DNA of 64,000 nt from Physcia stellaris (taxonomy: Eukaryota; Ascomycota; Lecanoromycetes; Caliciales; Physciaceae), in NCBI GenBank assembly GCA_018902385.1, contig JABSSW010000008.1, forward strand, positions 868,001 through 932,000. The letters are read 5' to 3'. A program made the position numbers and the translations under genes. Positions 1 through 64,000 of the stretch are shown in pieces. How positions within the stretch are numbered: position 1 is the first letter of the stretch; each line of letters opens with the position of its first letter. Below the pieces are notes generated by a model that worked only from the letters and a program-made list of their open reading frames with translations, was not told where the DNA came from and made no database searches.

Positions 1-811
1 AGGATGTTGAGCTTGCCTTCTAGGGGCTTGTCATTGTGGACGTAATGCAAGGTCGCTGCATTGGTGCCGCTGCCGAAGATGCCGTGGTAGGCTTGCTTCG
101 GGGCGCCGAGCGCGATGCAGCGTTCTGTGAAGATGGCTTCTAGCTCGCGCTCGTTTTTCTTGCTTTGGAGAGAGCGGAGGACGGCTGTGTGGCCCGCGGT
201 GGTGATTTCGTTGGCGTGCCGCAGGAGAGCGATTTCATAGGGGTTTTGGTGATGCGGCATGTCTCGATTGCTTCTCGCAAGGCTTGCTGATCTTCTGGAC
301 TTGGTGGTGATGTAGAGGCGGTATTTGAGGCTTCTGAGGGGAGGCCTTGGTTTTCGAGGGATAAGATCTGCTTCGGTGAGAGCGAGGCAAGGTGAGATGG
401 GAGGTCGGGGGTTTGGAGGACGGCGTCAACGTCGTACTTGGCAAGCGCTTCGTCACAGGATAGGGGCAAACCAGACCATATCACGCTGTCGGGGTCCAGA
501 GGTGGCAGAAAAAGGGTCAATGTGGAGGTGGGGATATGGTAGATGAGGGAGCAGTCGGGGAGCGGGACACCAGAGAGGTAGAAGAACGGGCGGCGCTGTC
601 TACCTTACAGTTAGCATACATAACGAAGTAGGATAGCTAGGTATATTGACCGGAATGGTTCGGGTTCGTCGTTGTCTTCAAGCAGGCGGGTTTTCTGGGC
701 TTCGAGGTAGATGGTTGCGGAGGAATAGCTGGGGTTCAGAGGCGCAAGGTGAGCGGCAAGTTTGGCGGCATGGGCTTTGGCCGGATATTTGTTGGATGTA
801 GCATTGGTCAT
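1..811 (-). CDS. Xaa-Pro dipeptidase (prolidase, M24 family), 3' end outside window
   Basis: Cytosolic metallopeptidase that cleaves Xaa-Pro dipeptides. The start at 811 (MTNATSNKYPAKAHA) fits the fungal prolidase N-terminus. A 51 bp intron at 600-650 (donor GTCAAT, GCTAAC branch, TAG acceptor) joins EPFR to QRRPFFYLSG, the aminopeptidase-P-type N-terminal domain. This leads into the start of the M24 fold (YEIALLRHANEITTAGHTAV, then YHGIFGSGTNAATLHYVHND). The metal ligands lie beyond the window. The reading frame changes inside a GGGG run at 240-243 (CCCC in the gene): one extra C would give TKTP-YEIALL without a gap. I read this as an assembly homopolymer error; a real one-base deletion is the alternative. 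Family assignment is firm; completeness is unknown. Confidence 0.85.
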
Positions 812-1150
812 TGTCGGACATCTAGGATTCGAGGCGTGCTCGAAATAGCGGGATGATGGAGGGTGAGGTCTACAGGACTGTCCCTGCAGATGGCTGCATC
901 TACTGATCCTGGTGCATGCGCGAGAAGGGGATGCAAGATGCGAGACCGCGGCAATATTCGCGGAGCGTGCACATAGAGGCATCAAACGTGTCGTACAACG
1001 CTATTAATCTTTACAATTTATAGATCGCCATCGTATGCCTATCATAAATCCAAATGCTGGCTCCGCCTCTTGATGTACGCCCAACGCCTCCCTTCCCGAG
1101 TAAATGTACTTGTGCTGGACTGCCAGCTAACATGGAAATACAACGGTCTC
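812..1150. other. Intergenic, prolidase promoter and Kre9 3' flank
   Basis: No gene seen. It must hold the prolidase promoter (minus strand) and the 3' end of the neighbouring Kre9-like gene. No clear core element was recognised. Confidence 0.5.
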
Positions 1151-2137
1151 TCAATCTTTCCACCTGTTCAGGAATTTCTGCATGTCATCCTTCGGTTGAG
1201 CTGCTGGTGTAGCCTTTGGCAACATTAGCAACAATGGTCATATCAGCTAAAACCCCCAGAACTTACCGAGTTCTCCACGCTGCTCACAGTGAATGTTTGC
1301 GACATCGTCTGGGTGGTAACTTGTTTTGGAATCGGCGCATAGGTCTTGTAGAACGAGACTGAGCTAGTAGGATATCTCGCACTTGCTGTTTTCGCCGTGA
1401 TTTTGGTCCCCGGTTGGCTTACCATAGGAGCATACTTCGTTGGTCCGTCTTGATCCGCGTAGTTAACTGCGTACGAGCCTTGAGGCGCCACTGCGGCTTG
1501 GTTCACCCCTGCCGCAATGACAGCGTTGTGCCTAGCGGGACCTGCGGTACCGGTGACGCCCTGTGCTGCCGTTTTGATATTGGGGGTAAAAGAACCAGTC
1601 ATTCCTGAGAGGGAGAACCGAGAGGAGTAGTTTATCACAGTCCCGCCACCACTTTTAGGCACAGAGACAATCTGTAGAAAACTGAGTCGAGCCGTCAGAG
1701 TTATCCAAAGGTAGAAGAGAACGGTAATACGGACTATGCGTTGTCGATATCACCACCAGCCGTCGTTGGTACACTGACCGAGATTGTACTACCGGCGCTG
1801 AAACTCTTGCCCGTCGCCAAAGGGGACCCTATCTGTGCCTAAAAAGGCGAAGGATTGTCAGCTTTCGAGAAGGACGGATGATTGTAGCTAGAGGCACAGA
1901 GAAGCCAAAGCTACATACGTTGGTTCCATCAGTGTTCCCACCAGCGAACAGGTATACGGAGTACGTAGCGAGATCATCTAGAGATGGGCTATCGCCAGAG
2001 TCCTGCCACCCGGCCGATATTTTTACGGTTCCTCCAGACGCTTTGAGGGATGTGCCGGCAGCGGGGGAAGTGAATTTGACATCTCCAAAAACCAGTGGCG
2101 CAATCAGGGCAAGAACAGGCAAATATTGAGCCAGCAT
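1151..2137 (-). CDS. Kre9/Knh1-family cell wall beta-1,6-glucan synthesis protein
   Basis: Secreted or cell-surface protein of the Kre9/Knh1 family, needed for beta-1,6-glucan assembly in fungal walls. Four exons give 266 residues: 1919-2137, 1735-1838, 1267-1681 and 1151-1213; introns are 1839-1918 (GTATGT), 1682-1734 (GTCCGT) and 1214-1266 (GTAAGT), and the exon sum is divisible by three. The N-terminus is a signal peptide (MLAQYLPVLALIAPLVFG) followed by the Ser/Thr-rich immunoglobulin-like domain (VKFTSPAAGTSLKASGGTVK, W near residue 45, NAYFLQIVSVPKSGG). The C-terminal half contains YAPMVSQPGTKITAKT and YPTSSVSFY, typical of the KRE9 domain, and the end is DDMQKFLNRWKD. The start at 2137 was chosen because it begins the signal peptide; the longer in-frame start upstream would bury it. 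No defects seen. Confidence 0.9.
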
Positions 2138-4680
2138 TTCGTCGGTTCGATGCTGACTCGCTCTTGGAGACAACGAAAGTGACGGGCGGAAACGACTGAA
2201 ATCAGTTGGTGGGAAGCATCTTGCGAGGTGAGACTTTTGGAAGTTGAATCCGAAAGCAACCGCTGAATCGCCGAGAGGCCAAGAAACCATCTCCTGTTTC
2301 GGTTAACTCCAAACTGAGGGTCCAGCGCATTCAAGGGTTAGGGCTATATGGCAGATGTTTCCTTGGCAGACTTGCGAGACTTGGCTTGAGGTGCTCTCTC
2401 CCGTCTACGCGAAATGAAAAAATGATTCTGCGCACGCAATGAAAGTCACAGTGTCAGCATGAACACTACATTGGACGCAATCATTTTGTCTGCCCGGCAT
2501 CAGCAACGCACAAATACCATCTCCGGTGTTGACCCGGAGACGAGCTGCAAGTTCTCAATCTGTATGACGCGAAATGATAAAGTCAGGCCTCCTAGGACGA
2601 GTCTAAATGCTGGTTTTGGCGTTTAAAGTCGGGCCTCCAAGGCGCATGGAAGGACCTGTTTCTTCACCTGCAGCGCCATCTCGACTCTCGTGATTGTCAT
2701 ACCCACAGCCACTGAAGGATTGAAATGGAGGATCGATCTAGTTGGCCGCTAGAATGCAATGCCAAACAACGTCTAGCCATAGACAGATCCTTTCCGCAGC
2801 CGCCACTTGCAGACCTCATACTGCACTGCCAGAGTTGTTGATGGCGGTACCTGGCGATCAGCATCTCTTGTCGCTGTGACTTGCTCGGATGTTCCTTGTT
2901 GAGGCTAGATAATGATCGAGCTCCTCAAACTTTAGTTTATCGCGTGGCTTTCATAACTATTTGTCATTCCTTTCAATGGGTTTTCATAAACTGTAGAACA
3001 AGCAACGTGCTTGCAGAAGGATTTGCTGTGATAAGCTATCGGCGTTTCCCACGACGTCTGTAAGGATCTCTTCCTACATTGGCGGAAAGGAATGCAGCGG
3101 ACAAGCTAAGCCAGGTAGCCAACTACGGCTTAGAACCCTACTTGGTAGCACCTCTGGCTCTTCGTCTGGTCTAGGCTCTAGTCTTCGTTATCATGGCACT
3201 GCTGTTGAGCCTGCGGTCGAAGAATCGTCCAACATGGTGTCTTTTGCTTGCTATCAGATACGTACATAGATGCTGACATGCTGTGTTATTTCCGGGCTAC
3301 TCATGGTCAAGCATCTGTCTGCAGTCGGCTTACTTACAATCCCTGAGGCTTGTCCTGGATTAAGGAAGGCGGGAGACCATGATGGATAGCGCAAGCTAAT
3401 TTGAGGAATTAGTCTACTCTGATTAGTAGAAACCATAGCCGCAAAGTTAGTTGTATGCCCAACCGCACGATCGAAGTCATGCTCGACTACCTTAGATTCT
3501 TCAAGAGCGCTTTCGCCTTTGAAGAGGGTTTCAATTACCTACAGAGAGCTGGACACTTGTCCGGAAATATGTAACTGCCGATGAAAAGTTTGCTCACCGT
3601 GAAGTCAAAGATTTTAGTTACTGCGTTGAGAAATAAGACGATTGGAGCCTTGAACTTGATTGGTCTGACATTACTTGTTCGTATTCTCTCTTAATGGCTT
3701 TGTAGCTCACTCAGCCTGGACAAAACTGAGCACAGAATTAACAGAACAAGTGGTAACCCGACTGGAGAACAAAATCAACTTTGAAGATCCTCTCGTTCTA
3801 CTTACAGCCACTCATCGTACCCAAACGGACTGCCATTTTCTAATCTTCCACTTCCTCTCGATGCTCAGTTTTGTCGGGGGCGAGTGGATAGTGATGAGCC
3901 ATGGTATGGGATGAGGGGGATCTGGGTTGGCTTTCAATTACCCCCAGGCCGCGTGAGAGACAGACTGCGACATGGGTGACGGAGGGCTTCTCCTTGGAGA
4001 GCACGTCCACGCTACTCAAGACTAAGGAGGCGATGCAGCGCATAATCGAACAATAACAAAAGCGCGCGTGGTCATGGCAGGGACCCAACAAGGATCCATG
4101 CCGTTGGGGGCTTAGGAACTTGAACGTTGTGGGCGCATAGCATGGATCAGCTAACAAAGGACATTTGAAAGGACTTCGATTTAGTGCGGAATGGTCATGA
4201 TAGAGCAGTCCCGGTCTGCGAATTTTGACGCCTCACACGCCGTAGTAGAAGCGACGACGGAGCACGGCGTATGAAAGCACACCACCTCATTGGAGTGTCC
4301 CTGAGTGTGGCTGCCCGTTGATAACGGCGTCGCACGATGTATCAGCAGCTGGCAATCTTCCGTTACAGCCTGCTCTGAGAGCTTCAAAGTCACTCCTCTC
4401 CGGAGCCATGGCTGGCTGACATGCCTGCCCACACGTGGGCGGCGAGGTCACCAGGGAACCTGGAGAAAAGTTAAGATTATGGGGACGAGTGCCTCCTGTG
4501 CAGGAGAGTCAGCATCCCAATGTCTATTAGCTTACAGACAGCTTAGCAAGATTCTTTGCATAGGCAAATTAGCAAGTCCTGCATGCCGTTACCTTTCCGA
4601 GGTGACATCGGCACCAGATTCATGAACATCATCCATTTATTCAACGGTGGAATATAAGATTTTGCCCGATTGGCGGGTTT

Positions 4681-4716
4681 GGACATGTCAGAAATCTTGG
4701 ACATGTCAGAAATCTT
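4681..4716. repeat. 18 bp tandem duplication
   Basis: Two adjacent identical copies of GGACATGTCAGAAATCTT. The unit carries the 6 bp palindrome ACATGT. No function can be assigned. Confidence 0.85.
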
Positions 4717-5543
4717 TATATGAAACAGCTAAAGAGGCGAACAGCTGAGGCTGAAAACAAGGCAACGGTCCACGCGATAGAGCAGATTTTAATTAAAATG
4801 TGGAGAAAGCCTCGTGTCAGTCTTCCCGTTTGATCCTACGGCTGAATGAGGGTGTCATGCAAGGTTTGTAAGCCCTGGGAACAGAATGTTGAGCTCGCAG
4901 ATCATGGAACCTTTACGATATCAGTGAAGGAATTTTTCCATCCACCACAATCAAGCAGAGCAAACTAAAGCCATGTCGCAAAGGACCAATGGGGTGATGG
5001 GGCGTCTAATTCGATTCGTTCTCCTGACGCTCAACGCCAACCGCCATCTGCATATTGGAGATTAAAAAGCCTGCATATCCCTAAACGCAGTGAGCGGCCA
5101 ATGATCTTCTTGCTACATACAGCCAAATGCGCCTGCTTTGATGCTAGAGATTGAGCGTGCGGGTGAGTGATTCTGTTCACGTAAGTATTCCGAAAACGAG
5201 GTCTCGTGTCCTTCAAGGACCACAGACAAAAGGCGTAGCTTCCCACCCCCTCGAATGTGCATGTATTAGGTGGATTGAGAATCCCCGGCTTCTAGTCTCG
5301 AAGCACGCAGTGGGGACAAAGGTCAAATGAAGCTGTAGAGAGCCTTGTGAGGCCCAGCGGTGGCATCGTCCAATTCTCACTGCCACTGCTGCTGCTCAAG
5401 ATTGGGCCGCAACGAGGTGGTGATACTCTCAACTAAATAAGAGGACGTCTAGCTAAAGTTCGTTGCGTCCGTTAGCGTGAGGATGTCATGTTGGTCACAC
5501 AGTCAAGCGCTGCCCCAGCCCCGATAGGGCAAGGTACGAGCTA

Positions 5544-6853
5544 TTACGAATCGCCCAGAGTATAGGTACTCAAGGTACAACCTAGTATCCGTGCAGATCG
5601 ACCAGCGTCAAAGGACGCAGCCGTAACGGACATGGGGCTGACAATGGCACCGCAGCCAGTAACAAACCTCGATATCCATACATTGCGACTTCGGGAGTAA
5701 ACGCTAAATGTAGCGTGATTTGGGCGCGTAAGGATGCGTTCTAAGTGGTGCCTCTGCGCGCTTCTTAATTGCGGAGCCTGAAGCTTCGGCGTAACTGCGG
5801 CACGGGATCCCATCGTTGTTTTGCTTAGTGCTCATTAGTAACATGCTGGTCATCTCCGGAGGATCGAGCTTCCAGCCGTTGACAGGATCCAATCCGCCAC
5901 TCGACGCTTGTTGGCGGATGTTGTTGCGGCCTCCTTGCGATGAGTACCACGGTAGCACAGCCCTAGCAAGGCAATGACTGAAAATCTACTGTTCACAGCA
6001 GCAGAAGAGTGTTGTTTTGGGAGGCGTCAGATACAACGACCTCGTTCGGCAGAGAGTTGATAGGTGGTCCTGGCGAGCACATGATCAGCTGTCGATGCGT
6101 GCATGCACATGGACGCTTTGAACGCTCGAGGGCAAGGATGCATATGACAGGCGAGCTGTGAGACCTATCAAGTGCAGCTTGCACCGCGAATCGACGCGGT
6201 AAATTTCCCCCAAATTCCGAGTAACGGTCTGATACGTTGAGCCCATCCTGCGCATAAGCATCGTCGGACTATAACGAATCCTTATTATGGTCGAGCAAGG
6301 ATCTGCAGACTGCAACCCACCCTGGGGATTTTTAGTTCCCCAGCTAATCTCTAGCTGCATATGAGAACCCTTGCCAGTCTCTTGTGTCAGGGAGGGTACT
6401 CCATACATCAGAATTGCCTGCTCATATTTGACCATCCGTTGTAGTAATACTCGCGGGACCATGAAGAAATGAGCGAGATGGAATGTGACTTGAATGCGTC
6501 CGCGACTCGCTTGGCTTGATTGTCCGGCGTGAAAGGCGAGCTGGACCAATAGGAGGATGAGCGAAGCCGTCGATGCTGCAGCTAAGGCCTTCCTCAGAGC
6601 CCACCATGGCTCCGTTCCGGTTTCTCTGCTCTCCCTTCTTCTCCGCTTTGGTCTTGACTTGAAAGCTTTCAACCACGCTTTGAAGACACTGTCTTGAGTC
6701 AGGTAGAGTCGTCAATCCGGAGAATGCAGATGCAGATCCCTGTCCCTCATAATTAGACCGAGCTCGTCGGACCTTCATTGCTCGCCACAACGTGACTGGA
6801 AGCTTCGTCATCGGTCGCAGGATCGATCCTTGAATAGCCCTATAGCAGGGCAA
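5544..6853 (-). other. Cluster of minus-strand open frames, possible unrecognised or decayed gene
   Basis: Several minus-strand frames of 84-195 codons overlap here. One (6085-6672) contains a basic stretch followed by a hydrophobic run (about residues 31-48, ASTASLILLLVQLAFHAG) that could be a membrane anchor. Another (5704-5958) begins PWYSSQGGRNNIRQQASSGG, which looks protein-like. I tried to join the frames by introns: a 51 bp GT-AG pair is possible near 6640, but further left the frames meet stops and the only joining intron would be 34 bp, too short for fungi. No family is recognised. It may be a multi-exon gene read wrongly, a decayed gene or chance. Confidence 0.2.
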
Positions 6854-7388
6854 TTACTGCTCTTTTGTTTCACGATATCAAATCCTTTTCTCCAGCTTGA
6901 TTGGCCTTCCAGCCTTGAAACCTTCAATCTGGCACGGTCGAGGGCTTGCCGTCTGCGTGCTCCGCCTAAGCACACCCTCGTTGTATCAGAGCGCAGCTTG
7001 GATCTAACACTTTAAATTGTTGTCTCAGACCTTGGGCCTGCAAAACTTCACGATCCATCCCTGGCAAAGTCCAGTAACGGTTCTTCGATTGGCTATTTTC
7101 TTTCTGGACCCAACGCATGCCACGAGGATCTTGACCGGAGCCCATACCTGTTAGCAAGCCAACTTCTGCAACCAAGAGGCACATCACTACTGCAGGCGGC
7201 GTTTGCGGGTTGAGAAGCGCTTCGATAATTAGCCCGAATTCTAGGCAGACCAGTGTTCATTCTATATTTATTAGGCTCTGCGCGTCGTCGTACTGAACGT
7301 TATGATCAATACAACCTTCCTGCAAGAGCAGAACATTCAGAGACATACCAATCTCCATATTTTCCTAAAGCTTCCTGAATCTGAAATC

Positions 7389-8060
7389 ATGTCAGGACGA
7401 CGTACCGATTTTCTCTCGGGCAATAGCTCTGTACATTCTTCGCAGGCTGACCCACGCCGTCGAAGCATGGCCATTCAAGACCTTCTCAACCCCTCGGTCG
7501 AGGACAGAGGAAACCATTCTCGTTACTCAAGCCAACCGTCCACTCATTCTGGAGGTCACAGCAGTCGACCGGTGGCCAGAACATCGCACTACAGCCGGAC
7601 AAGCCCTCCTCGGACATCGCGCTACGTTCGTACCAGTCCTCCTCTGGCAGCCCGTTACCCTCGAACAAATCCTCTGCAGCCAGCAAGCGAACGTCCGAGC
7701 TCCCTGCGACCTCCACAGGTTGCACAGCCGCGCACACGCACATCGTCGGTGTCTTCGACAAAGTTGTCTGGAACACGTCGAGAATTTCGGCCAACGTACT
7801 CGGAAGAAGAGGCCCTCTTCATATGGTACCATCGGCTGGACTTAGGCCTGGACTGGTCATACATAACCGAAGCTTACAATAAGCAATTCCCTGACCGACC
7901 TCGTGAAGGGGTTGGTGGCATCCAGTGCAAATACTACCGTTGCTGTCAAGAGAACAACGTCCCAAAAGTACGAGAGCGTCGCAGATCGGCCTCTGCCGCC
8001 GAGGAGTACGGTATGAAAGCAAGGACTGGACTGCACTTCTCTTGGATGCGAGATTGTTAA
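7389..8060 (+). CDS. Myb/SANT-like fungal protein of unknown function
   Basis: A 223-residue protein in one exon. The first 130 residues are Ser/Arg/Pro-rich and probably disordered, with repeats of the type RTSPP (RTSHYSRTSPPRTSRYVRTS). Residues about 135-200 form a conserved Myb/SANT-like module: RPTYSEEEALFIWYHRLDLG, then DWSYITEAYNKQFPDR, then GGIQCKYYRCCQ and a basic tail (VRERRR). The aromatic and tryptophan spacing and the IQCKYYR helix fit a three-helix DNA-binding fold, so a nuclear DNA-binding role is inferred. The start at 7389 (MSGRRTDF) is preferred to the in-frame ATG at 7302, which would add 29 residues of leader-like sequence. A well-formed intron lies 10 bp after the stop (8070-8120). 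Confidence 0.7.
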   Translation: MSGRRTDFLSGNSSVHSSQADPRRRSMAIQDLLNPSVEDRGNHSRYSSQPSTHSGGHSSRPVARTSHYSRTSPPRTSRYVRTSPPLAARYPRTNPLQPASERPSSLRPPQVAQPRTRTSSVSSTKLSGTRREFRPTYSEEEALFIWYHRLDLGLDWSYITEAYNKQFPDRPREGVGGIQCKYYRCCQENNVPKVRERRRSASAAEEYGMKARTGLHFSWMRDC

Positions 8061-8069
8061 AGGTGCGGC

Positions 8070-8120
8070 GTACGTATTTGTCAACGAGTCTCCAGAGACT
8101 GCAAGCTAACTGCCTGGTAG
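8070..8120 (+). other. Probable intron just after the Myb-like stop codon
   Basis: GTACGT donor, GCTAAC branch site and TGGTAG acceptor in 51 bp, matching the other introns of the window. It lies in the 3' untranslated region of the annotated frame; if the frame upstream were off by one base it would instead join a short extra exon. Confidence 0.5.
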
Positions 8121-8459
8121 TACTTCATTCGTCAACCCGGTTGAAGTAAAGGTCGGCTTTTGAATGTACTTTATTGTGTTGCCATTTCCCATTACCATAG
8201 TCTCCGCGAGGATTGAGAGGTTTTTTGTTTACCGTAGATAGCATCAAGGGATTCGATAGAACATACAAGCTTGATCGGTTTGCTTTAAGTCAGATTACCT
8301 GATCTCTGATGCGTACCCAGGACTTAATACTCGCCAGTCCCAAGTTCAACTCATATACAATAATTCCATTCGTTCAAGTTGTGCGGGTAGCACATCAGAC
8401 GAGTCGGCGCTTCGTTCATCGTAGACGGACCACGTTCCGATGCAGCTCTAACTGTATCT

Positions 8460-9936
8460 TCAAGGCAAGTATTGGGCACCGTCATCGTCCGACCGGATGT
8501 CGAAGTTCTCATCGTATTCCTCATCCTCAGATGCATTCTCTCGATATTGGTAGGCGTTTCTGCCAAATTCATCATCGGAATCAAGCTCATCTTCCGGATA
8601 ATCATTGCCATAGTAGTCCTCGGCTGCTTTCCTATCAGCCAAGATTACATACAAAAATAATGCAGATGGTCAGCAGGAGCAGGTGCTAACCATTTTCGTC
8701 TTCGTCATCTGTTTCCCATTCTCTCTCGCTCTCGATATCTTCTACATACTGCTGCCACGCTTCTTCGTCTTCTTCTTCGATTATAAGCAGTGCAACTTCT
8801 CTAGAAGGAGGATTCTGGAGAGAATTGTCAGACGCTAAAATCTTATCTGGAATGTTTATAGGGCCCTGCGTCCGAATGAAAGTTTCGAATACGAAATCCT
8901 TGTCAATCTCTGCAGCAGCGGTACTTGGTACGATTTCGCTCTTTCCAATTTTCTCTATAGTCGCTGGCCTGATCTTTGATCGTGGTTTTGGAGGTTTCGG
9001 CTGGAATTTCAGATGAGCACTTGATTGTGTTGCTGGGGGCTTTCTTCACGCATGTGCGTTTCTTCCATGGCAAATTCCTGAAGCTGCATAGCAAGTTCCA
9101 AAGAGTACTCCTCGTAAGAACTGTGATTGTGATTGCCACTTCCTGACTCTTTAGCCTTGAGATTAGTGATTTTGTCGGACTCTGCTTGCTTGTTCCAGGT
9201 TTTGCTCCTCCATTTGACTTCCTCTGCTGCAGCACTTGGTTTTCTATAACTTCTCGCCCCGGAGCTTGCTTGACCGCTAGTATGTGTAGGAGGACCATCG
9301 GACCCATGGTAATCTGTTACTGTAGATTTAATGGGCGTTTCCTGGTCTATTAGCTGCAGCGCATGGACGGCGTGTCGTTCAGTGAACAAAGGAACACGTG
9401 TTTTACCCTTGCCGCGACTCTTCTTCACCCCGTTGCTAGCATTTACGTCGCTCAAGCTCGAGAAAGGATCCTTTAGCAGACGAAATTGACGTGCTGCTAA
9501 GGGGATGACTGGTCTTTGGATCTGAGGCTGCACTTTGGTTCTATTGATCGTCTCCTTGCTTTGACGACCATCCTTGAGGTTCGCGAAAATACCAACGCCA
9601 TCACTCATACGGTGTTGACCGTCATCCACCACGGGAACTGTGGATTCAATAGTTGGGACCTGAGCCACATGAGACCCGATCCCAGGCTCATTGTTCCACC
9701 CATCGCCAGGAGGTTTCAAATTCGGACTAAAAGCATCTCCAACATCATTGCGCACACCGTCTTCTATCTTTGCCCAGTGATAGTCGGTCCTGATGCGTTT
9801 ATCACGAGATTCTTGAAGGACTAGAGAATTTGAGCAAAGCTAGATGATAGAGGCGTAAAGGTCACTGACATAAACAGTTGATGGCATCTTCGCCGCGTCG
9901 TCGCTTAAGCACAATACGCTCTGGTAGTTGGGACAT
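8460..9936 (-). CDS. IWR1: Iwr1 family protein (RNA polymerase II nuclear import)
   Basis: Iwr1 binds assembled RNA polymerase II and carries it into the nucleus. Exons are 9870-9936, 8691-9820 and 8460-8626; introns are 9821-9869 (GTCAGT) and 8627-8690 (GTTAGC to AAAG). The N-terminus (MSQLPERIVLKRRRGEDAIN, then CLFLQESRDKR) carries a basic patch suited to a nuclear signal. The C-terminus has the Iwr1 domain: VALLIIEEEDEEAWQQYVED, a run of acidic residues, then AEDYYGNDYPEDELDSDDEF and NASEDEEYDENFD. The exon sum is 1364 nt, one short of a whole number of codons; the frame changes at a GGGGG run (9035-9039). One more C in the gene gives EESPPATQSSAHLKFQPKPP and a 454-residue protein. I take this as an assembly error. 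Confidence 0.88.
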
Positions 9937-10538
9937 GCTATCAGGCGAATTATCGCGTTTTGCACTGCGAATCTACGATGACAGCTACATTTGCACTCGG
10001 ACTTAAGAGTTGAAAAGGCATCAAAATCCTTAGGGTTACCTTACACAAGTGCTACGGAGTACTCCTAAGCAGAATATGGCCTAGCCCCGTTGGCCTCTGT
10101 ACGTCCCTGACGTTTGCCTCCAGCTCTGTTGAAACCGCCAAATCACGACTTTTCACACGGGGTAGGTGTGCACCAGGACAGCAATAGTGCTATCGACTTG
10201 TGCAATTGCAGTTTCAGTCCAGCAGCAGAGATTTTACGACAGAAAAATGGAAGGGCCATTGATTGGTCCAATCCACTGGACCTGGAAGGCCTCAGATGTT
10301 CTCGTTGCAACCTTTATGTAACAGTAATACAGTGGAGATGCTCTCCATCAGCCTCCGCCTTACCATCGTCAAATACATCCGATCGCTGCATTGAGGTATC
10401 CCAAGTGCGTACCACGATAGGTCTAACGTCGAAGGGGTGAGTGTCGTTCGCAAAACCGCACTTTTGCACGTTCATGATATCGTTCGGCGTGTAGGTTTGC
10501 TCCGCTTGAAAAACGGCGGTCATGACGATTAAACAAAA
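9937..10538. other. Intergenic, Iwr1 promoter
   Basis: Nothing recognised besides short shadow frames. It carries the Iwr1 promoter and the 3' flank of the coiled-coil gene; both genes point left. Confidence 0.5.
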
Positions 10539-13035
10539 TCAGCTTCCATAAGCCGCCTGATACCAGCCATTTGGTCCTCCTACAGCAAAGGATGGCAGCT
10601 GGTAAACGCCACCATCTGATGCCATACCAACTGGATGACCATTCCCATCATAACCCTGATTCTGCTGATTTGACAGAAAAGCAGGATGCTGTCGTAAGTC
10701 GGGTGCTGCACCCATATTGTTTCCAACCTCTGCATAGTACTCGCGTCGAGAATTTCGACCGTCGCTGGTGCCTGATGCTGGGCCGCCTGTGGCGGTATTC
10801 GAACGTCGACCACGGCTACTCGTATTGCTATTTCGGGGCCCTACCGAAGAATAACTGGTGCCGCTGTGGAAACGCTGGCGTTGCCCGTGCGAGGCGGGTG
10901 AGCGTTGCGATGTATCTAGAGATCGGTGGGGCGAATCTCCAATTGGCTCATACTCTTTTGTCATGTACTCCACAAGATGATCGATCTTGCCCATTATCTC
11001 GCCAATCTTCTGCTGCATAGCGGTCATTGTCTTCTCCTCAATCCCAGACCTTTCCGATGGACTTGTCGCTTCAGCATTCCGGTTCTCCAAATGATTCTCC
11101 ACGTTGTTTAATTTGGCGCCGATCTCGACCAGTCTGCTTTGCGACTCTTGGTTAAGATTCTCGGCACGCTCACTGTAATCCTGAATGCCGCGCACATCGT
11201 CGCAAAGCGCTTGGATGTCGCATTGAATACTTTTGATATCACCCTTTACTACCTTGAGCGACTTTTCGGATTTTCTCTCGCTGTCCTCAACCTGTCGTAA
11301 TAGCTGGTCCGAGCACTGATCGATCTTGTCGGTTACTAATCTTGAAAGACTTCCGAAACATGAATCAATATGGTGGTGAATGTTGAGCTCAAGCATGTGT
11401 AGCTCAGGTGGAACAGGCCTTGAGGCTGGTTGATAATCGCGATAAGTGTGTGGCGGAGGAGGAACAGAGTTGTTGGTAGGCTCATTAGAGAACAAGGGCG
11501 GCACTGTAGCCTGGAAATGCATGTCTGACCGGCCGTTCGTCTGAGCCCAAGAATTGGCGGATTGGATGGATGGTGGATAGTCTACGAAGCGGCTCGGTTG
11601 ACCGTAAGTTGCCCCGTCCTGCATTGGTGGTCTCGGTTGGTGATTTTGAGGAGGTCCTTGTATCTGCTCAAGGTCTTTGCGGAATCTGGGTGGCATGGGG
11701 CTGAATGGTGGAAGGGTTTGGCCCTGGTGGTTGTCAGTACGTTACCACCCGTGCCATTGTCAGGAAAGACTTGCTACATGGGGATCATTCTCCCATACCC
11801 CGCCGTAGACGCTGGGAGAGTATGCCGTGGAATGCAGAGCTTTTTGCCCCTGGATTGGGTTCACCCTATCTGGAGACCTGCTTGCTGATCGTGGAATTTG
11901 CTCCTGTTCGCTGACACTAGAGAGTGATTCGGCATTTTCAATCACTCCCATAAAACTCGCAACTCGATGGACGGCCTTGCCTTCGACAATTTCCGCTTCA
12001 CCGATACTGCCATACGCGCCGGTCCTCGTAGGGTTTAGCCTGCCATCCCCAACAATTATCCCCTCTAGCTTGTTCGCTTCGCTGGATTGATCGAAGTCAC
12101 TATCAATGACGTGAGGCACGCTGAAAGAAGCTTGCGTTAGGACCGGGGTAGGGAGGTTGTTCTCTCTTAGGAATCGGCGCGTGGGTACAGGGGTAGAGTT
12201 CGTCTGTCGTCCTACAGTCTCAGGCGAGCGGTATGGATCAGGGACATTCGTATTCGCAGGGGCAGACGACGGCGGTGTTTCACGCCGGGTTTGATTGATA
12301 ATACGGCTGCCGGTAGATTGAGTTTGTGGCTCTGGTGGGCTCGAAGCAGTACCTTGAGTATCCGACATTCTGTTCTCTTTGATCAGGACCATAAGTCAGC
12401 TCTCTATTCATCTAAACGCAAGGAATTGGCAAGGTCACTGGTTCCTGGCCGATTTCAGTACAAACCATCCAAGACTATCTTGGACCAAGCTAGAGCCAAA
12501 AAAGCGACATTCGTTCTGGCAGTGGCCCATAGTTGGATATAGGAGGGAAGGGGAAGAGTCCATGAAGGATTGAGGATTTTCGCAGGTCATCCATTTTGGA
12601 AGGCCATCTCATGAAAAGGGGAAGAATGTTGATATGCTTACCTATATCGAGATCGGTGCTTGTCTTTGCCCTTGAGCCAGAGAACTTTTGTCGAAGCTCG
12701 ACAATGCCAACTTTGCCAGCATTGAAAATGTTCTTAGCAGCAGCTGGATCTGTTACTGCTCGAGTCTTGGCTGAGGATGGACTCGAGTATGTAAGTGGTG
12801 TAGCAGGTTGGATATAGCCTGATTTGCCAGGCCCAGCTGGAGACTTCTCTGGACCAGGCGGTAAGGGTGGCATAGGTTTGTCTTCATACTTGCTTCGATT
12901 GGTAGCGATACCCGAATTGCTGCCTTTCGCGACGCTGATCTTCTCAGCTTCCTGTGCCCAGGAGTTTGGTCCTGGCACTAAAGGCTTGCGCTTGACTTCA
13001 GAGTGTTTGACTCGAGGAGTCGAAGTCTGTGACAT
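10539..13035 (-). CDS. Conserved-looking coiled-coil protein, function unknown (725 aa)
   Basis: I do not recognise this protein. Three exons (12642-13035, 11778-12376, 10539-11723) sum to 2178 nt, exactly 726 codons, which supports the splice choices: a 265 bp intron at 12377-12641 (GTAAGC) and a 54 bp intron at 11724-11777 (GTAGCA, TACTGAC branch). Residues 1-130 are Lys/Pro-rich with PMPPLPPGPEKSPAGPGKSG; the middle is polar and probably disordered; residues about 440-590 form a strong heptad-rich coiled coil (LLRQVEDSERKSEKSLKVVK and following); the C-terminal 130 residues are Ser/Gly/Asn-rich. The composition suggests a scaffold or cytoskeletal protein, but that is inference. The long first intron is the least certain part; two separate genes remain possible. 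Confidence 0.65.
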
Positions 13036-14879
13036 TGTTACGTGGAAACTCTTGACTCGTACTGACAACACGCGAAGCTACCAATTGGACAGCATCATCG
13101 ACAGTCTTTTCAATATAGACTCGAGTAACAGATGTAGCACATGAAGACTTCGATCGGTAGAGGCCATTGACAAGCATTCAGCAAGTGTTAGGTTCCAAAC
13201 TTCACTGATTGATAAATAGACGCCAGCTCAGCAGGCAAGCGGGGCCTTATCTGTTTCCGGCCAAAATAATCAACAGTAAGTGTGGATGTGTTGATGGTGT
13301 GCTTCGAGGCGCAGATGTATTGAACACCTGCACAACACAGCGGATGAGAATCTCTGTCTGCAAATTTTCACGACAAAATTAGCATCTCAGTGTGAAAAGA
13401 GTGAGCATATCTCTGGCACAAACAGTGCCTTGCGCTATCTTTCACTTTCAGAGGGACCCATTACTTGACATAAACTCTTCGAGAACATGGACCTCACCTT
13501 GGTACGCTTGAGTGAGGCCAGATTCCCCCAACTACGTGTTTGGCCACTAATCGCATACCACAAGGCCCGCAATTCGTTCTGGAATTGCAGTAGACTCGAC
13601 GAAAGTATCGGAAGTCAGTGGTGACGAACAATGGTATCCGTGATAAGTCATTCAAAACCGTCCAGACTAAAGTCAATCTACACTGCTGTCCAACCTCTTT
13701 CCAGAACAATGTACCTATTGCTAAGTCGGACGTAATCAGAAACATTTTAGCATATTCACTCGTCAGGAGGACAGCTTATGGTACTATTTGGTATATGTAC
13801 TGTCCAAATCAAGCAGAATAGCCTGCAACCAATGCGAAACGGTTTGCCAAGTTGTACCCACCCTATGCCTGGCTCTTACCGGACTCTGGACTTGCTTCAA
13901 CAAGAGTTGACTTCGACAAATAGTTTCTCCTGCGGAAGCATTTTGTGAGAGACCCTGTTCTCCTAACAAATGTGCTGTATATCATTATTCCCTCCAGCAG
14001 ACTTATCACCACACAAACTAGATTTGATCCATCTGGGTCCTCGACTAGGGAACATCTAGTAGAATTGATGCCTTCCAGAGAAAGCCGGGCCCCTCTACCT
14101 GCCGGTTGGGATTCGTGAGGGTCATTTTTTGGACTCGCGACTACTATACGTAATCTCGACTTCTTCTTGTGTAGGAAATAACGAGATGTTGTTTGAACAT
14201 CGGTCCGTCAAGTCTATGCCAGAAAAGAAGGGATACTAGATATTCAACTAGATGCGCAGCAAGCAGAAACTAACCTCATAGCCGAGAGGCTTTCATGTTG
14301 GAAGAGAGAAGTTCCCCACGGCTCAAGGTAATCAAGAACGTATGATTAAGACAGTGCTAGACCGCCTATTCCTCGTAAATACTAAAGCGAAATGCGGGCT
14401 AGTAATAGCAGAGATGGTATCGTTGAAGAATAGATCTCTGCGATAGTTTTTACTGCTTCACAACACCATGATGGAAGGCCGTTGTCATCATGCAAGTACA
14501 CCATGGATCTTATCACTGTAAGCCTTCATCACCTCGAGGATGACTTTGACATCTGCTTACATGTAGGAAGACACTTTGGTGAGCTCGGCAAGCTATAATA
14601 ACAGGATGAGTCTTAAACTACCTATGTAGGTAAGTGTCGATATTCTGGCCACTCTAGCCGATCTTGGCAAGACGTCACCACGCGGGCCAAGATTAATTGA
14701 GCTTCATAGCAGATACAGCTCACCTTCTCTTCATCTAGGATGTGGGCTTGAATGAATTTTGCCCGTTGCTCATACATCGCTTCTTTCGCTTCTTTTGTCC
14801 CTATCCTCCTGCGTGAAATGAAGTTCTACTTCCAACCGCAACACTACTGCTTCGTGTCACAACCTCCAGCCTTTGCGCC
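13036..14879. other. 1.8 kb intergenic region between divergent genes
   Basis: No gene, RNA gene or repeat recognised. The flanks are the promoters of the coiled-coil gene (left, minus) and of the polymerase gene (right, plus). Open frames are all under 85 codons. Confidence 0.5.
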
Positions 14880-17165
14880 ATGATATCTATCTTTGAAAAT
14901 TCCATCTCGCATCACTGCTTCAAACCAGAATGGCCCCCTTTTATGCTGATTACCAATGTAACTTGGCAAATAAAGATGACGGATAGCCAAACGTCCAACT
15001 CTACTATTGGCAAGGAGGACATTGCCCGTCATAATTCATCCAAATCGAAGTTGAACCTCAAAGGCCTTCCTCCTACTTTCATTCTGGATTTTCACCTCTC
15101 GACCGAGGAGTTGCATAGCGCTGAAAATGAGCTTTGCGCTTGTGGGGCGCCTTTGACTTATGATATCACAGAAGCCGGCATTGTGCTTGGTAATATAGTC
15201 AAAGCACGCCGCGCAGAGCTCGAACTGAAATGGCGCAACGTCCGATTAGACGAAGGCGACAGCAGGGAATCAGGAATCAAGTCTGAGACAGTCGTCAAAG
15301 GAGATCAAGATGCGCCAGTGAAGAAGCGAAGAAGATTGGATGAGGAGTCGAAAAGCCAAGCGGTGAAAGTGGAAGCCGTATCGCCCACAGACTCAAGTAT
15401 CGCGGGATCGCAAACTGAAGATGATGAGGACAATCCCGCAAAACCTTTGTCTCAACTTTCAATCTCGCACCCGGAAATAACACCTACTATCGATATTTCT
15501 GATTCCGAAGATAGCGAGGGATCTCTCTCATCGCCATTCGACCCAGACTCATTTATTGGCAGGGTAAAGGTCGTCAGGCTTGATTGGCTCTATGAGTCCC
15601 TCTCTAAGGGAAAAGCACAACCTCTTGAGGCTTACATTGTGTACGAGGCAAGAGTACTGCCACCATTAGACGCCTCTGTAAGCGCGCGGAGCGTCTCGAG
15701 TGTTCCAACCGCAAAGCTCTCAAATTATGAGGCTGAAAAATCCCCATACGTGAAAGAAGGCGCTCTTCAAGGGATAATAGAGCGCGCACAAGCCGATGCA
15801 AAGCCGAAATTTCCACGGAGTCAGCGACGAGATAGAGTCAGAGACGCAATGAAAGAGGATTTTGCGGGTCGAAGCTTTCTCCATGGTGGCGGGAGCCAAA
15901 GCCAGTCTTTCACTAAACCGACCAAATTAATCCATCAGACAACATCTGAGCACGACGAGGGAAGCAGCAAGTCTTTGCCTCCGATGCCAGACTGGGTGCT
16001 GCAAAAGACGATCTACTCGTGTGAAAGGGCCACTCCCATCCATTCGCCGAACGATGACTTTATCGAGCAGCTAGAGAAAATCAAATTCGCTCGTGAACTG
16101 ACTGGTGACGACGTTGGAGTTAGAGCTTATTCTACTAGTATAGCTTCCATAGCAGCTTATCCGCATGTTCTGTCGTCAATGCACGAGGTTCTTGCGCTCC
16201 CAGGCTGCGATCAGAAAATAGCACAGCTTTTCCATGAATGGCAGACGTCTGGTGGCCACATTCAAGCTGTCGCCGATATTGAGGCTCACAAGGAACTTGC
16301 TGTGCTGCGTCAATTTTATGGGATCTGGGGCGTAGGCCCAAAGACCGCTCGCGAGTTTTACTATGACCAAGGCTGGCGCGAGCTGGACGATATCATTGAG
16401 AACGGCTGGAAGTCCCTCAAAAGAGATCAGCAGATTGGGCTGAAATTCTATGATGAATTTCAGCTTAAAATGCCACGCTCAGAGGTTGAAGCCATTGCGG
16501 CTATCGTTACTGAGCATGGCCGTCGCATCGCAGGCTCCGAACTCGAATGCATTATCGTTGGCGGCTACCGCCGTGGGAAAGACGAATGCGGCGATGTCGA
16601 CCTCATACTCTCCCATCGTGATGAACATCAAACTCTCTACCTAGTGGAACACGTTGTCAAATCATTGGAGGACGAGGGTTGGATTACACATAACTTGTCC
16701 GTACACGTGACCAATTCGAAGCGGAACCAACAGCCGGTGCCACTAGCCCCGCTGACTCGGGGCCATGGCTTTGATACTCTGGACAAGGCGCTCGTTGTAT
16801 GGCAGTCACAAGACTGGCCTACTGAATCTGCAGACAAGGCCGCTGATCCCAAGGCCAAAAATCCTAACCTTCATCGCAGATTGGACATTATCGTCAGCCC
16901 TTGGCGGACCGTGGGCTGTGCGGTTTCCGGGTGGACAAGCGGGACAACGTTTCAGAGGGACCTCAGACGTTACGCAAGAAAGGTGAAGGGCTGGAAATTC
17001 GACAGCAGTGGTGTGAGGGAAAGAGGGTCTGGGAAGTGGGTCGACTTGGAACTTTGGAGTAATCCGGAGACCAGAGCACCTACTTGGGAAGTAGCGGAAC
17101 GGAGAGTCTTTGAGGGGATGGGGCTTGTATATAGGGAGCCATGGGATAGATGTACCAGAGGCTAG
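14880..17165 (+). CDS. POL4: Family X DNA polymerase (Pol4/Pol lambda type)
   Basis: Nuclear gap-filling polymerase of base excision repair and non-homologous end joining. A single 761-residue frame. A BRCT domain starts near residue 58 (LPPTFILDFHLSTEELHSAE) and ends with VVRLDWLYESLSKGKAQPLE; a long acidic and basic insert with KKRRRL, a likely nuclear signal, interrupts it. The 8 kDa and fingers region follows from about residue 395, with the helix-hairpin-helix GIWGVGPKTAREFYYDQGW at 481-499. The palm carries GGYRRGKDECGDVDLILSH, with catalytic Asp572 and Asp574, and the third Asp669 in RRLDIIVSPW; GWTSGTTFQRDLRRYA matches the nucleotide-binding thumb. An ATG at 14976 (MTDSQTS) is an equally good start and removes 32 residues of no clear homology. 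It is convergent with EMC4, only 103 bp away. Confidence 0.92.
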   Translation: MISIFENSISHHCFKPEWPPFMLITNVTWQIKMTDSQTSNSTIGKEDIARHNSSKSKLNLKGLPPTFILDFHLSTEELHSAENELCACGAPLTYDITEAGIVLGNIVKARRAELELKWRNVRLDEGDSRESGIKSETVVKGDQDAPVKKRRRLDEESKSQAVKVEAVSPTDSSIAGSQTEDDEDNPAKPLSQLSISHPEITPTIDISDSEDSEGSLSSPFDPDSFIGRVKVVRLDWLYESLSKGKAQPLEAYIVYEARVLPPLDASVSARSVSSVPTAKLSNYEAEKSPYVKEGALQGIIERAQADAKPKFPRSQRRDRVRDAMKEDFAGRSFLHGGGSQSQSFTKPTKLIHQTTSEHDEGSSKSLPPMPDWVLQKTIYSCERATPIHSPNDDFIEQLEKIKFARELTGDDVGVRAYSTSIASIAAYPHVLSSMHEVLALPGCDQKIAQLFHEWQTSGGHIQAVADIEAHKELAVLRQFYGIWGVGPKTAREFYYDQGWRELDDIIENGWKSLKRDQQIGLKFYDEFQLKMPRSEVEAIAAIVTEHGRRIAGSELECIIVGGYRRGKDECGDVDLILSHRDEHQTLYLVEHVVKSLEDEGWITHNLSVHVTNSKRNQQPVPLAPLTRGHGFDTLDKALVVWQSQDWPTESADKAADPKAKNPNLHRRLDIIVSPWRTVGCAVSGWTSGTTFQRDLRRYARKVKGWKFDSSGVRERGSGKWVDLELWSNPETRAPTWEVAERRVFEGMGLVYREPWDRCTRG

Positions 17166-17268
17166 TCCAAAGGGTCAGTCCGTATCGTATTGACAAGTCT
17201 TTCATCTTAGGCAAAATGTGAATATTTCTTCGAAACCATCGATAAGAAACGGCCATTTCGGAGAGGAA

Positions 17269-17949
17269 TCATCTAAATGCGAATATAGTCCGCTCTAATG
17301 GCTCTCTCGCAGTCTCCCACGCCAGCCAATCCGACCTCGTGGTTCTATACCGTCCAGTCAGTAAATTTCCCTTATCAGCGCCTTGACGACAATGACGGTA
17401 CTCACGGTAATAGTCCCATCCCATTAACCTTCCACACCCCCATCGCCAGCGCAGCCAGCTGCATAGCCACATAGACCAGCTTCACCATCCACAGCGTCTT
17501 CCTCGTCCCTTCAGTCTCAAACCTCGTAAACATCTGATTGGTCTGCATCAAGCCTATGATCGGGTTCTTAAACAACATGAAAACCATCATGATGCTAAAT
17601 ATCTGCAGCGAGTTGCCGGACATGTACATCATGATCGCGTTCATCGGTAACTGCTTGGCGGGCGCGATGGCGATCTCCCATGACTTTTTGATCTTGAGGG
17701 TGTCTGTTTCGGCGGTTGTGGGCGGTTTGCGGGCGAGGGAGGGCTTGGATGCTTGTCGCTGGTAGAGTTTTAGTATCTATCGGTATTGTTCTGGGGGTTA
17801 AGGGTGGAAAGGAGGACTTTTGAGCTGCTTGATGAAGTGTAGCCTGGAGGATCTCGTGGTCGCGGTGCGTTTGGATTGCGCTTTGGAGGGTTTTCGAGCT
17901 GGATAGCCCAGTAAGGCCGAGAGTCGGGGGTCTTCGAAGGAGAACTCAT
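17269..17949 (-). CDS. EMC4: ER membrane protein complex subunit 4 (EMC4)
   Basis: Subunit of the ER membrane complex, the insertase for tail-anchored and multipass proteins. Exons 17818-17949, 17406-17758 and 17269-17344 sum to 561 nt (186 residues). Introns are 17759-17817 (donor GTCCTC, TACTAAA branch) and 17345-17405 (GTGAGT). The EMC4 hallmark is in exon 2: KKSWEIAIAPAKQLPMNAIM followed by YMSGNSLQIFSIMMVFMLFK, which is the first membrane segment (about residues 90-108), then NPIIGLMQTNQMFTRFETEG, and a second segment near 135-153 (MVKLVYVAMQLAALAMGVW). The tail SDWLAWETAREPLE is also typical. The start at 17949 (MSSPSKTPDSRPYWAIQLEN) gives the expected length; an in-frame ATG at 17982 adds 11 residues. 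Confidence 0.93.
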
Positions 17950-18388
17950 TCTGTGTTGAGTAGTGGCAGTTGACGGCTTCAAATGACTTGGAGGAAGATG
18001 CGGTCTCGAGCATCTGACAACGAATGGAATTTGTAATTGAACAGGGGTTTGAGTCGATCGGAATATTTTCCGTTTGCCAAGACATCTATAAGTCTTAAAA
18101 AGGCTCGAGGCGCTCCAATCCTCTCCACGAACAGACGTTTGATGAAAGGGCCTGATTTCTATATTGGGTTCAGGACGGCAGATCTGTATGATGATTGTTC
18201 AGGTGGATATGCTGGGTCTGGTAGATGCATATCTTATTCATAATTGTTCACTGATCTTCAACTTTCTTCTACCCTCCTCACCATCTTCAGAAAGATCACA
18301 CAGTCCTATGGATGGCTATTGAGGTGGACATCGTTGAGATAGAAATCCTCTGAAATTCTTGTGTATCTCTATAATAGAAGTAATCAAC
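17950..18388. promoter_or_regulatory. Divergent promoter region between EMC4 and beta-adaptin
   Basis: The two start codons face away from each other across 439 bp, so both promoters must lie here. No consensus element was recognised with confidence. Confidence 0.45.
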
Positions 18389-20963
18389 ATGTCAGGTAGT
18401 GGAGGAGATGCAAAGCTCTTTGCCAGGGTAATTATTATCTCTGTTATTGATTTCCTATTCTTCACTCACCCTGAAGCTATTTTTCCAATTCTTAGACGAG
18501 GTCGGGCCGATGTGCTTCCTTTCAAAACCTCAGATTTGAATGATAGTTTTTCAATTGTAGCGTGGGTTCTCTTACTAGGAACGTTGTTTTTATCTTGCAC
18601 GAGAAGAATATTCCTTCAATCCAATAAGCTTGAGCAGCAATGAAGAAGCAATTGACGAATTATGGGTCTGACGATGTACAGGGCAAAGTCGCTGAGCTAC
18701 GACAAGAGCTCACTATGGGAGGCAAGAAAGACAAGAACAACTCCGCCAAGAAGATCGCTCTCAAAAAAATCGTTGCAAACATGACCATGAGCAACAACGA
18801 CATGGTCGCTCTATTCCCAGATATCGTACAATGTATGCATATACCAAGCCTCGAAATCAAGAAAATGTAAGCTACCACGCGAAACTTGACAGGAAGGCCT
18901 GAATCTGAAGCTGACCACACTATTAGGTGCTTTCTCTTTCTTGTCAACTACTCACGTATGAAGCCGGATGTGGCGCTTAAGGCGCTACCTATTCTACTTA
19001 ATGTATTTCGCCTTTTCTAAAAAGAAAAAAAGAACTGTCTTCTAATTGGTATCGACTTGCAGGATATGGAGGATCCGAACCCCTAATCCGTGCTCAATCT
19101 CTACGCACCATCTCCTACATCCATGTACGAGAATTTGTAGAGGCGACTATGAAGCCTTGCATGAAGCTTCTCAAAGATTCCGACCCGTACGTTCGTAAAA
19201 CAGCCTGTATGACCGTTGCAAAATTGTACGACCACGACAAGGTGCTAGTTGAAAAGTCTGATCTAATTGATCGACTAAATAACATGCTACGGGACGAGAA
19301 TCCTACGGTAGTCGCCATGGCCCTCGCTGCTTTGATGGATATTTGGGAGAGAAGTGACACCATTAAGCTTACCATTGACTACGCCAGTGCTTCAAAAATT
19401 GTCCAGATCATGCCAGAGTGCTCTGAGTATGTCTTTACTATAATTGAGTCCACCACATGCTTACGAAGATACCAGATGGGGTCAGACCTATATCCTAGAG
19501 TCGCTCATGAACTACGTACCGCAAGACTCAGCTGAGGCACTTCTTCTTGCCGAGCGTGTCTCGCCTCGTCTTTCGCATTCAAACTCTGCAGTCGTACTCA
19601 CAGCAACTCGCGGGATGCTGTACCTGATGAACTATATCGACGATGAGAAACAGATTTCTTCACTTTGTCGGAAGCTCTCCCCACCACTGGTGACTCTTCT
19701 TGCCAAAGGGCCCGAAATCCAGTATTTGGCGTTACGTAACGCCCTACTAATTCTTCAACGCCGCCCAGAAATTTTACGGAATGATATTCGTGTCTTCTTC
19801 TGCAAATACAACGATCCAATCTATGTCAAAGTTACTAAGTTGGAACTCGTCTTTATGCTTGCTACGGAGAAGAACATAAGGGAAGTCCTGACCGAGCTAC
19901 GAGAGTAAGTCCATTCAACGTGAATTACCGTGATACAATAATTAACGAATGTGCTAGATATGCCACGGAAATCGATGTACATTTTGTACGCAAGTCTGTC
20001 CGTGCAATTGGCAAATTAGCTATCAAGATCGAAGTCGCTGCACAAGAATGTATCGATGCTCTCCTTGAACTTGTGGCTACCAAGGTAAGCTACATCGTTC
20101 AAGAGGCGACAGTAGTCATTCGTAATATTTTCCGGAAATATCCCAACCGATACGAATCGATTATTTCTACACTTTGCGAAAACCTAGATTCGCTGGACGA
20201 ACCGGAGGCAAAAGCGGCTATGATCTGGATCATTGGTCAATATGCGGATCGCATCGAAAATTCGGATGTGCTCCTTGATGACTTCCTATATTCTTTTGCC
20301 GAAGAACCCGTGGAAGTCCAGCTTGCTCTCCTCACAGCTACAGTAAAACTCTTCATTCAACGGCCTACCAAGGGCCAAGAGCTGGTACCTAAAGTACTGA
20401 AATGGGCCACTGAAGAAACCGACAACCCTGATTTACGCGACCGTGGATACATGTACTGGCGACTGCTATCAACAGATCCTCAGACTGCCAAGCTTGTGGT
20501 AATGGGCGAAAAGCCTGCAATCACGGCAGAGTCTGAGAAGCTCGACCCAGCTACTCTCGAAGAAATGTGTCTTCACGTTGGCACCCTGGCCACTGTGTAC
20601 CTCAAGCCGGTCCAGCAAGTGTTCAAATCTGCCCGTGTCCGCAAACTTCAGGATAGTCCTGCCTTACAAAAGCATCTTTTACCTACACATATTGCAAAAA
20701 TTGCTCAAGCGAACTCTCGCTCCTCAGACGGGGAACAAACTCCGAGCAAAGGAGCACTTACCGAAGCAGTGAATGCAGCTGACGAATACTTTGCTAGCCT
20801 GGCTCCTCAGCAGCTGGGTGCTATGAGCTTAGATGACGGGTTTGGTGGGAGCCCGACCTCAGGTGGCCCAGGGGAACAGCAGTTCGTGGTAAATCAGAAT
20901 AATCCTGAGCAGATCTACCAGCCTCAGGTCGGAGGAAGCAATGGCGACCTCCTTCTACTGTAA
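18389..20963 (+). CDS. Beta-adaptin, large subunit of the AP-1 or AP-2 clathrin adaptor
   Basis: Large trunk subunit of a heterotetrameric vesicle adaptor. Exons are 18389-18427, 18682-18866, 18927-19002, 19063-19426, 19476-19904 and 19958-20963; introns are 254, 60, 60, 49 and 53 bp. The start [13 protein letters not shown] joins to [20 protein letters not shown] across the 254 bp intron. Beta-adaptin landmarks follow: [97 protein letters not shown] and [20 protein letters not shown]. It ends about 100 residues after the trunk with a Gly/Gln-rich linker and DLLLL, so the C-terminal ear of animal beta subunits is missing; a shortened beta subunit is known for AP-2 of filamentous fungi. Exons total 2099 nt, one short: a CCCC run at 19080-19083 needs one more C to give [12 protein letters not shown]. 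With it the protein has 699 residues. Confidence 0.9.
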
Positions 20964-21207
20964 CGAGAGAACGCTCTTCTGCTCAGCAGATCTTTCTGAG
21001 CTTACTCAATGGTAAGTCATACAAACCTTTTCCTTAGCCGGATTATGCACGGCTCCAATATCGGTAGAAGAACCGGAAGGAGCATGATGAGGCCTGTCGC
21101 TCACAATTGGTCAGACCAATTTTTCAGAGTCCATGGAATGCATCAGCTCAAGAGCAATTTAATGCACCAAGGGCCTAGTACCAACCATAGGAAAAAGACC
21201 GAGTTGC

Positions 21208-21689
21208 ATGAGCTCTCACCCATCAAACTTGTTCTATCTTCGAGACACCTACATCTACCTCGGCCAATCGTCGGATGAATGGGGCATTGATGGCTCCATG
21301 ATCCACTTTCCCCTCTCGGAAACCCCTTCATCTGATCCTGCCGGCGCTCCTCGGAACTCACTCTCTCCCTCGCCACCCATCAAGCCATCTGCATCGCCCC
21401 CTTACTCACCCCTAGTAAACTCGGCCCTAGCAACGTCATTTCCGCGCCCACGCGCCCTTGGGAAAAGCACGGTGCTCCAGTCAATGAGGAACCGTACGCG
21501 CTGTGTCACGCCAACAAGACGTATATCAGCTACAGTGCCAGTTCGTGCGGGGCTCGGTTGATGGGTGGTGATCCCCACCAAGCCCTTCACGAAGCGCACG
21601 TTCATGGAAACGTCGAGCAGGTTATCCTAATCATCGCCGCCGTTATCATTTGGGCTACTGTGTATCAGGCTCATTTGCGGAAAGAGTAA
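21208..21689 (+). CDS. Small tail-anchored-like membrane protein, unknown family
   Basis: Not recognised. The frame opens with MSSHPSNLFYLRDTYIYLGQ and SSDEWGIDGSMIHFPLSE, passes a Pro/Ser-rich linker, then (in the next frame) reads KLGPSNVISAPTRPWEKHGA, EEPYALCHANKTYISYSASS and DPHQALHEAHVHGNVE, and ends in one membrane segment VILIIAAVIIWATVYQAHL with a short basic tail RKE. The 482 nt lack one base for a whole number of codons; a CCCCC run at 21397-21401 is where one more C fits (SASPPLLTPSKLG). With it the protein has 160 residues. It lies 244 bp after beta-adaptin on the same strand. A single C-terminal anchor with an N-terminal soluble part suggests a tail-anchored protein; that is inference. 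Confidence 0.5.
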
Positions 21690-22236
21690 ATTTGGCTTGA
21701 GGGCAGCGTTGACATACAGAATGCTGATCGGAGGTCTCTCAGCCACACAATTGTAGGCGCTGCGTGCATATTCAGCATATAGACCTTTAATAAGCAACGA
21801 TACGTCCGTCTCTCAAATATAGTCTTTCGCTGAGAACCGAGAATTGACTTTGAATAACTTAACTACGGCTACCTCCCGTCAACAGCTCGATTCATATTCC
21901 AAACCGAAAGCTGTTCATCCTCATCCCAGAGGCCGCAGAATACACAGAAGCTCCAACACGAGCATCACCTCAGGGTGCGCACTCTTTATGTTGTTGCATT
22001 TGCTTTGTGGTTACTTTACCCATATCCATCCCACCAGGGCAGCAGCATATTCTATATCATCAATCATCCTCGACCGGAAAACTCCCCCTCCCTCCCTCGC
22101 TTCCACGGAATTCGTAGAACGTGTAATCAAACCCAGACAATCATCTCCAGAAATTCACCATCCTTCTCCCTTCCTGTTTTTACTGCCCTCCCTCCCCTTC
22201 CCCTCCCTTCCCCTCCCCTCCCCTTTTCCTCCTCTC
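21690..22236. other. Intergenic, ending in a polypyrimidine tract
   Basis: No gene recognised: the long plus-strand frame over 21844-22476 reads low-complexity sequence and the complement of the small gene at 22237-22419. The right end is the C/T tract described separately. Confidence 0.5.
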
Positions 22237-22238
22237 TT
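22186..22238. repeat. 53 bp homopyrimidine tract (G-quadruplex-prone on the minus strand)
   Basis: An unbroken run of C and T only, with eight C-runs of three or four separated by one or two T, then a T/C tail. The complementary strand therefore has many G-runs with very short loops, a pattern expected to form G-quadruplexes; the tract is also able in principle to form triplex DNA. It sits at the 3' end of the small minus-strand gene, whose stop codon it touches. Confidence 0.8.
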
Positions 22239-22419
22239 AAGCAGCAGCAGGCGCAGCAGGAGCAGGCGCAATAACAACACCACCAGCAGCCTGGTCCCTA
22301 GCCCGGGCATTGATCTTCAGCGCGGACCAGCGGCTCCAAGTCATGAGCAACCAGTAGAGGGCGATGAAGAAGAGGAGGAGGAGCGCCATTACGAGGAAGA
22401 TTGCTGCTGTTCGTTTCAT
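22237..22419 (-). CDS. Small single-pass membrane protein (60 aa)
   Basis: A 60-residue frame with a clear membrane anchor at the N-terminus (MKRTAAIFLVMALLLLFFIA, then LYWLLMTWSRW), a short polar part (ALKINARARDQAAG) and an Ala/Pro tail (APAPAAPAAA). The regular hydrophobic segment with a preceding Lys-Arg pair is unlikely by chance. The minus-strand leader upstream (22420-22760) is strongly pyrimidine-rich, as is common in fungal promoters. No family name can be given. The C-terminal Ala/Pro run may vary because of the neighbouring GCA/GCT repeats. Confidence 0.5.
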   Translation of the reverse strand: MKRTAAIFLVMALLLLFFIALYWLLMTWSRWSALKINARARDQAAGGVVIAPAPAAPAAA

Positions 22420-23193
22420 TTTTCGTTTTTTTTTTGTTTTGGTTTTTTGGGAGGGGGTTTGAGGAGGGAGGGTTGAGATGGGGGCTAGAAAGTTGAGGGT
22501 AGGAGTTTGGAGATGGGGGAAGGTGGAGGGTGAGGGTGGGATTGAGACTTGGAGAGACTGCAGGATAGGAATAGGTTAGCGAGGGAGTAAAGTTGAGGGG
22601 GAGAAACGGGAGCGGAGGAGGCGGGACAGAGGAGGGTTTGAGAGGGGCGGACTTACTGATTATTATTATTGTTGTTGCGAAAGTTGATGGCGATGGGTGG
22701 ATATGGGCGCGTTGGAATGATGTTCGATCCTGAGGAGAGGTAGGATGATACCAGGAGCTAGAGCTAGAGAGAAGTGAAGCGTCAGTTCCTGAGCCGGGGA
22801 GTTGGATCAATTTTCAGTTTGAGGAGTATTAATTCCTGGGCTTCCTAACGAGGTGTTGAGGAGGGAATAGCTCAAAAAAGGGGAAATAAGGGGGTTTCTA
22901 GAATATTGTGGTACACTGCCATGGATTGAACAAATGCTGATGCCTTTGTGTAGAAGTGGAGGAGAGAGCTGTGTCTGGAAAATAATCATGTTACAAGAGA
23001 TAGCTCGGCATGGAAACCTCATACAGAATCTGACGCTCTTCAAACTTGAAGTAAGATGCATAGAGATGTAGGACTTACCGAAGATGCAGAGTAGCTTTGG
23101 CCTTGATATGGATAGTAGAGATATATGATCGATTTGCAATGTTTACATTGCTGAAGTGGAAAGATTTGTTGTTATGGTGATCTGAAGCTTCAT
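22420..23193. other. Intergenic, purine-rich on the plus strand
   Basis: 22425-22760 is G/A/T-rich with many GGGG and GAGG blocks on the plus strand. Seen from the minus-strand gene at 22237-22419 it is a C/T-rich leader. The rest (22760-23193) holds the 3' flank of TRM732 and no recognisable gene. Confidence 0.5.
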
Positions 23194-26100
23194 TCATTTC
23201 ACCTGTGTTGACGCCGTCAAGTCCAGCCTCGCATGCCCCTCCACCGCCCCAAGAACCTCAACGATCTCAGCTATCAAGAGATCATGAAGCTGGTTCTTTG
23301 TCCCTTTTTCCACAATATCCCTGAGAAGCTCTTCGCATTTATGCACCTCGATTCCGTGAGATATCAACACTTTAGCCGCGAGTACTACTCTCATAACAAG
23401 TGTAAACACCTCTGGCTTTGAGGTCCAGCCAAAGGGCCCATCTTCTTCGTTCGCAATGTTAGTAGCCACTATGACAAGGCCTTCTGTGGTCCACACAGAT
23501 AGCTTGGATATCAGTAGCTGAGTTATCCCGTCAGATTTCAGTTCCGAGAGCATATCAGCCCAACGTCGGGCTTCCTCAACCTCGTCAATGTATAGATTCT
23601 GCTTCTCCTCTACAAACAGCGCCGTGTCAGGTTTTCTTGCTTCTTGGAGCAGTGTAGAGAGAGGGGTAATAGAACATGAACCTGCCGCAGTAGCACTGTC
23701 GGACTGTGTTCTTTGGGAGGCGGGAACGCCCATCAGACGTAAAACAGCCTCATTCCATAAACCATCCACATGCGCGTAATGATCTTTAATGAACTGCATC
23801 AACCTTGGTCGTACAGCGGGAGGTGAAAATGGGAAATGTCGCTTGGTCTCGGCTTCTTCAGTAGACGATGATCTTGAAATTATCCGAGAAGCAATCTTTG
23901 CTGCCAAGTCTCGAACGTCTTCGTCATCAGCCACTAATGCGTCCCACAAAGCCAGGTATATTCCGAGTAGCGCTGCCGATGTTGCATCCCGTGACGAATA
24001 TTTCCAAATTGATCCGAAGAAGCCTTCAATGGAGTGGATAGCAGCAAAACGTGTCGACAGCTCCTGCCTGATTTTAGCAACGCTTGCCAGTTTTGTCTGC
24101 CAGGTATATTTACTTACAGTATGAGCATCTCCAGCAAGCACAAGCATCTGGATCCAAGCGGCCACGTTCTTGTGCAGCATTATATTTTTTGCATCGTTGG
24201 CCCAGGCTGTTCCAATGAGTCTACCATGGGAGCGTAACGCTTCGTCTGCTTGATAAGGACTATCAAGTGGGATCTTCTGAACACTTTGTGAGAATCTTTT
24301 GGAGGCCATATCATCGAGAAGATCCGATGAGAGACCACCTCCGCATGCAATTTTGATCAAGTCTGCACACCGTTCTAGAGCAGCCGACTGAAGAGCCAAC
24401 ACTGGATTCAAGCTTGGTTTGGCAGGCGAATCTTTGATGTTCGTATTTTGGCCTACATTGGATATGAACTGCTGAAGAGATTCAAGGGATAAGGCTGGTT
24501 CAGGAGCCGGTCGACCGAGAGGTTGGTCAATATCTGTACCTAGCCATTCATTGAATATATGCTTTTGTAAAATTAGCCCGAAGTATCTTGCAAATCGACC
24601 TGTCAGAAAGTTTAAAAGCGTCAGTAAATTGCGACTATGGATTGTGTGTACTAAGTGTCGGACTTACTTTTGCGTTGAATAAGCGTTTCCAAAATGTCAT
24701 TGAGTATGTCGAGATGAGCAGCCGCCGTGATGGGGCAACGGTTTGTGACAAGGAGCATGTCCATGGACACTTTGAATTTTGCTAAAGAGAATTTTCCCTC
24801 ATTTTCATCACTTTGAAACATGACCAGTAGGCGTAGATCCGACCCAGCATCTTCTTTGTGATCAAGGGGCCTTAACGTTTTCAATCGAACCACCAGTTGA
24901 CGTACGCATAGAAGTCTTCCATGGAGGGTGTTCTGTGACTGCCAATCAGGCTGCAATAGTCTGATTATCATGTGCGGGATCTCCTCATCTCTCACAACAA
25001 TTGCCAAAGTGCTAGCAGCCTTTTCTCGTATGGGCCACGCTGGGCTACACATGTGGTGATGAATTAGGTCTAGTATTTCGTGTTCATATTCGTTTGGTAC
25101 GCCCGATCTAGCCACAATCTCCAAGGCAGGAAATACGCGCTGCGCAGTGGTGGTAAACGATGAAACTCCTTCGATGGCGGCTGGCGTTTCCCTACGACTA
25201 TCAATATCATCCGCTCGCAATAGCCTAAGGATGAGAATAGGTAGATTGGAGAAGCGTTCGTAGGCTGCTGCTGACAGTCGCCGATGAGTGCTGGGCGTTT
25301 TTGAAGAATGGATATCCGAGCCGCCATTCAAACGACGAATTAGTGAGTTAAATAGCATCAGACCTGAGTTCCTGATGGCCCAGCTGGAAAGAGTCGTCAG
25401 CCATACCTACACTTAAAGAACGGATTACTTACACCTTGCTATCGAGACATGACGCCGCCATATCTAAGCTATCAGCTATATGTGGCTCTGTACTCGGGCC
25501 AAACCTGGAATCGGCAAAGATATCCTTCAAAGAGTTCAGGGCATGCACCTGGGGTAAATGAAGGTCGCCGACATCCGGCGCATCTTCGACTGGCATGTCT
25601 GCAATAGCTTGTAGATCAAGCACAGCATTGTCGAAGAACTTATCTCCAACGTGTGCGGCCAAGACTCCGGTGATCATAGCAGGAAGACCCGCCGACCTTC
25701 GGGTGAGTGCAGATGCGTTTTGTTGTATGCACGACAATGTGTCCTACAAGATACTTGGTCAGTCATCAATAGGTATAGGAGCAAAGTGCTACTGACCTTG
25801 TACCATTTGTCTGGGAGCTGATTCGTTTCAGAGTCTTCACCTTGCACACATTTAACGCAGCAAAGAGCGAATGTCCGAGAGACTGTGGAAAATGCTCCTC
25901 GGTGTCTGAGCTCAGCTAATTGGGTGAAAGAGAGCTGACCGATCTCTTGAAAATCATCTTTTCTAAGTCCCCGGTGATTCTTCGATATGTCAAAGCCGGA
26001 TTGCATTAGTGCGTGGAGAAGTAGACTATTATTGTTTACCGATTTGAAGGTTGAACGATAGAAGTGTAGACTGTAGGCTTACCTTGACTCTTTTAGCGCT

Positions 26101-28635
26101 CGCCAAGCGAACGAGAGAGTATCCTTTGTTCCGAGCTCTAAATCATCCTCATCGTCCTGGAAGCTACATTGATGTCCTTCTGGCGAGTCTATGCACAGAG
26201 TGCTCTTAACAGCCTCCCAAACTCCATTGCAGGAAAGTAACGCCGATCTCTTCAGCTTCTCCCAGGTGCCAGCTGGTGCTTGGGTAGATGCTTTGAGATA
26301 GAATTGTGTTTGACAAATTATGTACCTGGACGACGGTTAGTGCGTGTATTTATCTCGTTCTTGTAGGGATGCTAGACCTCAGAGCAATGAGGTGGCCGTG
26401 GAGAGGCCTGGTGGCAACAGCTAGGCGCAAATCCGATAATGCAATTCTCACATCCATCTCAAGGTCTGAACAAATGTTTTCAAGCATAAACGTCTGGCTT
26501 GGGCGCCATTCGTCATGTAAGGTACAAAATTGCCAGAAAAGGCTATGGAGTCTTGCCACGCCATCTGCATGATCTGCTCGACCAGTAGTACGTAACGTAT
26601 GGTGAGCGCGAAGAAGAATCTGGGGTAACTGGAGATGGTTCTTCTCGTCTTGAGATTGAATTGCAGTGGGGATTGCTTCTTGAGCGGCATCACCTTCATG
26701 TATCTTGAAACAGGGCTTCCAGGATCCCTCCAGGATCGTTAGCAACGATGACTCGGCAATACCACGTACGTCATCAAAAGGATCCATTATCAAGTCAAAG
26801 AGCGGCCTCATGATAGACCGGATATACGAATGATATCCTGGCCATTTGATGGCTTTGTCGAACAGCAATAGTCCTGGAGATGCTCTAGCATACCTTGATG
26901 AAGCGCATTGAAGACTGGAACTCAAAATGTGTAATGCTGTTATATGACGTTGATACGAAGCTGTGGGCAGTAGCTCGTTGGCTAAAAATTGCATGTAGAG
27001 CCTCAAGAAGTTTAAGTGACGCTCATGAACTTCCTTCTTTACTCTCGATCTGTGTTCAATCAGTCCTGATTGATCAATGTCTAGGCTCGAGTGTTCCGTC
27101 GTTCCGTCATGACTCAAGGCGTTTTTACATGAGTTTGTATTGTCTTCCGAAGACCAGGTGGCTCTCAAAACCCGACAAACTAGCTCTTTTGCTAAAGCAA
27201 TAAAACTGTTGCGAGATTTCGGATCTACTTCCAGGTGCAGATGGCAAATCGATGATGCTAGACATGAAAGAACTTCGGATGACAGAGGCGCTACAGTCGA
27301 CGAAGAATGAAGGATGGCAGATAAGGCTCGAATACGAACATTGGGAGACCGATGAACAAGTAAAGTGAACGCCATTGAGTGTTCATCGCTAACAAGGTCC
27401 AACCTTTTCAGGGAGTCTTGTATGTTTGTCATCAGCGGAACCATCAAAATTACAATTAGACGGCATAGTAAATTTTGGACGCTTACCAGAAATAGCGGAA
27501 CATTTCAATTTTGCAACAATGCCAATTGTCATTAACTTTAAGACGATGTCCGAATCAGTGATCTCGTTTGGTCGGCCGCCACTAACACTAGCCGTTGGTA
27601 GCGTTTGAAGGAACTTTATAGTAGCCTCATCACCGATGCTCAAAAGCTCAGGCAGAACATGGTTGCCTATCGTTTCGAGAAGCTCAGGTTGCGCTCGTAG
27701 AAGTGCCTGAAGAGGTTCGAACCACAAAGGCATCTCCCTCTCCGAGGTGGTATGGCCCCTTTGATGTGAGCTTGAAAGCGCCTTGATAAAGATTGCAATG
27801 AGCCGGCCAGCAGCTGCAGCAACATCAGGATAGCAAATCCAGGCGAAGATGGCGGAGAGGAACAATTTTTCAGGACTTCTCTGGCTGGATCCGGATATAG
27901 TTCTGAGTGTAGAAGTTGTAGATGCTGATAGAAAATCTCCTGAATCTGCGCCCGCCTGCACTTTCGTCTGAGCGGCTATTTCGCGAAGAAGATCAAGAGG
28001 ATCGATCAAAGATTTAGTCAGGAAGTATTCCAGCACTTGGAACGCGGGCTTCACAGACGACATTTCGATTTTATCTATAATCATGGCCACAGTTCTACAC
28101 GTGACGTACTCCTTCTGAGCAGATTTGATCTCTCCATTTGGATTCTTCTCTAGTAAGCCAATGAGAGATAAAAATAGCTGCCTCATTGGTTTTGGCTTAT
28201 TATTTTCCGACCTTCGAAGAAATAGATCGAAGAGGCGTTTCCAGGAGTCAAAATCAAAGCAGATAGACAGAAGACTGGGTTTTGATGAGGTAGAAGCTCT
28301 ATCGAGGAAACCACTCAATGCATTCATGGCTGCTGCACCATGGCTGAAAGAAATACTAGGAGAATTTGCTGTCATTTCCAGCCGTGAGAAGAGTGTAAGA
28401 ATATCGCTTCACCAAAGTAAGCTATTGCATTCTGTCAAAGTTATTTCGAGCCATACTGTTCTTGATCTGTGGAGAGACCGGAGTCGCCTTTTGGGATGAG
28501 AGTTGGAAACTTCTTGCTTAGATCTCTCAAAGTGTTCTCCGGGATGAGCTCGTTGTCTCCGACATCGCTCTTGATAGCATTGATGTTGTTGGCATTGACA
28601 TGGTTGGCCATTAGGACCTCGTTGTTGGAGTCCAT
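23194..28635 (-). CDS. TRM732: TRM732/THADA family protein (DUF2428), tRNA 2'-O-methylation cofactor
   Basis: Large HEAT-repeat partner of the Trm7 methyltransferase, needed in yeast for 2'-O-methylation of tRNA position 32. Eight exons: 28457-28635, 27487-28406, 26378-27416, 26083-26325, 25797-26025, 25433-25743, 24668-25383 and 23194-24599. Seven introns of 49-70 bp give exactly 1681 codons (1680 residues), a strong check on the model. DUF2428 hallmarks are in exons 5-7: DTLSCIQQNASALTRRSAGL near residues 872-891, then KVWAIRNSGLMLFNSLIRRL near 973-992. Exon 8 starts with RFARYFGLILQKHIFNEWLG. The flanks are helical repeats typical of the family. It is divergent from TIM23 with 282 bp between the starts. 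No defects seen. Symbol follows the yeast member. Confidence 0.9.
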
Positions 28636-28917
28636 TCCACGAACGTCCAGTATGAGGATTTATCAGCATAGTGTTGATTCTCTAATTTGGGACTCTTAGC
28701 AATCAGTGTTCAAATCGATAATGGGCACAAGGAAATCACGAGATATTTAGTGTTGATACTTTAGAGGTTGAGCCGTTGAGGATCTCACACTGACGTGGGT
28801 GAATTTAGCCGTGGAAAGTTTAACCGCCCGTTTTAGCGTAGTATTTCTTTGCCATTCGCAAAGCCAGTGGTCTCCTTCTTGGATGCCCTCTTTTCGAGTC
28901 CGTATCCTACATTCACA
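28636..28917. promoter_or_regulatory. Divergent promoter of TRM732 and TIM23
   Basis: The start codons of two divergently transcribed genes lie 282 bp apart, so this stretch must hold both promoters. No specific element was recognised. Confidence 0.5.
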
Positions 28918-29663
28918 ATGTCTCTTTTGGGCACTCTCACTGGCAAAAAGAGCTCTTCCTCTTCCCCTCCCACGCCCTCAAGAAGCAACGAAACCCTTCA
29001 CGATCCAGCTGCGACTTCCACATTCCAACCCACAGCCTTCAACCCAGCAACTCCTGCCCCAGACGTCCACGACTTCCTTGGAGCTGGCTCTCTCCCCGAT
29101 CCCTCACAACTTCATCCCCTCGCAGGCCTCAATCAGGACACCCTCGACTACCTCTCCCTCGAAGAGTCAACTCTCTCAGACCTCCCAGGCGGGCGCTCCG
29201 CAATCCCCTCGCGAGGGTGGAGCGATGATCTTCAATACGGCACAGGCGTCACCTACCTCTCGGCGCTGTCACTAGGAGGAGCATATGGAGCAGTAGAAGG
29301 GTTCAGGAAACTACCGCCCGGAAGCCCCCCCAAGCTGCGATTGAACAGTGTGCTGAACAATATCACACGGAGGGGGCCGTTCCTGGGGAACTCGGCGGGA
29401 GTGATTGCGATGGTCTACAATATCATTAACTCAACTATTGGATATGCGAGAGGCCGGCATGACGCGACGAATAGCGTGGTTTCCGGGGCTCTGAGTGGGA
29501 TGCTGTTTAAGAGTACAAGAGGGATTAGGCCAATGATGATATCTGGAGGGCTAGTTGCGAGCGCTGCAGGGGCATGGGCTGTGAGTAAAATCTGATGTTG
29601 TAGACTTCTGAGATAGAGGCTGACATAACGACGCTGCAGGTGACAAGGAAAATGCTGTTCTAA
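28918..29663 (+). CDS. TIM23: TIM23, channel subunit of the mitochondrial inner membrane translocase
   Basis: Core channel of the TIM23 presequence translocase. Exon 1 is 28918-29580, the intron 29581-29639 (GTGAGT, CTGCAG), and exon 2 codes only VTRKMLF before the stop; 228 residues in all. Residues 1-105 form the Ser/Pro-rich intermembrane-space domain (GLNQDTLDYLSLEESTLSDL is conserved). Four membrane segments follow: about 108-128 (TYLSALSLGGAYGAVEGF), 155-175 (GPFLGNSAGVIAMVYNIINS), 188-205 (NSVVSGALSGMLFKSTRGIR) and 208-225. The Gly-rich segments and the RGRHDATNSVVSG loop fit the Tim17/Tim22/Tim23 family. The start at 28918 gives the usual N-terminus; an upstream in-frame ATG (28849) lies in the leader. 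Confidence 0.93.
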
Positions 29664-30435
29664 TGGTCGGGTCTTTGGCCTCTGTTGCTGTCTGCATAGA
29701 GACGATGATACGTTGGCCATTGTGCACCCTTGCACGATCCTTCATCTCCGTACGACGATCATCTATACGATGTTCTGAGCTTTGATACTTAGCGTGTACT
29801 GCATCTATGGAAGCATCATGGAGTTTTTTGTTATGGCTTGGTACTTAATTATGATCTCTTCCCTCTACTTCTGATCCCTACCAGGGGTTTTGTATTTATT
29901 TGAAGCTGTCTAGACTGTGATGGTTACATAATTGCAGGTGTCGCCCTTTCTCTCTGTCCATTTAGGCTGCAGGTTATTACAGCGAAGCTGTCCATGGGAA
30001 GTTATGTTCAGCAGAACTAATCAATCGATGTTGGACAAAGCAAAGCGCTGAGATGGATCCTGGGACCGCAGGAAAGGTGACGCGATCGCACTCTCCAAAT
30101 GAGGCATCGACGACATCGTAAGATCAAAACAGGAAGTCTGGCCGCTAGGTAAGCCGCAGAGTGCGGTTTCCTAGACTCGAAATCTGAGCGTAGTTCGATT
30201 CACATTAGGTGCCCCTTGTTTAAACATAGTAAATCACCTTTACCTGACAAGCGATGTGAAGACTACTTTGACACATTCGAATATCAAATTACGCACTTTA
30301 TCTCTCACTAAAAGAAGAGTCATAACTTCTTGAAAACCGAAGAAACACTGACATCCTCACGTGTGACTTCATTGTCAATTTACTCCTCTTGAGTTCAGCA
30401 CTCTGAGATTTCAAGTTCGAGCAAAGACCCCTAGC
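29664..30435. other. Intergenic, TIM23 3' flank and promoter of the interrupted gene
   Basis: No gene or repeat recognised. The right end is the leader of the host gene starting at 30436. Confidence 0.5.
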
Positions 30436-30452
30436 ATGGCAGATCTACAAGA

Positions 30453-30457
30453 GCTGT
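30453..30457. repeat. Target site duplication (left), GCTGT
   Basis: GCTGT directly before the TG of the TRIM LTR at 30458. The same five bases follow the CA end of the copia 3' LTR. Confidence 0.8.
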
Positions 30458-30543
30458 TGTCAGACCACAATCACCCTCATATACCACCATACGCTACTCA
30501 CTACTGTGGGGCCTCACTTTTGGTGCAGTGGTACAGTCTTACA
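30458..30543 (+). repeat. TRIM left LTR
   Basis: 86 bp, TGTCAGACC to GTCTTACA; contains an A-box-like TGGTGCAGTGG at 30521-30531. Confidence 0.8.
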
Positions 30544-30607
30544 GTTATGAGCCCGGATTTCGCTTAAAAGTTAGCGCACAAAGCACGAACGTCGCAAGTT
30601 CGAATCC
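30521..30607 (+). promoter_or_regulatory. tRNA-type A and B boxes in the TRIM
   Basis: TGGTGCAGTGG at 30521-30531 fits the A-box consensus TRGYNNARNGG at every position. AGTTCGAATCC at 30597-30607 fits the B box GGTTCGANTCC at ten of eleven. They lie 65 bp apart on the same strand, within the range tolerated by RNA polymerase III promoters. The A box is inside the LTR, the B box in the internal part. Whether they act is unknown; a TTTT just before the A box is awkward for a polymerase III transcript starting there. Confidence 0.4.
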
Positions 30608-30836
30608 TACACGACGCATCGCAAAAAGTCAAAAATAATACAACGAAACGAGTATCAATACTAGTCAAATGATTTGATTGACTAAGCACGACTTCGTATC
30701 GAGCGCCGTCCGCACATAGCGACATAGTTCATACAAGCGAAAAAGACTTATCATTAATACTTCGTTACAAGTACATTTCATCACGCTATATTCGATACAT
30801 CTTAGTTCATCGAAGCTTAACTAAGCTGAAAGGGTG

Positions 30837-30922
30837 TGTCAGACCACAATTACCCTCATATACCATCATACGCTACTCACTACTGTGGGGCCTCACTTTT
30901 GGTGCAGTGGTACAGTCTTACA
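30837..30922 (+). repeat. TRIM right LTR
   Basis: 86 bp direct repeat of 30458-30543 with about two C/T differences. Confidence 0.8.
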
Positions 30923-30968
30923 CGGGCTCACTACTGTGAGGCCTCACTTTTGGTGCAGTGGTTAGTCT
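30923..30968 (+). repeat. Partial third copy of the TRIM LTR
   Basis: 46 bp between the TRIM and the copia LTR. From about 30927 it repeats the second half of the TRIM LTR (CTCACTACTGTG, GGCCTCACTTTTGGTGCAGT) with a few changes and ends just before the TG of the copia LTR. It marks the junction of the two elements. Confidence 0.65.
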
Positions 30969-31112
30969 TGTAGAACTAGGTGGCCAATCAGGGGCCGCCA
31001 AGAGCTTAGTCATTAGTACGCACTCCAATGACATTAGATGCTAGAAACCATGTAAATTAGCACTCGATAGAACAACATGCAATCAATGACTTACCTATCC
31101 AGAAGTCTTACA
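30969..31112 (+). repeat. Copia 5' LTR
   Basis: 144 bp, TG to CA; direct repeat of 35981-36125 with about ten differences. Confidence 0.85.
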
Positions 31113-34100
31113 GTTATGAGCTCGGATCACGCTTATTGCTGCATCCAATACGTGATCTAATTGACTATCAATATCTTCAGCATTCGATTGCTTCGGCAGG
31201 CTAACACGAGAGATCAGAACATCGCGAGAACACTTTTGTGTTTACACCCTTCTACAACCAACAACAATCAAGAACCTCTTTCTACTTATTCGCCCGTCCA
31301 GCACGATGACGGATACGAAGCGAAAGCTCAAGCTGAGCTTCTTCAAGAACTGGGACGCGTGGCTTTCAGTCGTACGAGCTAAGGTCATCGAATACTCGAT
31401 TTGGAATCTCATCGACTCATTCAAAGATACTAGGCCAACGGGCAAATTTGAGCCCGTAGAGTCCAATCTTGACGAACAACAGGGTGCGGATTTCAACGAA
31501 AAGCATGCCCGATACAAGATAGCGTCATCGAGATACAAGACGGAGCTTCAAGACTGGAAGGAGCAGAAGCAATCCATGGCGAAGATAATCGATCACATCT
31601 ATGATACAACAACGATTACAAATCTCAGCTTTATTCAGTTCGTTGAGATTCATCCATGGAACGTTCTACGCGCTCTAAAAGCACGTCTTGCACCCACCGA
31701 TTCAGCTAGGAGCTTGGAGTTGGAGCAACAGTACAACCGCATGGCCAAGGGCCCATCCAATCGTCAGAGCATCGATGCCTGGCTAGACGAATACCTGAAG
31801 ATGCTGGCTCTCGCTAAGCAGACGAAGATTGCTGAGGTCACCGATAGCAAACGAGCGTATCGTGACTTTCTACACGCAATCGACAAGATCGCACCTACCT
31901 TCGCTGAAGTACAACTACTCCAGCTAGACACCGTAACGGACCACGAAACCCAGCTTCTCACTCTCATCGAAACCTTCCGTCAACACATACGCATGAAGGA
32001 AGTTCGGAAAGGAAGGGAACGATATCCAACTCGGCATTCGCTACTGACGAGTGCAATCACACAAATCATCGAGACCATTCTGGCACCCCGTCATTTCGAG
32101 GTCAGAATCAGTCTCGAGATCCCTGCATTTGCGGAAAGAAGCATTTCTACGGCGATTGCTTCTACCTCAACGAGAAGATACGCCCAGATGATTTCAAACT
32201 GAAGCCAGAAATCGTGGCTAAGATAGACGAAGCGAAGAAGGATCCAAAGAAGAGGAGGCAAATAGAACAGAGCATCAAGCGGGCTGACGAAAAACGTCAG
32301 AAGAAGGACGATAATAACAAGAGCACAGAAGCCGAAGTAGGGTCCTTCGCCGCCATCCACGTCAATGCCATAGGGTCGTTTACAAGCGACTCGTCCTCGT
32401 CAAGTTACTCTCTTCGTTCGTCGTGGATTATGGATCACGGTTCCGGCATTCACGTGGCCAACAAGACGATGAAACAACGCTTCCAGAAGGAGCGAGATTG
32501 TACAGACGGATCGTCGGTGATGTCAGGCATGGGATCACTCCCTATTCTAGCATATGGCCGAATACGCCTCAACGTCAGCACTCCCACAGGAAAGAGCACG
32601 ATGGAACTACTGAACGTGTGTTACGTACCTGACTTCATGGTCAATATCGTCGCGGGAAGCATTCTCGCAGACAAAGGACTGCACTTTGATACAGCCCATG
32701 GGCATCTGCACAGAAACGGTGCACCGATCGTCCGCGTACCACGAGTAGGTGCACACTACGTTCTTGAAGATAATAGGTCTAGATCTGAAGGGGTGGGCAC
32801 CTTCGCAGTCATCGTGCGAAAAGGATCTACTCTAGAATGGCACCAGCTTCTCGCCCATGCGAATAATGACGCCATACAGCATTTACAAGAAGCCGCTGAA
32901 GGGGTGGAGCTTACTAACAAGGATAAGGTGCCCTTGACTAACAAATGCGAAAAATGTGCACTTTCCAAAGCACATAGAATCGTATCCAGATCCCCTGAAA
33001 AGTCAGAAACTTCAAACAAGCCGTTCTATCGAATTACCTACGATCTCATCGATATGACAACGGCATTGAACAAGCACCAGTGGATATCACACGTGGCATG
33101 CTCCGAAACAGGCTTCCACATGATATACACGCACGAGAGCAAAGGACAGGCCACGGAGGTGCTTATTCGGGCCATCCATACAATCGAAACCAGATACAAC
33201 GGCAAGGTGGTATTTGTACGTTCTGACGGCGAACGCGCGCTAGGCACTGCCTGGGGTGACTACTGTGCATCCAAAGGCATTACACATGAACCCTCGGCCG
33301 TTGATACTCCAGCACAGAACGGCCACAGCGAACGACTAGGTGGCATACTGTTGACCAAGTCACGAGCAATGAGACTCGAAGCAAATCTACCTGTTTACCT
33401 ATGGCCGTGGGTCAACGAGACGGCTGGTTACATAATGAACCGTACACCCTCCAAGAAGCATGGATGGAAGACACCGTTCGAAATGGTTACCGGCAAGAAG
33501 CCGAATCTTGCTCACATCGTTCAATATGGAGCAAAAGCATACCCCCTGGATAAGCATATTCCGAAGAAGGAAAAGATGAGGGCCAAAGCACACATCGGCT
33601 TCCTTGTAGGGTATGACAGCACCAACATCTTCCTAATTTGGATTCCTAGTCAACGAAAGGTTATACGCACACGTGATGTCACATTCAACGAAGACTTACG
33701 TTATCGTCTTAACGAAATAGACCTAGCCCAGCTCGTCAACGAGCCCTTTCTGACTAACGATACGCTTGACATACCGCAGAGCGATTTCACGAGAATAGTG
33801 GACATCGAATCAGACAGCGACGAAGATGTATGGGAGTTAGCATCTACAGGGTCCATTACCGATCGCGATGCAAAGAAATCTCACAAGCAAGTAACTGAGG
33901 ACGATTCTGGACCAGGATATTTACCCTCACCTGCTCCATCTTCGTCAAGGGGTGAGGACACGTCAAATACGCCTGATCCTTCGTATCCTTCGTCACCTGC
34001 CGCTACAGAAACCGCTACAGAAAATCCCTCGTCACCTGCCGTTGCAGAAACAGTGGAGGAACTACCCCCGCCTGCACCGCCGTTGAAAGAGAAGAAACCG

Positions 34101-35980
34101 AAGCATTGGGCGAAAACAACGATTGACGAGGTCAATATTCAGCCTGAAGGGTTCACTCGTATTCGCAAACCAAATCCGCTTCGAGGCTTCAACCATTACA
34201 CTGCCCTGGAGGACGCATCCGCAGGAGGAATGCGTTCATTCTACGGAGCATTCATGACCTCACTAACGAAAGAAAAGAGACCGCATCGTGACGATCTCCC
34301 CGCCGAACCACGTTTCTATCATCAGATGCTCAAGCATCCTGAGGCCGCCGGATTCCTACGGGCCATTGACGTGGAGATCAAGGCGTTACAGTCAAAGCAG
34401 ACCTGGAAGGAGGTTCCATGGCATCATGCCAAGAACGCAGGAAAGACTCCTATACCTACCACGTGGGTATTCAAATACAAATTCGACAATGAGGGATACT
34501 TGGTAAAGCATAAGGCTAGATTGTGTGCCCGAGGAGACCTCCAACAAACCGAGCAAGATGTCTATGCTGCTACACTAGCTATTAGAATCTTCCGAGCACT
34601 AATGGCCATAGTAACCGCCTTCGGTCTTAATACTCGTCAATATGACGCGGTCAATGCATTCGCTAACAGCGATATCGATGAACCAATCTATTGTAAGCCG
34701 CCTGACGGCTGGAAGGGGACAAGCAATGTGCTATTCCTTCTATCGAAAGCACTTTATGGCCTGAAACAGTCTCCAGCATTATGGTATCGACATCTGTCGA
34801 CTACTCTCAACAATCTAGGTCTGGAGCAGGTGCTCGGCATCGAGTGTCTATTCATCAATGACTACATGATTGTCTTCTTCTTCGTGGACGACATAGCGGT
34901 CATGTATTATCCACAGTACTCCAAGCAAGTTGACGCCTTCGAAAACAAGCTCTTCGAAGCATATGAGATGAGAAACATCGGCGAGATCGAATGGTTTCTC
35001 AATATTCGCATTACACGCGATAGGGAGCAACAAACAACGTCGTTTTGTCAGGACAGCTACATCGACAAGCTCATCAGCAAGTTCAACATTGACATGACTA
35101 AGAAAGGGCCAGGATCACCTATACTCACTCATATTCCGATGGTAAAGAATGAGGGTAATGCCACTTCACAGGAAACTCATATTTATCAGCAGAAGGTCGG
35201 CTCAGTCAACTTCGCTGCAACAACAACTCGACCAGATGTAGCCGCTGCAGCTTCGTTACTATCTGAATATCTTACGAATCCATCTAAACACCATGCGGAG
35301 CAAGCGACTCGAACGCTAGAATATCTAGCACACATCAAATACTACGTCATTGTCTACAAGGGTCAAGCAGGTTATACAACCACCATCTTTCTAGCCTCGT
35401 CAGATGCGTCATTCGCAAACGATCTAGACACCCGTCAGAGCTCAAATGGATACTGCTTCATGCTCTTCGACGGTCTCATTGATTGGAAGGCCACAAAGCA
35501 GAAGACAGTCACAACTAGTTCCACCGAGGCCGAGTTGTTGGCCATGTCAATGACGGCCAACACCAAGATGTGGTGGGACCGTTTCTTTGAATCAATACAA
35601 ATGAACATGGGGGACCCACTCACATCCAATGCGATAATCGCCAGACTATACGTGCGTTTACGATGCCAGCGGCCAAACTAACCACTAAGTTACGTCATGT
35701 CGATATACATCGTCACTGGTTACGTCAGGAGGTGCAGAAGGGCACGATCAACATCCAATGGACTCCTACAGCGAGTATTCTGGCCGACGGTTTCACCAAG
35801 GCCCTACCGCCTCAGAAGCAGAAGGCGTTCGTGAAGCTGATTGGTCTAGAGTCTATTTCGGTACCAGGTTCGAAGGAGGACGACGAATCCGGCCAATCAG
35901 AGGCCGAATAGGCCGCATCGAAAAATAGGTAAAACACCAAGGGTAGGATGAAATATCAGATATTTCCTCCTAAAGGGGTG

Positions 35981-36125
35981 TGTAGAACTAGGTGGCCAAT
36001 CAGGGGCCGCCAAGAGCTTAGTAACTAGTGCGCACTCCAATGACATTAGATGCTAGAAACCATGTAAATTAGCACTCCATAGAACAACATGCAATCAATG
36101 ATTTACGACTCCATGCAGTCTTACA
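35981..36125 (+). repeat. Copia 3' LTR
   Basis: 145 bp; preceded by a purine tract and followed directly by the GCTGT duplication and host coding sequence. Confidence 0.85.
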
Positions 36126-36130
36126 GCTGT
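36126..36130. repeat. Target site duplication (right), GCTGT
   Basis: GCTGT directly after the 3' LTR end (TTACA) at 36125. It matches the left copy, and the host reading frame runs on through it. Confidence 0.8.
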
Positions 36131-37213
36131 CGGATCCAAAGCGCTCCCCTAGCGTTGAGGAAGCTATTGCCTGGCTAACAGACGCCTATTTGGCCGTGGG
36201 AGCAATTGGATTTTCCACTGACTACATTGCGCCCGATGAGTATCTCAGAAACTGGAAGATCGTCGGTAGGCCTTATGATGATGGGCCACAAGAGGACTCC
36301 AGTAGTTCTATTGTACTGAAAAGATTCCTTGATGATGCCTACAATGGGGATACTTTGGCGTACAAGAGGGCGGCTCTCGTGAACGCAGACAAGGCGCTCA
36401 AAAAAGAAATGAAGCGTGAGATTCAACGCAGACTGATCGCTGCTGGCAAGTCGGAGGAAGACATCGAAGGGAAGATCGGCAAATCACCTACCTTGGTCTC
36501 AATGGTTGTATATCTTTACGAAGTGGAAAACCCCAAGCCTGAGGGCATTCAAAGCATTTGGTGTCGAGTCAATACTGGTCTTCCGGGCACTGATACATTA
36601 GTTCCTGTTCGGTTGCCAGTAAAAGCTTCAGTGAGTGATATTCACGATCTACTAAGACAATTCGTCTCCACGGAATTATTGTGTACATCTACAAAGGGTG
36701 TATCGGACCAGGAGCTTGACAACGTCCTCAGTGCGTGGAGATGCCAAATAGTGATCGAGAAAGGTAAAAGGAAATGCACATATAAGGACAGTGCTTCGGT
36801 ACTATTAAGGCATGACTCGGACTACAGCGACATGGTCAAGAAGGTGACAGCGTTGGATTCGAAGAACCTGACTCTTCTTCTCACACCAGTATGTTTCCAC
36901 TTCAATCGAAGAGGATTAGTAGTATCAGTCACTGATGTGTAGAAAGGTCACTCCACCGAGAAAGCCTAGCATCAATTTAAAGCCTCTATCCAAGATTAGT
37001 TTGGACGGAGTCGACACACCTAGTCAGGCATCAGAAACAGACAACTCCAGCCCAAAGACCCTGGGTAGTCCAGTCAGCGATACCGATCGAGCCTGGGAAG
37101 AATGGCTCGCAGCTGAGGGATTCAAGCCGGTAAATTGGTCAGAAGTTGCGAAGAGAATTGATGAAGGTGAAGATGTATCAAGGTCTACCTCTTTAGAAAA
37201 TTGGGAAACATAG

Positions 37214-37890
37214 GACGAATGAATGTAAGAGACTGATCAGAGCTCGATGACTGCAAAAAGCGAGGAGAAGTGCTCCGTACTGCTTCTATGCTGCACCAAT
37301 GTTGTCAGATTAGATCAAGTAATTTTGACCATCATCGACCGTAAACATAGAACCGGAGAGGTCCAGCCAAACAAACTCCAGATATGCGAAGAAACCATAG
37401 AGAAGCTCTAGGCTTCTGCCAACACCATCGTGGGTTGCTTGCTTTAACTGTCTCTCTCTGTTTCCAGGTAGGCTTGTGCCCTTCACGGTCATCAAGAGCT
37501 TTGTTATCATCATGCAACATGGTTTGTTGATGAAGAGGGAGTCGTGCTTGCTGAAGATCTCTAAATTATGCCGCTAGCGCCGCGCGAACCCCTGCCCGCC
37601 GCCAACACAATTACTTAAGTATGATTGATCTCCCCCGCCATTTTCCGACCGGAAAATCGATCAACACCACATGCTTAACCCTAAAACAACCCTGAGTATC
37701 AAAATCCAGAACGCTTCCGTGTATAATTGTATTGAAGTCGTACGAGGTTGGTGTCACAGGCACTGAAGTGCTTTGGATCTTGATCATCTTCGCTCACGAG
37801 TCGCAACACTATCACATGTCTTATTTACACTGCTGCTAAGCACGTACCCGATAATCTGGTTTATCACATTCCAGTGAATCGCATATCACT
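37214..37890. other. Intergenic, NC2-alpha promoter
   Basis: No gene recognised. Contains the 3' flank of the interrupted gene and the leader of NC2-alpha. Confidence 0.5.
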
Positions 37891-38684
37891 ATGGACGACC
37901 TTGATGGCACATACGCTCCACAGTCACCGGATCTATCAGCATACAATTCCGAGTATGCACCAGAGTATTCCCAAAACACCTACTACGGTCAGCAACAGCA
38001 AACTTACCAACAGCCGACTTCATATCAACATCCGTCTTCATACATACCCCCAAACAACTACGACCCAGACCCATACGGCGCTCTTCCTTCCCATCCAGCA
38101 GACCAGTATCAGCAGCCAATCATGCCGAAAGGTCGACAAGGAAAGGCACCAGTAGAGGATGCCAACTGGGCTCCAGACCCGATGGCTCGGGTATCGACAA
38201 AGACCGGAAAGCTGCCCAAAGTAGATCCCGAATGTGACAAGGCGGCTCCTGGTGTTGAGGAAGGCATTGAAGTGAAGACAAAGTTTCCAGTCGCGCGCAT
38301 TAAGCGAATAATGCAGGCAGACGAGGATGTTGGAAAGGTCGCACAAGTTACACCGACTGCGGTTTGTAAGTTTCGTCCCCGTCTACCTCTTTAGCAACAC
38401 GTGAATGCTGACTGTCGGGTTTAGCAAAAGCATTAGAACTATTTATGATCTCGGTGATCACCAAATCGGCCAACGAGGCGAAAGCGGTCTCTGCGAAGCG
38501 GGTGACTGCGGCTCATTTGAAGCAAGCTGTAGGGAAAGATGAGCAGTTCGACTTCTTGCAGGACATTATTCAGAAAGTTCCCGATGCACCACCACCGAAG
38601 AAAGATGAAGATAGTGAGGAAGCTGGAGAGGGGAAGAAGAGGAAAGGTGGAACAAGGAAGAGAAAGAAGGAGGCTGAGGCATAA
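37891..38684 (+). CDS. BUR6: NC2-alpha (DRAP1/Bur6), histone-fold transcription corepressor
   Basis: Alpha subunit of Negative Cofactor 2, which with NC2-beta clamps TBP on DNA and regulates RNA polymerase II promoters. Exons 37891-38365 and 38425-38684 (intron 38366-38424, GTAAGT) sum to 735 nt, 244 residues. Residues 1-90 are Gln/Tyr/Pro-rich and probably disordered ([20 protein letters not shown]). The histone fold spans about 128-220: [40 protein letters not shown], then [20 protein letters not shown] and [17 protein letters not shown]. The tail is Glu/Lys-rich ([16 protein letters not shown]), a likely nuclear signal. The histone fold is normal for the family; the Gln-rich N-terminus is long compared with animal DRAP1. 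Intact. Confidence 0.92.
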
Positions 38685-38969
38685 CCTTTGAAATCTCTTC
38701 TTACAGTCAAATCTCAATAGCATATGGGGCGTTAGGTGCTTTTGTAATAGTACGTTGCAAAAGGATGGAACGAATAACATCCGCTGCTACTTAGGTAGAG
38801 ATCCTGCTCGTGTTGACTGTGTGAATGTGAGGTGCTGTGGTTCGACATGTGAGCGAAGGGTCTGGCAGCTGAGAATGGGCTGATCCGGCTCAACGTTGTT
38901 CCGCATCCTTTCGGAAGGAAACGCGTGACGCGCTTGTAAATTGTTCGGATGCTGGCGACTTTGAGCGAC

Positions 38970-41892
38970 ATGGATTTTGTAGGCATGATCTCGTCCTTAA
39001 CAAGCTCATACTGATCCTCACCTTCGTAGTGGTCACGTTTGGTTAGTGGTGGAGGCCCATCTGCAAAGAAGCAAGTCAACGCCAATAGCCCTCAACAACG
39101 GCTTGTACGTTTCAGAAGGGCAACAGATCACCTTCAGGTTTGTGTCTCGTGGTATTGTCGAGTGGCAGCACCACTAATCGCTGCGATACACGCAGCAAGT
39201 ATGGCAAAAATCCAAGACCAGACCTATCGATCCCGCCACTACCGAAAATGTACGCCTAAGTCTCGCGAGCTTAACGAGGATACTCCAGGATGAAAGCCAT
39301 GCCAGCATTCCGCATCTATGCATTGAATACGCCGCGAGCGCTCAAGTCTACGTACCAGCAACAGAGATAGCTTTGTCGACCCTGGATGAGGGTATCACTC
39401 ATGCATTGCTAGCTCTCCTGAACAAGTTGGTCGACAGCGAGGGAGGCAATTTCTTGGATAATCGTGCCTTTGCAGGCTCTGTTACGACTTTTGCCAAAGA
39501 GATCATATCACACAGATTAATAGACTCGGATGTTGGAGCCTCGCTATTCGAAGTACTCTTCAGTATCGCAGCAAAATTGAGGCTCCAGCCAGAAGACATT
39601 CGCTTTTGGTTCAAGCGTGGTGCACAGGGTGCCGATGGGGCTTCAGAAAATCACGCAGCGCCACAATCAAAGATCAATGATGTTGCAGGAGACTTTCCAC
39701 TTTTCTACGTGCTCTTGGATCATGTACATTATGACGGGAAGGTGGGCGAGTTTGCCAGGACGGGCTTACTTTACATTATCGAATCGTCAGCACGCTCTGA
39801 GTGGCTTGAGAAATGGATTGTGGAGAGCGATCTCGCTACGCTGATGGCGAGTGGGCTCGGAGCACTATATAGCCAGCTCAGCAGGTAAGTTCTACTAGGG
39901 GTCTCATGCGGAGCCTCGATATTGACCTGTCTAGAAAGCTGGTCGCGTCCTATGCTGGAGATGCAGGTCCTCCAATTATTGCCTTCTCGGACGAGACCCG
40001 AAACCCTTCTGCATTTGATGCAGTAGAGACAAGCTCGCAAGAATTTAGAGAGGGTCTGGTTACGTTTCTCAAGTACCTGCAATTTTGCCAAGACATTCTT
40101 GAAAATTGTTCCTCAGATGACGTTAAACAAACTCTCCTTGAGCACTTCGAATTTCTTTTCTTAAGGCAGCTGCTGTAGGTAGTTCCTCGACTCCTCGGAT
40201 CTTATAAACAAGGCTTACGGCAGTAGTTACCCTTCCTTGCTGGAGTCATCTGACATAGATGGTGGCTTCGTGGCTGTTCTGACATATCTTCGATGTATCC
40301 TGCTGACGGTCGATCATCCAGAACTCACCCATCGTATTCTTCATTATCTACTTGCTATACCGAAAAAGCCCGCTGACGGCAGCTCTTCATCAAGGCCTGC
40401 AAGGCCTGCAACACTTGCTAGACGCCGCAAGTCTGAGACACTGGTTCGTAAGCATGCCGAAAACCCCGAAGACTTCTCTCCAGGCCTGTACACGCTTGTC
40501 GATATGATATTGGGTGGTCTAGAATCTCACAGCCAACAGACTGTAGCCGCAACACTTCGACTCCTTGATACACTACTCAGTAGACGACACCAGTATTGTG
40601 TTCCGGGGCTGATCAAAGCGAAGGTCCTGCAGCCCGAGGACATGAAACGCTCTATATCGGCACATGATAGGAATGTAGATACGTTGCTGAGTATGGCGGA
40701 AAACCTTATGGAAGAAGACACTGACTTATGCTATGATTCACACCTCCAGGACGCACGTGTTCTGCTAGAAGACCATGTATGCTCCACCGATTTGCTTTCA
40801 TTGCCTAGTTCGGGTGCGGTACTCGACCCCCAGAGCCTCCCTCAAAGACAGCTGGGCTGGCCAAACCCAATAGAGGGACATACAATCGACCCCGCCGACC
40901 CACTCTTGCGGTCAATGCTGCTTTTACTGAATAGCTTTTTCTCAAACAACATTGAGACAAATCTATCGTTGACTCAGACCCTCTCATCACTAGCTTCTTG
41001 TGGCCACCTTAACCTTGAGGGCTGGCTTCTGGACCGTTGTACGCGAACGGAAACCCCGATAGGAGAAAGCGCAGCTCCTCCAATCAACCCCGAATTCGCC
41101 CTCAAGTCGAGCGAGACTCAACCCGACAATAAAGTATTGTCTGATACTCCTCACACGGAAGACCGGGCCTTCACCCATAGAACAGTGTCTACGTCTCCTA
41201 TCCTACAATCATTAGACAGTCTCGTTGCTCAAGTCAACCATTTCAGGCAGGAAGTTGAAGATTTCGAGGTTTACCTTATGGAGCGGAAACATTTCTTCAA
41301 GGTAGGCGAGGAAATCGAAGGCGTCACAACAGATGCACCTACTTCATCAAGTCCAACCAGAGCCTCTGAAGCCATCCCGCTGAATAGAGCTCGAGCCTCG
41401 GGTCAGATGTTGTCTATATCGGAGCGCCTTTTATCCAATACCAATTCAGTAAGCGTCTCCCGGGCCAGTTCTCCACGAGGAAGACAGCATAATACGCCTT
41501 CCGCGCCTGCTCTTGTGGGCAGGTTAAGCCATCTACGGATCTCACCCTCGCCTAGTCCATCAAAGGATTCGACCGCTTCGCCGCTCCAGCAAGACTCCTT
41601 CTCCTCCACCCCTTCTAAGAACACAGGACATCCTACAGGTCCAGCAAACGCGATGCGCCAACAGATCAAGATCCCGCGGAGCATCTCACAAAGGAGGAAT
41701 CATTCTCTTGACATTGGAAGCAGTGAAGCTAGCAGTACTCGTAGCGAGCCTACCGAGCCTGGGTCTGATGTTGTCAAGGTGAGCCTCAGCAAGGTTTTGG
41801 CGAATGTCTTGATTCTTCACGAGTTTCTTCTCGAGTTGGCTGCTATAGTCGAGGTCAGGGCGAGCCTTTTCGGGGAGGTATCTTTTGATTGA
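38970..41892 (+). CDS. RAI16/FHIP family protein (FTS-Hook-FHIP complex)
   Basis: FHIP links the Hook dynein adaptor to early endosomes for microtubule transport in hyphae. Five exons: 38970-38978, 39030-39137, 39196-39884, 39935-40174 and 40227-41892; introns of 51, 58, 50 and 52 bp. The sum is 904 codons exactly (903 residues). Exon 1 encodes only MDF, joined to WSRLVSGGGPSAKKQVNANS. The RAI16-like region follows: RFRRATDHLQVWQKSKTRP, SIPHLCIEYAASAQVYVP, GGNFLDNRAFAGSVTTFAKE, LFSIAAKLRLQPEDIRFWF, GGFVAVLTYLRCILLTVDHP and ETLVRKHAENPEDFSPGLYT. Residues about 660-860 are Ser/Pro-rich and likely disordered; the end VRASLFGEVSFD is conserved in form. Downstream of NC2-alpha by 285 bp on the same strand. 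Intact. Confidence 0.88.
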
Positions 41893-42904
41893 GATTTGTT
41901 AGCATATACTGCAATATCTCTGTAGAGACACCGCTCATGAAATTTGATAAAAATTGGTTGACGCCTAAATCAGCATACCGCTACTAACGCCATCGAAAGT
42001 GCACCTCAGTCAACAGATATTGTCAACACCATTCATTCATGACAGCCCAAGTCCCAAGCTCTATCTATATTTCCAGTCCAAAAAATCCACCAAAACGTAG
42101 TCGAACTGAGGATCGAACTCAGAACCTTCTCGGAAGAGGCACACATGTCTGTGAACGAGAAATCATAACCATTAAACCATGCGACTGCAATGGTCTAATG
42201 GATAGAATTTCACTTCATAATAAGACAATCCAATGTCTCATTTCGTAGGTAATAAAACAATGCAATGCATTTCGATTAGCTTCGGGTAGATTCTTGGCAA
42301 GGTTTAGGCAGCTTTTGTTCAGCATTATTGTTTGAATGTTCTAAATACTCATTCAAAATTGCCGAAAGTTTGTAACAGACAGATCGCAATCAAATGATTT
42401 AACATCAAACAAATGACAGATTACAATAAAGAGTCAAGTCACTAACACAGACATTGCATTAAATAAGTTTCTATGATTCTGTTGTTCATTTTCAAGAACT
42501 ATTTTTTAAATCAAATGAAAAGTAAAACTGAACGCATCATGACTCAAAATCGTTCATCGTTTCATGAGATCGTTGAACAGTTTTGTTTCATTTTTTCAAT
42601 TTTTTTATTTTTTTTAGTTTATTTATCAATCGTCTTAGATTTCTCGACATCAATTTTTTTTTTCTCATATTTTTTTTAGATTTTTGCTGTTTTTTGAGTT
42701 TTGAATTCTTTTTGCTGATTTCAGATTTGTTCTTTTCGATATTAACACGAATCATGTCTATTAATAGTCGATTAATCAGTTCAAATGTGATTCATCAATG
42801 TAATATCAAAAATTCAAATTTATCAATTAAATGATTCAAAAATCATCGATTTCTTTTTTTTTCATCAAAATTCAAATTTATTTCGTCGATTTCTTCGCTC
42901 ATTA
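41893..42904. other. Transition from genic to AT-rich DNA
   Basis: 3' flank of FHIP, a tRNA gene (separate entry), then from about 42300 increasingly T-rich sequence with long T runs (42580-42720). No protein gene recognised. Confidence 0.55.
42098..42186 (-). tRNA. tRNA-Val (CAC) with a 16 nt intron
   Basis: Read on the minus strand the 89 nt fold as a tRNA: acceptor strands AGTCGCA and TTCGACT (six of seven pairs), D-arm TGGTTTAATGGTTATGA, anticodon stem TCTCG/CGAGA, loop TTCACA + intron + C giving anticodon CAC with U33 and A37, variable loop AGGTT, T-arm CTGAG-TTCGATC-CTCAG, discriminator A. The intron sits after position 37, as in all nuclear tRNA introns. One mismatch in the acceptor stem raises the chance that it is decaying, which would fit its place at the edge of the mutated block. 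Confidence 0.7.
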
Positions 42905-43145
42905 TGTAACGCACGTAGTTTTTATCATGAGTCGCGCTTGAATAAACGTATTATTGATTAGCTAGACGAAGACAATAAGTCTGCAGAAACAAGTAAATAC
43001 AAAATGTTGAAATTGCAAACAGTGTGCGACGTCAAGTTTCAAATCACGCTAGTCTCGACGTAAAATTAGAGATAATTCGCTGTTCGATCACATATTATAT
43101 CAACTATCTATCTGTCAAATTTATCTGTCAGGCATGCTCGTAACA
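42905..43145 (-). repeat. Gypsy copy 1, left LTR (3' LTR of the element)
   Basis: 241 bp; direct repeat of 49315-49543, longer by about 12 bp near its left end. Confidence 0.8.
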
Positions 43146-46100
43146 TTATTTTTTTTTTTTCGCGAACGTCGTTTCGACGATTCGTTGTTGTTTCGAGATT
43201 TTGAGAATCTTGTTGACCGATTTGAGTGTTTGCAAAATTCAGAAACTTCACGATCATCATTTTACTTTTTGATGCTTTGCTATCGTCTCAACGCTCGATA
43301 AAATCTGACAGTAGTTTCTGAAAATGTTTTTGACATGATTCAGCTCTTTATGCGATGTAAATTCTGACTGTAAACAACACGAAAACGATAATAGAGATTG
43401 AAAATCGAAAAAAATCGAAAAAGTGAAAACGTAAATGAATGCATCGAATTTGAAATTTTCAAATTCTAATCGAATGTAATTTCAATAAGAATCAAAACGA
43501 CGATTTTTCTTCGAAAGCGACGACGATCTGCAGAAAAATTTTGAATATCGACGACGAAAATATCTAATTTAAACGACTTTGAGTCTGCGACGATAAAATG
43601 ATTACGATGAAAATCTTTTATCACGTCGCGAGCGTTATCGAATTCATCGTTATCGACGTAATATCACGTTCGATCATGTGATCAGTCTGATCAGTTGACA
43701 CGATATTGAAAACGATTGTAATGATATCGAGATTTCAAAATATCGTTCATTTTTCATTCGAAATTCTCGTTGACTATAACAGAATCGAGTGATTCGTTGA
43801 TTTGATTTTCGAAAAATCACAAAAATTTTTGCGAAAAATCAACAATGAAACACATCGTAAATTCGCATTGTTTCAAATAACTCGAGTTGATAAAAGTTGT
43901 CTCGACGTTTTAACATTTTGAACGAGTTCAATTTTTGTCATCGAACTTGTCAAATGATTTAGCGATTTTGATGTTTCGTCGATTCAAAAAAACGTAATTT
44001 TTTTCGACGTATTTCACAATTTTGCGATGTTTATTGATTTGAGTTGTCATGCGTTTTTGAATTACGTCGACGTGATTTCGCACGTAATTGAGAATGTTTT
44101 TGCGTGATGTTTGTGATATTTTTCGTTTTGACGATCAACAGTCGCTTTCTTGTCGTGACATACGAAATAAAATTCGGTGAAAAATTCATACGTGAATGAA
44201 AATTCTTGTTGACGAAAAACGATGACAGCTCAATAAATGCAAAAATCGCGTTGTTGTTTGCAAATTCGATCATAAATAATCAAACGTCTCAATCGTTCTG
44301 CATGTAATTGCAATATTGTCGCAATTGTCTCTCGACGTTTTGATTGATTTTCTCGATTTGATCATCAATTTCTGAATGAAAAATCGTGAAAAGTTTACAC
44401 TTGATGCCGAAAATTTTGCAAAAAGCTTGTCATACGAAAAACACGAATTGGAAATCTCGATCAAATGTTATGAAAAAAAGCAAGTCATGAATACGAAACA
44501 CGTATTGAATGAATATTTTTGTTGTGATTTCAGCATTCGTGTTTCTCGTTTTTCGCTGTACAGAATGCATAATGACGTTTTTACTAAATCTGTCGATTAT
44601 CGTGCAAATGATATTATGATCGTAAACGTCAAATAATTTCGTGATGAAATCAATGAATATATTCGTTCAACGTTGCAAAAATATGATCAAAAAAATGAGT
44701 AATTCGTTTTTACGATTTTTGAAAATCTTAATTCGCTGACATTCGTAACAATTACGTACGTATCGACGAATTGCTTTGCGCATGTTGAATCAATAGTAAT
44801 CACGACGTAAAAAATTCTTCATACGATTAAATTCAGAATGATTCGATGCGAGAAATTCATGAATTTTTTTGAAAAATCAACGAGCAAAAAGCATCGACGA
44901 ACATTCATAATCGATTTTTGTAATATAAAGCATCGTTCTTTTTTGACAATCGCGTAAATTGACTTCATTCACGAAAATGAAATCTTGATTGAGTGTTTCA
45001 CGATATATTCGACAATCGTCGTTTGCTTTGTTTGCGACGAGAACTCGTTCGTAAATTGATTCGTCAGATTCGACGACATGAATTTCGAATCGTTTTAAAA
45101 TGAACAACATTTGCTTTTTATACTGATGTCGTTCATCGTTATCGTCTTTAAATCGTGAACTCGACATGCGAATCAGAACGTTTGTTTTAACGTTCTGAAC
45201 TTCTGATTGAAACTGAATGACGATATTGAATTTCGATAGAATTTCTGCTCAACGAGCTTGACGAAAAATTAGTTTTTTCGAAATCATGAAGATTTTCAAA
45301 TTCTTGTGATCGATGAAAATCTTGATCGATTCGTCAGTTTTTTCAAATTTTGAACGTCAATGTTTCAAACAACGAATGATAATCAATAATTTTTTGTCAT
45401 AGATTTCGTAATTGCATTCGATTGAAATCATGTTTCGACTGTAAAAGACAACGAAATGCAAAATTTTTTCGTCATCGTATTGCGATAGCATTTTCGCATT
45501 AACGTAATTTGAAAAATCGATTTTCAAAATGACTTGTTTGATTTTATCGTAATGACGAAATATGAAAATTTCGATCATCGTTTTTTTAAGTAGATTGAAG
45601 ATTTTTTTTGCTTTCGTAATTCATTCGAATTTTACGAGTTTCTTGATCATTCGAATGAGAACTCTGATTTTTTTCGAGAAATCACGAATGAAACGTCGAT
45701 AGAAATTGACGAAATTCACGAAAATTTGTATTTTCTTGAGATTGATAAAACGTGTTCAATCAACTATGATCTGTATTTTTTTTGAATTCATGCGAAAATC
45801 ATTCATCGAAAATATAACGTCTAGAAAAGTCATTTTTTTTTTGAAGAATTCGCATTTTTCGATATTCATCTGTAAATCGATTTTTTTGAGTTTTTTCAGT
45901 ACTGTTCGAACGTGCACGATATGCTTCTTTTTGAATTTGCTGTAAATGAGTATGTCATTCAAGTAAATTTGACAGAATTCGTTCAAAAATTGAACAAAAA
46001 ATCATTCATGTAATGTTGTCAGCTTGCAAAATCGTTGATTAATTCAAAAATAATACTCGATACTTGTACGATTTCATAGAAGTGACGAACGTGATGAATT

Positions 46101-49100
46101 TTTCATTCTTCTCACTCATTCGAAGTTTATTGAAAACTGATATGATATTCAACTTGATCAAATATTTGCAATTTTGAATTCTGATCAGAATTTTCTCAAT
46201 CAAGAAAATGAAATATCGATTGCGTTTCGTAATGTGATTGAGTCGACGATAATTCACACACAAACGTAATTGATCGTTGAACTTGATCGCAAATAAAACA
46301 AATGAAACATATGTCGCTTGACTAAATACGATAAATTTTTTTGCAAATTCTTTTTCAGATATTTTTTCAGTTTTCTGAGTTTGAGTTCGAATAAAAATAC
46401 ATTCGATTGCGAAACAAAAAACTGCTATCGTTCAACAATTCGATTTTATGATCGTATGATTTATGAAAAAACAACTTGATGATTTTTTGAAAGTCAAATA
46501 TTTCTGATAAATGACGAAAGTATTTTGACATCTTTTTCATTATGCGTTCGAATATCGACTTGATTTGCTCGTGTTTTAGAATTTCTTTGATCATGACGAC
46601 GATTTTTAACGATTCAGAATTCGTTTGTAATGTTTTGAACGCGAAATCGATTTGATTGATCGTAATAAAAAAAACATTGAACGTTTTGCTTTCGATTTTT
46701 GACATCGATCAACAAGCGAAAAAAAAATTGCATCAATCATTGCGATATTTATCGAATCGTCAAGATTCAGCTTTGAAAATAGCGAAAGTTCTGATTGTTG
46801 TTTTTTCGCTTTTCATCGTTTATTACGTTGACTTTTCAATTTCTTTTTTTCTGACGAATGTCGTCTTCGTAGCAGTCGTAATATCAATTTCTGAATTATC
46901 GAATTCGATTGCTGACGACTCGTCGTCGATATCGATTTCTGAGTGAGTTGAACATTCGAAACATTTCGAATCGATTATATTTGATTCGTTTTCAACAATA
47001 AAAAATAAAAACTTGATTTTGAAACAAGACAAAATGATATATCGAAATTTTATCGTCGCTATGTGTTCTGTATTATTCTTCGACGATAATTCTGCATCGC
47101 GACGTCAATTAAATATATTTCATCGACGATTTGATTTGAAAATCTCTAAACGACGAATTTGCATCGCTTGATTGAATATGCTGTCGTGATGACTGCATTT
47201 GAACGATTTAAAAATCAATTTATCGTAAATCATGTTCAATATAATTTCATGTCTGTTCATTCACGATTTTTCTAAAATTATCGAATGATTATCGAAATCA
47301 GTGATTAGCAAAGAAACGATCAATTCGAAATGTAATTTTATCGTCAACTTGAAATATATCGCGTGAATTATAGAAGAAACATGACGATCATCGAATTCAG
47401 TCAATGATTTCGATTTCAATAAAAATACGAATTTCATGCTCAGCATGTTGCACACAAATTGCGCGATTTTTTTATCAATGAACGCATAATCGATTGCATC
47501 AATGTTTATTAAAATCTTTAATTTATGTCTATTATCGTTGAATGATAACGTACAAATGATGATTAAAAATCGCTTGATGAAAGAGTCAAACATACTATCA
47601 TCGTGAATAAAAAAATTCTTAAACATTCATCAATCGCGTTTTTGACGTGAATTGTCAATTTTTCGAATCAGATTCGCTCGAATCGATATCAAAATTCAAC
47701 TGATGTATCTGTAACTTATGTCATTGACGCTTTTGAAACTTGTTGACGTTGAAACAAAATTTTCAATCGTGATCGAACTTTTCACACGTGAAACATTTGT
47801 TCGTGACAATCAATTAATCGATGATCGAATCACGCTTATGATCGTTTTTGAGCTTGACGAAAAACGTCGACGTAATTGATTTGACAAACGAAATTGCAAT
47901 CGAAACAGCAAAAACCGTTTTGAAAAACATTAAAATTGACTTTTGAATTCGAATTCGAATTTTTTTTTTCGAATGCTGATCAAATCGTTGTACATTTGCT
48001 GAATGTCATTTTTTCACGCGAGCAAAATAAAATGATGACGAAACGAATTGTTCAAAACTTGTTTCAACGACATGATGAATTTGTCAATTAAATTTTTCAT
48101 CAACGTGAATTGATCGAAATTGATCTGAATATTCAAACGATGAAAATTCGAATAAAAAAACTGAAAATTTTGAATGTCGAACATGATCAAGTCTCGATAT
48201 TCTCGACGTACGTTGCGTTGATGATTTGAATTTTCATAAATGTTTTCGAAAAAGTTGATCATCATTATTTCATTTTCGAAATAGTTCAGATTGTTGTATC
48301 GACGAAACTGAATATGCTTAACTGTTTTTTTTTCAGTTCAGTCAATTATTGTCGTGATCATGAAACGAGCAGTTTCGTATCAATCATTGTTGATCGTGAA
48401 TTTATCGTGAACGTTGATTTTTCACGCGTGAATCAATCAAAATTCACATCGTTCGTGAACTTATCGAGATTCGAATGCTTGCTCGTGCGTTTTTTTTTTC
48501 GAAAATTTGATAGAATTTGCAGCGATCGAACCGTCAACAACAAATTTTTTCTCGTCATCATCGATATTGTTTGAATTTTCATCTGAATCGAAATTAAAAA
48601 CACGTTCAAAACGACGAGTCTCATTCAACTTGATCAAATCGTCATACTCAATACGTTTGTCAACGAGTTGACTCATCATTCGCTTTTTTTCTTTTTCGAA
48701 CGTTTTAAATCTGTCGCGTATCTGCTCAAAAATATTATCGATATCGAATAGATTTTTTCTCTGAGCTTTGAACAACTTGACGAACTCGTGAAAATTCTCT
48801 AAAACGATCAAGTATTTGTTCCGATCGATGCGTAAATCATTGAACACGTTCAAGAAATCGTCGAAATGATGTTGAATTCAATATTTCAACTGACGAACAA
48901 TTTCTATGTTCAGAAAGTGCGTGACATCGTCGTTCTGATTCGACACAACGTCTGAAATAAAAAAAACTGACGAAACTTGTAGCGAATCGTGAATTCTTCA
49001 TCGACTTCGTGAATTTCGTTCAGCATCTGCTCAACGTTTTCTTGTATTTCGTCGATATTCAGATTCTGACGAAATGAATTGAATAAAATTGTTTCATGAT

Positions 49101-49314
49101 GACTGCGAATCATCTCGAAAAAGTAAAAAGAAAGATAAAAAATCGTCGTCGTTTCGTCGTCTTTTATCGTCGAAGACTTCGTCGTTTGCGTGTAAATTCG
49201 ATTTGTAATTACACGATTTTTCGTCGTTTGTCTTTCACGAAAAACTTGATCGATTTGAAATCTTATTTTTGAACGCTCGCGTATCACGACGAGCGATAGA
49301 AATTGAAGATTTAT

Positions 49315-49543
49315 TGTAATATCATGAATCGTGCTTGAATAGACGTATTATTGACTAATTAGACGAAAACAATAAGTCTGCAGAAACAAGTAAATACAAA
49401 ATGTTGAAATTGTAAACAATGTGCGACGTCAAGTCTCAAATCACGTTAGTTTCGACGTAGAATTAAGACATAGTTCGTTGTTCGATCACATATTATATCA
49501 ACTATCTATTTGTCAGATTTATCTGCCAGACATGCTCGTAACA
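49315..49543 (-). repeat. Gypsy copy 1, right LTR (5' LTR of the element)
   Basis: 229 bp; shares long identical blocks with 42905-43145, for example AATAAGTCTGCAGAAACAAG. Confidence 0.8.
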
Positions 49544-52500
49544 GTTTTGATATTTTTCACGAATCAAATTCTGTTTCGTGATGAAACATGTTTGTCGTTT
49601 TTGATCGAAAATCGTGTGAGATTATCGAGCACATAGTTCAAACATATGAAATTTTTCTTTTTTCGATCTGATCGATCTCGCTAGAGAGAAATTCAGTTAA
49701 AAATACGAACATTTGTTGAAATGCAATACATTTATTTTTCTGATTTTGATTGTCGAAATTGTGACACGATTATGTCAGTCAAATGTCAAACGTTTTTTGT
49801 TTGAACAAATGTGCAAAACTGTTTCATGATTTGAGCATTTTCGAAATCGATTAAAGCATTTTGTTCAATCAAAGTCATAAATTTTTCAATCATGCGCTGA
49901 CATTGAGTTGCGTTCTCGAACATCAAAAAATTATTATAATATTTTGTGTCGAACTTGATCAGAAATTGTTTGATTTGTTTCATGCTAATTAATTTCAACA
50001 TTCATGAATCGATATTTCAAGTATGTAAATTCAATGTTAAATATTTATCATGAAAAATGTGTTTTCGTAAAACGATGAGAAAAAAAGAATCAACAGTAAA
50101 TAAAATTGCGTTGAAAATATTGTTCGTTTGCTGTTTTCATTTTCGTGATTTAGATTCGATCAAAATAGACGCTATTGTAAATATTCATTTCGAGAAATTT
50201 GTTCAAACGTGCACAGAAAATTTCACAAAATCGCTGTTTTCAGCAAATCAAAACACGATGCTCATAACACACGGCAGAATTTTTGTCGAGAAATTCGTTT
50301 TTTTTCATTCTGTCAATGAAATGCTTTTACGAACGAGATGTCTGATAGAAACGAATCGCGATGATCACGCATTTATTTTGAAACATTGAATTTTATTGAA
50401 CGCATTTATCATGAAATAAATAGAAATAAGAGTTTATTAATTCGACAAAATCTTTTCGATTATAAAGTGACGACGAACGATTTTTATTTTTCGACAAACT
50501 TATTAATAACATTGATTTTAACGAAAATTTGTTGCCGCTTGAACAAAAACAAAGTGAATAAAAGTGAAACGCAAAAAATCAACATCAATTGAACGTGCAT
50601 ATTGTCAGATTTTCATGATATTCGTGATGAAATCGTTGAATCTTGATAAAATCAAAAAGAAATAATTTTCGACGAAACGTTTAAACTCATTTGAATTTAT
50701 TATCGCATGTCGAAACTGATTTATATTTTTACAAATAAAACAAGAAAGATCAACTCAACTGAATGAACATGAATCACATAAATAAACGAGTTTATGATTG
50801 ACAAAATTTGAATGATGTTGAATCAATCGAAAATCGTTTGCAAATCTTGAATGCGCGAACAAACGATATCATGTACAAAAATGCTATTATGTCGATGAAT
50901 TTGATGTATGATGCGATGAAAAAAATGCGTTATTCGAAATCTTTTTCGAATTATCTGATTAACATAAAAAATAGAAATTTTTCAAGTTCAATGCATACGC
51001 AAACGAACATTCTGACTGCAAAATCATGTTAGCAATTGTGTTCAAAACATTTGTTGAATGATATTCGCAATTTCAAAAACATGTCATTGTTTTTGAGTTG
51101 AATGAAAAAAACATGAACGACGATTACGATGTTTGATATGTGACGAATAAAACGACGTTTGCGAATATTCAAATCGACAACGCAAAGCAAATCTTGATCA
51201 AATTAAAAATAATGTTTTATATCAAAGAATTCAGAACTCTGATGAAATTCGAAAATTTATTTCAAAACATGATGACATTTCACAATCAATTGATGAAAAT
51301 GAAAAAACATGTTTCATTAAAAAAAAAATAATTATTTTTCATCATCATTTATTTCAATTCAATCGATCAGTTTTTGATTGATCGCATTTTCGAAATAACA
51401 ATCGTATTCACGAATTTGAATTGCTGTTTTTACGAACGTTCGTAAATTGTTTTTCAATTCATTCAAAATCACATTCATTAACTCATTTTCGTTCGCATGA
51501 TACTGATTCCAAATGTCACTTTTAAGACGAATTTTTTTATCGAAAGTTCTTGATAAGTTTGAAAATGATTGATTGCAAGAAATCACAAATCGAACATGAT
51601 ATTAACGTATGCATTCGATCGAAAAAACATCGCAAATGACTAAAAAAAATGATCGATGTTTCAAAAATGTGATCAAAAATTCGTTAGATTTTGTGCTCGC
51701 GAACTTCATAATTTGAATTCATGAAAATGTCACAAAGTTCAAAGAAATTAACGACGTGCGTTTATGCAATTTCAAATTTTGTGATGATTTTTTTCGAAAA
51801 TCATAGTGTCGTTTGTTTTTTTTAGTTCACGTGAAATTGATCATGTACATGCGATTTTTTCTGTTGCGTTTTTCGAGATCGACAATAAAATTTTTGTTTT
51901 TAATGATGACAAGTCAGTGACGATTTTTGAAAAACTAAATGAAAACACATTTTTTTCGAAACAATTTTGTGAAAATTTCTGTCGTTCAAAGTTCGTAACT
52001 GTTGTTTTTACACTGTTCATGAAAATGTGAATCAAAATTTCGTTGATATTGACTTGAAAATCAGCGTTTTCATCAAAAATTCACTTTCGATTTTGATATA
52101 ATATTTTTCGTTTTGTCGACAAACTTTTCGTGATTGAAATTTTCAACGCATTTTTGTCGAAAATTTCACATGACGAATCGTCGATAAAATGAATTTTTGT
52201 GTTTTTATCGACGTTTTTTTGACGTTTTGTCAAATAAAGTATTTTTTCAATGTCAATGATCAGTTGAAAATCGAATGCTAAATCGACGATATAATTTTTG
52301 AAAATTTTTACAGCTGTTGATGATCAGTTCAGCATTTCACGAAAATTTGAAAAGTTTGATGTAACGTTTCATCACGTCGAGAAAATTAAATTTTTGAATA
52401 AAAAGAATGCTTGTTTTCTGTTTTTAGTAATGATGATATACAGAAAGTTTCATTGCGTTTTTCAGATGAATAGACGTCTCTTTGCGATAAATTTCATGAA

Positions 52501-53967
52501 AAATTGACAATGACGCATATGAGAAATTTTCTCATTCGATGCATACACACATTGATTCGTCTTGATTTTCACAATGATTTCGATGTTCGTGAATATCTGT
52601 CTGATTTTGAAATTTCCGAAAAAAGAAAAGATGATAAGCAATTTTACGCTAAAATCGTCGAAGAAGTTGATGAAAATTTGATGTATTTTCGAGATCATAT
52701 TCAGCGCTTTACGTCAAGATTCATAATTGAATTCAAATATTGTGAAATCATGACTTTGAAAACGAAAAATATCGTATATGATTTCAGTGAAATGATTGAC
52801 TTTGCGATTTTCACATTTAGTCTCGTTTATCGATATAAAAACTTGTTTGAATTGTATCATTTGAAGCGAATGTTTTTGAAATAATTTCGCATGATTTGCA
52901 ATTTTTTTCTATCTGTGCACTGAAAATCATGAACGACGCGTAATCGAAAAAATGACGAACAAAAATGCAAAATTCACATTGAACGATAAGTTTCGTACAC
53001 GTCATATTCGACACTTTTTTTTTCAGACGACGTACGTATTTCATTGAAATTAGAACAACAAAACGCGACTTTTTGATACTTGTAATGATAACGACTTGAC
53101 ATTTTTCAAATTGCTTTTGATTGAATTCGTAATTTCATGAAATGTTGTTTCTGTTGTCAATACGAGAATTTATATTTTTGATTTTTAATGATATAATTTC
53201 GAATTCAGAATCGACTTCTCGAAGACGTCATAGCTGAAAAAGTCGATGAATTAAAAAATCAAACAGCAACTTCTCATCAATGAAAATGTCACAATTTATG
53301 ATTTTTTTCTCGAATGCTTTAATAAAATAGAAATATGTTACGTTATCAAAAATTTTAGATTTCGATAGACAGAACGTTTGCTGACGCATTGCAAATTCAA
53401 AATTTTTGACTGAATCGATTATTTTTGTTTTGAAACTGATCGAAATCATGTCGTGACGTGATGCATCGAGAATCGTATACTTTATGTACACATCAAGAAA
53501 TGAAATAATTGACGAAATTCAAAAACTATTGAATGATAAAAAAGAATGCAAAATTTTTTCCGCATGTAAATAGCAAAGTCTGAGTAAAAGTTTGTTTCGA
53601 CATTTTCGAATCAGAAACATTTGCATAGATGACATGCAAATTTTCATAATCTTATCAGAGTTTTGATATGTCGTCAGTTTTGAAATTAGAAAATATCGAC
53701 TTTTCATTAGACGATCGAGAACGATTATTGAAAACAATACTAAAAATCAACGAGAAAAATTTTAATAGCAAACGAATAGAATTCTGTCATAAGTTCATGA
53801 AATCAAACTTTTATTACATTAAAATGTTTCTCGATTTGCTCAATGACTTATTAAAGATGACAGAAAAGAAAAAAATCATTCAGATATTTTGATTTAGAAA
53901 TATCGTTAATGAAATTTTGAAATGCAAAAATTCACTAATAAACTATATCGTCAAAAGCGTTCACGCG

Positions 53968-54150
53968 ATGTTTTTTCATAGTTTTCGACTTTACTCGACG
54001 CTCGGTAAATGAGAAATCATAATTTTGAAATTTGCGTTTTTTGCTCATGTTGATATTCGATGTTTTTTTCAGAATTTTCGACTTTATTCGACGCTCGATA
54101 GATGAAAAGTCATGATTTTGAAGTTTGCGTTTTTTGTTCATGTTGATATT
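53968..54150. repeat. Two-copy tandem repeat, period about 92 bp
   Basis: Two adjacent units (53968-54058 and 54059-54150) sharing blocks such as TCGACGCTCG and TTTGCGTTTTTTG and ending CATGTTGATATT. The minus strand reads both as related peptides (KKRKLQNHDFS and KKRKFQNYDFS), so the duplication may predate the decay of a coding region. Confidence 0.75.
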
Positions 54151-55825
54151 GAAAAGAATGTTCGACGAAATCATTGAAACATAAAATTCGCTTATTGTGA
54201 TTCGATGTTGAAAAGTTTCAATCGCGAATGAAATTTCAAGATTCATTTTCTGTTAATGTTATTAAACGAATATAATTTTGATTTCGAGTTTTCACAAATT
54301 TGATTTACATTTTGTTTTTCGTATGATGCATCGTCGCATCGATTCGACAAATTGTTCAGATTACATTTATTACAAAAATCATGAAATTCGTGTTTGCAAA
54401 TTTCTTGATTGATTTTGCGTGAAATGAATGTTTTCAAATCGACATCGTGAATCGATGAACGTTCAATTGATTCATCATAAATCGCAATTCGCATTTTGAC
54501 AAATTTTCGAAATTTATAGAATCGCTCATCATCGATGTATTTCAGTATTTTAGTTTTTTATTAACGTAACGATTTGTGCAATGCAAAATGAAAAAAGCAC
54601 AATTTTTTTGTTTTCGTGAATACAGTTGCGAATCGCTTTTCAATTTTTTTTTTGCAATTTTTTGAAATCTGTGACGTATTGAATAAATCAAAAGAATTTT
54701 CAATTGAATCGTATCTTGATATCTGGATTTTCGTTGAGAATTTCATTTTTCGATCAGTAGATTTTTGCAACAATCAAATGAAAAAATAAAAATCATTTTT
54801 TTAACTTTCATACGATCTGTTTTTGATTTTATGATTGACAAATCATTCATCATTTTGATACATTCGTTTTACATCAAATTTGAATGATGTTGTGTGTTTG
54901 TTTTGATTCATAAACAAAGAAATGCGCTCACAAATTCTATAGTGAAAAAATAAATGATTGAAATTCATGAAAATCATGTCTTGAATCAGACACGATGTGA
55001 CAAATGAACTGTCAAAGTTTTTTTTTTTTTGTTTTTGTTTGATTACATTCGGAAATTCAGATTTTTTGAAAAGAAATCAAGAGTCGATAAATCAAAAATT
55101 GAATTTTTGTTTCAGTGAAAACAAAAAGAGTTTAGTAATTCGATATTCGCGATTTTTCAATTTGTAAGTTTTTCAGTTGATTTTGTTTTAATATTTCGCA
55201 TTGCAACATTGTAAAATCATTTTCGATCGCAATGCTATTTCGACTTGATTAAGATGAACATTTGACGTTGAAAAGAAATTTGTATTTCAAATTGATGATA
55301 ATTCAAATTATACTTTAATATACAAAGCGCAATGAAAAAATATGTCGACGTGAAATTTTCGCGTTGTAACGAGATAAAGTTGAAACAAACAATTGAGTAA
55401 ATCATTACGATTGTTTTTTATTTTCGTCATCATGTTTGCTGTTTCGATTTTTGTCGCTTATTCGAATTCAGTTTCAGGAAAATTGACGCATGAGTTTTCA
55501 ACGTCGATATTTAAAACATTTTATTTCACAAAATCTTTCAACGATTCGAAATGAAAATCGTGATGTGAATTTGCTTTTGACGAATTGACGTTGATGAACA
55601 CGTTATTTCAAAATAATTACTGAATTGATTTTCATAATTAATTGATAAAATATCAAAAACGAAAACATTCACGTATCATACGAACGAAAACAACATTGAT
55701 TGAATTTGACACAATATCTAGCATGAAATAAACAGATGTATGATAAAATGAAATTTGAAAATAAGATCGAACTGATTTGAACGTTTGCTTGAAATTACGT
55801 TTTCGAAAAATAAAATATTTATTCG

Positions 55826-55830
55826 TACTG
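55826..55830. repeat. Target site duplication of gypsy copy 2 (left), TACTG
   Basis: TACTG directly before the LTR at 55831; the same five bases follow the right LTR at 63288-63292. Confidence 0.85.
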
Positions 55831-56024
55831 TGTTATGACACAAGGTCAAATTAAATGATATGAACTTAGATCAAATATTCTGACATGACTTTTGACAAGA
55901 ATTCTGTCGTCATTTCATATTAAATGAGTGATGATCAGACAATTGACTCGCAATTACTGTACATAAATTGACATTTTGTCGCTCATAGTTTCAAAATCAA
56001 TCAATTTACACATTACGCATAACA
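55831..56024 (+). repeat. Gypsy copy 2, 5' LTR
   Basis: 194 bp, TG to CA; about 95% identical to 63094-63287. Confidence 0.88.
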
Positions 56025-59000
56025 ATTGATAGCATCATTCAAACGATGATTTGTACGTAAACAAAACGACATCATTTTTTGTTTCTTAACGTATCAGTTT
56101 TCGAACAGTCTTGCATTTTGTATGCAAATCAGTTGCTTATCAGTATTTTTTTTTCACGATCGCAATCAAAAACTTGATTGCCATTTGACTGACGTGTCGA
56201 TCGAAATCAATCATCAACAACAGATATTCAGTTGAAAATGAAAACTTCAATCAAATCTTTCACTTTTTTTACAACTTTCAGCAGAAACGACTGATTTCTC
56301 ATTCAAATATTCAAAACATTTCGAACTTTCGTTAAGATTCGCATTGTCATCGCTCAATGACGACGCACTTGAGTGTCAATTCATATTTGAATTTTTGTTT
56401 GATTCGAACAATTTCAATTCAACGATTTCATTTGTTTTTTCAACAACAGGAAACTTGCTCAACTACCTTGAAAACTTCAGCTCGCTCCCCTTCTCCTTGT
56501 TCTGTTTACCATTTTTTACCTCAGGACTTAGCACTGCTTGTCATTTTCATCTAAGTCACTCTGACTGTTTTCACACCACAAGTCATCCGCACTGCGTTCG
56601 AGCTATTCGACTACATCGATACAGTTGGCTCGATCTATTCTGCCAATACATCGGCAGAAGCTACTGTGAACAGCATCGTAATCAGCTTTTCTAAATCAAC
56701 ATCGTTGTCAATCACTAGTCATTCGATTTCGTCAAACACTGTCTATTCAACAAAATGAATCGTCGACAAAACTCGTTTTCGCAAAGATTTTAGAGCTTTC
56801 GTGATCGTCACAGAAATTTATCGAAATAATCAATCATTTTTCGATTGAATCAGTGATCGTGTTACGTCATTCATTTTTGATCTAAAATCGACGATTGCAA
56901 ATATCTTTTTTGATATCTTTTACATTCATTTTTCGAAAAATTTACGTCGTAGATTTCAAATCATCTCGTCGACGTCGTTTTTTCAACGACGAAACAACAT
57001 CATAGTTTCGCTGAATATTACTTTTCGAAACACAGAAAGTATCGAATCTATTTCTGCATTTAATACAAACATGACGAATGAAAATAACAATTGACAAAAC
57101 ACGAAATTCACGCAGCAGCAATGACAGATTCTTCAAACATTGATTACAAATGTTCGAAACGATGCTTCAGACAAAATTTCAAAATTTTGTCGAATTATCA
57201 GATTCAGTCGAATCTTTTGACAATGACGATGACGTCAAATGAAATGCTCAAAAAACAGAATTCTTCGATTCGTGATACGAAAGAAAGAACGCTATTATCG
57301 ACAATTCGATCGAGCATTCGAACAAAAATACATATTTTCGAAATGTTCATTTCTACATTGAAAGAATTAAAAATATGACATTGTTCAAAAATGCTGATGT
57401 GATTCGAACAAATCTTTATAATTGCATGCGTGATCACGCGCTACGTTGATACACAAAAATAATCAACGATGATCAAAAACGATTGATCAAATTCGAAAAT
57501 GACGTAAAAAAATGAAAACGTCTGTTGTTGAAACGATACAAAAAATCGTCATCAACAGCGCTGACGATCATCACGAAAAAAAATACACGATGAAAAATGC
57601 TCGTCGACATCGCGAGTCATTCGACTTCGCTGAAATTATAATCAAAAAAATTAAATCGACAATGATGTCAATCTACTCGCAACTGTATCTAATTTACAAT
57701 GAATTGAAATTGAAGTTTCGACGAGATTTGATCAAATCGACAAAAAAATTACAATGAATGAGTTTTTCAACAGCTCGATGATAAAAAAAGAAATATAATG
57801 AAACATCGAGAATCGATATCGATTTTATCATTCGCTCGGAAGCGAGCGTCGTTTTCAATTCATTTATCGTTTTCAAGTTTCAGTTTCATCCGATTCGTAT
57901 AATATTTTTTTTTTTTTTTCATCAATGGGCGTAGTGATTACGAAAATCTCAATGAATTTTTTCGCAATCACGGCAGACGCAATATTCAACTTCGTATCAG
58001 TTTGACAAACAAAGTAACGTTTACGTTTTTCAACAACAACAACGTTCATATCAGTCAGACTATTCAAATCGACAACAGTCGACACAAAATATGCAAAAAC
58101 GTTCATACGCAAATCAACAATATCGACTTCAACAAACGCAACAAAACGAAACTCAAAAGAATCGAAACACGTTCGATTCGCGATTTCAATATTCGCAGCC
58201 TTTACGTCTTAGTAATTATTTTGTTGATTTTTCAAACTCATTCTCGTTTTCGTCTAAACAAAGTACTTATTTTAATCAAGATGAAACGTTTAATCAAGAT
58301 GAAACATTATATCGACGAACGTACTTTGCGAAAGAAAAACAAAAAACAATTATTCAATCGATGAAAAAACTATCAAAATGATCACAACATGAATACTGAA
58401 AACGCGTCAAAAATATCTATAATAAATGATGAATATCATGACGAAAAGCATTTCGAAACTCAAAAATTTAATGAAAATTATGTGACTCATGAATCACTCG
58501 AATATTTTGTGAATATTTCAGTCAAACAGACAAAAATCTATGCATGCAAACGTTGTCAATCGAAATTCTATTTTAATAACAAGTTTCATCGACATTTGCG
58601 CTCGTGTCAAACAATTTCGATTAAATTTGACACATCGTCGACGAAAAATATTCATAATTATCAGACATTTATCATACAATCAAATGTCAAAACAAATACA
58701 CGATTTAATTTCGAATTTCGCTCGTGACGTTACGTCACGATGAAAACAAACATAAAACAATTTTTCATTGATATGTGCGTCGATATCGAATGCGATGCAT
58801 TTTTAATCGATCGTAAATTTTTGATGCAAAAAATATTTGACTACAAGACACATGCGCGACAAATCATGAAATTTCTCAAAGTTCGCGACATCGAGAATGT
58901 CGTCGTCATCACAACTGATCATATCTCATTAATTTTTCGTGTTTTTGAAATTTCGATTGATGACGACGATGCGATCGTCACATTTACGCGACAAATTTAC

Positions 59001-62000
59001 ATAGTGAAAAAACTGAAAGCAAAAATTCTTTTAAACAATGATATACTGAGTTCAGAACAAATGAGTATAAATGTAGACAAACAAATCGTCACTATAAAGA
59101 ATTGCAAAAATATACGAGTTAAACTAAATGTCATTAATGTTGAATCACAAGTCAAACGCGTTGTTCGTGTTAACGAAATTATTAAAATTTCAGTCAAATC
59201 AATTTTTACAATTTCATTCAAACTACGTGACAAAAATAGTTTGTTTATTGAACGCGACTTTATGTTTACGTCAACACGAATTGAACGATTAAATCAAAAT
59301 GAAAACGTGTTTTTACATATTATCGATGCACATACAAAGATCGTTCAAATTCACAACATCAATTTTGAGAATGTTTACATTCTCAAAAATACGCGTTTGG
59401 AATTCGTACAAGAATACGAAAAAAAGAATGCTATTTAACTAACTCGAAATACGCTCATTTAGTTGCTAATGCTCATAAGTTTGCTTTTAGAAATTGATTC
59501 AAGCAAACGTTGAAATTTGATGTTTCGATCATGACAATTGACGCGACTATGACGATTAGCTATAAAAATTTGCACGATGCGATCGCGATTAATTTCGTCG
59601 ATGCAAATGTCGATTCTGCGTTCAATTCTGCACGCAATTCTAACGATTCTATTGCTGTAAATTTTAATATTTGTGCGAAAGAAATTTTGTTTTGTTGAAA
59701 TTATCGTTTACGATGACGTTAACGCTCGAACTAAGTTTGCAAACGTTGCGTTGAACTATTCAAAACTGTGAAACGACAATGAATTTATCGTGCGAATTTC
59801 GAAAAATGAATGAATGTCAATTGAGCTCAAATTCGACGCGAAAATAAAAGCAACAAAAATCTATTTTTCGATTTCGCAAATTGAAAACTAATTGATGAAA
59901 CTTTCGACAAACTGCACGCTCAAAGTCGCATGAAATACATCAATCAATTCATTTCGCATGATTATTTTGTTTTCGCAATATGAAAAACAGTATTTGAATC
60001 GAACGATTCAAAACGCAAAAAACGAATCGTCGTAAATATACGCGAATTAAACAAAATCATTTTTATCGATACTTATTTTATGTTTTTTCAATCAAACATT
60101 ATTTCAATCGTCGTCGAATGCAGATTCATTTTTGTTTTCGACGCAACGAATTTTTTCATCAGTGATTGATAAAGTTTGCAGACAAACATAAATTTATCGT
60201 CGTTTCACATAAAAAACAGAAACAGTTTAACGTTGTCGTGATAAATTTCAAAAACTCATCATCATACGTACAGCGACGAATCGATTTTATTTTTCGAAAT
60301 TTTCGCGAGTTTGCTCGTGTTTACGTAAATGATATTGTTGTTTTTTTCAATATTCTTGAAAAACATATGATTCATCTACATTCGATATTCGAACGACTGA
60401 ATATTTATGAAATTAGTTTGTCGTCGAAGAAGTCGTTTTTCGACTATTTTACGATCGCACTTCTTGATCAGAAAATTGACGTTTTTGATTTCATTATCGC
60501 AATCGACAAATTGAAAACAATAATCAAACTGAACTTTCTCTATATTTTCAAAAATTTGAAAATCTATCTAGATTTTACAAAATGATTACGAGACTTCGTC
60601 GCGTTTTATGTTCAAAAAACGAACGCGTTACAACGTCGCAAAATTCTACTTTTACGTCAATCTTCAAGCAACAAAAAAACGATTCGCAAAATCTATTCGC
60701 AAAAGATTGTAATGAACAATTCTTCAATTGAGAAATTAAAATCATATCGATTATTGCAGAAAACTTTTAACAAAGTTTCATTTTTGATACATTTCAATTT
60801 CGATCGAAAATTGTACATCGACATCGACGCGTTTAAACGACGCGAATTCGACGCGATGATTTATCATTTCAAAACAAACAATAATTCAGACAAATTCAAA
60901 CGTAACGACATCGAGTTCATTCTATTTCTAAATCGAATGCTGAACGAAATCGAAATCAAATATTGATTCATCGAACTCGAAATGTGTGACTTAATATGAA
61001 TTGTCAAAAGAATTCGACATATGATAGAAACAATCAAAAATATCATTGTCGTTTTCACGAATCATGTCGTCAATACTTTCATCGTTAAACAAATCACGAT
61101 GAACTCGAGCAACATCGATAAATTCAATTTTCGTTTCGTTCGTGTTTCAATTTATCTGTCACAATTTAAATTGAAAATGAAATATAAATCAAAAAAAAAA
61201 TCATGTCGTTTCGAATGCGCTATCAAAATTAACTTCTGAAAATGAACAAATCGACAAAAAGTTCAAAAATAAACTTGATTTGAACACATATCATGACGAA
61301 ATAATCGACTTTTCGAATAATTTCGACTGTTACGCTTTTCAAAACATTTTTATTGTCATGTCGGAAAATCTAAAGAAGAAAATCAAAGACGAATATCAGA
61401 ACGAAAAAACATGACGAAACATGATCACGATATTAAAATCGCTGACGATTCGAATGCACGAAAAAAACAAAATTTGTCGATTCGAAATTTTCAAATCTCG
61501 TCGTCGCTCGAAGACAACGTAAAAATCGAAACGTCAATGAGCAAAAAAATAACGATACGAAATCTATATCAAAAAAACTCAAAACAGAAATCAATTTCGC
61601 GATAAATACGAATGACATTATATATCACGTTGACATTGACTCGCGTCGATCGTGTATATTTGTCACAATGAAACGCGAAATATTTCGTTTAGTTCACGAT
61701 CAAAATCATCATTCGAGAGTTCATCGATGCTATGACAGAATTTTCAATACATTATACATATCTCGACTTTCGCGAAAGATTAGAAAATACATCGAATACT
61801 GTTTTATTTGTCAGTTAACACAAATCAAGCGTTATCGATCGTATGAAAAATTCATGTTTATCACATTCGTTTCGCGTTCATTTCACATCATTGCGATTGA
61901 TTTTATTTTAGTTATGTTCGACGAAATGAACATTGTTATGTTCGCAACATGTAAACATTCTCGCCGAATCTCATTGATTTTCGACAAAAAAACTTATGAA

Positions 62001-63093
62001 ACGAAAAAATAAATCAACGCATTACTGAACAGATTGTTAATAGTCGACTGAAATGTGTCTGAAACTATAATTTCAAATCGAAATTTCAAATTCATGTCGA
62101 ATTTCTGACAGATGTTCTTCATCAAATTAGACACGAAATTGCTAATCTCAATGACATATCATTCGCAAACGAATGACTCGTCAAAACGAATCAATCAAAT
62201 TGTTGAAATTGTTATCAAATATTTCGTCATCGAGTTTTCGAACATCGATTACATCTTAATTCTTTTTGCAATTCAAGTTCAGCTAAACAACACGTCTAAC
62301 ACAATTACAAATTTATCACTCAATGAAATCATATACGAGTTCAAAATCAGAGACGCGATATCGAGTCTCATCGAAATTAACACAGCAAATGTACAGAATT
62401 TGTCAACGCAACGCATGAAATATCAACGAGAAACTGTCGATGTCACGAACTTTGCGACTGTCAAAATCAAAATATATTATGATTCACGTCATACTTTTAT
62501 TCGATTAAAACAAAATGAAAAAATCTATTTACAACTCAACAAAAATTACAAGCTGTCTGACAGATCAAATTCGAAACTATTTCAACAACGTTGCGAATCA
62601 TTTCGAATCTTTGAACGCATCGAACGTCTTGCGTATCGGCTGAAACTGTCATCAACATGACGAATTCATCTCGTTGTGTCTATTGCACAACTCGAATCAA
62701 CATCTGTCGAAATTGATTTTTACAATCGTTCGCGCTCATTATTTTGACTTCATTGAAGTCGAAGACGATACGAATCAATACAAATTTTATGAAGTTGAAA
62801 AGCTAGTCGAAAAACGAATTAAAAAGTACAACAAAATTCTCGTAATTCAATATCTAATCAAATGAATCGACTATGAATCGAAATATGACGAATGACGATT
62901 CATTTTCGAATTACAAAACTTCCAAAACCTCATTGAACAATACGAATTCAATCATTCGCAGAATTTTGATGATCGCAACGACAAACGAAAAGCGAAAAAA
63001 ATAGATTGATGCATGAAATGATTACGCATGATAATAGAACATGAAACTCAATGAAAACATTGATTTTTTTTTTTTTTTTTTTGATTGACAGAT

Positions 63094-63287
63094 TGTTATG
63101 ACACAAAATCAAATTAGATGATATGAACTTAAATCAAATATTCTGACATGACTTTTGACAAAAATTTTGTCGTCATTTCATACTAAATGAGTGATGATCA
63201 GACAACTGACTCGCAATTACTGTACATAAATTGACACTTTGTCGCTCATAGTTTCAAAATCAATCAATTTACACATTACGCATAACA
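63094..63287 (+). repeat. Gypsy copy 2, 3' LTR
   Basis: 194 bp; preceded by a long T run (63066-63082) and followed by the TACTG duplication. Confidence 0.88.
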
Positions 63288-63292
63288 TACTG
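63288..63292. repeat. Target site duplication of gypsy copy 2 (right), TACTG
   Basis: Matches 55826-55830 exactly and directly follows the LTR end at 63287. Confidence 0.85.
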
Positions 63293-64000
63293 ATTATCTG
63301 AAAAGATGTCAAAATAGCGCTAGTTCTTTCACGTGATCAAATTTTGTGATAAAATATTCGTATACGTCACGTGATAAAGATGCGACAAAAAACACATTAT
63401 TGCATAACACATTCATTTTTTTTTGACAATTTCAGCACGTTTTCTATTGTGTTTTCAAATTTTCGTGTCGATTGCAAATCTTTATAAGCGAAAAAAAAAA
63501 AACAGTTTTATCATAATCATATCAAATGTCAACATCATCAACGAATGTTTTTTTACGTATTGTACACAACACATTATTTTTCAAATTGATTGTTTTCAGT
63601 TACAGATGCAATTCGATCAATCGACGTGTAATTTTTTCTATATTTGTCATAACAGTTTGATTTTGTTCATAAGCTTTTGCTATTTTTTTCTGTGAAATCG
63701 CGATTTTTTCGATGAAAAATGCTGATGATTTCGCTGACGTCGAATCACAAAATGATTGATGTTGAATTACATTTTCACGAATGAATATGATCAAGAAAAC
63801 TGATTCAAATTTCGTTGAAACAGAAATTAACATGATTGAAAAATATGATGTTCGTCGACGTTTGCTAATAACGAAAATCGAAAATTGTCGAATCGTGCTG
63901 ATTAATGTCAGTTTCAAATAAAATGTTTTTTTGCTTTTATTCACTCAGTATTTTTTTTTTCGTTAAAGATCGCTTTTGTGATGTTGCGTACGACAATTGA
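63293..64000. other. AT-rich flank, unrecognised
   Basis: Same composition as the rest of the AT-rich block. The only longer frame (63600-63944, minus, 114 codons) has no recognisable motif. Probably part of a further mutated repeat that continues outside the window. Confidence 0.4.

Follow-up and report, generated by a model that had tools for sequence, protein, structure and literature searches.

In the window, a stretch of 64,000 nucleotides from Physcia stellaris (contig JABSSW010000008.1, positions 868,001 to 932,000), a host gene was found to be interrupted by a TRIM and a full-length copia element, which lie end to end within a single outer pair of GCTGT. The features of the locus, with coordinates of the window, were as follows.

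30436..30457, +, start of the host ORF (MADLQEL and the first base of codon 8), from the sequence
30453..30457, +, left copy of the target duplication GCTGT, directly before the TRIM LTR
30458..30543, +, TRIM 5' LTR, 86 bp, starting with TGTCAG, the variant with the end GGTACAGTCTTACA
30544..30558, +, TRIM primer-binding site GTTATGAGCCCGGAT, from complementarity to a tRNA, counted by eye
30828..30836, +, TRIM polypurine tract GAAAGGGTG, from the sequence
30837..30922, +, TRIM 3' LTR, 86 bp, with two C/T differences from the first LTR
30923..30926, +, CGGG, 4 bp without an assigned source after sequence comparison
30927..30968, +, 42 bp, 3' part of another TRIM LTR variant, identical to the second and third LTRs of C22 and lacking only the final TACA
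30964..30968, +, AGTCT, directly left of the copia element, its target duplication if it was separately inserted
30969..31112, +, copia 5' LTR, 144 bp, U5 type alpha (CTTACCTATCCAGAAGTCTTACA), from LTR comparison
31113..31127, +, copia primer-binding site GTTATGAGCTCGGAT, from the sequence
31306..32202, +, first copia ORF, placed as gag, without a Pfam match at E 0.01
32214..35681, +, copia pol ORF with Pfam matches to Pol_BBD, gag_pre-integrs (below the curated cut-off), SH3_retrovirus and RVT_2
35972..35980, +, copia polypurine tract AAAGGGGTG, from the sequence
35981..36125, +, copia 3' LTR, 145 bp, U5 type beta (TTTACGACTCCATGCAGTCTTACA), ending in AGTCTTACA
36126..36130, +, right copy of the target duplication GCTGT, directly after the copia 3' LTR
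36131..36942, +, remainder of the host ORF, without a Pfam match at E 0.01 and with one match in the genome (itself)

When the flanks were joined with one GCTGT, an 834-nt open frame was obtained, which starts with MADLQEL and continues with S across the join; the two copies of GCTGT and the continuous host frame were thereby confirmed as described in the initial annotation. GCTGT was absent between the TRIM and the copia element. By chance, two fixed places would agree over 5 bp once in 1024 cases, and 5-bp duplications were also present at other TRIM and copia copies of the same genome. A paralogue of the host gene that could serve as a natural empty site was not found by a genome search, in which the host protein matched its own place only. 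LTRs are repeated sequence and could be misassembled, but both outer junctions join host sequence with one genome match and are read through in frame, and the copia internal region is no copy of the nearest copies compared; an assembly error at the repeats was therefore considered highly improbable.

The left element was assigned as a TRIM according to its 86-bp LTRs, primer site, purine tract, total length of 465 bp and the 5-bp duplications of its family, which were exact at C22, C56:138916, C62 and C20 and at four solo LTRs. The longest ORF overlapping 30458-30968 had 53 aa, i.e. no coding capacity. When a tRNA-like TRIM was sought by ARAGORN and Rfam, no tRNA was obtained, and a snoU61 match was at chance level (E 4.8); motifs resembling an A box and a B box were recognized, by eye only, in the LTR and in the internal region, respectively. 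The right element was placed in the Ty1/copia superfamily, with an integrase region ahead of an RVT_2-type reverse transcriptase. In its pol ORF (1155 aa), gag_pre-integrs was matched at 202-252, SH3_retrovirus at 426-496 and RVT_2 at 742-960 (E 7.1e-36), respectively, and an integrase core family was not recovered from Pfam at E 0.01. The stop of this ORF lies about 300 bp short of the 3' LTR.

The end signals of the two families were found to agree, as had been noticed previously. The LTRs of both end in AGTCTTACA, the primer sites of both read GTTATGAGC[C/T]CGGAT, and the purine tract is GAAAGGGTG in the TRIM and AAAGGGGTG in the copia element. A tRNA-Met (CAT) gene on C32, which we take from its sequence to be the initiator tRNA, contains CCGGGCTCATAAC; 13 nt of the TRIM primer site are complementary to its anticodon arm, and the copia site has one mismatch. 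The autonomous element that drives a TRIM is often deduced from common end signals of this kind.

A hybrid of the two families was present at C29, in the order copia LTR, TRIM internal region, TRIM LTR, copia internal region and copia LTR. It contains a single TRIM LTR in its interior, and its outermost LTRs are of one origin; transitions and a single transversion separate the two, and both carry GA[C/T][C/T]TTAGATG, which was private to them among the loci compared. An extra A in the same LTRs was also considered as a private variant and was dropped, with the motif occurring in 15 records compared. The flanks (GGATT and GAATT) are equal at four of five bases with one G/A difference, and other sequence has been inserted into the copia part, which is partly deleted. 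The locus looks like an old and interrupted TRIM-copia template-switch complex, which suggests that the two families recombine during copying. Because of the common end signals and this hybrid, we infer that the TRIM, itself non-autonomous, would travel with the copia family and be copied in its particles. Co-packaging, which the initial annotation had favoured, is well supported, with block mosaics found in all three young copia copies compared. Recombinants of a TRIM and a copia element that lie between target duplications are physical evidence for such joint copying.

The initial annotation had also offered template switching between co-packaged RNAs as the source of the present pair. By ordinary switching, two identical outer LTRs are produced, as set out by Sabot and Schulman (2007, PMC1950507), together with one common middle LTR. 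A plain heterodimer switch is a good fit to C29 but a very unlikely origin of the present locus, in which both elements keep both LTRs and a TRIM LTR lies on the left and a copia LTR on the right, with the second TRIM LTR, a partial TRIM LTR and a copia LTR between the internal regions. Since the outer LTRs belong to two families, the locus requires either that separate cDNAs were end-joined or that something happened later.

The link between the second TRIM LTR and the copia LTR (30923-30968) measured 46 bp, as had been annotated. Its 42-bp portion differs from the adjoining TRIM LTRs and represents the C22 variant, so a simple local duplication was rejected as its source. A possible derivation of CGGGCTCA from tRNA-iMet was considered and set aside; only CGGG is left unexplained by the LTR, which is too short to use. 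With the link drawn from another TRIM variant, the composite derives from at least three templates. At the junction, TG is retained at the left end of the copia element and the TRIM piece is 4 bp short. The same junction at other loci had been named as support; the genome pattern search gave two matches, namely the locus itself and a 3-mismatch match on C54 in other sequence, and among 46 rows (40 of 84 candidates scored) the locus alone spanned the junction. The failure of this search to give a second locus counts against end-joined cDNAs.

Nesting with a concealed remnant was considered as a rival, since the missing TRIM remnant had been taken to speak against nesting. Indeed, no remnant is visible to the right of the copia element, and only chance-level matches (best E 0.59) were obtained by BLAST of the second TRIM LTR and the link against 36126-37200. 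The remnant need not be visible, however, because the TRIM and copia LTRs both end in AGTCTTACA. If a TRIM that carried an additional LTR tail were inserted first, with GCTGT, and the copia element landed later 4 bp before the end of the tail, with AGTCT duplicated, the right side would read AGTCTTACA-AGTCT-TACA-GCTGT, a perfect 9-bp tandem, and later loss of one unit would hide TACA exactly. By a script covering the short ends only, this product minus one unit equalled the observed sequence letter for letter, which also weighs against end-joining, and AGTCT does lie directly left of the copia element; in plants, moreover, composite retrotransposon patterns were ascribed primarily to nested insertions in PMC1950507. 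The route nevertheless requires that one of a handful of positions was hit and that a deletion followed, with no intermediate seen; by itself it gives no account of the alpha/beta mismatch of the copia LTRs, and an earlier joining event is still required for the TRIM tail. It was regarded as unlikely, though a serious contender. In favour of end-joining, simple arithmetic with uniform sites assumed gave a chance of about 1.6e-6, per copia insertion, that the terminal 9 bp of one of roughly eight TRIM copies is hit at random. The copia element would be the later arrival if an allele read AGTCTTACAAGTCTTACA directly ahead of GCTGT. Because loss of a 9-bp repeat can hide a nested insertion, a common duplication alone is no proof of single integration where two LTR families end alike.

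The mismatch in U5 type between the copia LTRs was unlike the other LTR pairs read, all 13 of which match (12 by computed comparison and one by eye). It is unexplained by end-joining alone, which counts against that reading, and would suit homology-directed capture or conversion, as if the right end were foreign. By this route, the common 9-10 bp (C)AGTCTTACA would have annealed at the TRIM end, by which either the copia cDNA was brought in or its 3' end was exchanged, and a second duplication would not have been left. The common LTR end and the frequency of mosaic LTR pairs in the copia family (at least two transversions in 5 of 12) fit this proposal; the homology is very short, conversion is unneeded if mosaic LTRs are already made by reverse transcription, and a donor junction was not found, so that capture or conversion appeared quite improbable. 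Between the 3' LTR, with its TACA end, and the LTR at C7:891481, with a GACA end, one difference in 145 was counted. This was rejected as proof of a TRIM remnant, since beta LTRs with a TTACA end also occur at C7:757848, C31:111755, C3:1300967 and C42:193676. Dating by LTR divergence was dropped because the LTR pairs with duplications are mosaic and RIP-like transitions dominate the old copies.

Entry of the pair by one integration of end-joined cDNAs was preferred, at somewhat less than an even chance. That the pair integrated as one DNA, as had been proposed, stands as the best reading, but the remnant argument and template switching, by which it had been reached, are insufficient. Single integration at this locus is likely in view of the outer GCTGT pair, the continuous host frame and the lack of GCTGT between the elements. 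End-joining is favoured by the intact TG end of the copia element, the link from a C22-type TRIM variant and the composite state of four of the eight full-length TRIM loci found, i.e. the present locus, C29, C22 (a TRIM tandem with GCACC on both sides) and C79 (a head-to-head TRIM pair with CTTTA and CTTTT, equal at four of five bases). We infer end-joining followed by a single action of integrase. Within a single particle or nucleus, a completed TRIM cDNA, a short R-U5-like piece of the second variant, which lost its last 4 bases, and a copia cDNA would have been linked at their ends, probably through the host end-joining pathway by which 2-LTR junctions form. Standard reverse transcription joins no two finished cDNAs, a point against this origin. 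The copia integrase would then have used the outer ends, namely the TRIM 5' LTR and the copia 3' LTR, and insertion of the composite once would have duplicated GCTGT and interrupted the host ORF. The more specific version, in which a single step of copia integrase sufficed to insert a concatemer of separate cDNAs, namely TRIM, a strong-stop-like TRIM piece of the second variant and copia, with ends from different LTR families, is put forward only tentatively. The strong-stop-like piece may carry a cap-derived GGG, and with such a reading of the 42-bp piece the 5' end of the TRIM RNA is expected at CTCACTACTG. If the concatemer insertion is true, integration would not need both ends from one reverse-transcription product.

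The template-switching complexes of Triticeae, rice and maize, as treated by Sabot and Schulman (2007, PMC1950507), involve similar members of one family. The present locus resembles them in its two elements, one outer pair of 5-bp duplications and the single integration proposed, and differs in its outer LTRs of two families without a common LTR; C29 further resembles them in its similar outer LTRs and one internal LTR, and differs in that a TRIM is joined to its putative autonomous partner and the flanks are equal at four of five bases. Tandem LTR retrotransposons flanked by one duplication were described by Morales-Diaz et al. (2025, PMC11899658); the C22 tandem is of the same kind, whereas the present locus is heterotypic, with four full LTRs and a partial one. 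TRIMs are tied to a fungal Copia family in Cochliobolus heterostrophus, with 5-bp insertion sites for most Copia elements (PMC4112212); Copia-related TRIMs and 5-bp sites are common to both fungi, and a composite with a common duplication was not met in the relevant part of its account. In the Helenus TRIMs of fungi, a primer site from the tRNA-iMet anticodon loop is the dominant type, and Pucciniales and Agaricomycetes are the hosts named in section 3.2 (Kojima 2024, PMC10886601). The present TRIM agrees with Helenus, as described there, in short LTRs, 5-bp duplications and a primer site of the tRNA-iMet anticodon loop in common with Copia, and its complementarity to the C32 gene is that of Helenus/TRIMp3; a tRNA-like sequence belongs to the Helenus LTR, and beside it only the box-like motifs recognized by eye can be set for the present TRIM. 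Mosaic copies and recombinant LTRs of Arabidopsis Onsen were attributed to co-packaged RNAs by Sanchez et al. (2017, PMC5668417), and both are found here as well, within one autonomous family in Onsen and between a TRIM and a copia family in P. stellaris.

The TRIM (terminal-repeat retrotransposon in miniature) and the copia element at 30453-36130 were found in the same orientation, both within one host ORF, with the following features:

30453-30457 and 36126-36130, left and right copies of the target duplication GCTGT
30458-30543, TRIM first LTR
from 30544, TRIM primer site
30828-30836, TRIM purine tract
30837-30922, TRIM second LTR
30923-30968, link between TRIM and copia (46 bp)
30969-31112, copia left LTR
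from 31113, copia primer site
31306-32202 and 32214-35681, copia ORFs
35972-35980, copia purine tract
35981-36125, copia right LTR

The copia pol ORF matched Pol_BBD, gag_pre-integrs (under the curated cut-off), SH3_retrovirus and RVT_2 in the order of copia. As observed in the initial annotation, GCTGT was present at both outer ends. Fusion of the flanks over a single GCTGT gave an open frame of 834 nt, continuous across the joined flanks. This host ORF matched the assembly (43,974,083 bases in 147 contigs) once, at its own locus, and had no Pfam match at E 0.01. An ORF matching Tim17/Tim22/Tim23 was located just upstream of the insertion (28849-29595).

In both TRIM and copia, the LTR terminus was AGTCTTACA, the primer sites were GTTATGAGC[C/T]CGGAT and the purine tracts were GAAAGGGTG and AAAGGGGTG; the earlier proposal that the two were co-packaged is well supported. 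Counted by eye, the TRIM primer site is complementary over 13 nt to a tRNA-Met (CAT) gene on contig C32, within its anticodon arm, and the copia primer site showed one mismatch to the same stretch. On either side of the TRIM primer site, TGGTGCAGTGG (30521-30531) and GTTCGAATCC (30598-30607) resemble tRNA A and B boxes, respectively; no tRNA was detected in the TRIM by tRNA finders.

The link consisted of CGGG followed by 42 bp of the 3' part of a TRIM LTR. These 42 bp had 0 mismatches to LTR2 and LTR3 of the TRIM tandem at C22, lacking only the final TACA, and were matched perfectly by 2 of the 18 TRIM LTR records compared. The window's LTR1 gave 10 mismatches in the ungapped comparison, mostly from a one-base length difference, and the true differences from the C22 variant over the LTR were 2 transitions and 1 gap (C22 LTR1 versus LTR3). 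A partial LTR at C79 starts at nearly the same point as the link piece (TCACTACTGTG). The RNA 5' end could lie here, making the piece a strong-stop cDNA, or the point could just be the foot of a small hairpin seen by eye (CTCAC-TACT-GTGAG).

Two complete elements adjoin here via a foreign LTR piece, and we give somewhat less than even chances to their entry by joining of cDNAs and single integration. One joining event among cDNAs, then one integration, would account for the duplication, for a third template and for the unbroken left end of copia. Integration of the pair as one DNA, as first proposed, is likely but short of proof. The accompanying argument, that the missing right-hand TRIM remnant excludes a nested insertion, did not hold: copia inserting after AGTCT, 4 bp before the TRIM end, would give the right side ...AGTCTTACA-AGTCT-TACA-GCTGT, a perfect 9-bp tandem, from which loss of one unit leaves the observed sequence. 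Such a nested insertion into the TRIM tail is nevertheless considered unlikely. It also requires that odd tail, besides a highly specific target and, in addition, the later deletion by repeat-unit collapse. If sites are uniform over 44 Mb, the chance that an insertion falls by accident within the final 9 bp of one of about 8 TRIM copies is about 1.6e-6.

The genome search gave 10 TRIM-spanning rows representing 8 loci (the given locus included; counts are lower bounds), 4 simple and 4 composite among these at least 8, with TRIM fragments at C92, C34 and C114 left out of the comparison. These loci and the solo TRIM LTRs with exact duplications were as follows:

C56:138916, simple, flanks GCCTT
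C56:38946, simple, flanks GGATC/AAATC (3 of 5 bases equal)
C20, simple, flanks GAAAA
C62, simple, flanks GTATA
given locus, composite, TRIM-link-copia, GCTGT
C22:335860-336714, composite tandem (records L002, L004), LTR-internal-LTR-internal-LTR, one duplication GCACC on both sides
C79:80374-81280, composite, two TRIMs head to head (L005, L053), outer flanks CTTTA/CTTTT
C29, composite TRIM-copia
C13, solo LTR, GAAGG
C51, solo LTR, GAAGG
C52, solo LTR, CTTCC
C38:345468-345553, solo LTR (L052), GCTGT

The outer LTRs of the C22 tandem belong to different variants, and the second TRIM at C79 is without U3, beginning at TCACTACTGTG. GAAGG is common to the solo LTRs at C13 and C51, and GCTGT at C38 stands in flanking sequence different from that of the given locus.

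The C29 hybrid was read on the minus strand:

107493-116063, minus, whole insertion (records L034, L093, L096, L059, L097; L091 and L034 are one and the same place)
116063-115918, minus, first copia LTR, followed by TRIM internal, then TRIM LTR
115526-114591, minus, 5' portion of copia, including gag and a primer site of its own
108607-108213, minus, copia pol remnant
ending at 107493, minus, purine tract and last copia LTR

Between gag and the pol remnant, other copia-like sequence interrupts the insertion: no match to the window's copia was found at 111500-114420 (L097), and the pol at 110730-110008 (L059) is of a distant copia (22.9% identity), perhaps a nested element. Between the related outer copia LTRs there are transitions and a single transversion, and the flanks are GGATT and GAATT. 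Among the loci compared, GA[C/T][C/T]TTAGATG replaces the usual GA[C/T]ATTA only in these outer LTRs; both also carry GCACATGATAG, found elsewhere only in the window, outside copia LTRs. Both family switch points lie in or beside AGTCTTACAGTTATGAGC, a stretch common to TRIM and copia and altered by transitions at the second point. C29 fits a template-switching complex as proposed in PMC1950507, but differs from it in the two families, the imperfect duplication and the incomplete copia part. Alternatively, a one-LTR TRIM circle could have recombined homologously with a copia copy at AGTCTTACAGTTATGAGC. No further copy spanning the C29 junction was present among the best 40 of 78 candidates. Template switching, one of the initially suggested origins of the given locus, fits C29 but not the given locus, because ordinary switching makes the outer LTRs identical; with assembly error and unknown causes, it shares the remaining probability. 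The literature already describes homotypic complexes and tandems, tandem TRIMs and mosaics within one family; a limited search of it, mostly outside subscription journals, found no report of a complex in which TRIM and copia share a duplication.

Two U5 types were seen in the copia LTRs (L009-L038, L060-L069, L072-L090). LTR pairs with matching flanks (n=12; the duplication is exact in 10 and has one C/T difference in 2) were drawn from the best 40 of 72 LTR candidates, and missing mates were sought in 19 regions (6 found, 1 broken LTR, 12 with nothing usable). U5 type was concordant in 12/12 pairs and, by eye, in a thirteenth at C80, unlike the given copia, whose two LTRs disagree (alpha and beta). 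This mismatch demands an extra exchange under both cDNA joining and nested insertion, and is the strongest argument for homology-directed capture, which we hold to be quite improbable.

The window's copia was compared with the C7 and C42 copies in 100-bp bins over about 1.5 kb at each end. Difference counts, transversions included, were uneven (chi2 154.9 for C7R, 49.8 for C42R, 69.6 for C7L and 29.4 for C42L; 13 or 14 degrees of freedom), whereas two old copies used for comparison gave an even distribution (12.4 and 19.0). The longest identical runs were 263, 320, 173 and 169 bp for C7R, C42R, C7L and C42L, reached in 0, 36, 2 and 0 of 2000 shuffles, respectively. The copia copies are thus read as mosaics. 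Among the 12 LTR pairs, at least 2 transversions were counted in 5, one in 1 and none in 6, one of the latter being compared over 68 bp only. For an active family, PMC5668417 reports cDNA with recombinant LTRs. Because LTR pairs with target duplications are mosaic, divergence between LTRs dates insertions of this copia family poorly.
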